Shown: one piece after another, positions 1 through 64,000 of the stretch
Layout: each line of letters starts with the position of its first letter
Numbering within the stretch: position 1 is the first letter of the stretch
Source: Anaerolineae bacterium
GTDB lineage: Bacteria; Chloroflexota; Anaerolineae; Aggregatilineales; Aggregatilineaceae
Assembly: GCA_018432315.1 (NCBI GenBank)
Contig: JAHDLB010000010.1
Location: 62,001 to 126,000 of the forward strand
Length of the DNA: 64,000 nucleotides
Direction of reading: 5' to 3'
The notes under the pieces: model-generated
Databases searched by the model: none
What the model saw: the letters and a program-made list of their open reading frames with translations, nothing else
What the model was told of the DNA's origin: nothing
Translations under genes and position numbers: made by a program

Positions 1-68
1 TGGATGCCCAACTGCATGAGCTGTTCGAGATTCGGGGTATTGACGTCTCGATTCGTTTCGCTGTCCAT
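1..68 (-). CDS. N-terminal fragment of an unidentified protein (continues beyond the window)
   Basis: An ATG on the minus strand at 68-66 opens a frame that runs off the window start. Its 22 visible residues begin MDSETNRDVNTPNLEQLMQL. A GGGGAG ribosome-binding site lies about nine bases before the ATG, which supports a real start. The opening resembles the helical lead-in of TPR-like proteins, but that is only an impression. It is divergently oriented from the PfkB-family gene, and the roughly 195 bp between them probably hold both promoters. Confidence 0.5.
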   Translation of the reverse strand, partial: MDSETNRDVNTPNLEQLMQLGI

Positions 69-263
69 CCGCGAGTGCTCCCCAGTCGTGTACGGATCGG
101 AAAACAGTTTACGACAAAATGCTGACACTGTTTATAGTCTTTTCCGGACCGGCTGACAAGTCGGCAGGATGATAGGGGCGCGAGTCGAGTCGTTTCTTTG
201 ACGGGAGCCGGGTGCTAGGGCACAATCGGAAACAGGCATCCGGTCAGACCGCGGGAGCACGGC

Positions 264-1199
264 ATGAATACAGAGCCATCGGTACTCGTGATCGGAACAT
301 CCGGTATCGACGTGAAGGGACGCCCATTCGAGCCGCTTCGCATGGGCACATCGAACCTGGGCCGCGTGCGGAACAGCGTGGGCGGCGTGGCGCGCAACAT
401 CGCCGAGAATCTGGCCCGGCTGGAAGTGCCGACCACGCTGCTCTCGGCAGTGGGACAGGACGACCTGGGCGAGTTCGTCGTGTCGCATACCGCCCGCGCC
501 GGTGTCGACGTCAGCCACATGCTGCGCCTGCCGGACGTCCAGACGGGGAGCTACGTGGCGATCCTCGATGAAACGGGCAAGCTGCACGTGTCGGTCAGCG
601 AGTACGACATCGTCAACAGCATTTCGCCCGCCTATTTGCGCGAGCATCGCGCCCTGTTCGCCAGCGCCTCGATGATCGTGATCGACGCCAACCTGTCCGC
701 CAAGTCGCTGGCGACGGTGTTCAGCCTGGCGCGGCGCTACAAAGTGCCGGTGTGCGCCGATCCGACATCCCAACTGCTGGCGGAGAAGCTGATCCCGCAC
801 CTGCCGGAGCTGTACATGCTGACGCCCAACGCGGTCGAAGCGGCGGTCCTGTGCCAGACGGACGCAGCCCCGGCCACGAGCGAGAGCGCGATCGAAACGG
901 CGCAATGCCTGGTGAGCCTGGGCGTGAAGATCGGGGTCGTGACTCTGGCCGAGCAGGGGCTGGCGTATGCCGACAGCAGCAGCGCGGGTCACATCCCGGC
1001 CCTGCGCACGCAGGTCGTGGACGCGACCGGGGTCGGTGACGCGCTGTCGGCTGCCGTGATCTTCGGCCTGTTGAACGACATGCCGCTGGACGAGGCGATG
1101 CGCCTGGGGATCTCGGCGGCGGCCCTGACGCTGCGCACGCGCGCGACGGTGTACGAGGGCCTGAGCCTGGATCGCTTGTATGATGAGCTTGTGGTGTGA
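264..1199 (+). CDS. PfkB-family carbohydrate/nucleoside kinase (pseudouridine-kinase-like)
   Basis: This is a 311-residue ribokinase-fold kinase that would phosphorylate a sugar or nucleoside with ATP in the cytoplasm. The N-terminal PfkB signature appears as GGVARNIAENL at residues 40-50. The C-terminal signature DATGVGDALSAA at 253-264 holds the anion hole and the catalytic base Asp259. The GGVARN form resembles pseudouridine kinases (PsuK), but no pseudouridine glycosidase gene is adjacent, so the substrate is open. The ATG is followed directly by conserved beta-strand sequence. Endonuclease III begins 10 bases after the stop, so the two probably share a transcript. A TATAGT box at 133-138 is a possible -10 element, but its -35 is poor. 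Confidence 0.85.
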   Translation: MNTEPSVLVIGTSGIDVKGRPFEPLRMGTSNLGRVRNSVGGVARNIAENLARLEVPTTLLSAVGQDDLGEFVVSHTARAGVDVSHMLRLPDVQTGSYVAILDETGKLHVSVSEYDIVNSISPAYLREHRALFASASMIVIDANLSAKSLATVFSLARRYKVPVCADPTSQLLAEKLIPHLPELYMLTPNAVEAAVLCQTDAAPATSESAIETAQCLVSLGVKIGVVTLAEQGLAYADSSSAGHIPALRTQVVDATGVGDALSAAVIFGLLNDMPLDEAMRLGISAAALTLRTRATVYEGLSLDRLYDELVV

Positions 1200-1209
1200 G
1201 GCTGCGCTG

Positions 1210-1923
1210 ATGACATCGACCAATTCCCAAGAGGCGGTGCTCGATCCCGAAACGCTGGACCTGCGGCGGCGCCAGTACGCGCACATCGCCGAACTGCTGG
1301 AGGAGTTGTACGGGTACCCGGAATGGCGCTCGCACCTGCTCCCGCTCGACGAGCTGGTGAGCACGATCCTCAGCCAGAGCACGACCGACTCCAACCGGGA
1401 CGTAGCCTTCAATCGCCTGGTGGAGCGCTTCGCGGATTGGGAAGCCGTGCGTGATGCGCCGGTCGAGGACGTGGTCGAGGCCATTCGACCGGCAGGGCTG
1501 GCGAACCAGAAGGCGCCGCGCATTCAGGACGCGCTGCGTTTCGTGACCGAGCAGCGCGGCGAGCTGACGCTCGACTTCCTGGCCGACATGGACATCGAAG
1601 CGGCCAAGGCGTGGCTCACGCAGATCAACGGCGTGGGTCCCAAGACCGCGGCTATCATCCTGCTGTTCGCGTTCGGCAAGCCGGCTTTTCCGGTCGATAC
1701 GCACGTGCACCGGGTCACCAAGCGCCTGGGGTTGATCGATCCGAAGACGAGCGCGGAGAAGGCGCACCGCGAGCTGGAAGCGATCATCCCGCCGGATGAA
1801 TACTACCCGGCCCATCTGAACATCATCCGGCACGGGCGCGAGATCTGCCACGCGCGGCGCCCGCGCTGCGAGGAGTGCCCGCTGACATCATATTGCGATT
1901 ATTACCAGGCATTGATCCGCTAG
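1210..1923 (+). CDS. nth: Endonuclease III (DNA glycosylase/AP lyase, HhH-GPD family)
   Basis: This 237-residue base-excision-repair enzyme removes oxidised pyrimidines and cleaves the abasic site. The helix-hairpin-helix motif GVGPKTAA carries the catalytic Lys145, and VDTHVHRV carries Asp163. The C-terminal cysteines follow the Nth [4Fe-4S] pattern C-x6-C-x2-C-x5-C (CHARRPRCEECPLTSYC). An upstream ATG at 1180 would overlap the kinase gene. The ATG at 1210 has TGAGG eight bases upstream and is preferred. It is the second gene of a likely two-gene transcript with the PfkB kinase. Confidence 0.9.
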   Translation: MTSTNSQEAVLDPETLDLRRRQYAHIAELLEELYGYPEWRSHLLPLDELVSTILSQSTTDSNRDVAFNRLVERFADWEAVRDAPVEDVVEAIRPAGLANQKAPRIQDALRFVTEQRGELTLDFLADMDIEAAKAWLTQINGVGPKTAAIILLFAFGKPAFPVDTHVHRVTKRLGLIDPKTSAEKAHRELEAIIPPDEYYPAHLNIIRHGREICHARRPRCEECPLTSYCDYYQALIR

Positions 1924-1942
1924 CGCGCCCAAAGTCGCCCTA

Positions 1943-1969
1943 TCGACCGGCGCCGGAGCGTGGTATAAT
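1943..1969 (+). promoter_or_regulatory. Possible extended -10 promoter upstream of the rpoB leader
   Basis: TGGTATAAT at 1961-1969 is a perfect extended -10 element. A weak -35 (TCGACC, 1943-1948) sits 15 bases upstream. It would start transcription about 330 bases before rpoB, through the hairpin region at 1999-2013, so it could make a longer rpoB leader or a separate small RNA. Confidence 0.4.
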
Positions 1970-2123
1970 ATTAAGTTGTTGGGCGCCAGGGATCACGGCA
2001 GGGTGCTACCCTGGGCGTGAGGATGGCGGGAAGGGGCACATATCACGAGAAATCGCTGCCACAACCGCTCAATTCGCGAGAGACAGATGCAGATGAATTG
2101 AGCGTGACGCGGCATTTTTGTTA

Positions 2124-2151
2124 TTGACATGCGACTATCTCGTGATATAAT
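2124..2151 (+). promoter_or_regulatory. Consensus sigma-70-type promoter of rpoB
   Basis: TTGACA at 2124-2129 and TATAAT at 2146-2151 are both perfect consensus hexamers with a 16-base spacer. Transcription would begin near 2158, giving an rpoB leader of about 147 bases. Confidence 0.85.
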
Positions 2152-2304
2152 GTCTGTTCTTGAACCCCATAATGTCTAGGCATACGGAAAAACCTCTTAT
2201 CATTCTGAGCCAAATTGAGGAGACATGCTCTCCCTATCCCCACATCGGTATACACCGGACTCTGGTGGTTGTATCTGTCGGCAAGTGACCTCGAGGAGTG
2301 GTGA

Positions 2305-6252
<3,948 letters not shown>

Positions 6253-6272
6253 GTTTACCCACCGGATGCACA

Positions 6273-6308
6273 CGGGGCGGGCGGAGACATTCTGCTCGCC
6301 CCGTTTTT
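6273..6308 (+). terminator. Intrinsic terminator of rpoB
   Basis: A ten-pair stem (CGGGGCGGGC at 6273-6282 with GCTCGCCCCG at 6294-6303, one G-U pair) is followed directly by five T. It lies 20 bases after the rpoB stop and separates rpoB from the next gene. Confidence 0.9.
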
Positions 6309-6488
6309 GATCCGCGCCCCTGCTGCAATTCCCCCCGCAGACGTCCCCACTGCGGCGAAGGACCGCCTCGCCCGGACAGGCCGGCAGGTGCGTGTCGTGC
6401 CCCTGTGATCCTCGCTGCCGGCAGGGGGCCGGCGCCGCTGTGTGTACCAATAGCGTGGCAATCGTCTGCTCAGCGTGTAGTTACCGTT

Positions 6489-6517
6489 TTGTACGCGTGT
6501 GCGAAGAGTTATACAAT
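6489..6517 (+). promoter_or_regulatory. Probable promoter of the repeat lipoprotein gene
   Basis: TACAAT at 6512-6517 is a good -10. TTGTAC at 6489-6494, 17 bases upstream, is a weak -35. The start site would lie about 60 bases before the lipoprotein ATG. Confidence 0.5.
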
Positions 6518-6586
6518 ACCGGTTAGAGCTATCAAAACAATTCAATAACGTGAAGCTCTTTGTAATCCCCTGGACGGAAGGATGCC

Positions 6587-9500
6587 ATGACGCTTTACCG
6601 ACATTCCACTTTGGCCCGATTGGGTCTGGTGTTGGTCATGTTGCTGTTGGCCGGGCTGGCGTGCAGCCTGAGCGGCGGCGATGATGATGAGCGGGACTCG
6701 GACACGGTGCCCACGGTCGAGGCGACGATCACCCCGCCGCTGACCAAGACGCCGATTCCGACGTTCACCGCCTTCCCAACCCGGACGCCGACTCAGTTTT
6801 TCCAGGCGTTCCCGACGGCAACCCGTCTGGCACTACAACCAACCGTTCCGTTCGTCGTGCCGACCTGGACGCCGGTCGTGGCGACGGCCTATCCCTACGA
6901 TGTACGGATCTCGTACCCGGTGGATGGCAGCCAGATCGCAGGCTACATCACGATCATCGGCAGCGCGAGTCACCCGCGATTCCTGCAATACGCGCTGGAA
7001 TGGGGGCCCGATCCGAACCCGAGCAACCTGTGGTATCCGCTGACGGCGCCGCAGAGCCGCCCGGTGATCAACGGGGCGCTGGGCGCGTGGAACACCACGC
7101 TCCAGCCGGACGGGCAGTACCAGGTCCGGCTGCACGTGTGGTTGAACGACGGCACCGAAACGCTCGACATTGCCACGGCGATCCGCGTGTCGAATACGCA
7201 GCCCACCGCCGTCCCCACGCTCACCTCCACGCCGCGCCCCAACCGCCCGCCGATCATCAACCCGGTGCCGAGCCAGGTGTTGAACGCGGGCCAGAGCGCG
7301 CGGCTGAACGTGACGGCAAGCGATCCGGATGGCGACCCGGTCAACATCTTCACGTCGTCGAGCAATCCGGCCATCGCCGGCGCCCAGGTCACCGCGGCGC
7401 GTGAGATCAGCGTGGCCGGGGTCACTGCCGGGACGGCGACCATCACGGTCACGGCCAACGACAACCGGGGCGGGCTGAGTAGCACGGCCTTCATCGTGAC
7501 CGTTCAGGGGCAGAACCGCGCGCCGACGATCAACCCGATTCTCGGCCAGACGATCGAAGTCGGGCAGACGCGCGACATCACGATCACCGCGTCCGATCCG
7601 GACGGCGACGCGCTGACGGTTTCCGCGTCGTCGGATAATGCCAACATCGTGACGGCCAGCGCGCCGAACGTGAGCACCGTTCGCATCAACGGCGTGGCGG
7701 TTGGTACAGCCAACGTGACCGTGACCGCCAACGACGGCAAGGGCGGCGTGATCAACACGGCCTTTCAGGTGGTGGTCGGCGCGGTCAACCGCCCGCCAGC
7801 CGTGGACCCGATCAACGGGCAGACGATGACCATCGGTGAGACGCGGCAGGTTGGCTATCAGGCCGTGGACCCCGACAACGACCCACTGGCGCACGATGTC
7901 CAGTCCGATACGCCGGGCGTGGTGACGGCCAGCATCGCGTCGCCGGGTGTGATCACGCTGGTGGCGCAGGGAGTCGGCCCGGCGACGATCCGGCTGTCGG
8001 TGGACGATGGCACGAACGATCCGACCATCACCACCTTCAACGTGCTGGTGGAGCAGGGCAACCTGCCGCCGCTCATCGAGACGATCCTGCCCCAGACGAT
8101 GAGCGCAGGTGAAACGCGCGACGTCGGCTACACGGCGACCGATCCGGACGGCGACTCGCTGGATGCACAGGTGCAGTCGGACACGCCGGGCGTGGTGACG
8201 GCCAGCATCGCAGCGCCGGGCGTGATTCACCTGGAGGCTGTGAGTGCCGGGACGGCGACGGTCACGCTGTCGGTGGACGACGGCAATAATGCGCCCGTCG
8301 AGATGCCGTTCACCGTGTCGGTGACGGCGGTCAACCAGCCGCCTGTCGTCGGCGCGATCGTGTCGCAGTCGCTGGTCGTGGGCGAGAATGTCCAGGTGGC
8401 GTATAGCGCGACCGATCCGGAAGGCGACACGCTCCAGGCCAGCGTTGATTCCAGCGCGCCGGGCGTCGTGACGGCGGCGATCTCGCAGGCCGGGCTGATC
8501 GATCTGGCGGCCCAGTCGGCAGGGCAGGCGACGGTGACGCTGTCGGTCGAGGATGGCAACAACCCGGCAGTGTCCGTCGCGTTTGCCGTCACGGTGACCG
8601 AAGCCAACCAGCCGCCATCGCTCCAGCCGATTGGCGACCAGACGATCGAGGCGGGTGGTTCGCTGCCGATCTCATACACGGCGACCGACTCGGAGAACGA
8701 TCCACTGCAGGCGACGGCCACATCCGACGCGCCGGGCATCGTGGGCGCGGCGGTCACGCAGCCGGGCGTGCTGACGCTCCAGGCGCTGGCGCCCGGCCAG
8801 GCGACGGTGACGCTCTCAGTAGAGGATGGGAACAACCCGGCGGTTAGCGTCTCCTTCGCGGTGACGGTGACCGAAGCCAACCAGCCGCCGCAGGTCCAGC
8901 CGATCGGCGAACAGACCGTGACGGCGGGCGAATCGCTGGTGGTCAACTACTCGGCGAGCGATCCGGATGGCGACCCGCTGCAAGCAACGGCGATCTCGAA
9001 TGCGCCGGGCATCGTGGAAGCCGCGGTGACGCAGCCGGGCGAGATCACGCTGCAAGGCGTGGCCGCCGGGCAGGCGACGGTGACGCTCTCGGTGGAGGAT
9101 GGGAACAACCCGGCGGTCAACGTTCCGTTCACCGTGACGGTGACCACGGCCAACCAACCGCCGCAGGTCCAGCCGATCGGCGATCAGGTGCTGACGGCGG
9201 GCCAGTCGCTGGTGGTCAACTACTCGGCGAGCGACCCGGATGGCGACCCGCTGCAAGCGACGGCCATCTCGAACGCACCGGGCATCGTGGGCGCCTCGGT
9301 GACGCAGCCGGGCGAGATCACGCTGCAAGGTGTGGCCGGCGGGCAGGGCAGCGTCACGCTGGCGGTGAACGATGGCGTGAATCCGGACGTCTCTGTAACG
9401 TTCGGCGTCACGGTCGAGGGCGCGAACAACGCCCCGACGATCCAGCAGATCGGGCCGCAGAGTGTCGAAGCGGGCAGCAGCATCACTGTGCCGATCGTCG

Positions 9501-10780
9501 TAGCCGATCCGGACGGCGATCCGCTGACCGTGTCGGCGGTGTCCGATAACCCGGCGGTGGCGACGGCGGTTGCCAATGGCACGGCGGAAGTGATCGTCAA
9601 CGGCGTGACGCCGGGCCAGGCGAACGTGACGGTCGATGTGGACGACGGGCGCGGCGGAACGGCCTCGACGGGCTTCACCGTCACCGTGACCGGGCTGAAC
9701 AGCCCGCCGGTCATCCAGCCCGATCCGATCCCCGAACAGAACCTGACGGTCGGTGAGGAAATCGCGGTCCCGATCACGGTGACCGATCCGGATGGCGACC
9801 CGGTCGTCCTGACGGCGATCTCGCAGAACCTGGGCGCAGTGTCCGCCGAAGCGGTAGGTGGCAATTTCATCGTGCTGTACGGTGAGGCGGAAGGCTCGGC
9901 GACGGTCGAGGTGACCGCGGACGACGCGCGCGGCGGGATCACGGTGACGAGTTTCACCGTCAACGTGTCCAGCGCGGCACCGACGTTCGACCTGATGCAG
10001 TACCCGGTGCTGCCGGACATCCCGCAGCCGATGGCGCAGACGCTGACCCAGGTGTACCAGAGCGGCATGTCCAACTTTGGCAACCGCGGAAATGCGTTCG
10101 CCAAGGTCGGTGATGACCCGATGGACAGCCAGAACTTCATGGTGCCGTTCGCCGGGGATCAGTTCCAGCTTGGCAACTTCGGCTCGCTGCAGGGCATGAT
10201 CACGGCCTATGCCAGCACGCCGGTCCGCGAGGCGACCGATCCGGCGACGAACAGCTTCGACGTGGACAGCATCGCGGCGGGCGCGGACTTCGGCGTCGAC
10301 TCGCTGGCCGCCCCGGCGCCCGGCGGCGCGCCGTGTGAGGCGGTGGGCGGCGGGACGGCCCTGTCATGCGAGCTTCAGCTCACGCGCCCGGCCATCGCGC
10401 TGGTCAGCTTCTCGGCGCCCAACGTGACGTTCATGGACCCGGCGATGTTCCGCAGCGAGCTGCAAAGCCTGGTGGTGCGCATCCTGAGCGACCACGGCGT
10501 GATCCCGGTGCTGGCAACCATCCCGGCGGGCAACGGGTACTCGACCGAGCAGTTGACCGAGTACAACCGGGCCATCGTCGAAGTGGCGACCGAATCGGGC
10601 GTGCCGCTGTGGAACCTGTGGCGGGCGATGCAGGACCGCGGCATCTCCGACCCGAACAGCGTGGCGCCCAGCGGCGCCGGCGACCTGACCGACGGTTCGC
10701 TCGGCTACGGGTACAACATCCGCAACCTGACCGCGCTGCGATCGCTGGAAGTCGTCCGGCAGGCGGTGGGCATCCAGTAA
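6587..10780 (+). CDS. Giant lipoprotein with ten Ig-like tandem repeats and an SGNH-like C-terminal domain
   Basis: This 1397-residue protein starts with a lipoprotein signal peptide (lipid-accepting Cys26 in LLAGLAC). A Thr/Pro-rich linker (about 40-95) and one non-repeated beta domain (about 100-205) follow. Ten Ig/cadherin-like repeats of exactly 91 residues cover residues 219-1128. Each starts N-x-P-P or N-x-A-P and carries DPDGDP-type calcium-binding-like turns. The last ~260 residues resemble an SGNH-hydrolase fold: AFAKVGDD stands where the nucleophile block would be, VIPVLATIP follows, then YNRAIVEVA. The nucleophile Ser and the DxxH block are not evident, so hydrolase activity is doubtful. 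It probably acts at the cell surface, with the repeats as a stalk. Its own promoter lies upstream and a terminator follows. Confidence 0.85.
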   Translation: MTLYRHSTLARLGLVLVMLLLAGLACSLSGGDDDERDSDTVPTVEATITPPLTKTPIPTFTAFPTRTPTQFFQAFPTATRLALQPTVPFVVPTWTPVVATAYPYDVRISYPVDGSQIAGYITIIGSASHPRFLQYALEWGPDPNPSNLWYPLTAPQSRPVINGALGAWNTTLQPDGQYQVRLHVWLNDGTETLDIATAIRVSNTQPTAVPTLTSTPRPNRPPIINPVPSQVLNAGQSARLNVTASDPDGDPVNIFTSSSNPAIAGAQVTAAREISVAGVTAGTATITVTANDNRGGLSSTAFIVTVQGQNRAPTINPILGQTIEVGQTRDITITASDPDGDALTVSASSDNANIVTASAPNVSTVRINGVAVGTANVTVTANDGKGGVINTAFQVVVGAVNRPPAVDPINGQTMTIGETRQVGYQAVDPDNDPLAHDVQSDTPGVVTASIASPGVITLVAQGVGPATIRLSVDDGTNDPTITTFNVLVEQGNLPPLIETILPQTMSAGETRDVGYTATDPDGDSLDAQVQSDTPGVVTASIAAPGVIHLEAVSAGTATVTLSVDDGNNAPVEMPFTVSVTAVNQPPVVGAIVSQSLVVGENVQVAYSATDPEGDTLQASVDSSAPGVVTAAISQAGLIDLAAQSAGQATVTLSVEDGNNPAVSVAFAVTVTEANQPPSLQPIGDQTIEAGGSLPISYTATDSENDPLQATATSDAPGIVGAAVTQPGVLTLQALAPGQATVTLSVEDGNNPAVSVSFAVTVTEANQPPQVQPIGEQTVTAGESLVVNYSASDPDGDPLQATAISNAPGIVEAAVTQPGEITLQGVAAGQATVTLSVEDGNNPAVNVPFTVTVTTANQPPQVQPIGDQVLTAGQSLVVNYSASDPDGDPLQATAISNAPGIVGASVTQPGEITLQGVAGGQGSVTLAVNDGVNPDVSVTFGVTVEGANNAPTIQQIGPQSVEAGSSITVPIVVADPDGDPLTVSAVSDNPAVATAVANGTAEVIVNGVTPGQANVTVDVDDGRGGTASTGFTVTVTGLNSPPVIQPDPIPEQNLTVGEEIAVPITVTDPDGDPVVLTAISQNLGAVSAEAVGGNFIVLYGEAEGSATVEVTADDARGGITVTSFTVNVSSAAPTFDLMQYPVLPDIPQPMAQTLTQVYQSGMSNFGNRGNAFAKVGDDPMDSQNFMVPFAGDQFQLGNFGSLQGMITAYASTPVREATDPATNSFDVDSIAAGADFGVDSLAAPAPGGAPCEAVGGGTALSCELQLTRPAIALVSFSAPNVTFMDPAMFRSELQSLVVRILSDHGVIPVLATIPAGNGYSTEQLTEYNRAIVEVATESGVPLWNLWRAMQDRGISDPNSVAPSGAGDLTDGSLGYGYNIRNLTALRSLEVVRQAVGIQ
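7241..9970 (+). repeat. Ten tandem 273-bp coding repeats (Ig-like domains)
   Basis: Repeat units begin at 7241, 7514, 7787, 8060, 8333, 8606, 8879, 9152, 9425 and 9698, each exactly 273 bp (91 codons) from the last. Units at 8606, 8879 and 9152 are the most alike at DNA level, with long shared blocks such as GTGACGGTGACCGAAGCCAA and TCGGCGAGCGA. Outer units are more diverged. The pattern fits domain duplication with recent copying in the centre. Confidence 0.9.
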
Positions 10781-10800
10781 ACGTCCGAACATCACTGAAA

Positions 10801-10833
10801 CGCCCCTGGTTTTAGCGGCCAGGGGCGTTTTTT
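10801..10833 (+). terminator. Intrinsic terminator after the repeat lipoprotein
   Basis: CGCCCCTGG at 10801-10809 pairs perfectly with CCAGGGGCG at 10819-10827, followed by six T. The T-run touches the stop codon of the convergent gene on the minus strand. Confidence 0.9.
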
Positions 10834-11503
10834 ATCGCGGCGGGTCCGGCGGGCGGATTGGAGTAGGGACCGTGTCTTCCCCGTCGAAAGACGGCCTGGG
10901 CATGGTCATGGTGCGCTGGGCTGCGTCGGCGGCGCTGCTGGTTTCGGTCCAGCTCGACAGCAGCCGCCAGTAACCGGGGCCTTCGGTGTGGGGCCGGGGC
11001 GTGAATTGCAGCGGGCGCGCCTGAAGGCTCGACAGGTCCGACAGGCGCCCACGCACGGATTGGCGATAATAGTACAGGCGGAAGGCATGCACGCCGTCAG
11101 TCACGGAGAAGGCCGGATCGCTGCCTTCGTTGCGCACGTAAGCGCCGGAGCTCTGGATCAGGGTCACGTCGAGGTAGGCCGCGTCGAGGGCGAGCGTCTC
11201 CGTCGGGAAGACGAAGCAGGTCGGGCGGTCGTCCTGGGTCAGTTCCAGGCGGGACCGGTACACCGGCAGCAGCCGGCCGCGCCGGACGAGGGGCAGCGTC
11301 CGGCTCAGGAACGAGCCGGGGATGAGCGCGACGTCGGTGTCTTCGTTCTTGCGCCACTCGCGCGCTTTGTGATAGCCGCCGCTGCCGGTTTCGACGACCT
11401 GGTACAGGCGATCGTTTGCCAGAAAGATCGCGCCGCGCGGCAGGCGCGCGGTGTCGACCTCGGGCAGGCTCGCGATATACTCTGTCGTTTGGGGATCGGG
11501 CAC
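10832..11503 (-). CDS. Hypothetical protein of 223 residues
   Basis: I do not recognise a family. The frame opens with GTG at 11503, preceded by AAAAGGTG about six bases upstream. There is no signal peptide or membrane segment, so it is probably cytoplasmic. Residues 1-165 look globular with mixed strands (motif LPRGAIFLANDRLYQVVE). The last 50 residues are Ser/Pro/Thr-rich and probably disordered. It is a single gene, convergent with the repeat lipoprotein and divergent from the next lipoprotein gene. Confidence 0.7.
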   Translation of the reverse strand: MPDPQTTEYIASLPEVDTARLPRGAIFLANDRLYQVVETGSGGYHKAREWRKNEDTDVALIPGSFLSRTLPLVRRGRLLPVYRSRLELTQDDRPTCFVFPTETLALDAAYLDVTLIQSSGAYVRNEGSDPAFSVTDGVHAFRLYYYRQSVRGRLSDLSSLQARPLQFTPRPHTEGPGYWRLLSSWTETSSAADAAQRTMTMPRPSFDGEDTVPTPIRPPDPPR

Positions 11504-11596
11504 TGCTACACCTTTTATTTGATTTAACCGCTACCATATTGTAAAACATCTTCGCAACCTGTTCGTTGCGCTAGCGAGCCGATTAGACAATACACG

Positions 11597-13225
11597 ATGA
11601 AAAACAGAGCTTTAGTGGTCATGGTGGGTGTGGTGCTGGCGCTGTTCCTCGGCGCGTGCCAGCAGTCGGACGTGGGGCCGGGTGAATTCACGGTGACCGT
11701 CGATGCGGATGGCGTGAGCAGCGTGTACCGGTATGACAAGATCATCTCGGTCGGGCAGTTTCTGGAAGAAGTCGGCATCGCGCTTGGCGAATACGACGAG
11801 GTCAACCCGCTGCTGCAAACCCAGCTCCGCGACGGGATGCGCATCACCGTGACGCGCGTGGTGCGGCGCGAGGAGTGCACCGAGGAGGTGCTGCCGTTCG
11901 AGCCGGAGACGCAGTTCACCCAGGCGCTGCCGCCCGGCGAGCGGCGGATCATGCAGACCGGCGAAAACGGCATCCAGCAGGTCTGCTACCGGATCATCGA
12001 GCGCGATGGCGTCGAGGCCAGCCGCAGCGAGATCAGCCGCATCGTGATCAAGGATCCGCGCAGCGAGATCGTGTTCGTGGGCAGCGAGCCCACCGAGACG
12101 TACGTCCCCATCGAGGGGGTCCTGGCGTACATCCTGGGCGGGCAGGCGTGGATCGTGGAAGGCAGCACGCTCAACGCGCGGCCCCTGACGACGGATGGCG
12201 TGCTGGATGGCCGCGTGTTCGACCTGTCGCCGGACGGGCGGCGGCTGCTGTACACCGTCAGCACCGACGATCCAGGCGATCCGGGATTCTCGAACGAGCT
12301 GTGGGCGATCCTCGACACGCGCGCCAGCGTGCCGGAGCCGGTGCAACTGGTGCCCGAAGATGTGCGGGTGGCGCAATGGGTGCCCGGCCAGCGTACCGCG
12401 ACCGTCGCCTATTCGACGGCCAACCCGCTCGCCGACCCGCCCGGCTGGCGCGCGTATAACGACCTGTACGTGATGCAACTCGACCCTGAAACCGGCGAGG
12501 TGCTCGGCGTGCCGGAGGAGATCATCCCGCAGAACGCGCTGGGCACCTATCCCTGGTGGGGACGGCGCTACGTGTGGTCACCGGATGGGACGAAAGTGGC
12601 CTGGGCCAACGCCGACAGTGTGGGACTGGTGGACCTGGAAACGGGCGAGTACGTCACCCTGTTGACGTTTCCCGAATATGCCCCGCTGCTCGAACGGTTC
12701 CAGGGCTCGACGGTGTGGGTGCCCACGCTCTCGTGGTCCGACGACGGCCACCTGGCGCTGACGGTGCACGGCCCGCCGTATGGCTCCGAGCTGCCGGAGA
12801 ACAGCATCATCTTCGACCTCGCGGTGATCGATACCAACGGCGATCTGCAGATCAACCCGTTCGTGTCGCAGAGCGGCATCTGGTCCAGCCCCAGCTATTC
12901 GCCGCTGGTCGAGCGGGCGGACGGGATGCCGGACTACAACATCGCCTATTTCCAGCCCCGCGAGGCGCTCAACAGCCTGGGCACGCAGTACGACCTGGTG
13001 ATGGCCGACCGCGACGGCAGCAACGCGCAGGTGGTGTTCCCCGGCGCGGACCGTCCCGGCGTCCGGCCCGATCCTGAAAACGGCATCGTGTGGAGCCCGA
13101 CCGGGCGGCAGATCGCGATCGTGCACCAGGACAACATCTGGATCATCGACGTCGAAACCGGGCTGGCCCACCCCATAACCAGCGACGGACAGGCGTCGCG
13201 CCCGCGCTGGTCTCGCACGCGATGA
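11597..13225 (+). CDS. Lipoprotein with DUF348/G5-like N-terminus and TolB-like beta-propeller
   Basis: The 542-residue protein has a lipoprotein signal (LFLGAC, Cys21). Residues about 31-75 look like a DUF348 unit, with FTVTVDADGVSSVYRY followed by ISVGQFLEEVGI. Residues about 78-150 look like a G5 domain. The rest, with SPDGRRLLYTV, WSPDGTKVAWA and WSPTGRQIAIV, is a TolB/WD40-type propeller. DUF348 and G5 occur in cell-wall-associated proteins such as RpfB and YabE, so an envelope-binding role is inferred. No ribosome-binding site precedes the ATG, so it may be leaderless. It overlaps the next gene by four bases (ATGA), implying co-translation with the ligase fusion. Confidence 0.8.
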   Translation: MKNRALVVMVGVVLALFLGACQQSDVGPGEFTVTVDADGVSSVYRYDKIISVGQFLEEVGIALGEYDEVNPLLQTQLRDGMRITVTRVVRREECTEEVLPFEPETQFTQALPPGERRIMQTGENGIQQVCYRIIERDGVEASRSEISRIVIKDPRSEIVFVGSEPTETYVPIEGVLAYILGGQAWIVEGSTLNARPLTTDGVLDGRVFDLSPDGRRLLYTVSTDDPGDPGFSNELWAILDTRASVPEPVQLVPEDVRVAQWVPGQRTATVAYSTANPLADPPGWRAYNDLYVMQLDPETGEVLGVPEEIIPQNALGTYPWWGRRYVWSPDGTKVAWANADSVGLVDLETGEYVTLLTFPEYAPLLERFQGSTVWVPTLSWSDDGHLALTVHGPPYGSELPENSIIFDLAVIDTNGDLQINPFVSQSGIWSSPSYSPLVERADGMPDYNIAYFQPREALNSLGTQYDLVMADRDGSNAQVVFPGADRPGVRPDPENGIVWSPTGRQIAIVHQDNIWIIDVETGLAHPITSDGQASRPRWSRTR

Positions 13226-16200
13226 AAACACGCGGGCTGATCTTCGCGCTGTGCATCCTGCTGGCGGTGGGCAGCGGGGTGGGCGCCCTGGTGGCCGCCG
13301 ACCAACACGCGATCGCGGTGCGCGGCTGGGAGAACGCCGCCGAGTCGCTCGACCTGCCGTACCGGCTGCCGCTGGCCGGGGTCAACGTGGACCTGCTGCA
13401 GTACGCCCCGGACGAACTCGAGCGCGAGCTGGATCGCATCGCGGGCGCGGGATTCACCTGGGTCCGGCAGGCGTTCCTGTGGGAGGCGATCGAGCCGGAG
13501 CCGGGCGCGTTCGAGTGGGGCGCGTATGACGCCCTGGTCGCTGCCGTCGCGGCGCGGGAGTCGCTGCAACTGGTGGCCGTGCTGGACGGCACGCCGCTCT
13601 GGGCGCGGCACGTGCTGGCGCCGGAACACCCCTTCGCGCCCCCTGCCAGCGTCAGCGATTATGGGCGGTTCGCAGGCGTCGTCGCCGCGCGCTATACCGA
13701 CTCCATCGCGTATTACCAGGTCTGGGACGAGCCGAACATCAAACTGCATTGGGGCAACATGGACCCGCGCCCGGCGCATTACGTCGCCATGCTGCGGGCA
13801 GCCTACACGGCCATCCACGACGCCGATCCGACCGCGACGGTGATCGCGGCGGCGTTGGCGCCCACCGTGGAAACTGGGCCGGACAACCTGAGCGACCTGT
13901 TGTTTCTGCGGGCGATGTACGAGCAGGGCGCGCAGGGCTATTTCGACGCTGCCGCGGCCAAGCCCTACGGGTTCGAAGCCGGGCCATACGACCGGACGGT
14001 GGACGAGGGCACGCTGAACTTCTCGCGGTGGATTTTGCTGCGCGAGGAGATGGTCCGGCGCGGCGACGGGACCAAGGCGCTGTGGGGCAGCAATTTCGGC
14101 TGGAACCACCTACCGGACGATTGGACCGGGCCGCTGTCCATCTGGGGGAGCGCGTCCGCGGAGCAGCGGGCCGCATACACCCGCGACGCCTACCGCCGCG
14201 CGCGTGAAGAATGGCCCTGGGCCGGCGGGCTGATCGTGCAGCACTGGGACCCGGACGCGCCGCCCGACGATCCGATTCACGGGTTCGCCGTCGCGCCGGT
14301 GATCGACGACTGGACCGGGCAGGGCGTGCTGCCCGCGCAGGATGGGCTGGCGCCCGGCCTGCATCCCGCGGACAACGCCTACGCGACGTATTCGGAGAAC
14401 TGGCGGTTGAGCGATCTCGGCGCCGACGCGGAGATCCCCGACCCGACGAACGTGACGCCGGACCAGGAAAACCGGATCGCCGTGCGGTTCGAGGGGACGG
14501 CGTTCGCGATTCCGGTGCGCCGCGACGACTACATGGCCTACCTGTACGTGACGGTCGATGGCGAGCCGGCCAACGCGCTGCCTCGGAATCGCGAGGGCGA
14601 GGCGTTCATCCTGCTGACCTCGCCCAGCCGCGCGCCGGAGATGGGCCTGATCGAGGTGGCGCGCGGGTTGGCCGACCGGGCGCACACGGCGGAGATCATT
14701 CACCGGCCCTACAACGGCGACGATCGCTGGCCGATTGCCGGGTATGCCGTGGGCGCGCCGCCGGATACCGCGGCCTACGACCGGGCGCGGCTGGTTAGCG
14801 CGGTGGTGGGCGGGCTGGCGCTGCTGGGCGCGATCGCGACCGGAATCCGGCTGCCCTGGCGGCGCGTGCAGCCGCCGTCGCCGCAGACGCTGCGCCACGC
14901 CATGCAGTGGCTGATCGGGCTGTTGGCGTCGTTCCTGGTGCTGGTGGGGACGCTGATCACCTGGGGCGAGGCGGTCCCGGCGCTGCTGCGGCGCGATCCG
15001 CCCGCGCTGGCGATCACGATTCTGACGGCGGGCGTGGCGTCGCTGTCGCCGGTGTTCCTCGTGACGCTGGTGGCGCTGGGCGTGCTGTTCGTACTGATCT
15101 ACAACCGGCCCGTGCTGGGGCTGATGCTGATCGTCTTCTGGTCGGCCTTTTTCCTGTCCACGTTGGACCTGCTGTTCCGTTTGTTCGCTACCGTCGAGGT
15201 ATACCTCGCGATGACGGTGGTCGCCGTCGCCGGGCGGGCGCTGGTGGCATGGGCGCGCCGCCGCCAGGCGGGAGCCGCCCTGCCGCCGCTGCGGGTCCGC
15301 CTGACGCGGCTCGACTGGGCCGTGCTGGCCTTCGCCGCGACCGGCGTGCTGTCGCTGGCCTGGGCCGAATTCCGCTCGACGGCGGTGCGCGAGCTGCGCG
15401 TCGTCATCCTGGAGCCGGCGGCGTTTTACGCTCTGCTGCGCCTCATGCGGCTGGAGCGGCGCGACGTACTCTGGCTGGTCGACGCGATCCTGTTCACCGG
15501 CGGGGCGATCGCGGTGGTGGGGCTGGTGCTGTTCGTCACCGGGGAGTCGGTCGTCGAGGCCGAGGAAGGCGCGCGCCGGTTGATCAGCGTGTACGGGTCG
15601 CCGAACGGCGTCGGGCTGTACCTGGGGCGGTGCCTGCCGTTCGCCTTCGCGTTCACGGCCCTGCCGGTCGGCGGCTGGCGGCGGCTGCTCGCGGCGGGGA
15701 GCGGGGCGGTCATGCTGCTGGCCGTGCTGCTCAGCCAGAGCCGCGGCGCGATCCTGCTGGGCCTGCCCGCCGCGCTGGTCGTGATGGTGCTGCTGTGGCA
15801 GGGACGTCGCTCGCTGATCCCGGTGGGACTGACGGTGGTGGGGATCGCCCTGGCGTTGATCCCGCTGTCGATCGTGCTGCCCCGCCTGCCGGACATCTTC
15901 GGAGACACGGCGTTTTTCCGCGAGAGCCTGTGGTACAGCTCGCTCCAGCTCATCCGCGAGCGACCGCTGACCGGCGTGGGGCTCGACCAGTTCCTGTACT
16001 GGTACCGCAGCCGCTACCTGCTGCCCGAAGCCTGGGCCGAGCCGAACCTGTCCGTGCCGCACAACCTCCTGCTCAACCACTGGGTCAGCCTGGGGATCGT
16101 GGGCGTGCTGGTGGCGGCGGCGCTGCAGGGATTCTTCTGGCGCCGGGTGTGGCAGGTGTACCGGCGGGTGTACCACGCCGACCGGCTGGCGCTGGCCCTG

Positions 16201-16356
16201 GTGATCGCGCTGGCGGGCAGCATGGCGGACTTCCTGGCCCACGGGCTGGTGGACGTCGGCTATTTCTCGATCAATCTCGCGTTCTTCTTCTTTCTGTCAC
16301 TGGCGCTGATCCACCGGGCAGACGCCGGATTTGTTCAAGATGGAGGTGGCGTATGA
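13222..16356 (+). CDS. Fusion of a glycoside-hydrolase-like (clan A) domain with an O-antigen ligase/polymerase membrane domain
   Basis: This 1044-residue protein starts with a signal anchor (residues 4-25). A TIM-barrel glycosidase-like domain (about 40-400) has WVRQAFLWEAIEPEPGAFEW and the acid/base motif YQVWDEPN (Glu170). Where clan-A enzymes have the nucleophile Glu (W-x-TE-x-GW), this protein reads WGSNFGW with Asn291, so it may bind glycan rather than cleave it. A beta domain (about 400-515) precedes about a dozen membrane helices with Wzy/WaaL-type features: LLSQSRGAILLGL, LIRERPLTGVGLDQF and a PHNLLLNHW motif. It probably transfers or polymerises surface glycans. ATGA overlaps join it to both neighbours. 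Confidence 0.8.
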   Translation: MKTRGLIFALCILLAVGSGVGALVAADQHAIAVRGWENAAESLDLPYRLPLAGVNVDLLQYAPDELERELDRIAGAGFTWVRQAFLWEAIEPEPGAFEWGAYDALVAAVAARESLQLVAVLDGTPLWARHVLAPEHPFAPPASVSDYGRFAGVVAARYTDSIAYYQVWDEPNIKLHWGNMDPRPAHYVAMLRAAYTAIHDADPTATVIAAALAPTVETGPDNLSDLLFLRAMYEQGAQGYFDAAAAKPYGFEAGPYDRTVDEGTLNFSRWILLREEMVRRGDGTKALWGSNFGWNHLPDDWTGPLSIWGSASAEQRAAYTRDAYRRAREEWPWAGGLIVQHWDPDAPPDDPIHGFAVAPVIDDWTGQGVLPAQDGLAPGLHPADNAYATYSENWRLSDLGADAEIPDPTNVTPDQENRIAVRFEGTAFAIPVRRDDYMAYLYVTVDGEPANALPRNREGEAFILLTSPSRAPEMGLIEVARGLADRAHTAEIIHRPYNGDDRWPIAGYAVGAPPDTAAYDRARLVSAVVGGLALLGAIATGIRLPWRRVQPPSPQTLRHAMQWLIGLLASFLVLVGTLITWGEAVPALLRRDPPALAITILTAGVASLSPVFLVTLVALGVLFVLIYNRPVLGLMLIVFWSAFFLSTLDLLFRLFATVEVYLAMTVVAVAGRALVAWARRRQAGAALPPLRVRLTRLDWAVLAFAATGVLSLAWAEFRSTAVRELRVVILEPAAFYALLRLMRLERRDVLWLVDAILFTGGAIAVVGLVLFVTGESVVEAEEGARRLISVYGSPNGVGLYLGRCLPFAFAFTALPVGGWRRLLAAGSGAVMLLAVLLSQSRGAILLGLPAALVVMVLLWQGRRSLIPVGLTVVGIALALIPLSIVLPRLPDIFGDTAFFRESLWYSSLQLIRERPLTGVGLDQFLYWYRSRYLLPEAWAEPNLSVPHNLLLNHWVSLGIVGVLVAAALQGFFWRRVWQVYRRVYHADRLALALVIALAGSMADFLAHGLVDVGYFSINLAFFFFLSLALIHRADAGFVQDGGGV

Positions 16357-16889
16357 AAACCGTGTTGAACGGTGTGACGATCGAGCTGGTGCGGGGCGAC
16401 ATCACCGACCTGGACACCGACGCCATCGTGAATGCGGCCAATTCGCAGTTGATCCTGGGGGCGGGCGTGGCGGGCGCCATTCGCGCCAAGGGCGGGCCGA
16501 GCATCCAGGAGGAATGTCTCGCCATCGGTCACTGCGACGTGGGCGGCGCGGTGATCACGGGCGCGGGGAACCTCAAGGCGCGGCACGTGATCCACGCCGT
16601 GGGGCCGCGCATGGGCGAGGGCAGCGAGCCGGGCAAGCTGGCGAGCGCCGTCCGCGCCAGCCTGGACCTCGCCGAGGCGCACGGCCTGGCGAGTATCGCG
16701 CTCCCGGCGATTTCGACGGGCGTGTTCGGCTATCCGCTGGAAGCCTGCGCCGACGTCATGCTGCGCGTGATCATCGACTACACGTATGAGGACCTGGAGA
16801 GCCTGCGGTACATCGTGGTGTGCCTGTACGACGAGCGGGCGTTCAGCGTGTTCCGGAGCGCGTTCGAGGACAAGCTCGCCGATCTGTAG
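16353..16889 (+). CDS. Macro-domain protein (probable ADP-ribose/O-acetyl-ADP-ribose hydrolase)
   Basis: The 178-residue protein is a single macro domain. The ligand-binding strand [17 protein letters not shown] carries the conserved Asn of NAAN. The first loop reads GAGVAGAI rather than the usual GGGVDGAI, and the second loop is STGVFGYP. Macro domains bind ADP-ribose and often remove it from proteins or hydrolyse O-acetyl-ADP-ribose. It overlaps the glycosidase-ligase gene by four bases and has GGAGGTGG before its ATG, so it is translated with a surface-glycan gene, an odd pairing. Confidence 0.88.
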
Positions 16890-16925
16890 CACCGGGCGCA
16901 GAATCCGAGCCACGCGGATCGAGGG

Positions 16926-16953
16926 TTGGCTCAGGCGAGATTTGTGGTACACT
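16926..16953 (+). promoter_or_regulatory. Promoter of the UDP-glucuronate decarboxylase gene
   Basis: TTGGCT at 16926-16931 and an extended -10 (TGGTACACT, hexamer 16948-16953) are separated by 16 bases. Transcription would begin about 35 bases before the ATG at 16996. Confidence 0.55.
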
Positions 16954-16995
16954 TCGCTGCACTTCGTCATCTCTTTACTCACGGAAGAAACCATC

Positions 16996-17931
16996 ATGCG
17001 AGTTCTTATTACGGGTGCCGCCGGTTTTCTGGGATCTCATCTCTGCGACCGATTTCTGGCCGAGGGACACCAGGTTATCGGCATGGACAATCTGCTGACC
17101 GGCAAGACGGAGAACATCGTCCATCTGGCCGGGCGCGACGATTTCAAGTTCGTCAAACACGATGTCACGAATTACATCTACATCGATGGCCCGGTCGACG
17201 CGGTGCTGCACTTCGCCTCGCCAGCCAGCCCGATCGACTACCTGATGTACCCGATCCAGACGCTGAAGGTGGGCGGCCTGGGGACGCACAACGCGCTGGG
17301 CGTGGCGCTGGCGAAAGACGCGCGCTTCCTGCTGGCGTCCACCTCCGAGATTTACGGCGATCCGCTCGTGCACCCACAAACCGAGGACTATCCCGGCAAC
17401 GTCAGCACGATCGGGCCGCGCGGCGTGTACGACGAGGCCAAGCGCTTTGCCGAGGCGATCACGATGGCGTACCACCGGGCGCACGAGGTCGATACGCGCA
17501 TCGTGCGCATCTTCAACACCTACGGCCCGCGGATGCGCCTGGACGATGGGCGCGTCGTCCCGAACTTCATCGGGCAGGCGCTGCGCGGCGAATCGCTCAC
17601 CGTCTACGGAGATGGATCGCAGACGCGCAGTTTTTGTTTCGTGAGCGACCTGATCGAGGGAATCTACCGGCTGTTGATGAGCGATTACACCGACCCGGTC
17701 AACATCGGCAACACCGCCGAGATCAGCATCCTCGAATTCGCCAAGACGATCAACGACATGACCGGCAACCCGGCGGGGATCGTGTTCAAGGATGAGCTGC
17801 GCATCGAGGGCGATCCCCAGACGCGCCAGCCCGACATCACGCGGGCGCGGACGATCCTGGGTTGGGAGCCCTCCGTGGCGCTGGAAGACGGTCTGCAACA
17901 GACGATCGCTTACTTCAAGGATCGCGTGTGA
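16996..17931 (+). CDS. UDP-glucuronic acid decarboxylase (UDP-xylose synthase)
   Basis: The 311-residue short-chain dehydrogenase-type enzyme converts UDP-glucuronate to UDP-xylose with bound [11 protein letters not shown] at 6-13 is the dinucleotide-binding loop. STSEIYGDP (115-123) carries the Thr and the Glu118 typical of UXS enzymes, and YDEAK gives Tyr145 and Lys149. Arg-rich [14 protein letters not shown] and the length both match the family. GGAAGA precedes the ATG. It is followed by an O-antigen ligase that overlaps its stop, so UDP-xylose (or a derivative) is probably used for the surface glycan made here. Confidence 0.92.
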
Positions 17932-19418
17932 TGGTCACTATGGCGGCGCGGGCCGGTGCCTGGCGCCGCGCAGTGCTGTGGTGCGGAGCGGCGCTGACCG
18001 CCGGGGTGTTGGCGGGCAGCCTGCCGGTCACCGTGTCGGGCGGGGCGCTCGTCGTGGCGCTGATCGCCGTGGCGCTGGTGTTGGAGCCCGCGCTGGGGCT
18101 GGTGTTGATGCTCAGCCTCGCCCCGCTCAAAACGCTGATCGCCACCGAAGCGACGGTCGCGTTCCCGGTCGATATCGGGCAGATCACGCTGGCGCTGGCC
18201 GCCTTCGCCTGGGCGATCTGGCGCATCACACAGCGCCGGGCGGACCCGCTGCCGCGCACGCGGTTGTACGCGCCTCTGATCGCGATCATGGCCGGGTTCA
18301 GCCCGTCGCTGTTCGCGGCGGTGTCCACCGGGCCGTGGCTCTCCGAAATGCTCAAATGGGCCGAAATGCTGCTGCTGGTAGGCATCGTGCTGGACCTGGC
18401 GCGCGGCGGGCGCTGGGCCTGGATCGCGTCCGGCGTGGTGCTGGCGGCAACGCTCCAGGCGATCATCGGCCTGTACGAATACTTCGGCGGATCGGGCGCG
18501 CCGCACCTGTGGATCGCGAATTTCCAGCGGTTCCGGGCGTTTGGTACGTTCGGCCAGCCGAACCCGTTCAGCGCGTTCATGGGCCTGTCGCTGCCGCTGG
18601 CGCTGGGGCTGGCCTGGGGATATGGGCAGGATGCGCGGGCGCGCTGGCGCGAGCGCACGTCCCGGCTCTGGATTGCGCCGGGGGCGGTCGCCCTGGGGTA
18701 CGCGGCGTGCAGCGGGCTGCTGCTGGCCGGGCTGGTGGCATCCTGGGGGCGCGGGGCATGGCTCGGTTTTGGCGCGGCAGGCGTGGTGATGGTATTCTTT
18801 GCGCCGCGCCGCCGCTGGCAGGGTGGAGCGCTGCTGGCGACGGGCGCCGGGCTGTTTGTCGCGCTGTGGATCGTGGGCTACGTGCCGGCGGGCATTCAGC
18901 AGCGCGTGCAAAACACGCTGACCCAGTTCACCGGGTTCGGCGACATGCGCGCCGTGCCGATCAGCGATGAGAACTTCGCGATCGTCGAGCGGCTGGCGCA
19001 CTGGCAGGCCGCCGCCACCATGGCGAACGCGCACCCGCTGGTCGGGGTGGGCCTGGGGAACTACGAGGCGGCGTATCCCGACTACGGGCTGGTGAGCTGG
19101 CCGCGGGCGCTCGGCCACGCGCACAACGACTATCTTAACGTGCTGGCCGAAACGGGCGTGGTCGGGCTGTTTGGATATCTGGCCGGATGGGCTGTCATGG
19201 TGTGGTGGACGCTGCACGCGTTGAGACAGCCCGATCCGGTTTTGCGTGGGTTGACGCTGGGGCTGTTGGGCACGTGGACGCATCTGGCGATCCATAGTAT
19301 TGTGGATAAACTATACGTCAACAACCTGTTCTTACACATCGGCGTGATGTTGGGGTTGTTGGCCGTGGCGTATCAGCAAGCCCACCGGCCAGTAAGGGAC
19401 ACGGAAAATGTCGTCTGA
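17931..19418 (+). CDS. O-antigen ligase/polymerase family membrane protein
   Basis: The 495-residue protein has about twelve hydrophobic helices from residue 15 on. Wzy_C-type features are seen: a periplasmic loop around residues 300-370 with RLAHWQAAATMANAHPLVGV and the HAHNDYLNVLAETG motif with its conserved His. It shares this architecture with the C-terminal half of the fusion protein at 13.2-16.4 kb, so this locus encodes two ligase-like proteins. The start ATG overlaps the TGA of the UDP-xylose synthase gene. It overlaps the GtrA gene by 11 bases. Confidence 0.85.
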   Translation: MVTMAARAGAWRRAVLWCGAALTAGVLAGSLPVTVSGGALVVALIAVALVLEPALGLVLMLSLAPLKTLIATEATVAFPVDIGQITLALAAFAWAIWRITQRRADPLPRTRLYAPLIAIMAGFSPSLFAAVSTGPWLSEMLKWAEMLLLVGIVLDLARGGRWAWIASGVVLAATLQAIIGLYEYFGGSGAPHLWIANFQRFRAFGTFGQPNPFSAFMGLSLPLALGLAWGYGQDARARWRERTSRLWIAPGAVALGYAACSGLLLAGLVASWGRGAWLGFGAAGVVMVFFAPRRRWQGGALLATGAGLFVALWIVGYVPAGIQQRVQNTLTQFTGFGDMRAVPISDENFAIVERLAHWQAAATMANAHPLVGVGLGNYEAAYPDYGLVSWPRALGHAHNDYLNVLAETGVVGLFGYLAGWAVMVWWTLHALRQPDPVLRGLTLGLLGTWTHLAIHSIVDKLYVNNLFLHIGVMLGLLAVAYQQAHRPVRDTENVV

Positions 19419-20007
19419 GCCATCAAAAGCTGTGCCGTATTCACCGCCGGTTTGGTCCAAAAACCCGTTCTCGCTTCTGAGCCAGTTCATCGTGCGGTTT
19501 AGCCTGCGGTTTGGGCCCAAGGCGAAGGAAGTCGAGCGGTTCCTGAAATTCGCGGTGGTGGGCGCCATCGGCGCGGTGGTCGATTTCGGCGTGCTGAACG
19601 TCCTGCAGGCCACGATCCTGCACCCGGATGAGCCGAACGTGCAGCTCAAAGTGGCGCTGGCTACGGGCACAGCGTTCACGGCGGCTGTGATCAGCAACTT
19701 CATCTGGAATCGCTATTGGACGTACCCTGATTCGCGCACGCGATCGATCCGCCGCCAGCTCGTGCAGTTCTTCATCGTGAATGCGTTGGGGCTGTTGTTC
19801 CGGTTGTGGTTCGTCAAAACCCTGTTCGGCCCGCTGGGCGAGATTGGCGCCGATGCGCTACAAGGGGTCGGGCTGGCGCCGGAGTCCATGTCGGATGCGT
19901 CCGTCAGCCGGCTGGGGACCAATATCGCGCAGTTCTTCGCGGTGTGGATCGTCATGGTGTGGAACTTCTTCGTCAACCGGTATTGGACGTATAACGATGT
20001 GGAGTAG
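19408..20007 (+). CDS. GtrA-like membrane protein
   Basis: The 199-residue protein has four predicted membrane segments. FLKFAVVGAIGAVVDFGVLN and the paired SNFIWNRYWTY and NFFVNRYWTY motifs are typical of GtrA. GtrA proteins help move lipid-linked sugars across the membrane or assist glycosyltransfer. An insertion between helices 3 and 4 (about 140-165) is larger than in short GtrA proteins. It overlaps the O-antigen ligase gene and precedes a response regulator by six bases, so it is part of the glycan operon. Confidence 0.88.
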   Translation: MSSEPSKAVPYSPPVWSKNPFSLLSQFIVRFSLRFGPKAKEVERFLKFAVVGAIGAVVDFGVLNVLQATILHPDEPNVQLKVALATGTAFTAAVISNFIWNRYWTYPDSRTRSIRRQLVQFFIVNALGLLFRLWFVKTLFGPLGEIGADALQGVGLAPESMSDASVSRLGTNIAQFFAVWIVMVWNFFVNRYWTYNDVE

Positions 20008-20013
20008 GGGCCC

Positions 20014-20388
20014 ATGGCCGAGCGCATTTTGATCGTCGACGACGATCCCCTGTTATGCTCGCTGCTGCGGATGGCGCTCAACCGGGAAGGTTTTGAAACG
20101 CACGAGGTGTTCTCTGGCAAGGCGGCGCTCGATTACCTGGCCGATGCCGTCGTCGATCTGATCCTGCTGGACGTGATGATGGCCGACTTCAACGGGTTCG
20201 ACGTCCTGCGCCGGCTGAAGGCCGACCCGCGACACGAGCGGGTCCCGGTGATCTTCCTGACGGCGCGCGTGGACGGCACCAGCCAGCAAACGGCGCTGGA
20301 CATCGGCGCGGTCGAATACCTGACCAAGCCGATCACGCCGGACACGCTTGTGAAGCGGGTGCGCGCTGTGCTTGCCGGGCAGTCATAG
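20014..20388 (+). CDS. Single-domain response regulator (CheY-like receiver)
   Basis: The 124-residue protein is one receiver domain with no output domain. The acidic pocket is Asp9-Asp11, the phosphoacceptor is Asp53 (LILLDVMM), and the conserved Thr83 and Lys105 are present, so phosphorylation is expected. No histidine kinase is nearby. It lies between GtrA and a glycosyltransferase with gaps of 6 and 12 bases, so it may adjust the activity of the surface-glycan machinery by protein contact rather than by DNA binding. Confidence 0.92.
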   Translation: MAERILIVDDDPLLCSLLRMALNREGFETHEVFSGKAALDYLADAVVDLILLDVMMADFNGFDVLRRLKADPRHERVPVIFLTARVDGTSQQTALDIGAVEYLTKPITPDTLVKRVRAVLAGQS

Positions 20389-20400
20389 CTTCGTCGTGCG

Positions 20401-21540
20401 ATGGCGACGATTGGGATCGACTATACTGCCGCCCACGAACAGGGAGCCGGAATCGGGCGCTATGTGCGCGAGCTGATCCGGGCGCTGGCGGCGCACGACC
20501 GTTCCAGCCCGTACCGGCTGTTTGTGGCGGGCGCCACGCGCGACACGCTGCCGGCCCCGCCCGGCCCGAATTTCGACTGGCGACCGACGCGCATCACGCC
20601 GCGCTGGTTTGCCCGGCTCTGGCACCGGCTCCAGGTGCCGCTCGCGGTCGAGACGTTTACCGGGCGGGTGCGCCTGTTCCACGCCACGGATTTCACCCTG
20701 CCGCCGGTGCTGCCCGGCACGAAGACGCTGCTGACCGTGCACGACCTGTCGTTCGTGCGCGCGCCGGAAACCAGCACGCCGGTCCTGAAAGCCTACCTCG
20801 ACCGGGTCGTGCCGCGTTCCGCGAGGCGCGCGACACACGTCCTGGCCGACTCCCAGGCGACGAAAGACGACCTGATCGAGCTGTACGACCTGCCGCCGGA
20901 CAAGATCACCGTTCTGCTTAGCGGCGTGAACGCGGAGTTCAAGCCCGTCACCGGCGCGGAAACGCGCCGCGCGGTGCGACGCCGTTACGACATTCCGGAC
21001 AACCCATACATCCTGTCGATCGGGACGGTCCAGCCGCGCAAGAACTACGCCCGGCTGATCGCGGCACTGGGCGCGCTGGGTCCGGCGCACGAAGACATCC
21101 ACCTCGTGATCGCCGGGGGGCGGGGCTGGCTCGACAGCCCGATCTTCCAGGCGGTGTACGACCTGGGGCTGGAAGACCGGGTGCACTTCATTGGCTTTGC
21201 CCGCGACGAAGACCTGCCTGCGCTGTACAGCGACGCCGCGTGCCTGGCCTACCCGTCGCTGTACGAGGGGTTTGGGTTTCCCGTGCTGGAAGCGATGGCT
21301 TGCGCAACGCCCGTCGTTACCTCTACGATCTCTTCTATGCCGGAGGTTGCCGGAGAAGCGGCGCTGCTGGTCGATCCGTATGACGTCGAGGCGATTGCCG
21401 CGGCCATCGACCGGCTGCTGTCCGACAGCGCGCTGCGCGACTCCCTGATCCGGCAGGGGATCGAGCAGGCGGCGCGATTTACGTGGGACCGGACGGCGCG
21501 GCAGCTTCGCCAGATTTACGACCGCATGTTGTCCGTGTGA
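20401..21540 (+). CDS. Glycosyltransferase family 4 (GT-B fold)
   Basis: The 379-residue enzyme would transfer a sugar from a nucleotide donor onto a glycan at the cytoplasmic membrane face. The N-terminal acceptor half includes GAGIGRYVRELIRAL and LLTVHDLSFV. The donor-binding half has YILSIGTVQPRKN and the EX7E pair Glu289/Glu297 in YEGFGFPVLEAMA, followed by PVVTSTISSMPEVAGEAALL. It closes the glycan operon that begins with the UDP-xylose synthase. The donor could be UDP-xylose, but the sequence does not show this. Confidence 0.9.
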   Translation: MATIGIDYTAAHEQGAGIGRYVRELIRALAAHDRSSPYRLFVAGATRDTLPAPPGPNFDWRPTRITPRWFARLWHRLQVPLAVETFTGRVRLFHATDFTLPPVLPGTKTLLTVHDLSFVRAPETSTPVLKAYLDRVVPRSARRATHVLADSQATKDDLIELYDLPPDKITVLLSGVNAEFKPVTGAETRRAVRRRYDIPDNPYILSIGTVQPRKNYARLIAALGALGPAHEDIHLVIAGGRGWLDSPIFQAVYDLGLEDRVHFIGFARDEDLPALYSDAACLAYPSLYEGFGFPVLEAMACATPVVTSTISSMPEVAGEAALLVDPYDVEAIAAAIDRLLSDSALRDSLIRQGIEQAARFTWDRTARQLRQIYDRMLSV

Positions 21541-21553
21541 AGGGGGTTCGTTC

Positions 21554-21934
21554 ATGAGTACGGCCAAAGATCCCAACAAGCCGGTGTTCATCTACGACAC
21601 GTATGGTGACTGGCAGGCGACGAAGATCGGCGACGCGCTGTATTCCACGCGCGGCGAGTACATCGGCTACCTGGAAGGCGACGAGGTGTACAAGCGCGAT
21701 GGCGAGTGGATAGGGCGGCTCAGCAAGGATGGCCGCATCGTGCGCAAGCGCACCGAACGCCGCCGCCCGCTGCACCCGAACCCGCCGCCTGCGCCGCCCA
21801 AACCCGAACGGCTGCCCCCGCGCGCGCCGCTCCCGCCGATGATGGCCGAGCTGGGCTTCAGCACGGTGGACGTGTTGGACGAGGAGCCGGACATCTTCAA
21901 GCGGATGTCCGATCTCCGACCGGATCTCGACTGA
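21554..21934 (+). CDS. Small protein with Gly/Tyr-rich beta repeats, function unknown
   Basis: The 126-residue protein has short repeated beta-turn units in residues 8-58 (IYDTYGDWQATKIGDALY, then TRGEYIGYLEGDEVY, then RDGEWIGRLSKDGRIV). These resemble the small four-fold beta domains annotated as '4-fold beta flower', which I offer only as a possibility. A Pro-rich linker (67-97) and an acidic tail follow. It sits 13 bases after the glycosyltransferase and three bases before a thioesterase gene. Confidence 0.7.
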   Translation: MSTAKDPNKPVFIYDTYGDWQATKIGDALYSTRGEYIGYLEGDEVYKRDGEWIGRLSKDGRIVRKRTERRRPLHPNPPPAPPKPERLPPRAPLPPMMAELGFSTVDVLDEEPDIFKRMSDLRPDLD

Positions 21935-21936
21935 CC

Positions 21937-22461
21937 ATGAGCGAGAAAAAGCTGACTCCTAAGTGTGTGTCGGAATCGCGCGTCGTGCTCAGCACGCTGC
22001 TCAATCCGGAGCACGCCAACGCATTGGGCAACGTGCACGGCGGCGTGGTCATGAAGCTGGTCGACGAGGCGGGCGGGCTGGCCGCCATGCGACACGCCCG
22101 GCAGCCGGTGGTGACCGTGGCCATCGATTCGATGACGTTCGACGAGCCGATTTACGTGGGCAACATGATCACACTCACCGCCGAGCTGACCTACACGGGG
22201 CGCACGTCGATGGAGGTGCGCGTTTCGGTGACGGCGGAAGACCCGCTGACCGGCTCGACCGTGCCGACCAATCTGGCGTACCTGGTGTACGTCGCCATCG
22301 ACCGGCAGGGCCGGCCCTCGCCGGTGCCGCCGCTGTGCGTCGAAACGCCGGAAGAAGAGCTGCGCTTCCGGCAGGCCCAGGAGCGCCAGATCGAGCGCAA
22401 GAAGCGGCACCAGCGCGAGCAAGCGCTCGGCGAGCGGCGCGACGCGCCAGACAAAGGATGA
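21937..22461 (+). CDS. Hotdog-fold acyl-CoA thioesterase
   Basis: The 174-residue protein matches single-hotdog acyl-CoA thioesterases of the YciA/BACH type. NVHGGVVMKLVDEAGGLAAM contains the HGG-x3-K-x2-D core, and VTVAIDSMTFDEPIYVGNMI is the second conserved strand. It would hydrolyse acyl-CoA to free acid and CoA. The last ~30 residues are very rich in Arg, Gln and Glu and probably form a charged helix. The ATG lies three bases after the previous stop, and an AAA+ gene follows at once. Confidence 0.88.
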   Translation: MSEKKLTPKCVSESRVVLSTLLNPEHANALGNVHGGVVMKLVDEAGGLAAMRHARQPVVTVAIDSMTFDEPIYVGNMITLTAELTYTGRTSMEVRVSVTAEDPLTGSTVPTNLAYLVYVAIDRQGRPSPVPPLCVETPEEELRFRQAQERQIERKKRHQREQALGERRDAPDKG

Positions 22462-22465
22462 CGTG

Positions 22466-23656
22466 ATGTCACATGAATTATCCGACTTCGGGCAGGACAG
22501 CGAACGGTCGCGGCTACTGGACATGCTGAACAACGCGGGTGCGCGGCGCATCCTGCGCGAGCCCAGCCCGGACCTGGGGCTGGCCGAGCACCTGCCGTAC
22601 CCGTTTTTCGCGATGGTGGGGCAGATTGAAATGCGCACCGCGCTGCTGCTGTCGGTCATCAACCCGGCGGTGGGCGGCGTGCTGTTGATCGGGCCGCGCG
22701 GTACCGGCAAGACAACCTGCGTACGCAGCCTGACCGACCTGCTGCCGTACGTCGAGGTGAGCCTGTGCCCGGAGGGCTGTTTGTCGTCCGACCTGGACGA
22801 GGACGGCAACCCGGACGTTTGCGCGGACTGCCGCGCCAAGCTGGAGGCAGGCGAGCCGATCTCGACCTGGGACTCGGTCAAGCTGATCGAGCTGCCCCTC
22901 AACGCGCGGCTGGAGGACGTCGTCGGTGGCATCAACGAGCGCATCGCCGTGCAGCAGGGCCGCATCCGGCTGGAGCGGGGCATTCTGGCGCGCGCCGACC
23001 AGAATCTGCTGTACATCGACGAGGTCAACCTGCTGGACGACATCATCGTCGACGCGATACTCGACGCCGCCGCGCAGGGGAGCTACACCGTTCGCCGCGG
23101 CGCGATGGTGGGCACCTATCGCTCGCGCTTCGTGCTGATCGGCTCGATGAATCCGGAAGAGGGCCGCCTGCGCCCGCAGATCATGGACCGGTTCGGGCTG
23201 CGCGTGCCGGTGCAGGGATTGGTCGATCGCGAGGAACGGTTCGAGGTGTACCGGCGCGTGCGGCGCTACCAGACCAACCGGCGCAAGTTCCTGGCCGAGT
23301 GGGCGGCGCTGACCGCCGCCGCGCACGAAGACCTGCTGGCGGCGCGCGATCTGCTCAAGGCGACCGTCCTGAGCGATGCCGCGGTGGAGGTCGGGCTGGG
23401 ACTGGTGCAGGAATTGGGGATCGACTCGCACCGCGCCGAATACGCGATGTTCGAGGCGGCGCGGGCCCATGCCGCCGCCGACGGGCGCGACGTGGCGGAC
23501 GTGGGCGACATTCGCGCCGTGGCGCCGATGGCGCTCCGCCAGCGCCGCAGCCAGTTCATGGTCGATTTCTTCGCCCAGCAGGACGAAGAAGACCGGACGA
23601 TCCGCGAGCGGATCGACGCGCTGGTCGCGGATGGCGACGGCGGCAGGGGGCGCTGA
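22466..23656 (+). CDS. Magnesium-chelatase-type AAA+ ATPase (subunit I-like), orphan
   Basis: The 396-residue protein is an AAA+ ATPase of the ChlI/BchI group. Walker A is GPRGTGKT at 76-83, Walker B is LLYIDEVNLLDD, and sensor-type GSMNPEEGRLRPQ follows. Four cysteines (101, 105, 119, 122) in a C-x3-C...C-x2-C pattern could bind zinc. ChlI works with ChlD and ChlH to insert Mg into protoporphyrin, but neither partner is here, so a role as a MoxR/ChlI-like remodelling ATPase is equally possible. GTG at 22463 is an alternative start; AAAGGA upstream fits the ATG at 22466. A membrane protein gene follows after three bases. Confidence 0.85.
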   Translation: MSHELSDFGQDSERSRLLDMLNNAGARRILREPSPDLGLAEHLPYPFFAMVGQIEMRTALLLSVINPAVGGVLLIGPRGTGKTTCVRSLTDLLPYVEVSLCPEGCLSSDLDEDGNPDVCADCRAKLEAGEPISTWDSVKLIELPLNARLEDVVGGINERIAVQQGRIRLERGILARADQNLLYIDEVNLLDDIIVDAILDAAAQGSYTVRRGAMVGTYRSRFVLIGSMNPEEGRLRPQIMDRFGLRVPVQGLVDREERFEVYRRVRRYQTNRRKFLAEWAALTAAAHEDLLAARDLLKATVLSDAAVEVGLGLVQELGIDSHRAEYAMFEAARAHAAADGRDVADVGDIRAVAPMALRQRRSQFMVDFFAQQDEEDRTIRERIDALVADGDGGRGR

Positions 23657-23659
23657 CCG

Positions 23660-24292
23660 GTGGCGAAACGGGCGGGCTGGATCATCGCGTGCGTGGCTGC
23701 AGGAGTCGTGTTCTATCTCCTGCCGTGGACCGATCACGTCACGGCGGGCTTCACCATGAATGGGTTCGACCTGGCCGAGTGGTCCAGCCTGCACCCGGCG
23801 GTGCGGTCCAGCTCGCCCGCCATGCTGACCAGTTTCCTGCTGCGCGCGCCGCTGGTGGCGCTGGCGGCTGTGCTCGCGCTGGCGGCCCAGGCGCTGCCCC
23901 ATGCGCGGCTGCGCTGGCTGGTGTGGTGTGGCGCGGCGGCGCTGGTGGTACGCTTGCTGCCCCCGGCGGAGTTGTTCACAGGCGCGAGGGACGATCCCAA
24001 CTATCGCCAGATGCTGCTGCTGTCGGTGGTGGGGTTCGGGCTGGTGGTGGCGGCGATCCCGTTGGGCGTGCTGCCCGACCGCGTCCGGCGCGGGCTGGTG
24101 GCGGCGCTGTGGGCCGCGGGGGCGGCTGCCGGTGGCGCGGGCCTCTCGCGGGCGTGGACGCTGCTGGACAATTTCGAGATCGACGTGACGACCGGGCCCG
24201 GCGTGATCGGCTTCGTGGGCGTGTCGGCGCTGGCGGCTGTGCTCGCGCTGTGGCCCCGTGGCTTGCCGGGCGAAAACAAAAAGGGCGGTTGA
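23660..24292 (+). CDS. Hypothetical multi-pass membrane protein
   Basis: The 210-residue protein starts with GTG three bases after the AAA+ gene. It has about six hydrophobic segments (near 5-22, 58-80, 83-100, 119-139, 145-165 and 178-200). An extracytoplasmic loop contains LPWTDHVTAGFTMNGFDLAE. I do not recognise the family. The tight spacing suggests that it works with the ATPase. Its last codons lie inside the terminator that serves the opposite-strand acyl-carrier-protein gene. Confidence 0.75.
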   Translation: MAKRAGWIIACVAAGVVFYLLPWTDHVTAGFTMNGFDLAEWSSLHPAVRSSSPAMLTSFLLRAPLVALAAVLALAAQALPHARLRWLVWCGAAALVVRLLPPAELFTGARDDPNYRQMLLLSVVGFGLVVAAIPLGVLPDRVRRGLVAALWAAGAAAGGAGLSRAWTLLDNFEIDVTTGPGVIGFVGVSALAAVLALWPRGLPGENKKGG

Positions 24293-24307
24293 CTGACGTC
24301 AATCGCC
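24273..24307 (-). terminator. Intrinsic terminator of the acyl carrier protein gene, overlapping the convergent coding end
   Basis: On the minus strand GGCGATTGAC pairs with GTCAACCGCC (24307-24298 with 24293-24284, one mismatch) around a four-base loop. CTTTTTGTTTT follows. The stem covers the stop codon of the convergent membrane-protein gene. Confidence 0.75.
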
Positions 24308-24357
24308 TCGTGCTCACAGCATATGCTGGTGCTCGCCAGGCCAAGCGCCCGACCGAG

Positions 24358-24597
24358 CTATTTGTTCATTTCGTTGTCGATGTACGAGATGGCGTCGCCG
24401 ACAGTCGTGATTTCCTGGGCTTTCTCATCCGAAATCTCGCCGCCGAATTCATCCTCGAAGGCCATGATGAGTTCGACGAGGTCGAGTGAATCTGCTTCGA
24501 GATCTTCACGGAAGCGCGCTTCGGGGGTGACCTTATCGGCATCCACGCCCAGCAATTCCACGATAATGTTCGTCACGCGTTCCTGCGTAGTCGCCAT
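24358..24597 (-). CDS. acpP: Acyl carrier protein
   Basis: The 79-residue acidic protein carries the growing acyl chain in fatty acid synthesis. [11 protein letters not shown] contains Ser37, the phosphopantetheine attachment site. Length and the sequence from [12 protein letters not shown] to the C-terminal [10 protein letters not shown] are typical. GGAGG lies about nine bases before the ATG. It is a single gene with its own promoter and terminator and no fab genes beside it. Confidence 0.96.
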
Positions 24598-24641
24598 GTC
24601 TGAATACCTCCAGTGTGTATGTGGCTTGTACCTGATGCAGC

Positions 24642-24650
24642 ATTATACCA
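24642..24650 (-). promoter_or_regulatory. Extended -10 promoter of acpP
   Basis: The minus strand reads TGGTATAAT, a perfect extended -10, about 45 bases before the acpP ATG. No good -35 is seen 16-18 bases upstream, which fits an extended -10 promoter. Confidence 0.6.
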
Positions 24651-24783
24651 AGTGCTGGCTTATTGTACCCCAGCAACTGTACACCGAACAGGCCACTTCT
24701 GCTATATTCTGTTCGAGTGTTTGCCATGAGAGGGGCTGGATTGTGACGCCCAGCACACCTACATCACGAAGGAACACCGCCTG

Positions 24784-25827
24784 ATGCCAAAAGTTACGGG
24801 CGCAGAGCAGACCGAGCGCCGAAAAGACGACCATATCCGGATCAATCTCGAAGAGGAGGTGCAGTTTCCGCGCGTGACGACCGGGTTGGAGCGCTACCGG
24901 TTCATGCACCAGGCTGTGCCGGAGCTGGACCTGGACGCGGTCAGTACGGAAACGACGCTGTTTGGCCGCCGCCTCGACAGCCCGCTGCTGATCTCGTCGA
25001 TGACCGGCGGGACGGAGCGCGCCCAACTGATCAACCGGGCGCTGGCCGAGGCCGCGCAGGAGGCGCGGATCGCGATGGGGCTGGGATCGCAGCGCGCCGC
25101 CATCGAGGATGGCTCGCTGGATATTACCTACCGCGTGCGCGAGATCGCGCCGGATGTGCTGCTGTTCGCCAACCTGGGCGCCGTCCAGCTCAATTACGGC
25201 TACGGGATCGACGAGTGCCGCCGCGCCGTCGATCTGCTCCAGGCCGACGCGCTGATCCTGCACCTGAACGCCGTGCAGGAGGCGGTCCAACCGGAAGGCG
25301 ACACGCGCTTCGAGGGCCTGCTGCGGCGCATCGAGACGGTGTGCCGCCAGCTTGAGGTGCCGGTGATCGCCAAAGAGGTCGGGTGGGGAATCTCGGCCCA
25401 GGCGGCGCGGCAACTGGCCTCTGCGGGCGTCGCGGCTATCGACGTGGCCGGGGCGGGGGGCACGTCGTGGAGCGAGGTCGAATATCACCGCGCGCCGGGA
25501 GCCCGCCACGCGAACGTGGCCCGCGCCTTCGCGGATTGGGGCATTCCGACCGCCGACAGCATCGGCTACGTGCGCGAGGGAGCGCCCGGCCTGCCGGTCA
25601 TCGCCAGCGGGGGCCTGCGCGATGGTGTGGACGTCGCCAAGTGCATCGCGCTGGGAGCGGAGCTGGGCGGCATCGCGGGGCCGTTCTTGCGGGCCGCAGC
25701 GGAGTCATTGGACGCCGTCCGGGACCTGATCTGGGAGCTGACGACGCAGCTCCGGATCGCGATGTTCGCCAGCGGGGCCGCGTCGATCGCGGCGCTCCAA
25801 CAGACGCCGCTGGTGCGCATCGATTAG
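24784..25827 (+). CDS. fni: Type 2 isopentenyl-diphosphate delta-isomerase
   Basis: The 347-residue FMN-dependent enzyme interconverts isopentenyl and dimethylallyl diphosphate for isoprenoid synthesis. Signatures seen are [13 protein letters not shown] at the N-terminus, [43 protein letters not shown] and the flavin phosphate site [27 protein letters not shown] site precedes the ATG. It is divergent from acpP, and its stop overlaps the end of the convergent lipoprotein gene by four bases. Confidence 0.95.
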
Positions 25828-26306
25828 CGTTGGATGTCCGCGAGCAATTCGGCGGCGCTGCGCAAGGAGTCCTCCGCGGCCCGCACCGCCAGCCGCCCCT
25901 CGTTGATCGCGGCGGGGTCGGGGATCGGGCGCGGGTTGGCGCACTCGGCTTTCCACAGCGTGACGGCACCCTCGATGTCGATCGCGGCGCGTCGGAGCCG
26001 TTCGGCCAGTTCCTCGTATGTATCCGCCTCTCCGGCGGAGATGCTCTCGGGCGGCGTGACTGCCGGATACTCTCCACAGGCCACCTGCTCGCCCGCGGCC
26101 AGGTCCTCCCAGATCTGCGTGATGGCCCGGTGCGACGCTTGCAGGGACTCGAAATCGCGCTGGAGATCGATCAGGACCGGCGACAGGGTGCTGATCGCCT
26201 GGGGCGGGGTGGTAGCCGGAGTCTCGCGTGTGGGACGCGCCGCGTCGTCCTCGCCACAGGCGCTGGCGATCAGCGCGCAGCACACCAGGAACCAGAGTCG
26301 CCGCAT
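25824..26306 (-). CDS. Small lipoprotein, function unknown
   Basis: The 160-residue protein begins [17 protein letters not shown], a lipoprotein signal with Cys17. A start five residues further upstream (26321) would overlap the hemW end and place charges before the signal, so 26306 is preferred. The mature part is helical and rich in Ala, Glu and Arg, with two cysteines (in VACGEYP and KAECANP). It begins 11 bases after hemW and is probably co-transcribed. Confidence 0.7.
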
Positions 26307-26317
26307 ATGCCCATCCC

Positions 26318-27511
26318 TCACACAAACGCTGCGAATACGTGATTGCCGAGCAGCCGCCCGCGCGGAGTCAGGCGCACGCGATCATCCGGCGTGCGCTCGA
26401 TCAGCCCGGCGGCCAACAGGGCGGCCAGTTCCGCGCCGAACACGTCCCACAGATCGCGCCCGTACCGCGCGCGAAAATCCGCCGCCGCTACGCCTTCCCC
26501 GGTCAGCCGCAGTCCCATGATCATGTGCTCGGTCATAGCGGTTTGCGCGTCGATCGGTTCGCTCTCGACCGCCGCCGCGGACAGGGGATACGCCAGCGGC
26601 GCGCCCTGCGCCTCGATACGCGCGATGTACTCCGCCGGGAGCAGCACGGTGCTGTAGCGGGTTCGCGCCGCGTAACCGTGCGCGCCCGCGCCGAGTCCCA
26701 GGTAGGGCAGGTTGCGCCAGTAGTGCAGGTTGTGCCGGGATTCGCGGCCTGGCCGGCTCCAGTTGCTGATCTCGTACTGGGCGAATCCCTGCGCGACCAG
26801 GTAGCCGGTCGCCCATTCGATCATATCGGCGGCGCGGTCCGGGTTCGGCGCGGCGAGTGCCCCCCGCTCGATCCAGCGCTGCATCGGCGTGCCGTCCTCG
26901 ATGCCGAGGCTGTACATCGACAGGTGATCTGGATTCATCGCCAGCGCGGCGCGCAGGCTGTGCTGCCACGTGGACAGCGATTGGCCCGGAACGCCGTAGA
27001 TCAGGTCGAGGCTGATGTTGGCGAACCCGGCGCGGCGGGCGAGGGCCACCGTGCGCCGGACGTCTTCCACGTCGTGGCGACGGGCGAACAGGCGCAGCTC
27101 GCCGGCGTCGGCGGACTGCATCCCGATGCTCAGCCGGTTCACGCCCGCGCGGCGCAGGTCGCGCAGCGTCGACTCGTCCACCGTGCCGGGGTTGGCCTCG
27201 AGCGTGATCTCCGGATCGGGCAGCAGGGTGACGATCTCACCGGCGCGGCGAATGAACGACCGGATCGCGTCCGGTGGGACGAGGCTGGGCGTGCCGCCGC
27301 CGAAGTAAATCGTGGCGACGGGGGCCTCCGCCTGGGGGCCGACGAACGCCAGCTCGCGCTCCAGCGCCCGCATATAACGTAAGATAAGATTGTTTTGCCC
27401 GGTATAAGTATTAAAGGCACAATACGTGCAGCGCGTCTGGCAGAACGGGATGTGGACGTAGAGCGCCAGGGAAGCGGGCGGGGTAATCATCGATGTGGGC
27501 TGCGTCGTCAT
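26318..27511 (-). CDS. hemW: HemW-like radical SAM heme chaperone
   Basis: About 397 residues. LYVHIPFCQTRCTYCAF has the C-x3-C-x2-C radical SAM cluster followed by Phe, which is the HemW rather than the HemN pattern (HemN has a fourth Cys). IYFGGGTPSLVP, ITLEANPGT, NRLSIGMQS and LDLIYGVPGQ are the usual following motifs. HemW binds heme and delivers it to target proteins. The start is uncertain: ATGs at 27559, 27511 and 27490 are in frame, none has a strong ribosome-binding site, and the family normally begins about ten residues before LYVHIPF. Confidence 0.88.
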   Translation of the reverse strand: MTTQPTSMITPPASLALYVHIPFCQTRCTYCAFNTYTGQNNLILRYMRALERELAFVGPQAEAPVATIYFGGGTPSLVPPDAIRSFIRRAGEIVTLLPDPEITLEANPGTVDESTLRDLRRAGVNRLSIGMQSADAGELRLFARRHDVEDVRRTVALARRAGFANISLDLIYGVPGQSLSTWQHSLRAALAMNPDHLSMYSLGIEDGTPMQRWIERGALAAPNPDRAADMIEWATGYLVAQGFAQYEISNWSRPGRESRHNLHYWRNLPYLGLGAGAHGYAARTRYSTVLLPAEYIARIEAQGAPLAYPLSAAAVESEPIDAQTAMTEHMIMGLRLTGEGVAAADFRARYGRDLWDVFGAELAALLAAGLIERTPDDRVRLTPRGRLLGNHVFAAFV

Positions 27512-27568
27512 GGTGCGGGCACATGGATTGTCCCGCTGTTGGGCCAATTGCGGGAACATAGTCGGGCC

Positions 27569-27596
27569 ACTATAATAACCTAACATTCGCAAGCAA
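27569..27596 (-). promoter_or_regulatory. Possible promoter of hemW
   Basis: On the minus strand TATAGT (27574-27569) is a good -10, and TTGCTT (27596-27591) is a weak -35 at a 16-base spacing. Transcription would start near 27562, so longer upstream hemW starts are excluded. Confidence 0.4.
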
Positions 27597-27630
27597 TTAT
27601 CTCACATTTGTTTATCCAAGGGTATGCTCG

Positions 27631-29541
27631 ATGATTGACACGCAGAAATTCGCCAAGAATCCACCCGAGCAACCATCAGGTGAGGGGGCGCTTCAGCCCG
27701 GTTCTGTACTTCAGGGACGTTACCGGATCACCGGCGTGATCGGTGTGGGGGGGATGGGGTCGGTCTACCAGGCGCGCGACCTGCGTTTTCCGAACGTGGT
27801 GCGGCACGTAGCCGTCAAAGAAATGCTCAACCTGACGACCGACCAAAGCATGCGGGAGATGACGCTGCGCACCTTCGAGCGCGAGTCGGACATGCTGGCA
27901 TCGCTCAGCCATCCCGCGGTGCCGGAGATCTACGACTACTTCTCGAGCAAGGACCGCGCCTACCTGGTGATGGAATACATCAACGGGCGCGATCTCGAGG
28001 CCATCGTCAACTCGATGGGCGACTTCCTGCCGGTCGAGACGGTGTTGCAGTGGGCCCTCGAATTGTGCGACGTGCTGGGGTATCTGCATCTCCACGAGCC
28101 GGAGCCGATCATCTTCCGTGACGTCAAGCCTTCCAACATCATGATCGACCAGCATGGGCGCCTGAGACTGGTCGACTTTGGCATCGCCAAGACGTTCCAG
28201 GTGGGCCAGAAGGGCACCATGATCGGGACCGAAGGCTATTCGGCGCCGGAGCAGTATCGCGGTGAGGCCAGCCCGTCCAGCGACGTGTACGGCATCGGCG
28301 CGACGATGCACCACATCCTGACGCGCCGTGACCCGCGCCTGGAGCCGCCGTTCACGTTCGCCGACCGCCCGATCCAGGAGATCAACCCGCGTGTTCCCGC
28401 CGGTTTCGAAGCGGTGATCATGCGCGCGCTCAGCTTCGATCCAACCGAGCGCTATACGAACGCCGCCGAGATGAAAGAAGAGCTGGACAAGCTGACCCGT
28501 CCTGGCTTGAACGGGCAGCCTGTCGGCCTGGCCGGCGAAAAAGCGGAAAGCATGGCCGACTGGGGCCCGGTTGGGACGGGGGCTACCGTGGTCTGGCGCT
28601 TCCAGTGCGAAGACGAAGTGCGGTCCTCGCCGGTAGTCCACCGTGGCACGCTGTACGTCGGCGCGTACGACAATAACCTGTACGCGATCAACACGGCGGA
28701 TGGGTCGTTCCGCTGGAAGTATCCGACGGACGAGGGGATTTCGTCGTCGCCGGCGGTGGCCGGTGAGGAAAACCTGGTCCTGTTCGGGTCGTTGGATCAC
28801 CTGTTGTACGCGGTTGACCTGCGCGGCGGGCAGCTCAGTTGGACGGTCCCGACGCAAGGCCCCGTCCAGTCCTCGCCCTCGATCGCGCATGGACACGTGT
28901 TCTTTGGCAGCGACGACGGCAACCTGTACGCCGTCCGGCTGTCAACCGGGCGCGTGCAGTGGAAGTGGGCCGGCGGGTCACCCATCCGGTCGCGGCCCCT
29001 GGTCACCGGGGAACTGATCATCATCGGGCTGGAATCCGGCGAGGTAATCGGGCTGGACCTGTCCGGGCAGGTGGTGTGGCGCTTCAAAGCCAAGCGTGCG
29101 GTGACGTCCTCCCCCACGGCGCACGAGGGGCTGGTCTTCTTCGGCTCGCTCGACTGGCACGTGTACGCGCTGGATATCGATCGCGGCTGGAAAGTGTGGA
29201 CGCACCGCACCAATAAGCCGGTCGTGTCGTCGCCCGCTCACGGCGAAGACAAAATCTTCGTCGGCTCGGTGGACGGCAGCATGTATGGGATCGATGCCGG
29301 GAGCGGCAAAGAGCGCTGGCGATTCGAGACCGAGGGGCAGATCACTTCGTCGCCGGCCTATGCGGGTGGGGCGGTTTACTTCGGCGGGATTGACGGAAAA
29401 GTCTACAGCCTGGAAGCCAAAAGCGGTCGTCTGCGTTGGAGTTTCGAGACGAACGGCCCGGTTCCGTCGTCGCCGACGGTTGTCGATGATGTTGTATATA
29501 TTGGGTCTATGGACCGCTGCATTTATGCCCTGAAGGCGTAA
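27631..29541 (+). CDS. Serine/threonine protein kinase fused to an eight-repeat PQQ-type propeller
   Basis: The 636-residue protein has a Hanks-type kinase domain (residues 31-290). The Gly loop is GVGGMGSVY, the ATP Lys is Lys63, the catalytic loop is FRDVKPSN with Asp164 (His of HRD replaced by Phe), and DFG is at 182-184. APE is intact as SAPEQY. From residue 320 to the end there are eight repeats of about 40 residues with the PQQ/WD-type pattern WRF...SSPVV...LYVG..DNNLYAI. There is no membrane segment or signal peptide, so the propeller is probably a cytoplasmic protein-binding platform. A PP2C gene follows after 18 bases. Confidence 0.92.
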   Translation: MIDTQKFAKNPPEQPSGEGALQPGSVLQGRYRITGVIGVGGMGSVYQARDLRFPNVVRHVAVKEMLNLTTDQSMREMTLRTFERESDMLASLSHPAVPEIYDYFSSKDRAYLVMEYINGRDLEAIVNSMGDFLPVETVLQWALELCDVLGYLHLHEPEPIIFRDVKPSNIMIDQHGRLRLVDFGIAKTFQVGQKGTMIGTEGYSAPEQYRGEASPSSDVYGIGATMHHILTRRDPRLEPPFTFADRPIQEINPRVPAGFEAVIMRALSFDPTERYTNAAEMKEELDKLTRPGLNGQPVGLAGEKAESMADWGPVGTGATVVWRFQCEDEVRSSPVVHRGTLYVGAYDNNLYAINTADGSFRWKYPTDEGISSSPAVAGEENLVLFGSLDHLLYAVDLRGGQLSWTVPTQGPVQSSPSIAHGHVFFGSDDGNLYAVRLSTGRVQWKWAGGSPIRSRPLVTGELIIIGLESGEVIGLDLSGQVVWRFKAKRAVTSSPTAHEGLVFFGSLDWHVYALDIDRGWKVWTHRTNKPVVSSPAHGEDKIFVGSVDGSMYGIDAGSGKERWRFETEGQITSSPAYAGGAVYFGGIDGKVYSLEAKSGRLRWSFETNGPVPSSPTVVDDVVYIGSMDRCIYALKA

Positions 29542-29559
29542 CGTATCGGAGAACAGAGT

Positions 29560-30576
29560 ATGAACCTCTTGCGCCGCATACTGGGGCTGTCGGCTAACTC
29601 CAGTGCCACATCCGCCGAAGATCGTGTAACGATTACCCAGGGCGAACCCGAGCCATCCAGTCCGCCCGAGCCTGTCATCGAAAGCCCGCCCGGAGACCAA
29701 CCACCCGCCGGAAGCGGGAATGCACAGGCCAGCGAGCAGCTCGCCGACGCCGCGGGCCAGACGCGCCAGCTCCCGCCGCTGGAAACGGTCGTGCCGCTGC
29801 CAGGGCAGCGCCTGACCTTCGGCCAGTTGAGCGACATCGGCATGGTGCGCGGCAACAACCAGGATGCGATGTACAGCTTCATCGCGTCATCGTCCAGCAG
29901 CGACGATCTGGTCGATGTCGGGCTGTTCGTGGTTGCGGATGGGATGGGCGGGCACCACGACGGCGAAAAGGCGTCGGCGATCACGGCGCGAATCGTGGCG
30001 CGGCACGTCCTGAACGAGATCGTTCTCGGCCTGCTGGACCAGGTCATGGACGATCCCGATCGCCCGTCGATCTCCGAGGTGCTGCGCCAGGCTGTGCAGA
30101 CCGCCAACGACACGGTCACAGAGGAAATCCCCGAGGGCGGCACGACGGTCACGATCGCGGTCATCATGGGCGATCTGGCGTACATCGCTCACGTGGGCGA
30201 CAGCCGCGCGTACCTGATCACCGAGGACGGCATCGAGCAGATCACGCGCGATCACTCGCTGGTGCAGCGGCTGATTGAACTGGACCAGTTGACGCTGGAA
30301 GAAGCCGCCGAGCATCCTCAGCGAAACGTGCTCTACCGCGCGATCGGCCAGAGCGAGACGCTGGACGTGGACGCGATCACGCGCCGGCTGCCGCCGCACT
30401 CGCGGCTGATCCTGTGCAGTGATGGCCTGTGGAACCTCGTGTCCGAGCAGGTGATTCACGAAACGGTTCTGCGCTTCGGCAATCCGCAAGAGGCGTGTAA
30501 CAAGCTGGTGGATATGGCAAACGAGCGTGGAGGGCCGGACAATATCACGGTGATCCTCGTTCAAGTACCTGGCTAG
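29560..30576 (+). CDS. PP2C-family serine/threonine phosphatase
   Basis: The 338-residue protein has a disordered Pro/Ser/Glu-rich N-terminus (1-80) and then a PP2C domain. Metal-binding motifs are complete: MVRGNNQDA, VVADGMGGHH, AHVGDSRAYL, ILCSDGLWNLV and GGPDNITVILV. It would remove phosphate from Ser/Thr, most simply from targets of the kinase encoded just upstream, with which it is probably co-transcribed. The gene for the J-domain/VWA fusion follows after 31 bases. Confidence 0.94.
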   Translation: MNLLRRILGLSANSSATSAEDRVTITQGEPEPSSPPEPVIESPPGDQPPAGSGNAQASEQLADAAGQTRQLPPLETVVPLPGQRLTFGQLSDIGMVRGNNQDAMYSFIASSSSSDDLVDVGLFVVADGMGGHHDGEKASAITARIVARHVLNEIVLGLLDQVMDDPDRPSISEVLRQAVQTANDTVTEEIPEGGTTVTIAVIMGDLAYIAHVGDSRAYLITEDGIEQITRDHSLVQRLIELDQLTLEEAAEHPQRNVLYRAIGQSETLDVDAITRRLPPHSRLILCSDGLWNLVSEQVIHETVLRFGNPQEACNKLVDMANERGGPDNITVILVQVPG

Positions 30577-30607
30577 ATGGCAGCATAAAGGTGGCATCTC
30601 AATCCTG

Positions 30608-32095
30608 ATGGATGCATCGCGCAATCTCTACGCAATCTTCGGCATTCCACCTGATGCGACGCAAGAAGACATTCGCGAGGCGTATCGTGTGGCGGCGCGC
30701 CGGTTTCACCCGGACGCCAACCCCAACGAAGGGGCCGATGTCCAGTTCCGCGACATTGCATCGGCCTACGAAGTGCTGGGCAATCCGCTGCTCCGGGCCG
30801 AATATGACGCGGCGCGGCGCCGGTACCAGAACGAGCCGAACTACTTCTCGCTCCGGGTGACGCCCAGCAAGCGCGTGCTGAGCGTGCTCGATGAGCCACA
30901 GGTGATCTACCTGCTGGCCGAAATCACGCCCATGCGCCAGAGCGCGCAGGACCGCAAGCAAGACGCGCGGCTCAACCTGACGCTGGTGCTGGATCGCAGC
31001 ACGTCGATGAAGGGCGACCGGTTGGACAAGGTGAAGATCGCCGCGCAGCAGATCATCGACCAGCTCACGACGGACGATATTCTGTCACTCGTCAGTTTCA
31101 GCGATCGCGCCGACGTGTTGATCCCCGCGGCACGGGTGACCGACAAGACGTCCATGCGAGCGATGGTCAATATGATGCGCGCGGATGGTGGCACCGAGAT
31201 ATTCCACGGGCTCCTGGCCGGCGTGAAAGAGTGCGAGCGCTACCTGGGCTCGCAGTTGGTGAATCACGTGATTTTGCTCACCGACGGGCGCACCTTCGGC
31301 GACGAGGAAAAGTGCCTGGAGCTGGCCGAACAGGCCGCGGACAAGGGCATCGCCATCAGCGCGATGGGGATCGGCGACGAGTGGAACGACGTGTTTCTCG
31401 ACGCGCTGGCGTCCACCACCGGGGGCAGTTCTTCGTTCATCAACTCGCCCGCGGCGGTCGTCCGTTTTCTCAACGATCGCGTACGCAGCCTGGGCGCCGC
31501 CTTCGCCGAGCGCCTGCATATGTCCGTCGCACCGGATTCAGATGTGAACCTGGAGTCGGTGTTCAAACTGATGCCGACTCCGCAGCCGGTGGACATCCGC
31601 CCACAGCCGATTCCCATTGGCGCGCTGGAGTATAACCGCCCGCTCTCGGTACTCGTCCAGCTTCAGATGCCGCCCAGCAGCAAGCCCGGCTTCCGGACAT
31701 TCGTGCGGCTGGACGTCACCGGCGATGTGCTGGCCGCCGACCGGCAGAAGTACAAGGTGCTCAGCGACATTTCGATCGAGATCGCGCAGAATCCTGCGCC
31801 GGAGGAGCCGCCGCTGGCGATCCTCGACGCGCTGGGGAAACTGACCCTGTACCGGATGCAGCAAAAGGCCGAGGATTCCGTGACGCGTGGCAACGTGATC
31901 GAGGCCACGCGGCGGCTGGAAAACCTGGCGACGCGGCTGTTGGCAGTGGGCCAGGAAGACCTCGCGCAGATGGCGATGGTGGAAGCCCGGCGCGTCTCGA
32001 AGACCAGCGCGCTGTCTGAAGAAGGGCGCAAGACGCTCAAATTCGGAACCCGGATGCTGCTCGCGCTGCCCCAGCCGGGGGAGGAAAGCCGATGA
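30608..32095 (+). CDS. J-domain/von Willebrand factor A fusion protein
   Basis: The 495-residue protein starts with a DnaJ-type J domain (about 6-75) with intact HPD at 34-36, which would stimulate a DnaK/Hsp70. Residues about 121-300 form a VWA domain with a complete MIDAS start DRSTS (Asp129, Ser131, Ser133) and a later LLTDGRTFG. Residues 300-495 are a beta-rich segment plus a helical tail, as in other stand-alone VWA proteins. There is no signal peptide, so it is cytoplasmic. The stop overlaps the FHA gene by four bases. I do not know a characterised protein with this order; partners are inferred from the cassette. Confidence 0.88.
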   Translation: MDASRNLYAIFGIPPDATQEDIREAYRVAARRFHPDANPNEGADVQFRDIASAYEVLGNPLLRAEYDAARRRYQNEPNYFSLRVTPSKRVLSVLDEPQVIYLLAEITPMRQSAQDRKQDARLNLTLVLDRSTSMKGDRLDKVKIAAQQIIDQLTTDDILSLVSFSDRADVLIPAARVTDKTSMRAMVNMMRADGGTEIFHGLLAGVKECERYLGSQLVNHVILLTDGRTFGDEEKCLELAEQAADKGIAISAMGIGDEWNDVFLDALASTTGGSSSFINSPAAVVRFLNDRVRSLGAAFAERLHMSVAPDSDVNLESVFKLMPTPQPVDIRPQPIPIGALEYNRPLSVLVQLQMPPSSKPGFRTFVRLDVTGDVLAADRQKYKVLSDISIEIAQNPAPEEPPLAILDALGKLTLYRMQQKAEDSVTRGNVIEATRRLENLATRLLAVGQEDLAQMAMVEARRVSKTSALSEEGRKTLKFGTRMLLALPQPGEESR

Positions 32096-32589
32096 AAATC
32101 TGTCCGTACTGCGCGCACGCCAATCGCGAAGGTGAGCTGTTCTGTGAGGAGTGCGGACACCCATTTGTCAACCAGCAGGGCGTTGCCACAACCCAGCTTG
32201 TGGGGGAGGATCGCGCCGTCTACGAGCAGCGGATGGCGTGGGGAACGGCCCGATTCGATTCCCAATCGTCGATCCTCATCCGCATTCAGAACCAAGCGGA
32301 CCCGATCAAGCTGGCCCCCAAAGACGAACTCATGTTGGGACGCGCCGACGTGCGGTCGGAATGGATGCCCGACCTCGATATGTCGTCCTTTGGCGGGGCG
32401 GAGTTGGGCGTGTCGCGCCGCCACGCGGCCATCCGGCGCGGCGAGAACACGCTGATGCTGGTCGATCTCGGCAGCGCGAACGGGACTCATCTCAATGGGC
32501 AGCGGTTGACTCCCGACCAACCGCGCGTTCTGCGCGACGGCGACGAAATTCGCATGGGCAAGCTCGTTTTTCACATCTATTTCAAGTAA
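32092..32589 (+). CDS. Zinc-ribbon plus FHA-domain protein
   Basis: The 165-residue protein has an N-terminal zinc ribbon (Cys4, Cys7, Cys18, Cys21). From about residue 60 it has an FHA domain, a phosphothreonine-binding module. The FHA core is complete: LGR at 82-84, SRRH at 108-111, and the Asn130-Gly of SANGTHLNG. It lies in the same run of genes as a kinase and a phosphatase, so it is the likely phospho-reader. It overlaps the J/VWA gene (ATGA), implying coupled translation. Confidence 0.92.
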   Translation: MKICPYCAHANREGELFCEECGHPFVNQQGVATTQLVGEDRAVYEQRMAWGTARFDSQSSILIRIQNQADPIKLAPKDELMLGRADVRSEWMPDLDMSSFGGAELGVSRRHAAIRRGENTLMLVDLGSANGTHLNGQRLTPDQPRVLRDGDEIRMGKLVFHIYFK

Positions 32590-32615
32590 CGTGTCGACAC
32601 GAGGTGGTGACAGGA

Positions 32616-32855
32616 ATGCAGACTCTTCTCATCCATATCTCCAATGAAGAACCGATTCTGGCCGAAGTCGAGGAGCTTCCGGCGCAGTCGGACCAGGTGA
32701 TCTATTGCACGAACCCGCGCCGGCGCGACGGTAAGGATCTGCATTACCTTCTGCCAGAGGTCCAGACGATTATCCTGCCCTGGTGGCGCATCAACTTCGT
32801 GGAAGTGATGCCGACGGGTGAAGAAGAAGAGATCGTAGCGTTCTACCGGGACTGA
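32616..32855 (+). CDS. Small conserved-looking acidic protein
   Basis: The 79-residue protein starts at an ATG with CAGGA immediately upstream and AGGTGG further back. It is predicted to be mostly beta-strand ([20 protein letters not shown], then [16 protein letters not shown]) and ends in an acidic patch. I do not recognise a family. It follows the FHA gene by 26 bases and precedes the OmpR-type regulator by 25, so it may belong to the signalling cassette. Confidence 0.7.
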
Positions 32856-32880
32856 TCCGGTTGCGGGGGAGCGTAGGGAT

Positions 32881-33621
32881 ATGTCAAGTAAACCGCCGCG
32901 CGCACTGCCGCGCGATGCCAAACGCGTGCTCGTCGTCGATGACGAGCCGCGCATGATCGGCTTCATTCGCATGAACCTGGAGCTGGAAGGCTACCAGGTG
33001 TTGGAAGCACACGACGGGCTGGAAGCGCTCGAGATCATCCGGACGCAGCTCCCCGATCTGGTGCTGCTGGACGTCATGATGCCCCAACTGGACGGCTTCG
33101 AAACGCTGCGGATGCTGCGCGAGTTTTCGAGCATTCCGGTGATCATGTTGACGGCCAAGGGCGAAGAGGATGACAAGGTCTATGGTCTGGAGCTTGGCGC
33201 CGACGACTACGTGACCAAGCCGTTCGGCTCGCGCGAGCTGTCGAGCCGCGTGCGCGCCGTGCTGCGCCGCGCCGAGATGCCCAGCGCCTCGCCGGAGCAG
33301 GCCGTGCTGCGGGTCGATGACCGGCTGAGCGTGGATTTCAACCGGCGCGAGGTGATCGTCGACGGCGAGCATATCAAGCTGCGCCCGACCGAGTACCGGC
33401 TGCTGTACCACCTGATCGAAAACGCCGGTTGGACGGTGCCGCACGAGCAGCTTCTGGCGAAAGTGTGGGGGTACGAATACCGCGACGAGACGCACTACGT
33501 GCGGCTCTACGTCAACTACCTGCGCGAGAAAATCGAAGAAGACCCGTCGAATCCCCGGTATATCCTCACCGAGCGCGGGGTGGGCTATCGTTTCGTGGAC
33601 TTCAAGCACGATAAGCCCTAG
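32881..33621 (+). CDS. OmpR/PhoB-family response regulator, no adjacent kinase
   Basis: The 246-residue regulator has a receiver domain (15-130) with Asp20/Asp21, the phosphoacceptor Asp64, Thr91 and Lys113. A winged-helix DNA-binding domain (about 150-242) has [32 protein letters not shown] and [12 protein letters not shown]. It would activate or repress genes after phosphorylation. No histidine kinase gene lies within the window near it. A strong terminator follows, so it closes this transcription unit. Confidence 0.95.
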
Positions 33622-33653
33622 CACCGTGCAACCAGCGTCATGCAGGATGTGAA

Positions 33654-33687
33654 CGAGCCGGGTCAAACGCCCGGCTCGCGACTTTTT
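33654..33687 (+). terminator. Intrinsic terminator of the signalling/response-regulator unit
   Basis: CGAGCCGGG (33654-33662) pairs perfectly with CCCGGCTCG (33670-33678) around a seven-base loop. GCGAC-like linker bases and five T follow. Confidence 0.88.
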
Positions 33688-33689
33688 CG

Positions 33690-33907
33690 TCAGGGGCCGG
33701 TGTCACCGGGCGGCTTGTGGGTTTCGATCGCGTCCAGAGCGGCCTGGGCCGACACCCGCTGCATGGGCAGCCAGCCCTCCTCGCTGACCATGCGCGCCAG
33801 GTGATCGAGGATGGCCTGCCGTTCTTCCGCGCTCAGGTCGCGCCACTGGCGACGGATGCGCTCCGGATCGCGGCTCAAGAGATTGTCCCACAGGCCCTCG
33901 AGATCGT

Positions 33908-33911
<4 letters not shown>
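33690..33911 (-). CDS. Small helical protein, function unknown
   Basis: The 73-residue protein is predicted to be helical and is rich in Arg, Glu and Leu, with a DLSAEERQAILDHLARM core. Its ATG overlaps the adenosine deaminase stop (ATGA), so it is translated with that gene. I do not recognise a family. Confidence 0.7.
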
Positions 33912-36717
<2,806 letters not shown>

Positions 36718-36754
36718 CAGAGTGCGTATGGGACACCGGATGATGTGCGCGAGA

Positions 36755-37126
36755 TTACACCAGTTTTTCAAGGTCTTCCGCTGCACGCTTCATATCCAGG
36801 AACACAAGCCCCAGCTTGGCGCTTTCGCGCACCAGGGCGGTGAGCACGGCTTCCTCACCGACGGACATCAGGATCACGTAGCCGCTGTCGCCGCGGATAT
36901 ACACCTGGTTGAGCGTGCCGCGCCCCAACTCGTTGGCGATGCGCTCGCCCAGCGACAGCATGGCGGCAGACATGGCCGACACGCGATCTTCTTCAACGTC
37001 GGCGGGCAGCGCCGAGGCCATAATCAACCCGTCGACACTGACCATGGCAGACGCTTCGATGTCCGGTGTGCCGGACTGAAGATCGCGCAGGCGATCCACC
37101 ATCAGTTCTGTCCGCGATTTTGCCAT
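36755..37126 (-). CDS. Roadblock/LC7 domain protein
   Basis: The 123-residue protein is a single roadblock/LC7 domain (MglB-like). ASAMVSVDGLIMASALP and VYIRGDSGYVILMSVGEEAVLTAL are characteristic strands. Such proteins dimerise and in bacteria often act as partners or GTPase activators of MglA-type small GTPases. No MglA gene is in the window. AGGAG eight bases before the ATG at 37126 fixes the start. A second roadblock-like protein is encoded about 0.8 kb away on the other strand. Confidence 0.88.
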   Translation of the reverse strand: MAKSRTELMVDRLRDLQSGTPDIEASAMVSVDGLIMASALPADVEEDRVSAMSAAMLSLGERIANELGRGTLNQVYIRGDSGYVILMSVGEEAVLTALVRESAKLGLVFLDMKRAAEDLEKLV

Positions 37127-37229
37127 GGATCGTGCTCCTTTCCCGTTTCGGGATCTGGCAAAAGGCACCATAATGGGTCTGGTGCGCCAGATGGGACAGC
37201 CAGACGGGTACGGCGCTCAACATGACGGC

Positions 37230-37258
37230 ATGATAGCATAAGCCCCTGGCTTCGTCAA
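37230..37258 (-). promoter_or_regulatory. Promoter of the roadblock gene
   Basis: On the minus strand TTGACG (37258-37253) and TATCAT (37235-37230) are separated by exactly 17 bases. The start site lies about 100 bases before the roadblock ATG. Confidence 0.7.
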
Positions 37259-37295
37259 CCTGGGCAGGCGCGCTTTGTGGGAGGTTTCACACAGC

Positions 37296-37769
37296 ATGGT
37301 TTGGAGCATCACGATACCTGAGTTTGGCGATCTTGAGATCGCGCACGTGCTGTTCGACCTGAACGGCACGCTGGCGTGCGAGGGGAAGATCGGCCCCTCC
37401 ACGCGGCAGCGGCTGGCCGCCCTGGGCGGCCAGGCGGACCTGGTCGTCATGTCGGCGGACACGCATGGCACCCTGGCCGCCGAATGCGCCGGCTTGCCGC
37501 TGCGGATTCACCGGGTCGAGGACGGGCCGGGCGCTCCGCAGAAGCTGGCCCTGCTGGACACGCTCGGCGCCGCCCGGACGATCGCGGTGGGCAACGGGCG
37601 AAACGACGTGCAGATGCTGCGCGCCGCGGCGCTGGGGATCGCGATCCTGGGGCCGGAAGGCGCCGCCCGAGACGCGCTGCTGGCCGCCGATGTCTGTTTC
37701 GCGACGATCGATGATGCGCTGGATTCGCTGTTGAATCCGCGGCGGCTGGTCGCCACGCTGCGCGGGTAG
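37296..37769 (+). CDS. HAD-superfamily protein of the 'soluble P-type ATPase' group
   Basis: The 157-residue protein is a small HAD-like phosphatase. The first motif reads FDLNGTLA, with Asn in place of the second Asp of DxD. The later motif is GNGRNDVQML. This combination matches the stand-alone P-type ATPase-like HAD group (COG4087 type), whose substrate is unknown. GGAGG upstream supports the ATG at 37296 over a TTG at 37275. It is divergent from the roadblock gene. Confidence 0.8.
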   Translation: MVWSITIPEFGDLEIAHVLFDLNGTLACEGKIGPSTRQRLAALGGQADLVVMSADTHGTLAAECAGLPLRIHRVEDGPGAPQKLALLDTLGAARTIAVGNGRNDVQMLRAAALGIAILGPEGAARDALLAADVCFATIDDALDSLLNPRRLVATLRG

Positions 37770-37807
37770 GTTGCGCTGGCCGTGGGAAAATAGGACTAGC
37801 GAACGAG

Positions 37808-37835
37808 TTGTGATGCACCGCAAATCGGTTACAAT
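37808..37835 (+). promoter_or_regulatory. Promoter of the pseudo-receiver/roadblock gene
   Basis: TTGTGA (37808-37813) and TACAAT (37830-37835) are spaced by 16 bases, about 75 bases before the ATG at 37910. Confidence 0.5.
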
Positions 37836-37909
37836 AGAGCAAGAGTTGTCGTAAGCACGATGTCTCTGTTGTTCTGCAATCCTTATCTCGAGAAGCAGGT
37901 AATCGAATC

Positions 37910-39055
37910 ATGCCGCTGGTCCCTCGCATAATCGTCGTAGATGCCACGCGCGATGTCGTACCGATTCTGCGCGGCGCGCTGGCGCTGCTCAGTCGCCAGG
38001 CCATTCTGATCGAAGTGCCCACCGCGGACGCGGCCCTGGAGGAGATCCAGCGCGCCCCGACCGATCTGGTCGTCGCTGCATACGCGCTGCCGGGCCAAGT
38101 CGACGGGATCGAGCTGGCGGCGCGCATCAATCACGAGGCGCTCGGCACCCCGGTGATCGTGCTGGCGGAGGAGCAGAGCCAGCCCCAGGATGATACGACG
38201 ATGCAGGACGCCCGTTGTCAGGTGTTCGTGCGCCCGGTGGCGGGGGCGTTTTTGCGCGGCCTGCTGGCGGCGCTGGACGGCGAAACCGCCGCCCCGCGCG
38301 ACGCCGGCGAGGCCGGCGACTCGCTGCCCGAGCAGGGACCGCTGCCGCCGATCGAGCTGGACGATGTGCGCGGTATCCTGATCGACCTGATGCGCGATGC
38401 CGGCGCGATGGGGGTGGTCCTGGCGGACCGGCGCGGACGCGTGCTGGCTCACGAAGGGGCAACCGGCTATATCGACCGGGAGAAGCTCGCGGCGATCGTC
38501 GGGCCATCGTTGGCCCAGGCGGTTGGCATCAGCCCGTTAGTGGGCGGCAACGCGTGGTCGATGCAGTATTACAACGGCGAGCGTATGGACGTCTATGCGC
38601 TGGCGCTGGGCTTCCACTACGCCATGTGCCTGATCTTCGAGAGCTCCAACCGGCGCGCGCTGGCGTCGGTCATGCTCTATGGCCGGCGCGCTGCCGACCA
38701 GTTGATCGAGATCATCGGCGAGGACGCCTACCGCGTGCGCGCCGCCGAAGCGCCGGAAGAAACGGCGGCGCCCGAAACGTCGCGCCCGGCAGCCGCGCCG
38801 GCCCGCGATGATAAGCGGTCCAGGGACGCGGCGGAAGTCGAGGCGCTGCTTGGGCAGATGGAAGGCGCGGCGGACGGCGAGCCGATCCCGGACCTGGACC
38901 TCGAAAGGCTGTTCAGCCAATCAGTCGACGAGGGGCTGGCGGATAACCTGTTCGATCCGGAGACGCTGGAGAACCTGGTCACGTCGCTGGGGGGCGACGG
39001 CGATGACCGGCTGGGTTACGACGACGCGGTGAATATGGGCATTCTGGAAGACTGA
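37910..39055 (+). CDS. Pseudo-receiver plus roadblock/LC7-like fusion protein
   Basis: The 381-residue protein starts with a receiver-like fold (1-125) in which the phosphoacceptor position is Ala57 (DLVVAAYALPG where receivers have LLD). It also lacks the paired acidic residues, so it is probably not phosphorylated. Residues about 145-265 look like a roadblock/LC7 domain (VRGILIDLMRDAGAMGVVLA, ending in ADQLIEII). The last ~110 residues are Ala/Pro-rich and then acidic, and probably disordered. It may act with the nearby roadblock protein and a small GTPase encoded elsewhere. Confidence 0.75.
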   Translation: MPLVPRIIVVDATRDVVPILRGALALLSRQAILIEVPTADAALEEIQRAPTDLVVAAYALPGQVDGIELAARINHEALGTPVIVLAEEQSQPQDDTTMQDARCQVFVRPVAGAFLRGLLAALDGETAAPRDAGEAGDSLPEQGPLPPIELDDVRGILIDLMRDAGAMGVVLADRRGRVLAHEGATGYIDREKLAAIVGPSLAQAVGISPLVGGNAWSMQYYNGERMDVYALALGFHYAMCLIFESSNRRALASVMLYGRRAADQLIEIIGEDAYRVRAAEAPEETAAPETSRPAAAPARDDKRSRDAAEVEALLGQMEGAADGEPIPDLDLERLFSQSVDEGLADNLFDPETLENLVTSLGGDGDDRLGYDDAVNMGILED

Positions 39056-39110
39056 CTTCCGCTACCCCGCGAGCGCGCGCCCGCGTGATATTTGACCAGC
39101 CAGAAGGTTT

Positions 39111-39149
39111 GTATGCGCACTTGTCAAGGCCGAGTGTGCATACTACATT
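39111..39149 (+). promoter_or_regulatory. Promoter overlapping an 11-bp inverted repeat, upstream of fhs
   Basis: TTGTCA (39121-39126) and TACATT (39144-39149) have a 17-base spacer. The -35 lies inside an inverted repeat: GTATGCGCACT (39111-39121) and AGTGTGCATAC (39133-39143) match over 11 positions except one. It could be an operator or an RNA stem. It lies about 150 bases before the fhs ATG. Confidence 0.5.
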
Positions 39150-39299
39150 TATACCGTCATCGTGATCGATTGCGCTTTTTGCCGCCTCTGCCCGCCTGTT
39201 GGCACGGGCGTGTCGTGGCAGCACGGCAGCGTTTCCTGGCCCGTGACAGGCTGGCGCAAGCACCAATTACCTTTTGTTGAGAAGAGTGGAGAACAGCTT

Positions 39300-41069
39300 A
39301 TGACGACTTCTGTTGTACCCAGCGATCTAGAAATTGCACAGGCCGCAGACGTCCGCCCGATACTGGAAATCGCCGAAAAGCTCGGCCTCACGATAGATGA
39401 CCTCGACCTGTACGGCAAATATAAGGCCAAGGTGCACCTGTCCGTGCTAGAGAATTTCAAAGACCGGCCCCAGGGCAAATACATCGACGTGACGGCCATT
39501 ACCCCCACGCCGCTCGGCGAGGGGAAGACGACGACCAGCATCGGCCTGACGCAAGCGCTCGGCCAGTTGGGCCGCAATGCCATCATTTGCATCCGGCAGC
39601 CGAGCATGGGCCCGACCTTCGGCATCAAAGGGGGCGCCGCCGGGGGCGGGTATAGCCAGGTCATCCCCATGGAGGATTTCAACCTCCACCTCACCGGCGA
39701 CATTCACGCGATCAGCGTGGCTCACAACCTGGTGGCCGCGGCTATCGATACGCGCATGTACCACGAAAGCCGCCAGTCGGACGAGGCGTTGGCGAAGCGG
39801 GGCGTCACCCGGCTGGACATCGATCCGGACGCCGTGACGTGGAACCGCGTCGTGGATGTTTGCGACCGCAGCCTGCGGAGCATCAAGATCGGCTTCAACG
39901 ACGATAGCCTGCAGGATGGCTCGCCAAGCCCGATCTTCCCGCGCAGCACGGGGTACGATATCACGGTCGCCAGCGAGCTGATGGCGATCCTCGCGCTGAC
40001 GACCGGCCTCAAGGACCTGCGCCAGCGGGTGGGACGCGTCGTGATTGGCCTGAGCAAGGCTGGCAAGCCGGTGACCCTGGAAGACCTGGGCGTGGCCGGT
40101 GCGGTGACCGTGCTGCTCAAGGACGCGATCATGCCGAACCTGATGCAGACGCTCGAAGGCCAGCCCGCCTTCGTCCACGCCGGGCCGTTCGCCAATATTG
40201 CTCACGGCAACAGCAGCATTCTGGCCGACCAGATCGCGCTGAAACTGGGCGACTACGTCGTGACCGAGAGCGGGTTCGGCGCGGATATTGGCATGGAGAA
40301 ATTCTTCAACATCAAGTGCCGCTATTCCGGGCTGGTGCCCGATGCGGTGGTGCTGGTGGCGACCATCCGTGCCTTGAAGATGCACGGCGGTGGCCCCAAG
40401 GTGACGCCCGGCGCACCGCTGGATGAAGCCTACACCGGCGAGAATCTGGAACTGCTCGAAGCGGGCGCGGAAAACCTGGCCCACCACATCCGGATCGCGC
40501 GCAAGTTCGGCGTCCCGGTGGTGGTCGCCGTCAACCGCTTCGCGACGGATACCGAAGCCGAGATCGCGCTGGTCAAGCGCATCGCCGACGAAGCCGGGGC
40601 CGAGGCGGCGGTGATGTCGGATCACTGGGCGCAGGGCGGCGCAGGCGCGATCGAGCTGGCCGAAGCCGTGATCGCCGCGTGCGAAAAGCCCAGCGAGTTC
40701 AAGTTCCTCTACCCGCTGGACCTGCCGCTCAAAGAGAAGATCGAGATCATCGCCAAAGAGGTCTACGGGGCCGACGGCGTCGCCTTCGAACCGCTGGCCG
40801 AGGAACAGATCGCGCGCTACGAGGAAGCTGGATTCGGGGGCCTGCCGATCTGCATGGCGAAGACTCACCTGAGCCTGAGCCACGACCCGGCGCTCAAGGG
40901 CGTGCCGAAGGGGTTCACCGTGCCGGTGCGCGAGGTCCGAGCCAGCGTGGGGGCGGGGTTCGTCTACCCGCTGCTCGGCACGATGAGCACCATGCCCGGC
41001 CTGCCGACGTATCCGGCGTTCATGAGCATCGACATCGACGACGAGGGCAATATCGTAGGGCTGTTCTGA
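39300..41069 (+). CDS. fhs: Formate-tetrahydrofolate ligase, eukaryote-like long form
   Basis: The 589-residue enzyme activates formate to 10-formyl-THF with ATP. The P-loop is [12 protein letters not shown] (68-79), and [19 protein letters not shown] follows. The sequence [18 protein letters not shown] and the C-terminal block [20 protein letters not shown] closely follow the synthetase domain of eukaryotic C1-THF synthase rather than the shorter ~557-residue clostridial enzyme. GTGGAG precedes the ATG. A perfect hairpin terminator follows, so the gene is a single unit. Confidence 0.95.
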
Positions 41070-41104
41070 TCGATTGTTCTGAACGTTCCTCTCCGTGGTA
41101 TAGT

Positions 41105-41140
41105 ACGTACACCGGGGCTGCCCCGGTGTACGTTGTTTTT
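41105..41140 (+). terminator. Intrinsic terminator of fhs
   Basis: ACGTACACCGGGG (41105-41117) pairs perfectly over 13 bp with CCCCGGTGTACGT (41121-41133) around a CTG loop. TG and five T follow. Confidence 0.9.
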
Positions 41141-41168
41141 CTCCCGGTGGTGACGAAGGATTGGTGTG

Positions 41169-42380
41169 ATGTCTCAGGGTGATGATCTGGTCCAACAGGC
41201 GATAGCCGCTTTTAAGGCCGGGCAAAAGGATCACAGCCGCAATCTTCTGCTGCAGGCGATCGAGATCAACGAGCACCACGAGCAGGCGTGGCTGTGGCTG
41301 AGCGCCGTGGTCGACGATCTGGACGAGCAGCAGATCTGCCTGGAAAACGTGCTGGCGCTGAATCCGGCCAACGAACGGGCGCGCAAGGGCCTGGAATCCG
41401 TCAACCGCAAGATTGCCGAGCGGCAAGCCAGGGCGTCGGAAGAGGACGAGCTAAGCTTGCCCGACGATGCGCTGACGTTCGCGCCGCCCAGGGACCAGGC
41501 CGCGCGGAAGCCGATCGGCGCGGAGTTCGCCGACCTGCCGGACAGCAGCTCGTTCGACTGGGCGCAGCAGGCCGGGCCGGGCGAAGAAGCAGGCCAACCG
41601 TCGGAACCGGCCTTCGATGACTGGCTGGCCGCGGCAGCGCAGGAGGACGAGTCGCCATTTGCGGGCGACAGCGGCACGGCATCGAGCGTCGATTGGGTGC
41701 GTTCGGATGGGCCGCCGGTCTATGGGAGCGGGCGCCAGGTGGAACTGCCATCGTCGCAGGAATTCGACGACTGGGTCCAGGGGCTGAACCTCGACGACAG
41801 CCCGAACGCGGCGCATTCCACCCAGCACGCCGAGCCGCCGGACTTTGCCGCCCGCGACGAGGATGAGCTGGACATCTTCGAGAGCGTCGAATCGTCGCCG
41901 CCGGGGGCCGGGGCGCCGCCGTTTACCCAAGACGCGCCCACGCCCGCTTTCGATTCGTCCCTGAGCTATGACGAAGATGACTGGTTCACATCGGAGGAGC
42001 GGGCGAGTTTCGGGAATGTGTTCACGCTCGACGACGAAGACGACGAGACGGGGGAGGGCGAGTCGTTCGATTTCGATTTCGACGACGAGAAGCCCGCGGC
42101 GATTCGGGGGGGCTCCACGAGCGGCGATGCTCCCGCTGCCGACGACGATGACGACGATTGGCTCAGCGAGCGCCTCGGCTCGAGCATCGGCGCGTCCCCG
42201 GCCTTCGCGACTTCGGAAGCGCCGGCAGCGGCGGCGGTGGACAGCCAGGACTATTTCGCGTACATCCCCGCCGGGATCGAGGCGCAGTCCGGGATCGGCA
42301 GCCGGAGCCTGATGTTGTTGGCCGCCATCGTGATCCTGCTGGTGTTGAATGCGCTCTCGTTTGGCCTGCTGATTTTCTGA
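41169..42380 (+). CDS. TPR-like protein with acidic disordered region and C-terminal membrane anchor
   Basis: The 403-residue protein has two TPR-like helical hairpins in residues 5-80 (AIAAFKAGQKDHSRNLLLQA, then HEQAWLWLSAVVDDLDEQQI). A long acidic, Asp/Glu/Ser/Pro-rich region follows (about 85-365). The C-terminal helix SLMLLAAIVILLVLNALSFG would anchor it as a tail-anchored protein with the TPR part in the cytoplasm. GAAGGA precedes the ATG. Its function is unknown. The first moeA gene starts 11 bases downstream. Confidence 0.75.
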   Translation: MSQGDDLVQQAIAAFKAGQKDHSRNLLLQAIEINEHHEQAWLWLSAVVDDLDEQQICLENVLALNPANERARKGLESVNRKIAERQARASEEDELSLPDDALTFAPPRDQAARKPIGAEFADLPDSSSFDWAQQAGPGEEAGQPSEPAFDDWLAAAAQEDESPFAGDSGTASSVDWVRSDGPPVYGSGRQVELPSSQEFDDWVQGLNLDDSPNAAHSTQHAEPPDFAARDEDELDIFESVESSPPGAGAPPFTQDAPTPAFDSSLSYDEDDWFTSEERASFGNVFTLDDEDDETGEGESFDFDFDDEKPAAIRGGSTSGDAPAADDDDDDWLSERLGSSIGASPAFATSEAPAAAAVDSQDYFAYIPAGIEAQSGIGSRSLMLLAAIVILLVLNALSFGLLIF

Positions 42381-42391
42381 CGGGATTCCCT

Positions 42392-43630
42392 ATGACTGAA
42401 TTCTTCGATGTGCTCCCGCCGGATGAGGCGCGCGCGGCGTGGCTGGCGCAGGTGACTCACCGGGCGGGCGTCGAGACGATCGCGCCGCTGGCGGCACTGG
42501 GACGCGTGACTGCGCGCGCCATCTCCAGCCCGGAGGCGCTGCCCGCCTTTGCGCGCTCGACGGTGGATGGCTATGCCGTCCGCGCGCCGGATACGTTTGG
42601 GGCCAGCGATTCGCTTCCGGCGTATCTCGCCGTGGTGGGCGAGGTCCCGATGGGCCAGGAGGCGACCGTCAGCGTCGAAAAAGGGCAGGCAGCCCTGATC
42701 CACACCGGCGGGATGATTCCGCCGGGGGCCGATGCCGTGGTGATGGTCGAGCACACGCAGCCGTTCGGCGACGGCGAGATCGAGGTGATGCGCCCGGCGG
42801 CGCCGGGGGAGAACGTGCTCCAGGTTGGCGAGGACGTCGTGAGCGGGGCCGAAGTGCTGCCCGGCGGGCACCGCATCCAGCCGCAGGATATCGGCGCGCT
42901 GCTGGCGCTCGGCCTGGCGGACGAGATCGCCGTGATCCGCAGGCCGCGCGTGTGCCTGTTTTCGTCGGGTGACGAACTGGTCCCGCCGGCGACTCAACGC
43001 CTGAAGCCCGGCCAGATCCGCGACATCAACAGCGGGACGATTGCCAGCCTGTGCCAGCAGGCGGGCGCCGCGCCGGAGATCATGGGGATACTGCCGGACG
43101 ATGCGGACGCATTCTACGCGGCGCTGGCGGCGGCGCTGCCGGATGCCGACCTGCTGGTGGTGACGGCGGGCAGCAGCGTCAGCGTGCGCGACATGACCGC
43201 CCGGACGATCGACCGGCTGGGCGCGCCCGGCGTGCTGGTGCATGGCGTGGCGGCGCGCCCCGGCAAGCCGACGATCCTGGCGGCGGTGGACGGCAAGCCG
43301 GTGATCGGGCTTCCCGGCAACCCGGTGTCGGCGCTGGTCATGTTCTCGCTGTTCGGCGTCCCGGCGATTGCCCACCTGCTGGGGGCCGCTGCGCCGCTCC
43401 AGGTGCGGACGCCCGCCCGCGTGGCGGTCAACGTACCATCCACCGCCGGGCGCGAGGATTACGTGCCGGTGCGGCTGGTCCAGCGCGACGGCGAGCAGTG
43501 GGCCGAGCCGGTGTTCGGCAAGAGCAACCTGATCTTCACGCTGGTTGGGGCGCACGGCCTGCTCAAGGTGCCGTTGAACGCGACCGGCCTGCGCGAAGGC
43601 GCGTGGGGAGAGGTGGTGTTGTTCGCATGA
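42392..43630 (+). CDS. moeA: Molybdopterin molybdenumtransferase MoeA (first copy)
   Basis: The 412-residue enzyme inserts molybdate or tungstate into adenylated molybdopterin. Signatures are ARSTVDGYAVRAPDT, TGGMIPPGADAVVMVEHT, PRVCLFSSGDELVPP and VIGLPGNPVSALVMF. Domain order matches MoeA/gephyrin-E. A second moeA follows with a four-base overlap (ATGA). Paired MoeA proteins with different metal preference (Mo and W) are known, and an AOR-type tungsto-enzyme is encoded 16 kb downstream, so a division of labour is plausible. Confidence 0.93.
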   Translation: MTEFFDVLPPDEARAAWLAQVTHRAGVETIAPLAALGRVTARAISSPEALPAFARSTVDGYAVRAPDTFGASDSLPAYLAVVGEVPMGQEATVSVEKGQAALIHTGGMIPPGADAVVMVEHTQPFGDGEIEVMRPAAPGENVLQVGEDVVSGAEVLPGGHRIQPQDIGALLALGLADEIAVIRRPRVCLFSSGDELVPPATQRLKPGQIRDINSGTIASLCQQAGAAPEIMGILPDDADAFYAALAAALPDADLLVVTAGSSVSVRDMTARTIDRLGAPGVLVHGVAARPGKPTILAAVDGKPVIGLPGNPVSALVMFSLFGVPAIAHLLGAAAPLQVRTPARVAVNVPSTAGREDYVPVRLVQRDGEQWAEPVFGKSNLIFTLVGAHGLLKVPLNATGLREGAWGEVVLFA

Positions 43631-45552
43631 CTGCGATGGACGAGCGCAATATCTACCTGGAAGATATTCCCATGGGCGAAGCGCGGGCGCGGCTGTCGGC
43701 GGCGCTGGAGGCGTCTGGCAAGGCCGGGCCGCTGCCCGGCGAGCGCGTCGCGCTGGATGACGCCCTGGGGCGCGTGACGGCGGAGCCGGTCTGGGCGCTG
43801 ATCAGCTCGCCGCACTATCACGCGGCGGCGATGGACGGTTACGCCGTTCGCGCTGCCGATACGCTCGGCGCGACCGAAACGCGGCCCGTGGCGCTGTCCG
43901 TGCCCGCCCAGGCGCACCCGGTCAACACGGGCGCGCCGCTGCCGGAGGGCTGCAACGCGGTGATCATGGTCGAGCAGACGCAGCCCACCGGCGACGACCG
44001 GATCGAGATCCGCGCGCCGGTGGCCCCGTGGCAGCACGTGCGCATGATGGGCGAAGACATGGTCGCCACCGAATTGATCCTGCCGGCCAATCACGTCTTG
44101 CGCCCGCACGATCTCGGCGCGATTGCCGGGTGCGGCCATTCGAGCGTGGTGGTACGCCGCCGCCCACGCGTGGCGGTTTTGCCCACCGGCTCCGAACTGG
44201 TGGCGCCGGACAGCGCGCCGCGCCCTGGCGACGTGATCGAGTACAACAGCATCGTGCTGGGGGCGCAGGTACGCGCGGCGGGCGGCGAGTTCACCCGCTG
44301 GGCGCCGCTGCCCGACAACCGGGACGCCATCCAGGCGGCGATAGTCGAGGCGGCTGCCGATCACGACCTGGTGCTCGTGCTGTCCGGATCGTCGGCAGGC
44401 TCGCGCGACTTCACCGCGAGCGCGCTCCGCCGGGCCGGGACGCTGTTGGTGCACGGCGTCGCGGTGCGGCCCGGCCACCCGGTGATCATGGGCATGGTGA
44501 GCGACGTGCCGGTGATCGGCGTGCCGGGTTATCCGGTGTCGGCGGCGCTGACCGGCGAGATTTTCATCCGCCCGCTGCTGCACCAGTGGGCCGGGCAATC
44601 CCCGCCGCGCCAGGAACGCGCCCGCGCGGTGCTCACACGCAAAGTCGTGTCGCCGACGGGCGACGACGATTTCGTGCGCGTGACGGTGGGACAGGTGGGC
44701 GAGCGCCTGATCGTCACGCCGCTGGCGCGCGGCGCGGGCGTGATCACGTCGCTGGTGCGGGCCGATGGCCTGCTGCACATTCCGCGCTTCAGCGAGGGAC
44801 TCAACGCGGGCAGTGAAGTCGAGGTGCTCCTGTACCGGTCGCTGGACGAGATCGCGCGGACGGTGGTCGCTGTGGGCAGCCACGATCCGATGCTGGACCT
44901 GTTGGGGCAGTATCTCGCCGTGCGGTTTCCAGGCTATCGCCTGTCATCGGCGAATGTGGGCAGCCTGGGCGGGCTGGTGGCGCAGAAGCGCGGCGAAGCG
45001 CACCTCTCCGGCACGCATCTGCTCGATCCTGAGACGGGCGAATACAACGTCGCGTACATTCGCCGGACGCTGGGCGACCTGCCGGTTCGTGTAGTCACTT
45101 TCGCGCACCGCGAGCAGGGCCTGATCATTGCGCCGGGGAACCCGCTGGGGTTGCAATCGCTCGACGATCTGCCGCGAGGGCGCTACGTCAATCGCCAGCG
45201 CGGCGCCGGGACGCGCGTGCTGCTCGACTACGAGCTGGGCCAGCGCGGCATCGATCCCGGCCAGGTTGAAGGGTACGAGCGCGAGGAATACACCCACCTG
45301 GCGGTAGCGGCAGCGGTGGCATCGGGCAGCGCCGACTGCGGCATGGGCATCCGTAACGCGGCGCTGGCGCTGGGCCTGGAGTTCATCCCCGTGGCGCACG
45401 AGCGCTACGACTTGGTGATCCCCGAAGCGGTTGTCGATCTGCCGATGGTCCAGCACGTGCTGGCGTTGTTGGGCGACGACGAATTCCGCGCGGCGGTGGC
45501 GGCCCAGCCGGGCTATGACGTGCGGGAGATGGGGCAGGCGGTCCGGGTCTAG
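43627..45552 (+). CDS. MoeA fused to a periplasmic-binding-protein-like (PBP) domain (second copy)
   Basis: The 641-residue protein has a MoeA domain (1-405) with AAAMDGYAVRAADT, NTGAPLPEGCNAVIMVEQT and VIGVPGYPVSAAL, where the usual Asn of GNPVS is Tyr. Residues about 410-641 form a PBP-like domain (VAVGSHDPMLDLLGQYLA, GSLGGLVAQKRGEAHLSG, RGAGTRVLLDYEL), the fold of molybdate/tungstate-sensing proteins. This MoeA-PBP arrangement is a known fusion thought to link cofactor synthesis to ligand binding. An internal ATG at 43636 is an alternative start. Confidence 0.9.
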   Translation: MTAMDERNIYLEDIPMGEARARLSAALEASGKAGPLPGERVALDDALGRVTAEPVWALISSPHYHAAAMDGYAVRAADTLGATETRPVALSVPAQAHPVNTGAPLPEGCNAVIMVEQTQPTGDDRIEIRAPVAPWQHVRMMGEDMVATELILPANHVLRPHDLGAIAGCGHSSVVVRRRPRVAVLPTGSELVAPDSAPRPGDVIEYNSIVLGAQVRAAGGEFTRWAPLPDNRDAIQAAIVEAAADHDLVLVLSGSSAGSRDFTASALRRAGTLLVHGVAVRPGHPVIMGMVSDVPVIGVPGYPVSAALTGEIFIRPLLHQWAGQSPPRQERARAVLTRKVVSPTGDDDFVRVTVGQVGERLIVTPLARGAGVITSLVRADGLLHIPRFSEGLNAGSEVEVLLYRSLDEIARTVVAVGSHDPMLDLLGQYLAVRFPGYRLSSANVGSLGGLVAQKRGEAHLSGTHLLDPETGEYNVAYIRRTLGDLPVRVVTFAHREQGLIIAPGNPLGLQSLDDLPRGRYVNRQRGAGTRVLLDYELGQRGIDPGQVEGYEREEYTHLAVAAAVASGSADCGMGIRNAALALGLEFIPVAHERYDLVIPEAVVDLPMVQHVLALLGDDEFRAAVAAQPGYDVREMGQAVRV

Positions 45553-45554
45553 GC

Positions 45555-45980
45555 TCAGCCCGGCAGCCCTTTGCGCATGGCGGCGGCCCACTCGTCCGGG
45601 ACGCGGCAGACCTGCCCGGCATGGTTGATGCAGACGTGGTGCGAGCGCCCGGTGACGCAGACCTGCCCGCTGGCCGCGTCGACGATCTCGTAGCCAAAGG
45701 TGATCGTGCGGTTTTTCAGGTCGTCGATCCAGCAGCGGGCGGCGATCTGCTGCCCGTAGCGGGTCGGGACGATGAAGCGCGCCTGTACCTCGGCCACGGT
45801 CAGCCAGTAGCCGCTGCTCTCGAAGTCGGCGTAGGGAGCGCCCATCTCGCGCGAGTAGTGACTGCGCGCCTCTTCGAAGTAGACAATGTACACCGAATGA
45901 TGGACAATCCCCATGGCGTCTGTTTCGGCGTAGCGCACGAAAAACGTATTCTCGGAAACGAATCGGTCCGTTGGGGCCAC
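45555..45980 (-). CDS. YbgC/4HBT-type acyl-CoA thioesterase
   Basis: The 141-residue hotdog-fold protein has VRYAETDAMGIVHHSVYIVYFEEAR, with the catalytic-loop Asp of the 4-hydroxybenzoyl-CoA thioesterase family. It would hydrolyse acyl-CoA thioesters. The start is GTG at 45980, with GGAGT six bases upstream. It is convergent with the MoeA-PBP gene (two-base gap) and divergent from rluD, with its own promoter. Confidence 0.88.
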   Translation of the reverse strand: MAPTDRFVSENTFFVRYAETDAMGIVHHSVYIVYFEEARSHYSREMGAPYADFESSGYWLTVAEVQARFIVPTRYGQQIAARCWIDDLKNRTITFGYEIVDAASGQVCVTGRSHHVCINHAGQVCRVPDEWAAAMRKGLPG

Positions 45981-46014
45981 TCAATACTCCTTTCGACAAT
46001 GACACGCGCCTTGC

Positions 46015-46043
46015 ATTCTAGCGGCTGGCGCGTCCCGTGGCAA
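46015..46043 (-). promoter_or_regulatory. Promoter of the 4HBT thioesterase gene
   Basis: On the minus strand TTGCCA (46043-46038) and TAGAAT (46020-46015) are separated by exactly 17 bases. Transcription starts about 28 bases before the GTG. Confidence 0.7.
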
Positions 46044-46062
46044 TGAATTGGATGAAACCGGC

Positions 46063-46980
46063 ATGAGCGAACAGCAACACGACGTGGAATTCACGGTGGA
46101 TACGCCCGGCGAGCGGCTCGACAAGGTCCTGGCGACCCGGCTCGGGCAGTTCTCGCGCGTCCAAATTCAGGCGCTGATCCGTGACGGGCAAGTGACGGTG
46201 GGCGGGCGCCCGGCCAAATCCTCGTACCGGGTGGAAGAGGGCGACGTGATCCGGGTGAGCGTGCCGGAGCCGGAAGCGGAGTCCGGCCCGGAGCCGGAGG
46301 CGATTCCGCTCGACGTGCTGTACGAAAACGACGATCTGGCGGTGATCGACAAGCCGGCGGGAATGGTGGTCCATCCTGCCTACGGACACCGCAGCGGCAC
46401 GCTGGTCAACGCGGTGCTGGCTCGCTGGCCGTCGATCGCGGCGTGGGGCGAGCCGGAGCGCGCCGGGATCGTCCACCGGCTGGACAAGGAGACGTCGGGC
46501 GTGATCGTGGTCGCCAAGACGCCGGAGGTACTGGAAGCGCTGCGCGCCCTGTTCAAGGAGCGGGCAGTTGAGAAACGCTACCTGGCGCTGGTCGAGGGGA
46601 CTCCCGACACGCCGGACGGCATCATCGACGCGCCGATCGGGCGCGATCCCAACCAGCGAAAGCGCATGGCGGTTGCGCGTGACGGGCGCGAGGCGGTCAC
46701 CGAGTTTCACGTCATCGAGCAGTACGACGAATTCAGCCTGATGGAAGTGTTCCCCAAGACGGGCCGCACCCACCAGATCCGCGTGCACCTGGCGTTCATC
46801 GGGCACCCGGTGGTGGGCGACACCGTCTACGGGCGGCGGCGCCAGCGGATCAGGATGAAGCGGCATTTCCTGCACGCGGCAGCGATCTCGTTCCCGCTGC
46901 CCGGCTCCGGCGAGGTCGTGACGGTCGAGGCGCCGCTGCCGGTGCCCCTGCAGGACATCCTCAACAAGCTGCCGCGCTGA
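46063..46980 (+). CDS. rluD: Ribosomal large subunit pseudouridine synthase RluD family
   Basis: The 305-residue enzyme makes pseudouridine in 23S rRNA. An N-terminal S4 RNA-binding domain (GERLDKVLATRLGQFSRVQI) precedes the catalytic domain with AGIVHRLDKETSGVIVVAK, where Asp141 is the nucleophile. KTGRTHQIRVHLAFIGHPVVGD is the conserved C-terminal block. The ATG at 46063 removes a poorly supported TTG extension. Confidence 0.95.
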   Translation: MSEQQHDVEFTVDTPGERLDKVLATRLGQFSRVQIQALIRDGQVTVGGRPAKSSYRVEEGDVIRVSVPEPEAESGPEPEAIPLDVLYENDDLAVIDKPAGMVVHPAYGHRSGTLVNAVLARWPSIAAWGEPERAGIVHRLDKETSGVIVVAKTPEVLEALRALFKERAVEKRYLALVEGTPDTPDGIIDAPIGRDPNQRKRMAVARDGREAVTEFHVIEQYDEFSLMEVFPKTGRTHQIRVHLAFIGHPVVGDTVYGRRRQRIRMKRHFLHAAAISFPLPGSGEVVTVEAPLPVPLQDILNKLPR

Positions 46981-47091
46981 GGTTAACCGCAGCCCAGAAA
47001 TCGCTGAGAGGTGCCTTAGAGATGGTAGGCGCCGGTGACCCCGCCGCACTATATTTGAGATAGCGCGGGTTCACACACTGCGAGGCGATTC

Positions 47092-47577
47092 ATGGGCCAC
47101 ACTGACGATTCAACGGTGCTCGATGCTCCCGACTTCGAGTTGACCGATACCGAGGGCAGCCGGTTCCGGCTGTCGGATTACCGCGGGAAAAAGCATATCG
47201 TGCTGGTGTTCAACCGGGGCTTCACGTGACCGCACTGCCGGCGGCACATGGCGCAGTTGCGCCAGGACTTCGAGCAGTTCATCGAACGCGATGCCCTGAT
47301 CGTCGTGGTGGGGCCGGAGAATGCGGGCGCTTTCAACAGCTATTGGACGGCGGAGGATCTCCCCTTCATCGGGCTGCCCAACCCCGATCACAGCGTTGCC
47401 AGGCTCTACGGGCAGCAGGTGCGGCTGATCAAGCTGGGGCGCATGCCGGCGCTGGTCATCGTCGACAAGCGCGGCAAGGTGACCTACCAGCACCACGGCA
47501 ACTCGATGCGCGACATTCCGGAGAACGAGCGTGTGCTCGCGCTGTTGGACGAGCTGAATAAATCCGAACAGGGGTGA
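47092..47577 (+). CDS. Peroxiredoxin/thioredoxin-fold protein with a probable selenocysteine (in-frame TGA at 47227-47229)
   Basis: Reading through the TGA gives one 161-residue AhpC/TSA-type redoxin: LDAPDFELTDTEGSRFRLSD, then VLVFNRGFT-U-PHCRRHMAQL, then VGPENAGAFNSYW and a complete thioredoxin-like C-terminus. The TGA is codon 46, exactly where the first redox cysteine of the C-x2-C active site is expected, leaving a U-x2-C pair with Cys49. Frame, domain and spacing continue unbroken on both sides. GAGG precedes the ATG by six bases. A hairpin of SECIS type follows the TGA. It would reduce peroxides or disulfides in the cytoplasm. The alternative is a nonsense mutation or sequencing error that truncates the gene. 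No selA, selB, selC or selD lies in the window. Confidence 0.75.
47249..47264 (+). promoter_or_regulatory. Candidate bacterial SECIS hairpin
   Basis: TGGCGC (47249-47254) pairs perfectly with GCGCCA (47259-47264) around the loop AGTT. The loop carries a G at its second position, 26 bases after the TGA, which fits the known distance and apical-G features of bacterial SECIS elements. Confidence 0.6.
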
Positions 47578-47601
47578 GCCGGTTGGCGTGAGAGGCGACA
47601 G

Positions 47602-47630
47602 AAGAGAGGGGGCTCCCTCTCTTTTGTGTT
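47602..47630 (+). terminator. Intrinsic terminator after the redoxin gene
   Basis: AAGAGAGGG (47602-47610) pairs perfectly with CCCTCTCTT (47615-47623) around a GGCT loop and is followed by a T-rich stretch. Confidence 0.75.
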
Positions 47631-47771
47631 TCTATGTAGGCGTCTATGTTTTTCTGATTTCTTATAAATCATTCATGTTTATTTCTCCCTGCTTTAATCT
47701 TGGAGCCCTAAAGTCTTGATCACATGGTTCGAGCAGCCAAAGCTCGACATATCTCACACAAGGAGAAGACA

Positions 47772-48857
47772 ATGCGTAAACTGATCGTTCTGCTAACCCT
47801 CGTTGCGATTTTCGTCGCAGCCGCCGTTCCCGCCTCGGCCCAGGATATGGAAGAGATGGTCCATATCCGTGTGGCGCACTTCTCGCCCGATACGCCCGCT
47901 GTTGACGTGTACGTGAACGGCGAGGCGGCCATCACCGGGCTGGCTTTCCCGGACGTGACCGGCTGGATCGCCCTCCCGGCTGGCACCTACAATCTGGCCG
48001 TTGCCCCGGCAGGTACCTCGATCGATGACGCCGCCATCGGTCCGGCGGACTTCGAGCTTCCCGCTGGCGCGTACCTGACCATCGCCGCGATGGGGTCGCT
48101 GGAAAGCGGCTCGCTGGCGCCGTCCATCGTCCAGGAAGACTACAACGAGCTGATGGGTGAGAATGCCCGCGTGACCATCCTGCACGCGATCGAAGATGCG
48201 CCCGCGGTCGATATTCTGGCGGGCGATATGCCGGTGGCCGAAAACCTGGCGTTCAACGCCTACACCACGCTCGAAGTTCCGGCGGGCACCTATGACCTGA
48301 TGGTGGTTCCCACTGGCGAAACCGAGCCGGTCGTGATCGACCTGACCGGCACCGATCTGGCGGGTATGACCAATTACCTGGTGGCGGCTGTGGGCACGCT
48401 GGCCGAGCCGCAGGTTGTGGCCGAGGCGACCTACATGGGCACCGTGGTCGATCTGGCGATGGGCAACGAAAACTTCAGCACGCTGGTCGCGGCGGTGAGC
48501 GCGGCTGGCCTGGCCGAGACGCTGAGCGGCGAGGGTCCCTTCACCATCTTCGCGCCCACCAATGACGCATTTGCGGCGGCGTTCGAGGCCCTGGGCATCA
48601 GCGCCGAGGATCTGCTGGCCGACACCGACACCCTGACGAACATCCTGCTGTACCACGTCATTTCGGGCAAGGTGATGGCGGCGGACGTGGCGAGCCTGGA
48701 AGCGGCGACGACCCTCCAGGGCGCGGACATCGCCATCACCGTGACGGATGACGGCGTGTTCCTGAACGACAGCATCCAGGTGACGACGACCGACCTGGAA
48801 GCGACGAACGGCGTCATTCACGTGATCGACGGCGTGCTCCTGCCCCCGGCTGAATAA
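47772..48857 (+). CDS. Secreted protein with DUF4397 repeats and a fasciclin (FAS1) domain
   Basis: The 361-residue protein starts with a signal peptide (cleavage expected after ASA at residue 23). Residues about 28-225 contain two DUF4397-type units, each with a run like IRVAHFSPDTPAVDVYVNG or VTILHAIEDAPAVDILAG. Residues about 228-361 are a FAS1 domain (FSTLVAAVSAAGL, FTIFAPTNDAFAA, ILLYHVISGKVMAADV, and the final NGVIHVIDGVLLP). FAS1 domains mediate adhesion, so a surface or extracellular role is inferred. AGGAG lies six bases before the ATG. A strong terminator follows. Confidence 0.9.
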   Translation: MRKLIVLLTLVAIFVAAAVPASAQDMEEMVHIRVAHFSPDTPAVDVYVNGEAAITGLAFPDVTGWIALPAGTYNLAVAPAGTSIDDAAIGPADFELPAGAYLTIAAMGSLESGSLAPSIVQEDYNELMGENARVTILHAIEDAPAVDILAGDMPVAENLAFNAYTTLEVPAGTYDLMVVPTGETEPVVIDLTGTDLAGMTNYLVAAVGTLAEPQVVAEATYMGTVVDLAMGNENFSTLVAAVSAAGLAETLSGEGPFTIFAPTNDAFAAAFEALGISAEDLLADTDTLTNILLYHVISGKVMAADVASLEAATTLQGADIAITVTDDGVFLNDSIQVTTTDLEATNGVIHVIDGVLLPPAE

Positions 48858-48879
48858 GGCCGCTGCGGCGCACGTCACG

Positions 48880-48916
48880 CTCCCTTGCCGGGCACACCGG
48901 CAGGGGAGTTTTTTTT
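48880..48916 (+). terminator. Intrinsic terminator of the fasciclin gene
   Basis: CTCCCTTGCCGG (48880-48891) pairs with CCGGCAGGGGAG (48897-48908, one G-U pair) and is followed by eight T. Confidence 0.92.
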
Positions 48917-49078
48917 GTTTGCTCGCCGGGCGCGCTACTTGAGGCGCTCATGTGTTCTGGGGCCAGCCGACATTTGACATTTCGAGCGATTTGGAGCACC
49001 ATTTAGGCGTTGCATAATGCCCCGGCCACGATGATCCGTGAACATGAATTCATGAATCCCCGCGATTGAGGAGAACCC

Positions 49079-49915
49079 ATGCGTGAAATTACGATAGCGA
49101 CTGTCCAGATGAAACCGGCCATGGGCGAGCCGGAAGACAATCTTGTGAAGATGTCGGACTTCGTGTCCAAGATTGCGTCCCAGCAGAAAGTGGACCTGAT
49201 CGTCTTCCCCGAGCTGGTGACCAGCGGCTACGAGATGGGCGTGCGGTTTACCGAGCTGGCCCAACGTGTGCCCGGCCCCTCCGTCAACCTGATGTCCCAG
49301 CGCGCGGCTGAGTTTGGCGTTTACATCGCGTTCGGGATGGCGACCAAAGAGAAGGTCGAGAGCGTGCTGTTCAACTCGGCGGTGCTGGTTGGGCCCGAAG
49401 GCGAGATGCTGGGCAACTACAACAAGGTGCACCTGCGCGGCGAGGAACGCATGGCGTTTCGCGAAGGATTCCGCTTCCCCGTGTTCGATACCGAGGTGGG
49501 AACGATTGGCCTGATGCTCGGCTGGGACCTGGCTTTCCCGGAAGTGGCGCGCTCGCTGGCCCTCGACGGGGCGGAGCTGCTGTGCGTGCTGGCGAACTGG
49601 GAAACCGCCCAGATGGAAGAATGGCGCACCTATGTGCGGGCGCGCGCGTTCGAGAATGCGCTGTACGTCGCCGCGTCGAACCGGGTGGGCGAGGACGTGA
49701 CCCTCAATTTCGGCGGCGAGAGCATGATCGTCGGCCCGCGCGGGAAAACACATGCCTCCCTGGCCGACGAGAAGGACCCGGAGAGCGGCGAGCCGCGCGA
49801 AGGCTACTGCGTGGCCCGGATCGACCTGGACGAGGTGCGCAAGTGCCGCGAGGAGTTCCAGACCCTCCAGGCGCGCCAGCCCACCACCTACCGCACGATT
49901 GTCAAGCGGTACTAG
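49079..49915 (+). CDS. Nitrilase-superfamily protein lacking the catalytic cysteine
   Basis: The 278-residue protein has the carbon-nitrogen hydrolase fold. The catalytic Glu45 (FPELVTSGYE) and Lys116 (YNKVHL) are present. At the nucleophile site, where the family reads I-C-Y-D-x3-PE, it reads LGWDLAFPE with Gly148 encoded by GGC, so the cysteine is missing. It may be a catalytically dead binding protein or use another residue. GGAG precedes the ATG. A small membrane-protein gene follows after 17 bases. Confidence 0.85.
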   Translation: MREITIATVQMKPAMGEPEDNLVKMSDFVSKIASQQKVDLIVFPELVTSGYEMGVRFTELAQRVPGPSVNLMSQRAAEFGVYIAFGMATKEKVESVLFNSAVLVGPEGEMLGNYNKVHLRGEERMAFREGFRFPVFDTEVGTIGLMLGWDLAFPEVARSLALDGAELLCVLANWETAQMEEWRTYVRARAFENALYVAASNRVGEDVTLNFGGESMIVGPRGKTHASLADEKDPESGEPREGYCVARIDLDEVRKCREEFQTLQARQPTTYRTIVKRY

Positions 49916-49932
49916 CAGGCAGGGCTTATCCG

Positions 49933-50157
49933 GTGAGCGAGATGCAGCCCGACCAAAAGCCTGACGAGGTGGAGTATTTTGGCGCGCCGACCGAATATGC
50001 CGACGCGCAGGAAGCGCCGGAATGGGTCGTAACGGCGACCAAAATCCTGTTCTTTCTGCCGGGCGCGCTGGTGACGGCGACGACCATCCCGTTGATCGTT
50101 CTGGGGCTGCTGCTGGTGTGCCTTTTCGGGTGCGTCGTTCTGGTGATGGCGCTCTGA
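49933..50157 (+). CDS. Small membrane protein with one hydrophobic segment pair
   Basis: The 74-residue protein starts at GTG 49933 (ATG at 49942 is also possible). An acidic N-terminal half (residues 1-30) is followed by a long hydrophobic stretch (about 35-74, TKILFFLPGALVTATTIPLI onward) that could span the membrane once or twice. No family is recognised. It may be co-transcribed with the nitrilase homologue. Confidence 0.6.
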   Translation: MSEMQPDQKPDEVEYFGAPTEYADAQEAPEWVVTATKILFFLPGALVTATTIPLIVLGLLLVCLFGCVVLVMAL

Positions 50158-50182
50158 TTTTCAACTGGAGACTGGTTTCTGT

Positions 50183-50213
50183 CCGCCCGGCGTGGTCACC
50201 GTCGGGCGGCTTT
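50183..50213 (+). terminator. Weak terminator-like hairpin
   Basis: CCGCCCG (50183-50189) pairs with CGGGCGG (50203-50209), with GGTCACC able to pair inside the loop. Only CTTT follows, so termination would be weak. Confidence 0.35.
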
Positions 50214-50248
50214 GTGAGCGCGAAAGCGCGCGAAAGAGTGAGTGCAGC

Positions 50249-51286
50249 ATGGATCGCATTGATCTGCGCAGCGACACGGTGAGCTGGCCGACTCCCGACA
50301 TGCGCCGGGCGATGGCCGAGGCGCCGGTGGGTGATGACGTGTACGGTGAAGATCCGACCGTCAATCGGCTGGAAGCCCTCGCAGCGGAGAAGCTGGGCAA
50401 AGAGGCCGGGCTGTTCGTCGCCAGCGGGACGATGGGCAACCTGGTCGCCGTGCTGGCCCATTGCGGGCGCGGCGACGAGATCATTCTGGGCGACCGGGCT
50501 CACACGCACATCTACGAAGCCGGGGGTATTTCGGCGCTGGGCGGGGTGCACCCGCGGCCGGTCTCCGTGCAGCCCGACGGCACGCTGCCGCTGGACGCCA
50601 TTCGCCGCGCCATCCGGCCCGTCGACGTCCATTTCCCGCGCACGCGGTTGATCGCGCTGGAGAACACCCAGGGGACGGTGGGCGGCATTCCGGTGCCCAA
50701 GAGCTACATCGACGCGGTGGGCGAGATCGCTCGTGAGCACGGCCTGAAACTGCACATCGACGGGGCGCGGATCTTCAACGCGGCCACGGCCCTGGGGTGC
50801 CCGGTGGCCGAGCTGGTCGCCGCCGCCGACAGCGTGACGTTCTGCCTGTCGAAGGGGCTGATCGCGCCGGTCGGCTCGGTGCTGGTCGGATCGCGCGCGT
50901 TCATCGACGAGGCGCGGCGCGCGCGGAAGATCCTCGGCGGCGGGATGCGCCAGGCGGGTATCCTGGCGGCTGCCGGGCTGATCGCGCTGGAGAAGATGAC
51001 GCTGCGCCTGGACGAGGATCACGCCCACGCGCGGATGCTGGCCGAGGGGCTGGCCGAGATGCCGGCGATTGAGATCGATCCGGGCCGGGTGATGACGAAC
51101 ATGGTATTTTTCGCGCTGCGCGAGGAGGCCGGCATGACCGCGCCCGCGCTGGCCGAGCGGCTGAAGGCATACAACATCTGGATGATGGCGCGCGACGACC
51201 GGGGCTTCCGCGCGGTCACGCATTACTGGATTCGCCGCGAGCACATCGCGCAGGTGTTGGACGCGATCCGAAAGGAATTGTCGTGA
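50249..51286 (+). CDS. Low-specificity L-threonine aldolase
   Basis: The 345-residue PLP enzyme splits threonine (or allo-threonine) into glycine and acetaldehyde. [19 protein letters not shown] is the usual start, [15 protein letters not shown] follows, Asp171 in [12 protein letters not shown] contacts the cofactor ring, and Lys202 in [13 protein letters not shown] is the PLP lysine. GAGTGAG precedes the ATG. The next gene starts with GTG overlapping its stop. Confidence 0.94.
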
Positions 51287-52080
51287 CGTCTCCGTTCGTC
51301 GATCCGGAGGAGAAAGGCAGCACGCCCGAACCGGAAACCCCGCCGCGTCCGATGGTCCCGCGCACGCAGCGGCTGCGCACCGGGCACCAGCCGCAGGCGA
51401 TCCCGCTGCGGGGTGCGGACGATGTGTGGCATGACGATCCGGGCGACGAAACGCCGCGCAGCACGCGCCAGGACCTCGACCCCATTTTCGGCTACATCCT
51501 GGCGATGGCGCTCAGCGTGGGGCTGACGCCGCTTCCCGATAACACGCGCTACGTCGCGTTGTGGGCCTTCATGGCGATCATGGGCGGCATGGCGTTTTTG
51601 CTGGGCAGCGGAATCCGGCTGAAAGTGACCGATCCCGGTGACCTGGTGTGGGGCCTGGCCCTCGGCCTGCTCACCGGCGGGGCGCTGCTCCTGGTCGGGT
51701 CCGATACGCTGCGGACGGCGTCAGAGCGGCTGTTCGGGGCCGGGGATCCCGACAATCCCCTGTTGATGACGTGGGTCTTTCAAGCGACGGTGTTCGTCAT
51801 GCCGTTCTCCGAGGCGCTGTTCTTCCGCGGCGCGCTGCAGCGCGGCCACCCGATCCCCGTGGTGGCGCTGATGGCGAGCGCGTGGTCTGGCCTGATGTTC
51901 TTCCCGAACCTGGGGCTGGCCGAAACGCCCGTTGTCGGCGCCGTGTTTGGGACGGCGCTCGTGCTCCTCAATTTCCTCTACAGCTACGTCAGCTTCCGGA
52001 ACGGATTGGCTGCCAGCCTGCTCTGCCAGGTGATCGCGGGCAGCCTGATCCTGCTGGTCCCCATGCTCGTCAGCCTGTAG
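51283..52080 (+). CDS. CPBP-like intramembrane protease homologue, degenerate
   Basis: The 265-residue protein has a disordered, Pro-rich cytoplasmic N-terminus (1-65) and about six membrane helices. SEALFFRGALQRGHP aligns with the EExxxR motif of CPBP (Rce1-like) proteases, but Ala replaces the second Glu. The later conserved His/Asn positions are also unclear, so protease activity is doubtful. The GTG start overlaps the threonine aldolase stop (GTGA). Confidence 0.65.
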   Translation: MTSPFVDPEEKGSTPEPETPPRPMVPRTQRLRTGHQPQAIPLRGADDVWHDDPGDETPRSTRQDLDPIFGYILAMALSVGLTPLPDNTRYVALWAFMAIMGGMAFLLGSGIRLKVTDPGDLVWGLALGLLTGGALLLVGSDTLRTASERLFGAGDPDNPLLMTWVFQATVFVMPFSEALFFRGALQRGHPIPVVALMASAWSGLMFFPNLGLAETPVVGAVFGTALVLLNFLYSYVSFRNGLAASLLCQVIAGSLILLVPMLVSL

Positions 52081-52834
52081 CGCGGCGCACCAGTTGCCGG
52101 GCGATCCTGTTTCGCGCGCGGAAGAAGAGCGCCTGCGCGGGGTGGGGAAACCATTGGTGCGGGTGAAACGTGATGTACAGCCCGGCGTCGCGGCGCGTCA
52201 GCTCGGCCAGGATGGCGCGCAGCGTAGTTGGCCTGCCGGGTTGGCCGGGCTGGTAATGGTCGTAGCGCCGCCAGCGCCAGGTTGCGTCCGACAGGTAGGC
52301 GACGTTGGTGAAGTCGATGCTGAGCGTCGTCTCGCCGAGCAGGCCGGCCTTGTCGAGCAGTCCCGGCGCGTCGCGCAGCAGGTCGAGATTGCCGTGATAG
52401 GTCGGCGCGGTGGGCGGGGCACCGTGAGCGGCCACGGTCCGGGCCGGGAAACCCGCGCGGCGAAATGCTTCCAGGTCCTTGAGGAACAACTCGCGCGCCC
52501 GCACCACGTCGCCGCGCGCGCGATCGAGCGTCTCGAAGTGATAGCCCACCTCGTGGCCGAGATCGGCGACGGCCCGGATGGCCTGCCAGTCGAATCCCTG
52601 CTCGCGGCGCCGGAAGTAAAACGTGCCCTGCACGTTGTAGCGATCGGCGATGCGCGCCAGCGAGACGGCGTGTGCTTCGCGGTAGTCTACGTCCAGCCGC
52701 AGGATGACGAACGGGGTAGGCGGCGGCGCGGCGCGGGCCAAAAAACCGGCCACCGAGAAGACCGGCATATGGCGAATGCGCTGGCAGAACAGGTCGAACG
52801 CGGCAAAGGTGAAATCGAGCGGCACCGGCTTCAC
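52070..52834 (-). CDS. Polysaccharide-deacetylase-like (NodB-fold) protein
   Basis: The 254-residue protein has NodB-type features. FVILRLDVDYREAH carries Asp48 and Asp50, GHEVGYHFETL carries the His pair, and YNVQGTFYF and LYITFHPHQWF match later strands. It would deacetylate or hydrolyse an amide or ester on a glycan; the substrate is unknown. The GTG start overlaps the lipoprotein stop by four bases, so it is translated with that gene. Its end overlaps the convergent CPBP-like gene by 11 bases. Confidence 0.8.
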   Translation of the reverse strand: MKPVPLDFTFAAFDLFCQRIRHMPVFSVAGFLARAAPPPTPFVILRLDVDYREAHAVSLARIADRYNVQGTFYFRRREQGFDWQAIRAVADLGHEVGYHFETLDRARGDVVRARELFLKDLEAFRRAGFPARTVAAHGAPPTAPTYHGNLDLLRDAPGLLDKAGLLGETTLSIDFTNVAYLSDATWRWRRYDHYQPGQPGRPTTLRAILAELTRRDAGLYITFHPHQWFPHPAQALFFRARNRIARQLVRRATG

Positions 52835-54174
52835 TCCGGCTCCCAGATGCGGATGCGTTCCAGGCGGCAGGTCGCGGGGACGCTCTGCGCGTAGCAGAAG
52901 AAGGCGATTGACCCGCTGGTGAAGGTCTCGTCGTCGAAGCTCCGGACCCGCTCGCCGTTGATGCCCAACGCCACCGATCCATCGCGCGAGGTTTCGATGG
53001 TGAGCAGATTCCCGGCAGTGAGCGGGCGAATGGCCGGGTGTGGGGTCCAGTCCTGGATCTCGATGCGATTCTGGTTGCGCTGGATGATCGCCACGCGATA
53101 CTCGTCGCGCGTGGAAATACCGAAGTAGATGAAGTTGTAGTCGTCCTGGTAGTTGAACCAGATTCCCAGGCGACCGTCGTCCACATCCTCTTCGACCATC
53201 CGCACCTCGGCCTCGACCACGTAATCTTCGAAACGCTGGCTCTCGATGGATCCCCAGGATACGGCGTGATCGCGGTCCTCGATGTCGATGAGCGCGATCT
53301 CGTATGCGCCGTCGACGATCTGGTTGACGAAGGTATTGTCGCGGCCCTGATACCACGCCGACTCGCCACCGTTTTCAGAGAACGTCTCGTCCAGGCGCAG
53401 CACATAGCCGGCGCGTTCGGCAGGGGAGAGGGTGGGGACATCACCGGCCACCGGAGTCCCGGCGGGCTCGGGCGGCGCGGTGGCCGAAGCGCTCGACAGG
53501 TACTGCATGGTGTACACCGCGCTCAGGCCGCCATCCGCCGAGCGCAGCGTTTCCAGCCCGACCGGCCACGTTCCCTCGGGCCGGAAGGTAGTCACAGCCT
53601 GGCCCAGGACGTCGATCGTCGCGAACCAGTCGAACAGCGCGCCGCTGGACGCGCTGACGACCGCCGCCAGCGGGTCCTGGGCCGGGTTCCCTTCAGCGAT
53701 CCACGTGCGAAAGCCGCTCGCCAGCGTCGAGGCCAGGGCATCCAGCCCCAGGTGCTCCGCGATCTGGTAACGCTGGTTGTGAAAGGCGAGGATCCACAGC
53801 GTGGCCGAGGTCGTCGATTCGTCGACGGTCAGCTCGATCGGGTAGTCGGTCAGGTCGAATTCGTCGGTAACATCGCCGGGGCGGTTGGCCGGATACAGCA
53901 GGTACGAGTACGCGCCCTGCGGATCGGCCATGACCAGCAGCACCTGGGCGGACTGGTCGGGTGCGCGCTTCAGCAGCGCGATCGACGGGAGCGTGACGCG
54001 CAGGCGCGGCCCGGTCGACGAGGTGTCGTCGTCGTGCAGCGCCGGGGTTTCCGGGGTGGGATGGGCGGGTGAGCTGACCTGTGTCGGCGCGGGCGTATTG
54101 GGGCTGTCTTGGGGCGAGCAGGCTAGCAGCGCCAGGCCCGCGCACAGGCAGATCGTCAGCCACCGGCGGAACAT
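52831..54174 (-). CDS. Lipoprotein with a C-terminal jelly-roll (concanavalin-like) domain
   Basis: The 447-residue protein has a lipoprotein signal with Cys19 (LALLAC) and a Pro/Thr-rich linker. Residues about 55-230 form a domain of unknown type. The last ~190 residues (LRLDETFSENGGESAWYQG, YVVEAEVRMVEEDVDDGRLG, FIYFGISTRDEYRVAI) look like a carbohydrate-binding jelly roll of the LamG/DUF1080 kind. It lies 18 bases after the 1-kilo-residue gene and overlaps the NodB-like gene, suggesting an envelope-linked operon. Confidence 0.78.
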   Translation of the reverse strand: MFRRWLTICLCAGLALLACSPQDSPNTPAPTQVSSPAHPTPETPALHDDDTSSTGPRLRVTLPSIALLKRAPDQSAQVLLVMADPQGAYSYLLYPANRPGDVTDEFDLTDYPIELTVDESTTSATLWILAFHNQRYQIAEHLGLDALASTLASGFRTWIAEGNPAQDPLAAVVSASSGALFDWFATIDVLGQAVTTFRPEGTWPVGLETLRSADGGLSAVYTMQYLSSASATAPPEPAGTPVAGDVPTLSPAERAGYVLRLDETFSENGGESAWYQGRDNTFVNQIVDGAYEIALIDIEDRDHAVSWGSIESQRFEDYVVEAEVRMVEEDVDDGRLGIWFNYQDDYNFIYFGISTRDEYRVAIIQRNQNRIEIQDWTPHPAIRPLTAGNLLTIETSRDGSVALGINGERVRSFDDETFTSGSIAFFCYAQSVPATCRLERIRIWEPE

Positions 54175-54192
54175 CAGCGACTCCTTTAGGGG

Positions 54193-57100
54193 CTAGGGAT
54201 GGGTGCGCACGTGCTTACGCGCGAAATAGCCGTGAATCCAGCGCAGGGCTTCGAGCGCGCTGGCCGGCTGTCGCAGCCCGATTTCGAGCTGGCGGCCCAC
54301 GCTGCCGTTCGACAGCACGCGGTTGTTGGCGCGCTCGGTCATGATGCCGATCACTTCCGCCAGATGCTGGCAGTCCATGGCGAACTGGTCGCGGATGCGC
54401 CGCTGGTTGTACAGCGACAGCGTGTTCCAAAGGCTGTCCAACTCGGCAGCCAGCATTTCCGCGGTCGTGCAGCAGGCGAATTCGTCCTCGAAAGCGCGCT
54501 GCAGCCCCCCCAACAGGCGCGTGATCGCGTCCGTCTCGCGCAGGAAGATCGCCGCCGACCGGCTCCCGAACAGGTGCGCCATCGCTTCGCGCTCCAGGCT
54601 CAGCGGCAGGCGCTGGTGATCGCCCATCGCGCCCCCGATGAAGCGCAGGAGATCGACGCCGTTTTCGGGCGGGATCGCGTGTTCCAGCAACTGCGCGGCG
54701 ATCTGCGCGCGGCTGCGCTTGCGCATTGCGTCCCGGTGGCCCAGCTCGTACACCTGGTGCAGGATCGCCAGGGCGTTCGACGCGAGGCGACTCCGTTCCG
54801 GATCGGTCAGCCCGCCCGTCAGGGTGTCCAGCTCGCGGCGGAGGCGGTGGTTGGGCGGCGATTCTTTGGACGTGTGATAAGCGGTCGCCATGTCGATGAA
54901 CAGTCCCGCCGCCACGTGAACGCGCTCGGCGAACTCGACCAGGTCGGCCTTTTCCAGCGCCAGGCGCATCAGGTAGGCCGCGCGCAGGGCTTCCGCGATG
55001 GACGAGCCGATCTCGCTCTCCAGAAACTGGATGACCATGGGCGCGTGCTGGATCGGCACGCCGCGAATATAGCGCCGCAGCAGTTCCAGCGATACTTCGG
55101 TGACTTCCTCGTCCCAGGTGATGAGGGGCCACATCCGTGTGATCAGGGTGGTGCCTTCCGTGCCCATCGCGAGCGTGTGCTCGACCAGGGCGGCACCGAC
55201 GCGCAGCGCGTCCAGCGCGTTGTGCGGGCGGGCGTGGAACTGCAGCAGGTTGAGCGCGTTCTCCTGGCCGACGACGCTGATCAGGTTGGTGTCGTTGAAG
55301 ATCATACTGGTCAGGCGCTGGGCGGCGTATTCCTGATCGGCGGCCCACTGGCGGTTTTGCAGCGCGCCGCAGTAGATCATGGCGCGCGGCTCCGGGCGGA
55401 TCTGGCTGCCTTCCAGGTGTTCCAGCGCTTTCGTTATCTCTTCGGGCGGCAGCGCGGTCAGCCGGAAAAGTTCCTCCACCAGCCGGGCGAAATCGAGCAG
55501 CCGTTCGGGGCCGAAGGCGCTGTACTGGTAGAATTCCAGCAGGGCGACGGCGTCCTCATACTGCTGCGTTTCGAGCAGAAGCTGCACCAGGATGCGCGGG
55601 CCGGGCGCCTCGAGCACCTGGATGGCCGAGACCTGGCTGAATTCCTGGATGATGTGCTGGATCAGGTTGTGGAACTGCGCGGCCTGGGGCGACTGAGCCA
55701 TGACCAGCAGGGCCTGGAGGGCGTTCAGGTCCACCAGCTCGGGGCGCTGCAAGAACATCGCCCACTCGGCGAGCCGCGTCAGGATCAACATGCGGTGCCC
55801 CTCGCCGAACGCGCGCGCCCCTTGGTCGAGCACGTGAGGCGGCGCGCCATGCCGGGGCGCCGGCTGCAAATAGGACAGGGCCGTCTGTAGGGGCGGGGGA
55901 AGCTGCCGGACCAGTTCGCTATCGCCGAGCAGGCGGTACAGATCGCCTGCGGGCAGCACGTCTACCGCGGTCAGGAAGACGGCCTCCGCCAGCGCGGCAT
56001 GGGTTCGCGCCGGGCGCTGGACCAGTCGCAGCAGGTCGGGAATGGCCTCGCGCAGGCGCAGCGCTGCCGGGGCCGCCTGGGCTTCTTTGAGGAACTGGAT
56101 GGCCGGGGTCAAATCGTCCTGCTTCAGGAGTTCGGCCATCCGTGCCGCCGCCGCCGCGTGCAGGATGGAATGCCAGCGCAGCGCGGCAGCCTCCGGACTG
56201 CGGCGCAGCCAGCGATCAAGCAGGGCGTACGCGGTGGCAGCCTGCCCGGCCCGGATCGCGGCGCTGATCTGGTCGGTGATGGCGCTGGCGATGGCCGGGT
56301 TGGTCACGGCCACGGCGGGGATCACGTCGGCAGAATCGGTATCGTTGAGCGCCAGGGCAAACGCCAGCAGGTGGCGCGCGTAGACCAGCCGCAGATCGTC
56401 GGACAGCGTGGGGTCTTCGCGCAGGATCGACGCCACGGTCGCGCGGTCGGCGGGCTGGCCGTCACGGACCGTCTGGTCGATGGCGGCGCGGCGCGATACC
56501 CAGGCCAGCGCGCGCCCGAGATTCTCCTTGTGCATGGCCCGCCAGACCGTGGTGCGCGACAGCTCCTGTGTCTGCTCGACGACCAGCGACGGGTCGAGCC
56601 GGAGCTGGGCGACCATGTAGTGGCTGTACGAATCGGCGGGCGCGTCGCCGAGGAGTTTCCCGGCGTTCCAATCGAAAACCAGGTGTTCCGGCGCGGAGTC
56701 CGGGCGGGCGATGAATTTGATCTGCGCCTGGGTCGTGGCCGGGTGCAAGGCGTGAGTCGCGAAGGTGATCCCGACGCGCGCCGGAACCGGCAGCAGGCTG
56801 AGCAGTCCCTGGATGAACTGCAGCCGCGCTTCGAGCGACGGCGGTCCGTTGACGATCGCCAGCGGCTTGCCCTGCACGAGCCCGGCCAGCAGGCCCTCGA
56901 CGGTCGGGAACGAATCGCGGCAGGTCAGAATGAGGCTGTACAGCGCCTCGGCCTGCGCGTCGGCGCTCAGGGGCGCGACGTCGCGCAGCTCGAACGGCAG
57001 CAGGTTTTCCTTGACGGCGCTGAACGAGGGCATGTTCGTCATGCCCAGCGGGCGCAGCGCGAGCACGTTCCCGCCCAGCGCGCGCAGCGGTTCCGCCGGC

Positions 57101-57390
57101 AGCAGGATGTACAGCACCTGGGCCAGCCCGGCGTCGTTCGGCTGCGCTTTCGCCAGGATGAAATCGACCGTCTCGCCCCGGAACAGGCCGACCGCGCCCG
57201 GCATCGTTTCGGACAGGTCCGCCGCCGGGGGCGACGCCAGCCGGGCCACGCGCACACACTCCATCGCCTGGGCGGGGGTGACGCCGGGCGTCCGCGCGAT
57301 GACTCCCGGCGTGGCGCTGCTGCGCTGCCGGTGGTCGACCAGGGTGCCCACGTACAGCCGTTCGAGCTTGAAGACCGGAGAGTCAGACAC
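54193..57390 (-). CDS. Very large helical-repeat protein of unknown function
   Basis: The protein has about 1065 residues. GTG at 57390 with GAGGC just upstream is the likelier start; a GTG at 57411 lacks a ribosome-binding site. Residues 1-230 form a mixed alpha/beta domain (FKLERLYVGTLVDHRQRSS, GAVGLFRGETVDFIL). From about 250 to the end there are many helical pairs, as in alpha-solenoids. There is no signal peptide or membrane segment. The overall plan (small N-terminal domain plus long solenoid) recalls GTPase-associated adaptor proteins, but I cannot assign it. Confidence 0.75.
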   Translation of the reverse strand: MSDSPVFKLERLYVGTLVDHRQRSSATPGVIARTPGVTPAQAMECVRVARLASPPAADLSETMPGAVGLFRGETVDFILAKAQPNDAGLAQVLYILLPAEPLRALGGNVLALRPLGMTNMPSFSAVKENLLPFELRDVAPLSADAQAEALYSLILTCRDSFPTVEGLLAGLVQGKPLAIVNGPPSLEARLQFIQGLLSLLPVPARVGITFATHALHPATTQAQIKFIARPDSAPEHLVFDWNAGKLLGDAPADSYSHYMVAQLRLDPSLVVEQTQELSRTTVWRAMHKENLGRALAWVSRRAAIDQTVRDGQPADRATVASILREDPTLSDDLRLVYARHLLAFALALNDTDSADVIPAVAVTNPAIASAITDQISAAIRAGQAATAYALLDRWLRRSPEAAALRWHSILHAAAAARMAELLKQDDLTPAIQFLKEAQAAPAALRLREAIPDLLRLVQRPARTHAALAEAVFLTAVDVLPAGDLYRLLGDSELVRQLPPPLQTALSYLQPAPRHGAPPHVLDQGARAFGEGHRMLILTRLAEWAMFLQRPELVDLNALQALLVMAQSPQAAQFHNLIQHIIQEFSQVSAIQVLEAPGPRILVQLLLETQQYEDAVALLEFYQYSAFGPERLLDFARLVEELFRLTALPPEEITKALEHLEGSQIRPEPRAMIYCGALQNRQWAADQEYAAQRLTSMIFNDTNLISVVGQENALNLLQFHARPHNALDALRVGAALVEHTLAMGTEGTTLITRMWPLITWDEEVTEVSLELLRRYIRGVPIQHAPMVIQFLESEIGSSIAEALRAAYLMRLALEKADLVEFAERVHVAAGLFIDMATAYHTSKESPPNHRLRRELDTLTGGLTDPERSRLASNALAILHQVYELGHRDAMRKRSRAQIAAQLLEHAIPPENGVDLLRFIGGAMGDHQRLPLSLEREAMAHLFGSRSAAIFLRETDAITRLLGGLQRAFEDEFACCTTAEMLAAELDSLWNTLSLYNQRRIRDQFAMDCQHLAEVIGIMTERANNRVLSNGSVGRQLEIGLRQPASALEALRWIHGYFARKHVRTHP

Positions 57391-57575
57391 TTTTGCCTCG
57401 GTGGCTAACACATGAAACAGCCGGAATGCGCTTCTATTGTACAGGATGGCGGGCGCTTAGGCTAAACGCGTCTCGAAGGGGGATGAGGTGCGCGATGTGG
57501 CCCCGCCTGCGCGCGGGCGCGAACCTGTGTTAGAATGCGGGGCGTGACGTATCCGCAGCGAGGCGAGAGGTGCGC

Positions 57576-58565
57576 ATGAGCGAGCTTGTGCCTTCACCGG
57601 CCAGCGATCTGGCCCTGGAGGTGATCCCGCCGCTGGACCGGCACCCCGTGGCGGTTTACCTGGCGAGCCTGTCCCCCGGCTCGCGCCGGACGGTGCAGCA
57701 GTCGCTGGACGCGATTGCCGGGTTGTTGAGCGGGGGCGAGCTGGACGCGCTGGTGCTGGATTGGAGCGCGATCCGCTACCAGCACGCGGCGGCGGTGCGC
57801 GCCCAACTGGCCGCGGTCTACCGCCCGGCGACGGCCAACAAGATGCTGTCGGCGCTGCGCCAGGTGCTGCACCATGCCTGGAAGCTGGGGTTGATGGCGG
57901 CAGAGGATTATCACCGGGCGCGGGACGTCGCCAACGTCAAAGGGACGGCGCTGCCGGCAGGGCGCGACCTGGGCGCGGGCGAGATCGCCGCGCTGATGGA
58001 TGCCTGCGAGCGTGACCCGTCCCCGGCAGGCGCGCGCGACGCGGCGATCATCGCGCTGATGTACGCGACCGGGATACGGCGCGCGTCGGTGGTGACGCTG
58101 GCGCTGGACGATTTCGACGCCGCCGCCCGGACGCTCCGCGTGCGCGAGGCGAAGGGCCGCCGGGAATATCTGGCGCACATTCCCCAGGACGGCGCGCTGC
58201 GGGCGCTGGCGGACTGGCTGGCAGTGCGCGGGCCGGAGCCGGGACCGCTGTTCTGGCCGATCAACAAGGCGGGCCGGATGGCGCGCCGCCGGATGAGCAC
58301 GCAGGCGATCTACAACATCCTCGAGAAGCGGGCAATCGAGGCGGGCGTCGAGCACTTTTCGCCCCACGACCTGAGGCGCACCCTGGCCGGCGATCTGCTC
58401 GACGCGGGAGCGGACATCGTGACGGTGCAGAAAATCCTCGGCCACGCGAACGTGACCACGACGGCGCGCTACGATCGCCGCCCGGAAGAGACCAAGCGCA
58501 AAGCCGCCAACCTGATTCACGTCCCCTACCGCGGGCGCCGCCAGCCGCCGCTCGACGAGCCTTAA
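57576..58565 (+). CDS. Tyrosine recombinase (phage-integrase family)
   Basis: The 329-residue protein has an N-terminal SAM-like DNA-binding domain (25-115) and a complete catalytic domain. Arg168 (TGIRRASV), Lys193 (EAKGRRE), His264 and Arg267 (PHDLRRT), His290 (LGHANVTTT) and Tyr299 make up the catalytic set. AGAGG precedes the ATG. No tRNA, attachment repeat, excisionase or cargo genes are seen beside it, so it could be a chromosomal recombinase of XerC/D type or the remains of an element. It overlaps the convergent pyrophosphatase gene by four bases. Confidence 0.88.
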   Translation: MSELVPSPASDLALEVIPPLDRHPVAVYLASLSPGSRRTVQQSLDAIAGLLSGGELDALVLDWSAIRYQHAAAVRAQLAAVYRPATANKMLSALRQVLHHAWKLGLMAAEDYHRARDVANVKGTALPAGRDLGAGEIAALMDACERDPSPAGARDAAIIALMYATGIRRASVVTLALDDFDAAARTLRVREAKGRREYLAHIPQDGALRALADWLAVRGPEPGPLFWPINKAGRMARRRMSTQAIYNILEKRAIEAGVEHFSPHDLRRTLAGDLLDAGADIVTVQKILGHANVTTTARYDRRPEETKRKAANLIHVPYRGRRQPPLDEP

Positions 58566-59143
58566 TCGCCGGATGCCATGAGGTAATCCTGAAGCGCGTG
58601 CAGCGCGCGGGCGCGCATCGAGATCTGCATCTTGGCCTCGCGCGGCATTTCGCCGTAGGTCTGCGCCGCGCCGTCCGGCTGGAAGATGCTGTCCCAGCCG
58701 AAGCCGAACTGGCCGCGCGGGCGAGCGGTGATGGTGCCGCTGGCCTGGCCGGTGAAGGTGTGCAGCGCGCGCCCGTCGAACAGGCACAGGACGACGGTCG
58801 CCGTGGCGCTCCGGTCGTCCCAGGCGTCGAGCTGGCGGCACAAGCCGGCCTCGCCCACGGCGCCCAACACCCACTTGATCAGCGCGCCGGGATAGCCGTT
58901 CCAGACGTCGATCGCCAGCCCGGTGTCCTCCACCAGCGCCAGTCCCGCGCGTCCCTCGCTGGCGAGCGCGTCATACGCCTTGCGCGCCTTGTAGGCCCCC
59001 ACGACGGCGGGATCGAGCGCCTGGATTTCCGGCAGGTCGAGCGCGACGCGTTCGACCTGCACCGGGCACGCGCTCAACGCACCGCGAATCTCGCGGAGTT
59101 TCTCTTCATTCGACGTGACGAAATAGAGTTTCGGGCGTGTCAT
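58562..59143 (-). CDS. rdgB: XTP/dITP pyrophosphatase (HAM1/RdgB family)
   Basis: The 193-residue enzyme removes non-canonical purine nucleoside triphosphates. The start MTRPKLYFVTSNEEKLREI holds the nucleotide-binding loop with Ser-Asn and Lys. VEDTGLAID and the later FGFGWDSIFQP are family signatures. Length is normal. It is convergent with the recombinase gene and divergent from the AOR gene. Confidence 0.93.
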   Translation of the reverse strand: MTRPKLYFVTSNEEKLREIRGALSACPVQVERVALDLPEIQALDPAVVGAYKARKAYDALASEGRAGLALVEDTGLAIDVWNGYPGALIKWVLGAVGEAGLCRQLDAWDDRSATATVVLCLFDGRALHTFTGQASGTITARPRGQFGFGWDSIFQPDGAAQTYGEMPREAKMQISMRARALHALQDYLMASGD

Positions 59144-59236
59144 CGCTGCATCCTCCGGGTGTGATCATGTGTGTTTTGGGCGCATGGTGCATCGTGCAAA
59201 ATGATACCTTTTGGGCTGACTTTCGTTATCGCAAAC

Positions 59237-59265
59237 CTGACAGGGCACCCGACATCGGGTATTAT
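59237..59265 (+). promoter_or_regulatory. Promoter of the aldehyde oxidoreductase gene
   Basis: CTGACA (59237-59242) and TATTAT (59260-59265) are separated by exactly 17 bases. Transcription would start near 59272, so the first usable start is the ATG at 59314. This argues against longer upstream starts. Confidence 0.75.
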
Positions 59266-59313
59266 GGGGGTGAAAACACTTTTTGCCAGGATACTTTGGG
59301 AGAAAATGAATCC

Positions 59314-61479
59314 ATGACCACACTCACGCCTGAAGCAATGAAGCAAGCGCGCACCCTGCTGGCCGAGTTCACGTATGATACCCACCCGGTCGAGCGCGGG
59401 TACGCCAATCGTACACTCTACATCGACCTCTCGACGAATACGGTTCGCAGCAAGCCCGTCTCGCAGCAGATGAAGGACGTGTTCACCGGCGGGCGCGGCT
59501 TTTGCTTGTGGCTGTTGTGGAACGCCGTAACCGGCGAAACCACCTGGGATGCCCCGGAAAACGAGATCGTGATCGCGGGCGGGCCGATTGGCGGAATCAC
59601 CGCGTATCCCGGCTCCGGCAAATCGACAGTGGTGACCGTGTCCCCGCTGACCGGCTCGGTGATTGACAGCAACGCGGGCGGCTATTTCGGCCCGTACCTC
59701 AAATTCTCCGGCTGGGATGCGTTGGAGATCCAGGGGATTGCCGAGCGCGATGTGATCATCGTCATCGACGGCGACAAGGGGCGGGTCACGGTCGAAGAGG
59801 CGCCGCTGGAGCCGCTCGACACGCACCTGATCGGGCGCTACCTGACCGAGATGTACGCCGAAAACGAGCGCGACCGCCGGAGCGTGTCGGTGGTGTCGGC
59901 GGGACAGGGCGCGGAGCATTCGCGCTATGCCGGCCTGAACTTCAGCTGGTACGACGTGCGCCGCAAAGAAGCGCGCATCAAGCAGGCGGGGCGCGGCGGG
60001 TCGGGCCGGGTCTTCCGTCACAAGCGGATCAAGGCTGTTGTGGTGCGCTACAGCCAGATGACCGGCGACAGCAACAACCCGGCCAACATGGACCTGATCC
60101 GCAAGGCGGGGCGCCGCATCAACAAAGAGATCGCGGACCTGGACAGCAAGCAGAACGATATGCGCAGTGTGGGCACCGGGCACCTGCCGCCGATCATGAA
60201 CGAATTCGACCTGCTGCCGGTCCAGAATTACCGCTATGGATCGCATCCTGAAGCCAACAAGCTGGACACCGCTGTTTGGCGCAGCCTGTACACCCAGGGC
60301 GTGCCCGATGGCTGTTGGTACGGCTGCACGCTCTCCTGCGCGCATGGCGTGGACCATTTCCACCTGCAAACCGGCCCATACAAGGGCGAGACGGTCCTGG
60401 TCGATGGGCCGGAATACGAGACCATCGCCGGGGAAGGCTCCAACATCGGCGTGTTCGATCCGCTGGCGATCATCGAGATGAATTTCTACTGCGACACGTA
60501 TGGCATCGACACGATCTCGTTTGCCAACTCCGTCGCGTTTGCGATGGAGTGTTACGAGGCAGGCATCCTCGACGACGAGATCACCGGCGGGCTGAAGCTC
60601 ACCTGGGGCAACGCGCGGGCCGCGCTGGAGCTGCTGCATCAGTTGGCGCGCGGCGAGGGCTTCGGCCTGATCGTCGGGCAGGGCGTGCGCTACATGAAGC
60701 AGTTGTTCGTCGAGCAATACGGCGCCGATCCCGCCTTCGTGCAGGATATCGGCATGGAAGTCAAGGGGATGGAAATCTCCGAATACATGACCAAGGAGTC
60801 GCTTGCTCAGCAGGGCGGCTATGGGATGGCGGTGAAGGGCGCCCAGCACGACGAAGCGTGGCTGATTTTCATGGACATGGTCAAGAAGGAACTGCCCACC
60901 TTCGAGGCAAAAGCCGAGGCGCTGCACTATTTCCCGCTGTGGCGCACGTGGTTCAGCCTGCATGGGCTGTGCAAGCTGCCGTGGAACGACATCACGCCGG
61001 CCAACAACAAAGAAACCGACGAGCCGAACAAGGTGCCGGAACACGTCGAGAATTACACCTGGCTGTACGAAGGGCTGACGGGCAAGCCAACCCGCCCCGA
61101 AGACCTGATCGGGCAGTCGGAGCGGGTGTACAACTTCGAGCGACTGCTGGCGCTGCGGCTCGGGTTTGGGACGCGCGAGCACGATTATCCACCGTATCGC
61201 GCGATGGGCCCGGTGACGGTGCGGGAGTACGAATCCCGCGCCGAACGGTACGATAAACAACTGCGCGAGCTGGTCGGCGTGGAGCCGGACGGGCTGAGCA
61301 CCGAGGAGAAGGTCGCCCGGCTGCGCGCGTATCGCGAGGACCAGTACGAGCAACTGATGGACGCGGTCTACCAGCGGCGCGGCTGGGACGCGAATGGCGT
61401 TCCGACGCTGGAGAAGATCCGCGAACTGGGGATCGATTTTCCGGACGTGGTAGCGCTGATCGAGCAGCACGCCGGCTGA
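59314..61479 (+). CDS. Aldehyde:ferredoxin oxidoreductase family (tungsten/molybdenum pterin enzyme)
   Basis: The 721-residue enzyme belongs to the AOR family that oxidises aldehydes to acids with ferredoxin. AYPGSGKSTVVTVSPLTGSV and YFGPYLKFSGWDALEIQG are AOR N-domain motifs that bind the bis-pterin. The iron-sulfur ligands appear as Cys334, Cys338 and Cys342 (C-x3-C-x3-C), with Cys553 (HGLCKLPWND) as the fourth. Classical AOR has C-x2-C for the first pair, so this is a divergent subfamily. GGGAGAA precedes the ATG. The substrate is not evident. MoeA proteins at 42-45 kb could provide its cofactor. Confidence 0.9.
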   Translation: MTTLTPEAMKQARTLLAEFTYDTHPVERGYANRTLYIDLSTNTVRSKPVSQQMKDVFTGGRGFCLWLLWNAVTGETTWDAPENEIVIAGGPIGGITAYPGSGKSTVVTVSPLTGSVIDSNAGGYFGPYLKFSGWDALEIQGIAERDVIIVIDGDKGRVTVEEAPLEPLDTHLIGRYLTEMYAENERDRRSVSVVSAGQGAEHSRYAGLNFSWYDVRRKEARIKQAGRGGSGRVFRHKRIKAVVVRYSQMTGDSNNPANMDLIRKAGRRINKEIADLDSKQNDMRSVGTGHLPPIMNEFDLLPVQNYRYGSHPEANKLDTAVWRSLYTQGVPDGCWYGCTLSCAHGVDHFHLQTGPYKGETVLVDGPEYETIAGEGSNIGVFDPLAIIEMNFYCDTYGIDTISFANSVAFAMECYEAGILDDEITGGLKLTWGNARAALELLHQLARGEGFGLIVGQGVRYMKQLFVEQYGADPAFVQDIGMEVKGMEISEYMTKESLAQQGGYGMAVKGAQHDEAWLIFMDMVKKELPTFEAKAEALHYFPLWRTWFSLHGLCKLPWNDITPANNKETDEPNKVPEHVENYTWLYEGLTGKPTRPEDLIGQSERVYNFERLLALRLGFGTREHDYPPYRAMGPVTVREYESRAERYDKQLRELVGVEPDGLSTEEKVARLRAYREDQYEQLMDAVYQRRGWDANGVPTLEKIRELGIDFPDVVALIEQHAG

Positions 61480-61504
61480 CCCGACCGATCAGGCCGGCTG
61501 CCAG

Positions 61505-61537
61505 GGCGCGGTGGTGGTGACCATCCCGCGCCTTTTT
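61505..61537 (+). terminator. Intrinsic terminator of the AOR gene
   Basis: GGCGCGG (61505-61511) pairs with CCGCGCC (61526-61532), with an inner TGGT/ACCA pairing. Five T follow. Confidence 0.85.
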
Positions 61538-61645
61538 CGTACCTGCGCGCGGCCCGCGGCATTCGGAATTCATTCTTTTTTCACGAAACTCAACGAAATC
61601 TCCATGTAATATTTATTAAACGGCATTCCTAGAGGAGAGGTTACG

Positions 61646-62029
61646 ATGAGTTACACCCTGGAAGTACTCCCCGATGCACCCATCATCTGGGAAGTGTGGG
61701 GAGAGGATTTCGACGCTGCTGTCGACAATGCGGCCATTACGCGGGACATTATGAGAATATTGAATGCTTCGAGACAGCAGATGGTCATTGTGGCCGATCT
61801 GCGGAGTGTCCAATTGGAGTGGGAGGACATCGTATACCTGGCGAACAAGGCGGTTCCGCCGGAGATTAACCAGCATCCCCGGCTGCAAAAGATCATCGTC
61901 ATTACCAGCGACGAGATTGTGCAGAAGGCCATCGAGGGCATGTCGCACGAAGCCTTCGGCGCCGTGAAATTCGACATCGTCTCGTCCCCGGACCGCGCAA
62001 TGGCCCAGGCTCGCCGGTACCTGCACTAA
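61646..62029 (+). CDS. Small STAS/SpoIIAA-size protein, function unknown
   Basis: The 127-residue protein has alternating strands and helices (YTLEVLPDAPIIWEVWG, QQMVIVADLRSVQLEW, KIIVITSDEIVQKAIEGM). It resembles the STAS-like proteins encoded by many Chloroflexi, where a middle helix after a 'D-L-R' strand is typical. I do not see a phospho-Ser motif, so the assignment is weak. AGGAGAGG precedes the ATG. It stands alone after the AOR terminator. Confidence 0.7.
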   Translation: MSYTLEVLPDAPIIWEVWGEDFDAAVDNAAITRDIMRILNASRQQMVIVADLRSVQLEWEDIVYLANKAVPPEINQHPRLQKIIVITSDEIVQKAIEGMSHEAFGAVKFDIVSSPDRAMAQARRYLH

Positions 62030-62074
62030 AGCCGGGGCGCATCCTGGCGAGCTGGCTCTCCAACCCAAAAATTG

Positions 62075-62106
62075 ACACGCCCGGTGGCCTTTTCCGCCGG
62101 GCGTGT
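62075..62106. terminator. Hairpin between the STAS-size gene and padR
   Basis: ACACGCCCGG (62075-62084) pairs perfectly with CCGGGCGTGT (62097-62106). On the plus strand TTCTGT follows, a poor tail. On the minus strand CAATTTTTGG follows, a better tail. It probably ends the upstream plus-strand transcript. Confidence 0.55.
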
Positions 62107-62236
62107 TCTGTCACGATCGCGCTCCTTTCGCGCCGTATCCCGCGTGCTGGCCACGACGCTCTGCCAATGTCGAGGCGGGTGCCACCGTGCTCGCGTGACA
62201 AGGTGCGGGGGGGCTCCGGCAGCAGCCGGCAGGCTC

Positions 62237-62265
62237 TTGACAAAGTTATACACCGAGTGTATAGT
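62237..62265 (+). promoter_or_regulatory. Promoter of the padR-ABC exporter operon with a 17-bp palindromic operator
   Basis: TTGACA (62237-62242) and TATAGT (62260-62265) have an ideal 17-base spacer. Inside it lies the perfect palindrome TATACAC-CGA-GTGTATA (62247-62263), which overlaps the -10. A GTGTATA half-site recurs at 62288-62294. The ATAC/GTAT form matches known PadR operators, so PadR repression of its own operon is expected. Confidence 0.85.
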
Positions 62266-62299
62266 TTTTTCGCAAATTAGAATTGCGGTGTATAGGTTC

Positions 62300-62923
62300 A
62301 TGTCAGTCAAACACACGCTTCTCGCTTTGCTCTATCAGCAGCCCATGCACGGCTACGAGCTTGGGAAACAACTCAATCTCGTTGTCAGTGCCGAATGGGA
62401 TGTCAAACCGGGGCAAATCGCCAGCACGCTGACCCGGCTGAGAGACGCGAATCTGGTCGACTACGAAATCGAAGAGACTGACGATGCTCCGGATCGGAAG
62501 GTCTATCACATCACCGAGGAGGGGCGGCGGGAGCTGGAAGGCTGGTACTTGAGCCCCGAAGTTCGCCAGTACCGGTTGGGGGATGCCTTCTACATCAAAT
62601 TCGTCCTCAGCCTGGTCGGAGGCCCGGTTAGTCCGGAACTCGTGCTGAGGACGCAGCGCCGCGAGCTTTTCCAGCAGTTGCACGAGGTGACCGAACTGAG
62701 CCGCCAGGCGGACCCGCGCACCCAGCTTCCCTGGATTCTGCTGCTGGAGAGCGCGATCATGCACCTCGAGGCCGATCTGCGCTGGATCGAAATGTGCGAG
62801 GCGCGTCTGCCCGATCTGAAGCACTACACGCCGCCCAAGCCCCAGCCGAAACGGCGAGGAAGACCCCGTCGCCAACGAACGAAACCGCGCCAGGCGCAAG
62901 AACTCAAGCCAGTTGAAGAGTGA
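62300..62923 (+). CDS. PadR-family transcriptional regulator
   Basis: The 207-residue regulator has an N-terminal winged helix (VKHTLLALLYQQPMHGYELG, LTRLRDANLVDYEIEE, YHITEEGRRELEGW) and a helical C-terminal dimerisation part. Residues 180-200 are very basic with an AT-hook-like KRRGRPRR core, unusual for PadR. PadR proteins repress nearby genes and are released by small molecules or drugs. The start at 62300 follows the promoter by 35 bases with only a weak AGG site. An ABC transporter follows after 30 bases. Confidence 0.92.
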   Translation: MSVKHTLLALLYQQPMHGYELGKQLNLVVSAEWDVKPGQIASTLTRLRDANLVDYEIEETDDAPDRKVYHITEEGRRELEGWYLSPEVRQYRLGDAFYIKFVLSLVGGPVSPELVLRTQRRELFQQLHEVTELSRQADPRTQLPWILLLESAIMHLEADLRWIEMCEARLPDLKHYTPPKPQPKRRGRPRRQRTKPRQAQELKPVEE

Positions 62924-62953
62924 TCACCAGTTACGTCCAGAAGGAAAAGAACA

Positions 62954-63694
62954 ATGTCAATCGTACGCACAGAAGCACTCACCAAAGTCTATGGGGTTGC
63001 CAGCCAGCCGATCTATGCGCTCAACGAGGTCAACCTGGCTGTGGACGAGGGCGAGTTCCTCGCCATCATGGGGCCCAGTGGGTCCGGCAAGAGCACCCTG
63101 TTGTACCTCCTGGGCGGTTTGGACCGACCGACGAGCGGCAGCGTGCGGCTGCGGGAATCCGACATCTCGGCGTTGGATGATGATGCGCTGTCGCGCCTGC
63201 GCCGCACGTCGCTGGGGTTCGTGTTCCAATTCTTCAACCTGGTCCCCGTGCTGTCGGCGCGGGAGAACGTCGCCATGCCGCTGATCCTCGATGGCGTGCG
63301 GCGGGTGGACGCGCTGAAGCGGGCCGACGACGCCCTGGCCCGCGTGGGGCTGGCCGATCGCGGCGCGCACCGGCCTTCGGAACTCTCGGGTGGAGAGCAG
63401 CAGCGCGTGGCCCTGGCGCGCGCCCTGGTCGCTCAGCCTGCCGTCGTGCTGGCCGACGAGCCGACCGGCAACCTCGATTCGCGGTCGAGTGACGAGATGG
63501 TCCAGGTTCTGCGCCAGACGGTCGATGCATGGGGTCAGACCCTGATCCTGGTCACGCACGATCCGCGCGTGGCCGCGTATGCCGACCGGATCGTGTTCCT
63601 CAAAGATGGCAAGATCGTGGATGACAACCGGCTCAAAGGGCAGGGCAGCGCCGAGCAGATCCGCGAGCAGTTGAACATTATGGCGCTTGGCTAG
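62954..63694 (+). CDS. ABC exporter ATP-binding protein (LolD/MacB type)
   Basis: The 246-residue ATPase has Walker A GPSGSGKST, the Q-loop in VFQFFNLVP, the signature LSGGEQQRVALARAL, Walker B VVLADEPTGNLD and the switch His in LVTHDPR. The FFNLVPVLSA-x-ENV and DEPTGNLD forms are those of MacB/LolD-type exporters. It would power the permease encoded next, as part of a PadR-controlled export operon. Confidence 0.95.
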   Translation: MSIVRTEALTKVYGVASQPIYALNEVNLAVDEGEFLAIMGPSGSGKSTLLYLLGGLDRPTSGSVRLRESDISALDDDALSRLRRTSLGFVFQFFNLVPVLSARENVAMPLILDGVRRVDALKRADDALARVGLADRGAHRPSELSGGEQQRVALARALVAQPAVVLADEPTGNLDSRSSDEMVQVLRQTVDAWGQTLILVTHDPRVAAYADRIVFLKDGKIVDDNRLKGQGSAEQIREQLNIMALG

Positions 63695-63704
63695 GACGTA
63701 CACC

Positions 63705-64000
63705 ATGACCGCAAAAACGAACAGCTTCGGCACCAAGACCTGGCAGATGACCTTGATGGCGCTGCGTTACCTGAGCGGGCGCAAGCTGCGCACCGTACTG
63801 ACGACCCTGGCGATTGTCTTCGGCGTGGCGCTGATCTTCGCCATGAACCTCGTGCTGCCGGGCATCATAGATGCCTTCAACCAGTCGATGGCAAGCGTGA
63901 CCGGCGCCGATCTGACCGTCACGAACGTGGCCGGTGGATCGTTCGACCCCGGACCGGTGTTGGAGCGCATCCAGGCCACGGACGGTGTGCAGGCCGCGAC
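63705..64000 (+). CDS. ABC exporter permease (MacB/FtsX type), truncated by the window end
   Basis: The first 98 residues are visible. SGRKLRTVLTTLAIVFGVAL is the typical first helix of MacB/FtsX-type permeases, and a periplasmic MacB-PCD-like segment (SMASVTGADLTVTN) follows. Its ATG is 10 bases after the ATPase stop. The rest lies beyond the window. Confidence 0.88.
   Translation, partial: MTAKTNSFGTKTWQMTLMALRYLSGRKLRTVLTTLAIVFGVALIFAMNLVLPGIIDAFNQSMASVTGADLTVTNVAGGSFDPGPVLERIQATDGVQAA

Follow-up and report, generated by a model that had tools for sequence, protein, structure and literature searches.

Prx-like proteins that carry a UXXC motif instead of TXXU were described from Sargasso Sea data (PMC1088965; papers are cited here by PMC number, each for the excerpt on which the statement rests). 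The family GOS Prx-like 1, with the domain PF00578 and the motif UxxC, is reported with 225 selenocysteine (Sec) and 2,740 Cys forms (PMC2398784), and Prx-like UxxC selenoproteins are listed in reviews of 2022 and 2026 (PMC9312934, PMC13188914). A 2006 survey counts three selenoprotein families and three selenoproteins in Chloroflexi (PMC1794560). Further, the AhpC selenoprotein of Blastococcus saxobsidens takes its Sec from UAG with a bacterial SECIS, and a figure legend in the same paper names Sphaerobacter thermophilus and Ktedonobacter racemifer as sources of aligned proteins (PMC5330540). The alga Thalassiosira oceanica has an AhpC_b selenoprotein whose origin its authors consider prokaryotic, and the prokaryotic homologues were found in the Cys form (PMC7539508). 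Among the matches listed for literature on Chloroflexota and related taxa, judged by titles and the starts of abstracts, a description of the subfamily presented below was not found.

We analyzed a 64,000-nucleotide stretch of DNA, called the window throughout, from the genome of an Anaerolineae bacterium (G000; 5.69 Mb, 66 contigs, 99.4% complete). An earlier note, made from the letters of the window, had read positions 47092-47577 as a probable selenoprotein gene. The features that concern us are the following.

47092-47577, plus strand: predicted selenoprotein gene of 161 residues with an AhpC/TSA (Prx-like) fold, ending at the stop codon TGA 47575-47577; based on the stop, the relatives and an AlphaFold2 model.
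47082-47085, plus strand: GAGG, probable ribosome-binding site 6 nt 5' of ATG 47092; read from the sequence.
47227-47229, plus strand: in-frame TGA, codon 46, predicted selenocysteine and first residue of U-P-H-C; based on the TGA kept in relatives and the Sec machinery in the genome.
47236-47238, plus strand: TGC, Cys49, second residue of U-x2-C; Cys in 158 of 159 TGA loci.
47249-47264, plus strand: predicted SECIS hairpin TGGCGC-AGTT-GCGCCA, 6 bp, -10.0 kcal/mol; based on energy, 25-nt spacing, pairing and codon constraint.

The frame is as the earlier note described it: ATG 47092, preceded by GAGG with a 6-nt gap, opens a frame that reaches TGA 47227-47229 and then stays open to the end of a complete redoxin. 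The readthrough product, translated from 47092-47577, includes ...FNRGFTUPHCRRHMAQLRQD... with the motif U46-P-H-C49. A single Pfam domain, AhpC-TSA (PF00578), covers residues 11-132 and so runs across codon 46 (E 2.2e-22, 79.8 bits, cut-off 26); the Redoxin profile PF08534 scores 72.5 bits, and an NCBIfam profile search of the product gave no model above its cut-off. An AlphaFold2 model built from 38 sequences has a mean pLDDT of 89.1 and a pTM of 0.86. The note's further reading, that the TGA stands where the first active-site Cys is expected and that the second Cys is kept, also agrees with these data, because the product reads U-P-H-C and the CPHC of ResA lies on UPHC in a sequence alignment.

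The first alternative to be weighed concerns the activity of such a selenoprotein, which may act mainly as a peroxidase and not as a thiol-disulfide oxidoreductase. A search of solved folds places Bcp/PrxQ peroxiredoxins at ranks 1-4 by E-value (3drn_A, TM 0.86), and the thiol peroxidase model PRK09437 of NCBIfam matches 38 of 38 members of the sequence set A1 at E <= 1e-5, both of which argue for a peroxidase. However, Sec peroxiredoxins have T-x2-U (PMC13188914) where this product has U-x2-C, the ResA motif aligns as described above, and in an alignment with the PrxQ-like paralogue of the same genome (L015), Cys49 is matched by the paralogue's Cys and Sec46 by a gap. ResA itself comes further down the fold search (1su9_B, TM 0.73), and the PDB sequence and fold searches do not discriminate peroxidase from disulfide reductase. 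We therefore consider a mainly peroxidatic role quite possible, its chance falling a little short of even.

The earlier note had named an alignment of close homologues as a check on the TGA. Codon 46 was read from the top tblastn alignment of every fetched locus, and 183 of 196 loci gave a match, the other 13 being L001-L013, the tRNA, SelA, SelB and SelD places. At 45% identity or more, codon 46 is TGA in 142 of 142 loci that reach it, the window's own included: 40 of 40 covering loci at 60% or more, 90 of 90 at 50-60% and 12 of 12 at 45-50%. Two loci in the 50-60% range do not reach the codon; L029 ends with its contig before it, and L106 is without an aligned frame before residue 50. Below this, the 12 covering loci at 40-45% identity comprise 10 TGA and 2 Cys (2 more do not cover the codon), the 8 at 35-40% comprise 5 TGA and 3 Cys (2 more not covering), and the 6 under 35% comprise 3 TGA (one of them L016, treated below), 1 Cys and 2 other codons (9 not covering). 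By taxonomic sample, a full-length relative with one TGA was found in 10 of the 18 genomes of the family, the window's included, and an eleventh (G003) is cut by a contig end; of 154 genomes from the order, 17 match at E <= 1e-18, with TGA in 16 of 16 that reach codon 46; and matches occur in 130 of 396 genomes of the class sample and 54 of 400 of the phylum sample.

These counts are to be read with their scope. The codon-46 counts leave out fourteen distant matches, for which 32-47% identity and a single TGA are listed (G414, G363, G355:C1:742811, G455:C1, G431:C46, G390, G249, G354:C84, G373:C22, G231:C41, G239:C52, G430:C144, G406 and G536), and four partial matches (G348, G180 and two pieces of G392) stop short of the codon. 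The TGA loci are partly non-independent, L179 and L180 probably being two pieces of one gene in G160. Twelve further rows of the family search, at 28-37% identity and uninterrupted by a stop, have motifs that mark them as apparent PrxQ-like paralogues and were excluded as relatives.

Cys at codon 46 was found in L105 (G423:C99; 44% identity), the only close Cys form, and in the more distant L107, L108, L109, L112 and L113. Because the genomes of L107, L109 and L113 also hold a TGA form, these three rows are paralogues; L108 and L112 are the sole matches of their genomes at the search threshold. The genome of L105 has a SelB wing domain, and in a FastTree tree of 181 rows and few columns L105 groups, on a long branch and with support 95, with three Sec rows, pointing to a likely Sec-to-Cys change in its lineage. 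Overall, the alignment shows that among close relatives the TGA is kept and the frame downstream of it conserved, with both halves of the frame, before and after the TGA, conserved as one unit, and the codon counts indicate that close relatives are almost exclusively Sec forms. A pseudogene or sequencing error, in which a Cys codon TGC or TGT had turned to TGA by chance and the frame had survived for now, needs one base change from TGC in a 66-contig draft; it is refuted for the family by the TGA in 142 of 142 covering loci from many separate genomes, by the same TGA in a Thermomicrobium roseum plasmid record titled complete sequence and by the conserved downstream frame, and for the window gene we give it practically no credence.

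The hairpin that the earlier note had read downstream of the TGA is exact in its letters. Its arms (T47249-C47254 and G47259-A47264) enclose the loop AGTT (47255-47258), and the intervening bases number 25 from the TGA to the loop and 26 to the loop G (G47256), the count by which the note's figure of 26 is right. Published bSECIS limits are a loop of 3-9 nt with a G in its first two positions, a stem of 4-16 bp, a distance of 16-37 nt from the UGA and an MFE <= -7.5 (PMC13188914); the window hairpin, with the loop AGUU, 6 bp, 25 nt and -10.0 kcal/mol, lies inside them, consistent with the note's proposal of a bacterial SECIS. We extended the analysis to 159 TGA loci (L016 taken out), comprising 140 in the main register, with the hairpin as in the window, and 19 in a shifted register. 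A scan with the published limits found a hairpin in 133 of the 159, with 116 of 140 in the main and 17 of 19 in the shifted register. As a control, 1718 overlapping stretches taken from these genes gave 133 hairpins (7.7%); that the two numerators agree is coincidental. The 26 loci that miss the strict limits mostly have stems weakened by G-U pairs. L079, where T replaces the conserved loop G, and L163, which has a different hairpin, are possible tests of SelB requirements.

Across the 140 main-register loci, standard base pairs fill 831 of the 840 cells of the six-pair stem, and sliding the 3' arm by 1-3 nt as a control lowers pairing to 147-548 of 840. Paired changes occur in four of the pairs. 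In the fifth pair, A-T stands for G-C (GCA/TGC) in L063 and L188, turning Arg57 into Cys; in the fourth, T-A stands for C-G (GTG/CAT) in L128, turning Arg57 into His; in the third, A-T stands for G-C (ACG/CGT) in L078, L150, L184 and L192, with T-G (TCG/CGG) in L075 and T-A (TCG/CGA) in L195; and in the second, C-G stands for G-C in 10 loci. Codon use in the same loci is nearly invariant under the hairpin, Gln55 being CAG in 135 of 135, Leu56 TTG in 139 of 140 and Ala54 GCG in 128 of 131; the share of CGC at Arg57 is 0.76, G-U pairing being possible for the third base of this codon. Beyond codons 54-57, the top codon share is 0.664 at 4- or 6-fold sites with a residue conserved in at least 60%, and the highest shares at 2- or 3-fold sites are those of Cys49 (TGC, 0.964) and Gln108 (CAG, 0.803). 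The Cys form L105 writes Gln-Leu-Arg as CAA CTT CGG, and the bSECIS-limit scan found no hairpin in 6 of 6 Cys forms, L105 included. Because the stem is paired, because in some loci the stem is preserved by paired changes that replace a residue of the protein, because the codons are frozen and because the Cys form is without the hairpin, the comparison indicates that hairpin 47249-47264 is under selection as RNA.

A search of the genome for the Sec machinery, also named in the earlier note, found tRNA-Sec, selA, selB and selD all present. A tRNA-Sec lies at C35:195251-195345 (75 bits, cut-off 47) with the anticodon TCA by ARAGORN, and three places with weaker matches of the tRNA-Sec model were checked and proved to be Ser tRNAs (L002-L004). 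Profile searches gave SelA at 452 bits, the SelB wing domain at 56.6 bits and SelD at 364 bits, the last with one in-frame TGA; SelA and the SelB wing are no more than 2 kb apart, on the contig that carries the tRNA-Sec. In 14 control genomes, the SelB wing model matched only in E. coli. Among the 396 class genomes, a SelB wing was found in 122 of 130 with the redoxin gene and 200 of 266 without it (Fisher p = 2e-6, kinship ignored), which is weak evidence for Sec decoding because SelB is also common in genomes that do not have the gene. The SelB-wing match was absent in 8 of the 130 gene-bearing class genomes (G208, G275, G294, G300, G325, G390, G406 and G493), five of which are less than 90% complete; the others are 97% (G493, with two TGA forms), 91% (G208) and 90% (G406) complete.

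Some bacteria reassign UGA, and a selenium-free decoding of codon 46, by reassignment to Trp or Gly or by readthrough with a near-cognate tRNA, was considered but found no support in the data. The gene's own stop is TGA, the genome holds tRNA-Sec, SelA, SelB and SelD, the TGA site aligns with a catalytic Cys, and the selected SECIS-type hairpin is not needed by plain reassignment, so that we regard this as highly improbable. Likewise, two separate products, a 45-residue peptide up to the TGA and a 109-residue protein from the ORF that begins at ATG 47248, of which the truncation would be plausible under selenium shortage, have a negligible probability, because the Pfam domain covers both parts, ATG 47248 shares bases with the hairpin and is replaced by a Leu or Ile codon in several relatives, and both halves are conserved as one unit.

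Overall, the results support the earlier reading of 47092-47577 as a probable selenoprotein gene, as neither absent Sec machinery, nor TGC or TGT in relatives at 45% identity or more, nor a decayed downstream frame was seen. On the sequence evidence, it is a real selenoprotein gene, functional by its conservation. That Sec is inserted at codon 46 of a single-domain peroxiredoxin-like redoxin, and that the full length is made, we hold to be nearly certain, since the computed evidence comprises the open frame, the TGA kept in relatives, a hairpin selected at the RNA level, the genes for Sec decoding and the predicted fold.

By analogy with CxxC and UxxC redoxins, a redox cycle of Sec46, Cys49 and a thioredoxin-type donor is rather probable for this selenoprotein. 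SelB with Sec-tRNA(Sec) would bind hairpin 47249-47264, and UGA 47227 would be decoded as selenocysteine, so placing Sec46 in the position of the first, nucleophilic Cys of CPHC, with Cys49 as its partner. Sec46 would attack an oxidized substrate, either a disulfide or a hydroperoxide; Cys49, as the resolving thiol, would form a selenenylsulfide with Sec46, which a thioredoxin-type donor would reduce. The N terminus, read by eye, has no apparent signal peptide or membrane anchor, and on that account the protein is taken to be probably cytoplasmic. Five elements of this scheme are inferred: that Sec is inserted in vivo, how the redox steps follow one another, the substrate, the reductant and the location.

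The 19 loci of the shifted register, among them L019, L086, L095 and L174, carry a similar hairpin at codons 50-55, 9 nt nearer the TGA, and form one clade with support 100 in the 181-row FastTree tree. Their hairpin is usually CGCGC-AGTTG-GCGCG, and the best one lies 16-17 nt from the TGA versus 25 nt in nearly all passing main loci. Codons 52-53 read CAGTTG in 13, CAGTTA in 2, CAGCTG in 1 and TCGTTG in 3; codon 53 is TTG in 16 of 19 and codon 56 in only 4 of 19. The Cys49 position is Cys in all 19, as it is in 139 of 140 main-register loci, the exception being Ala in L114. Protein residues follow the RNA, as seen from RAQLARLR in L086 compared with RRHMAQLR in the window gene. These counts indicate that where the hairpin has moved, codon 56 is freed and codon 53 is fixed in its place. 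The clade offers a natural experiment on the tolerance of SelB for UGA-to-SECIS spacing (25 versus 16-17 nt).

The relative in T. roseum DSM 5159 lies on a 0.9-Mb plasmid (NC_011961.1; L197:1971-2435) and has 40% identity, with U-P-Y-C as its motif. Its TGA stands at the same place and is followed by the hairpin CTGGCGC-AGTT-GCGCCAG, and in the PLSDB gene table the CDS ends at this TGA as a 42-residue hypothetical protein (WP_012643006.1). A search of the plasmid record found no SelB wing on it. NCBI lists T. roseum under Thermomicrobiota; older usage and GTDB place it in Chloroflexota. The strain provides a cultured test case for the redoxin selenoprotein.

The genome neighbors of the window gene give no clear functional hint. 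Upstream lies a pseudouridine synthase gene (PF00849 with S4), presumably of the RluD type, and downstream lie a DUF4397-fasciclin gene and a carbon-nitrogen hydrolase. The DUF4397-fasciclin product (47754-48857) is probably exported by the look of its N terminus, and no link between this gene and the selenoprotein was seen. Among 75 loci of sufficient length, ORFs resembling the hydrolase recur in 10 and same-strand ORFs resembling the synthase in 7, a pattern suggestive of shared ancestry. Other lineages have a different upstream neighbor: in 18 of the 75 loci (L049 and L090 among them), members of one ORF family end on the same strand at a distance of 27-137 nt from the aligned portion of the redoxin gene. 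At least 800 nt of upstream sequence is present in 68 of the 75; as the alignment usually starts at residue 12, the true gap to the start codon is smaller. The two of these 18 ORFs that were scanned encode alpha/beta hydrolases (PF00561), and a 30%-identical hydrolase of this type stands in the same place in T. roseum, overlapping the redoxin gene (L197:1115-1993). The upstream hydrolase is a possible functional partner of the selenoprotein, which we offer as a lead only.

Two other genes in the window's genome deserve mention. The in-frame TGA of selD (L011; G000:C61:13046-13981) lies in the motif U-A-S-K and is followed by the hairpin GGCGCAGGUUCUGCGCC, and this SelD is probably itself a selenoprotein by its sequence. 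A second AhpC-TSA gene, L016 (G000:C42:34392-34751), has an in-frame TGA in MAGG-U-PPC. Genes of this type, with one TGA each, occur in 9 of the 18 family genomes, and in 7 of 8 fetched loci, those picked by a motif scan, the TGA stands at the same place with a GAUC-GUN-GAUC hairpin after it; this hairpin is weak in 4 loci (-4.7) and reaches -8.1 kcal/mol in 3. A scan of L016 with the strict bSECIS limits gave no hairpin. L016 probably encodes a second selenoprotein.

Taken together, an apparent nonsense codon reads as a functional selenocysteine codon, which extends Sec use in an uncultured lineage. What goes beyond the routine is the near-exclusive Sec among close relatives together with the shifted SECIS position in one clade. 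With moderate confidence, we propose a largely Sec-only redoxin subfamily across the window's phylum, in which the SECIS RNA would dictate part of the protein (AQLR at 54-57, shifted 9 nt nearer the UGA in one clade), selenium would be near-obligatory and Cys replacement would be rare though members differ at up to half of their residues. If so, the subfamily is under-annotated, as the truncated 42-residue T. roseum entry suggests. The scarcity of close Cys forms also makes it testable why some thiol enzymes keep Sec where other families swap it.

The gene shares features with several known systems. The best NCBIfam match is the SelL-related redox protein NF040769, which aligns with residues 12-107 and matches 37 of 38 members of A1 at E <= 1e-5; at 70.7 versus a cut-off of 120 bits, with positions 3-99 of the 173 in the profile covered, the product is a non-member by that model. 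With ResA-type thiol-disulfide oxidoreductases it shares the CPHC aligned on UPHC, but it scores 44.3 against a cut-off of 170 bits (PRK03147), has Sec for the first Cys and has no apparent signal peptide or anchor. Sec peroxiredoxins (PF00578, TxxU) have the same Pfam domain and fold class, whereas Sec takes the first position of UxxC in the window gene (motifs from PMC13188914). Compared by published description, the B. saxobsidens protein is likewise of the AhpC type with a bacterial SECIS, but its Sec codon is UAG (PMC5330540), and the T. oceanica AhpC_b has an AhpC_TSA domain and UxxC, but is a eukaryotic gene (PMC7539508). The window gene fits among the Prx-like UxxC selenoproteins by the domain and motif under which these are listed, and with them it shares the AhpC-TSA domain, Sec first in UxxC, a hairpin soon after the UGA and a predicted redox role. 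Unlike GOS Prx-like 1, in which Cys forms outnumber Sec forms in the published counts (PMC2398784), its close relatives are almost all Sec forms.
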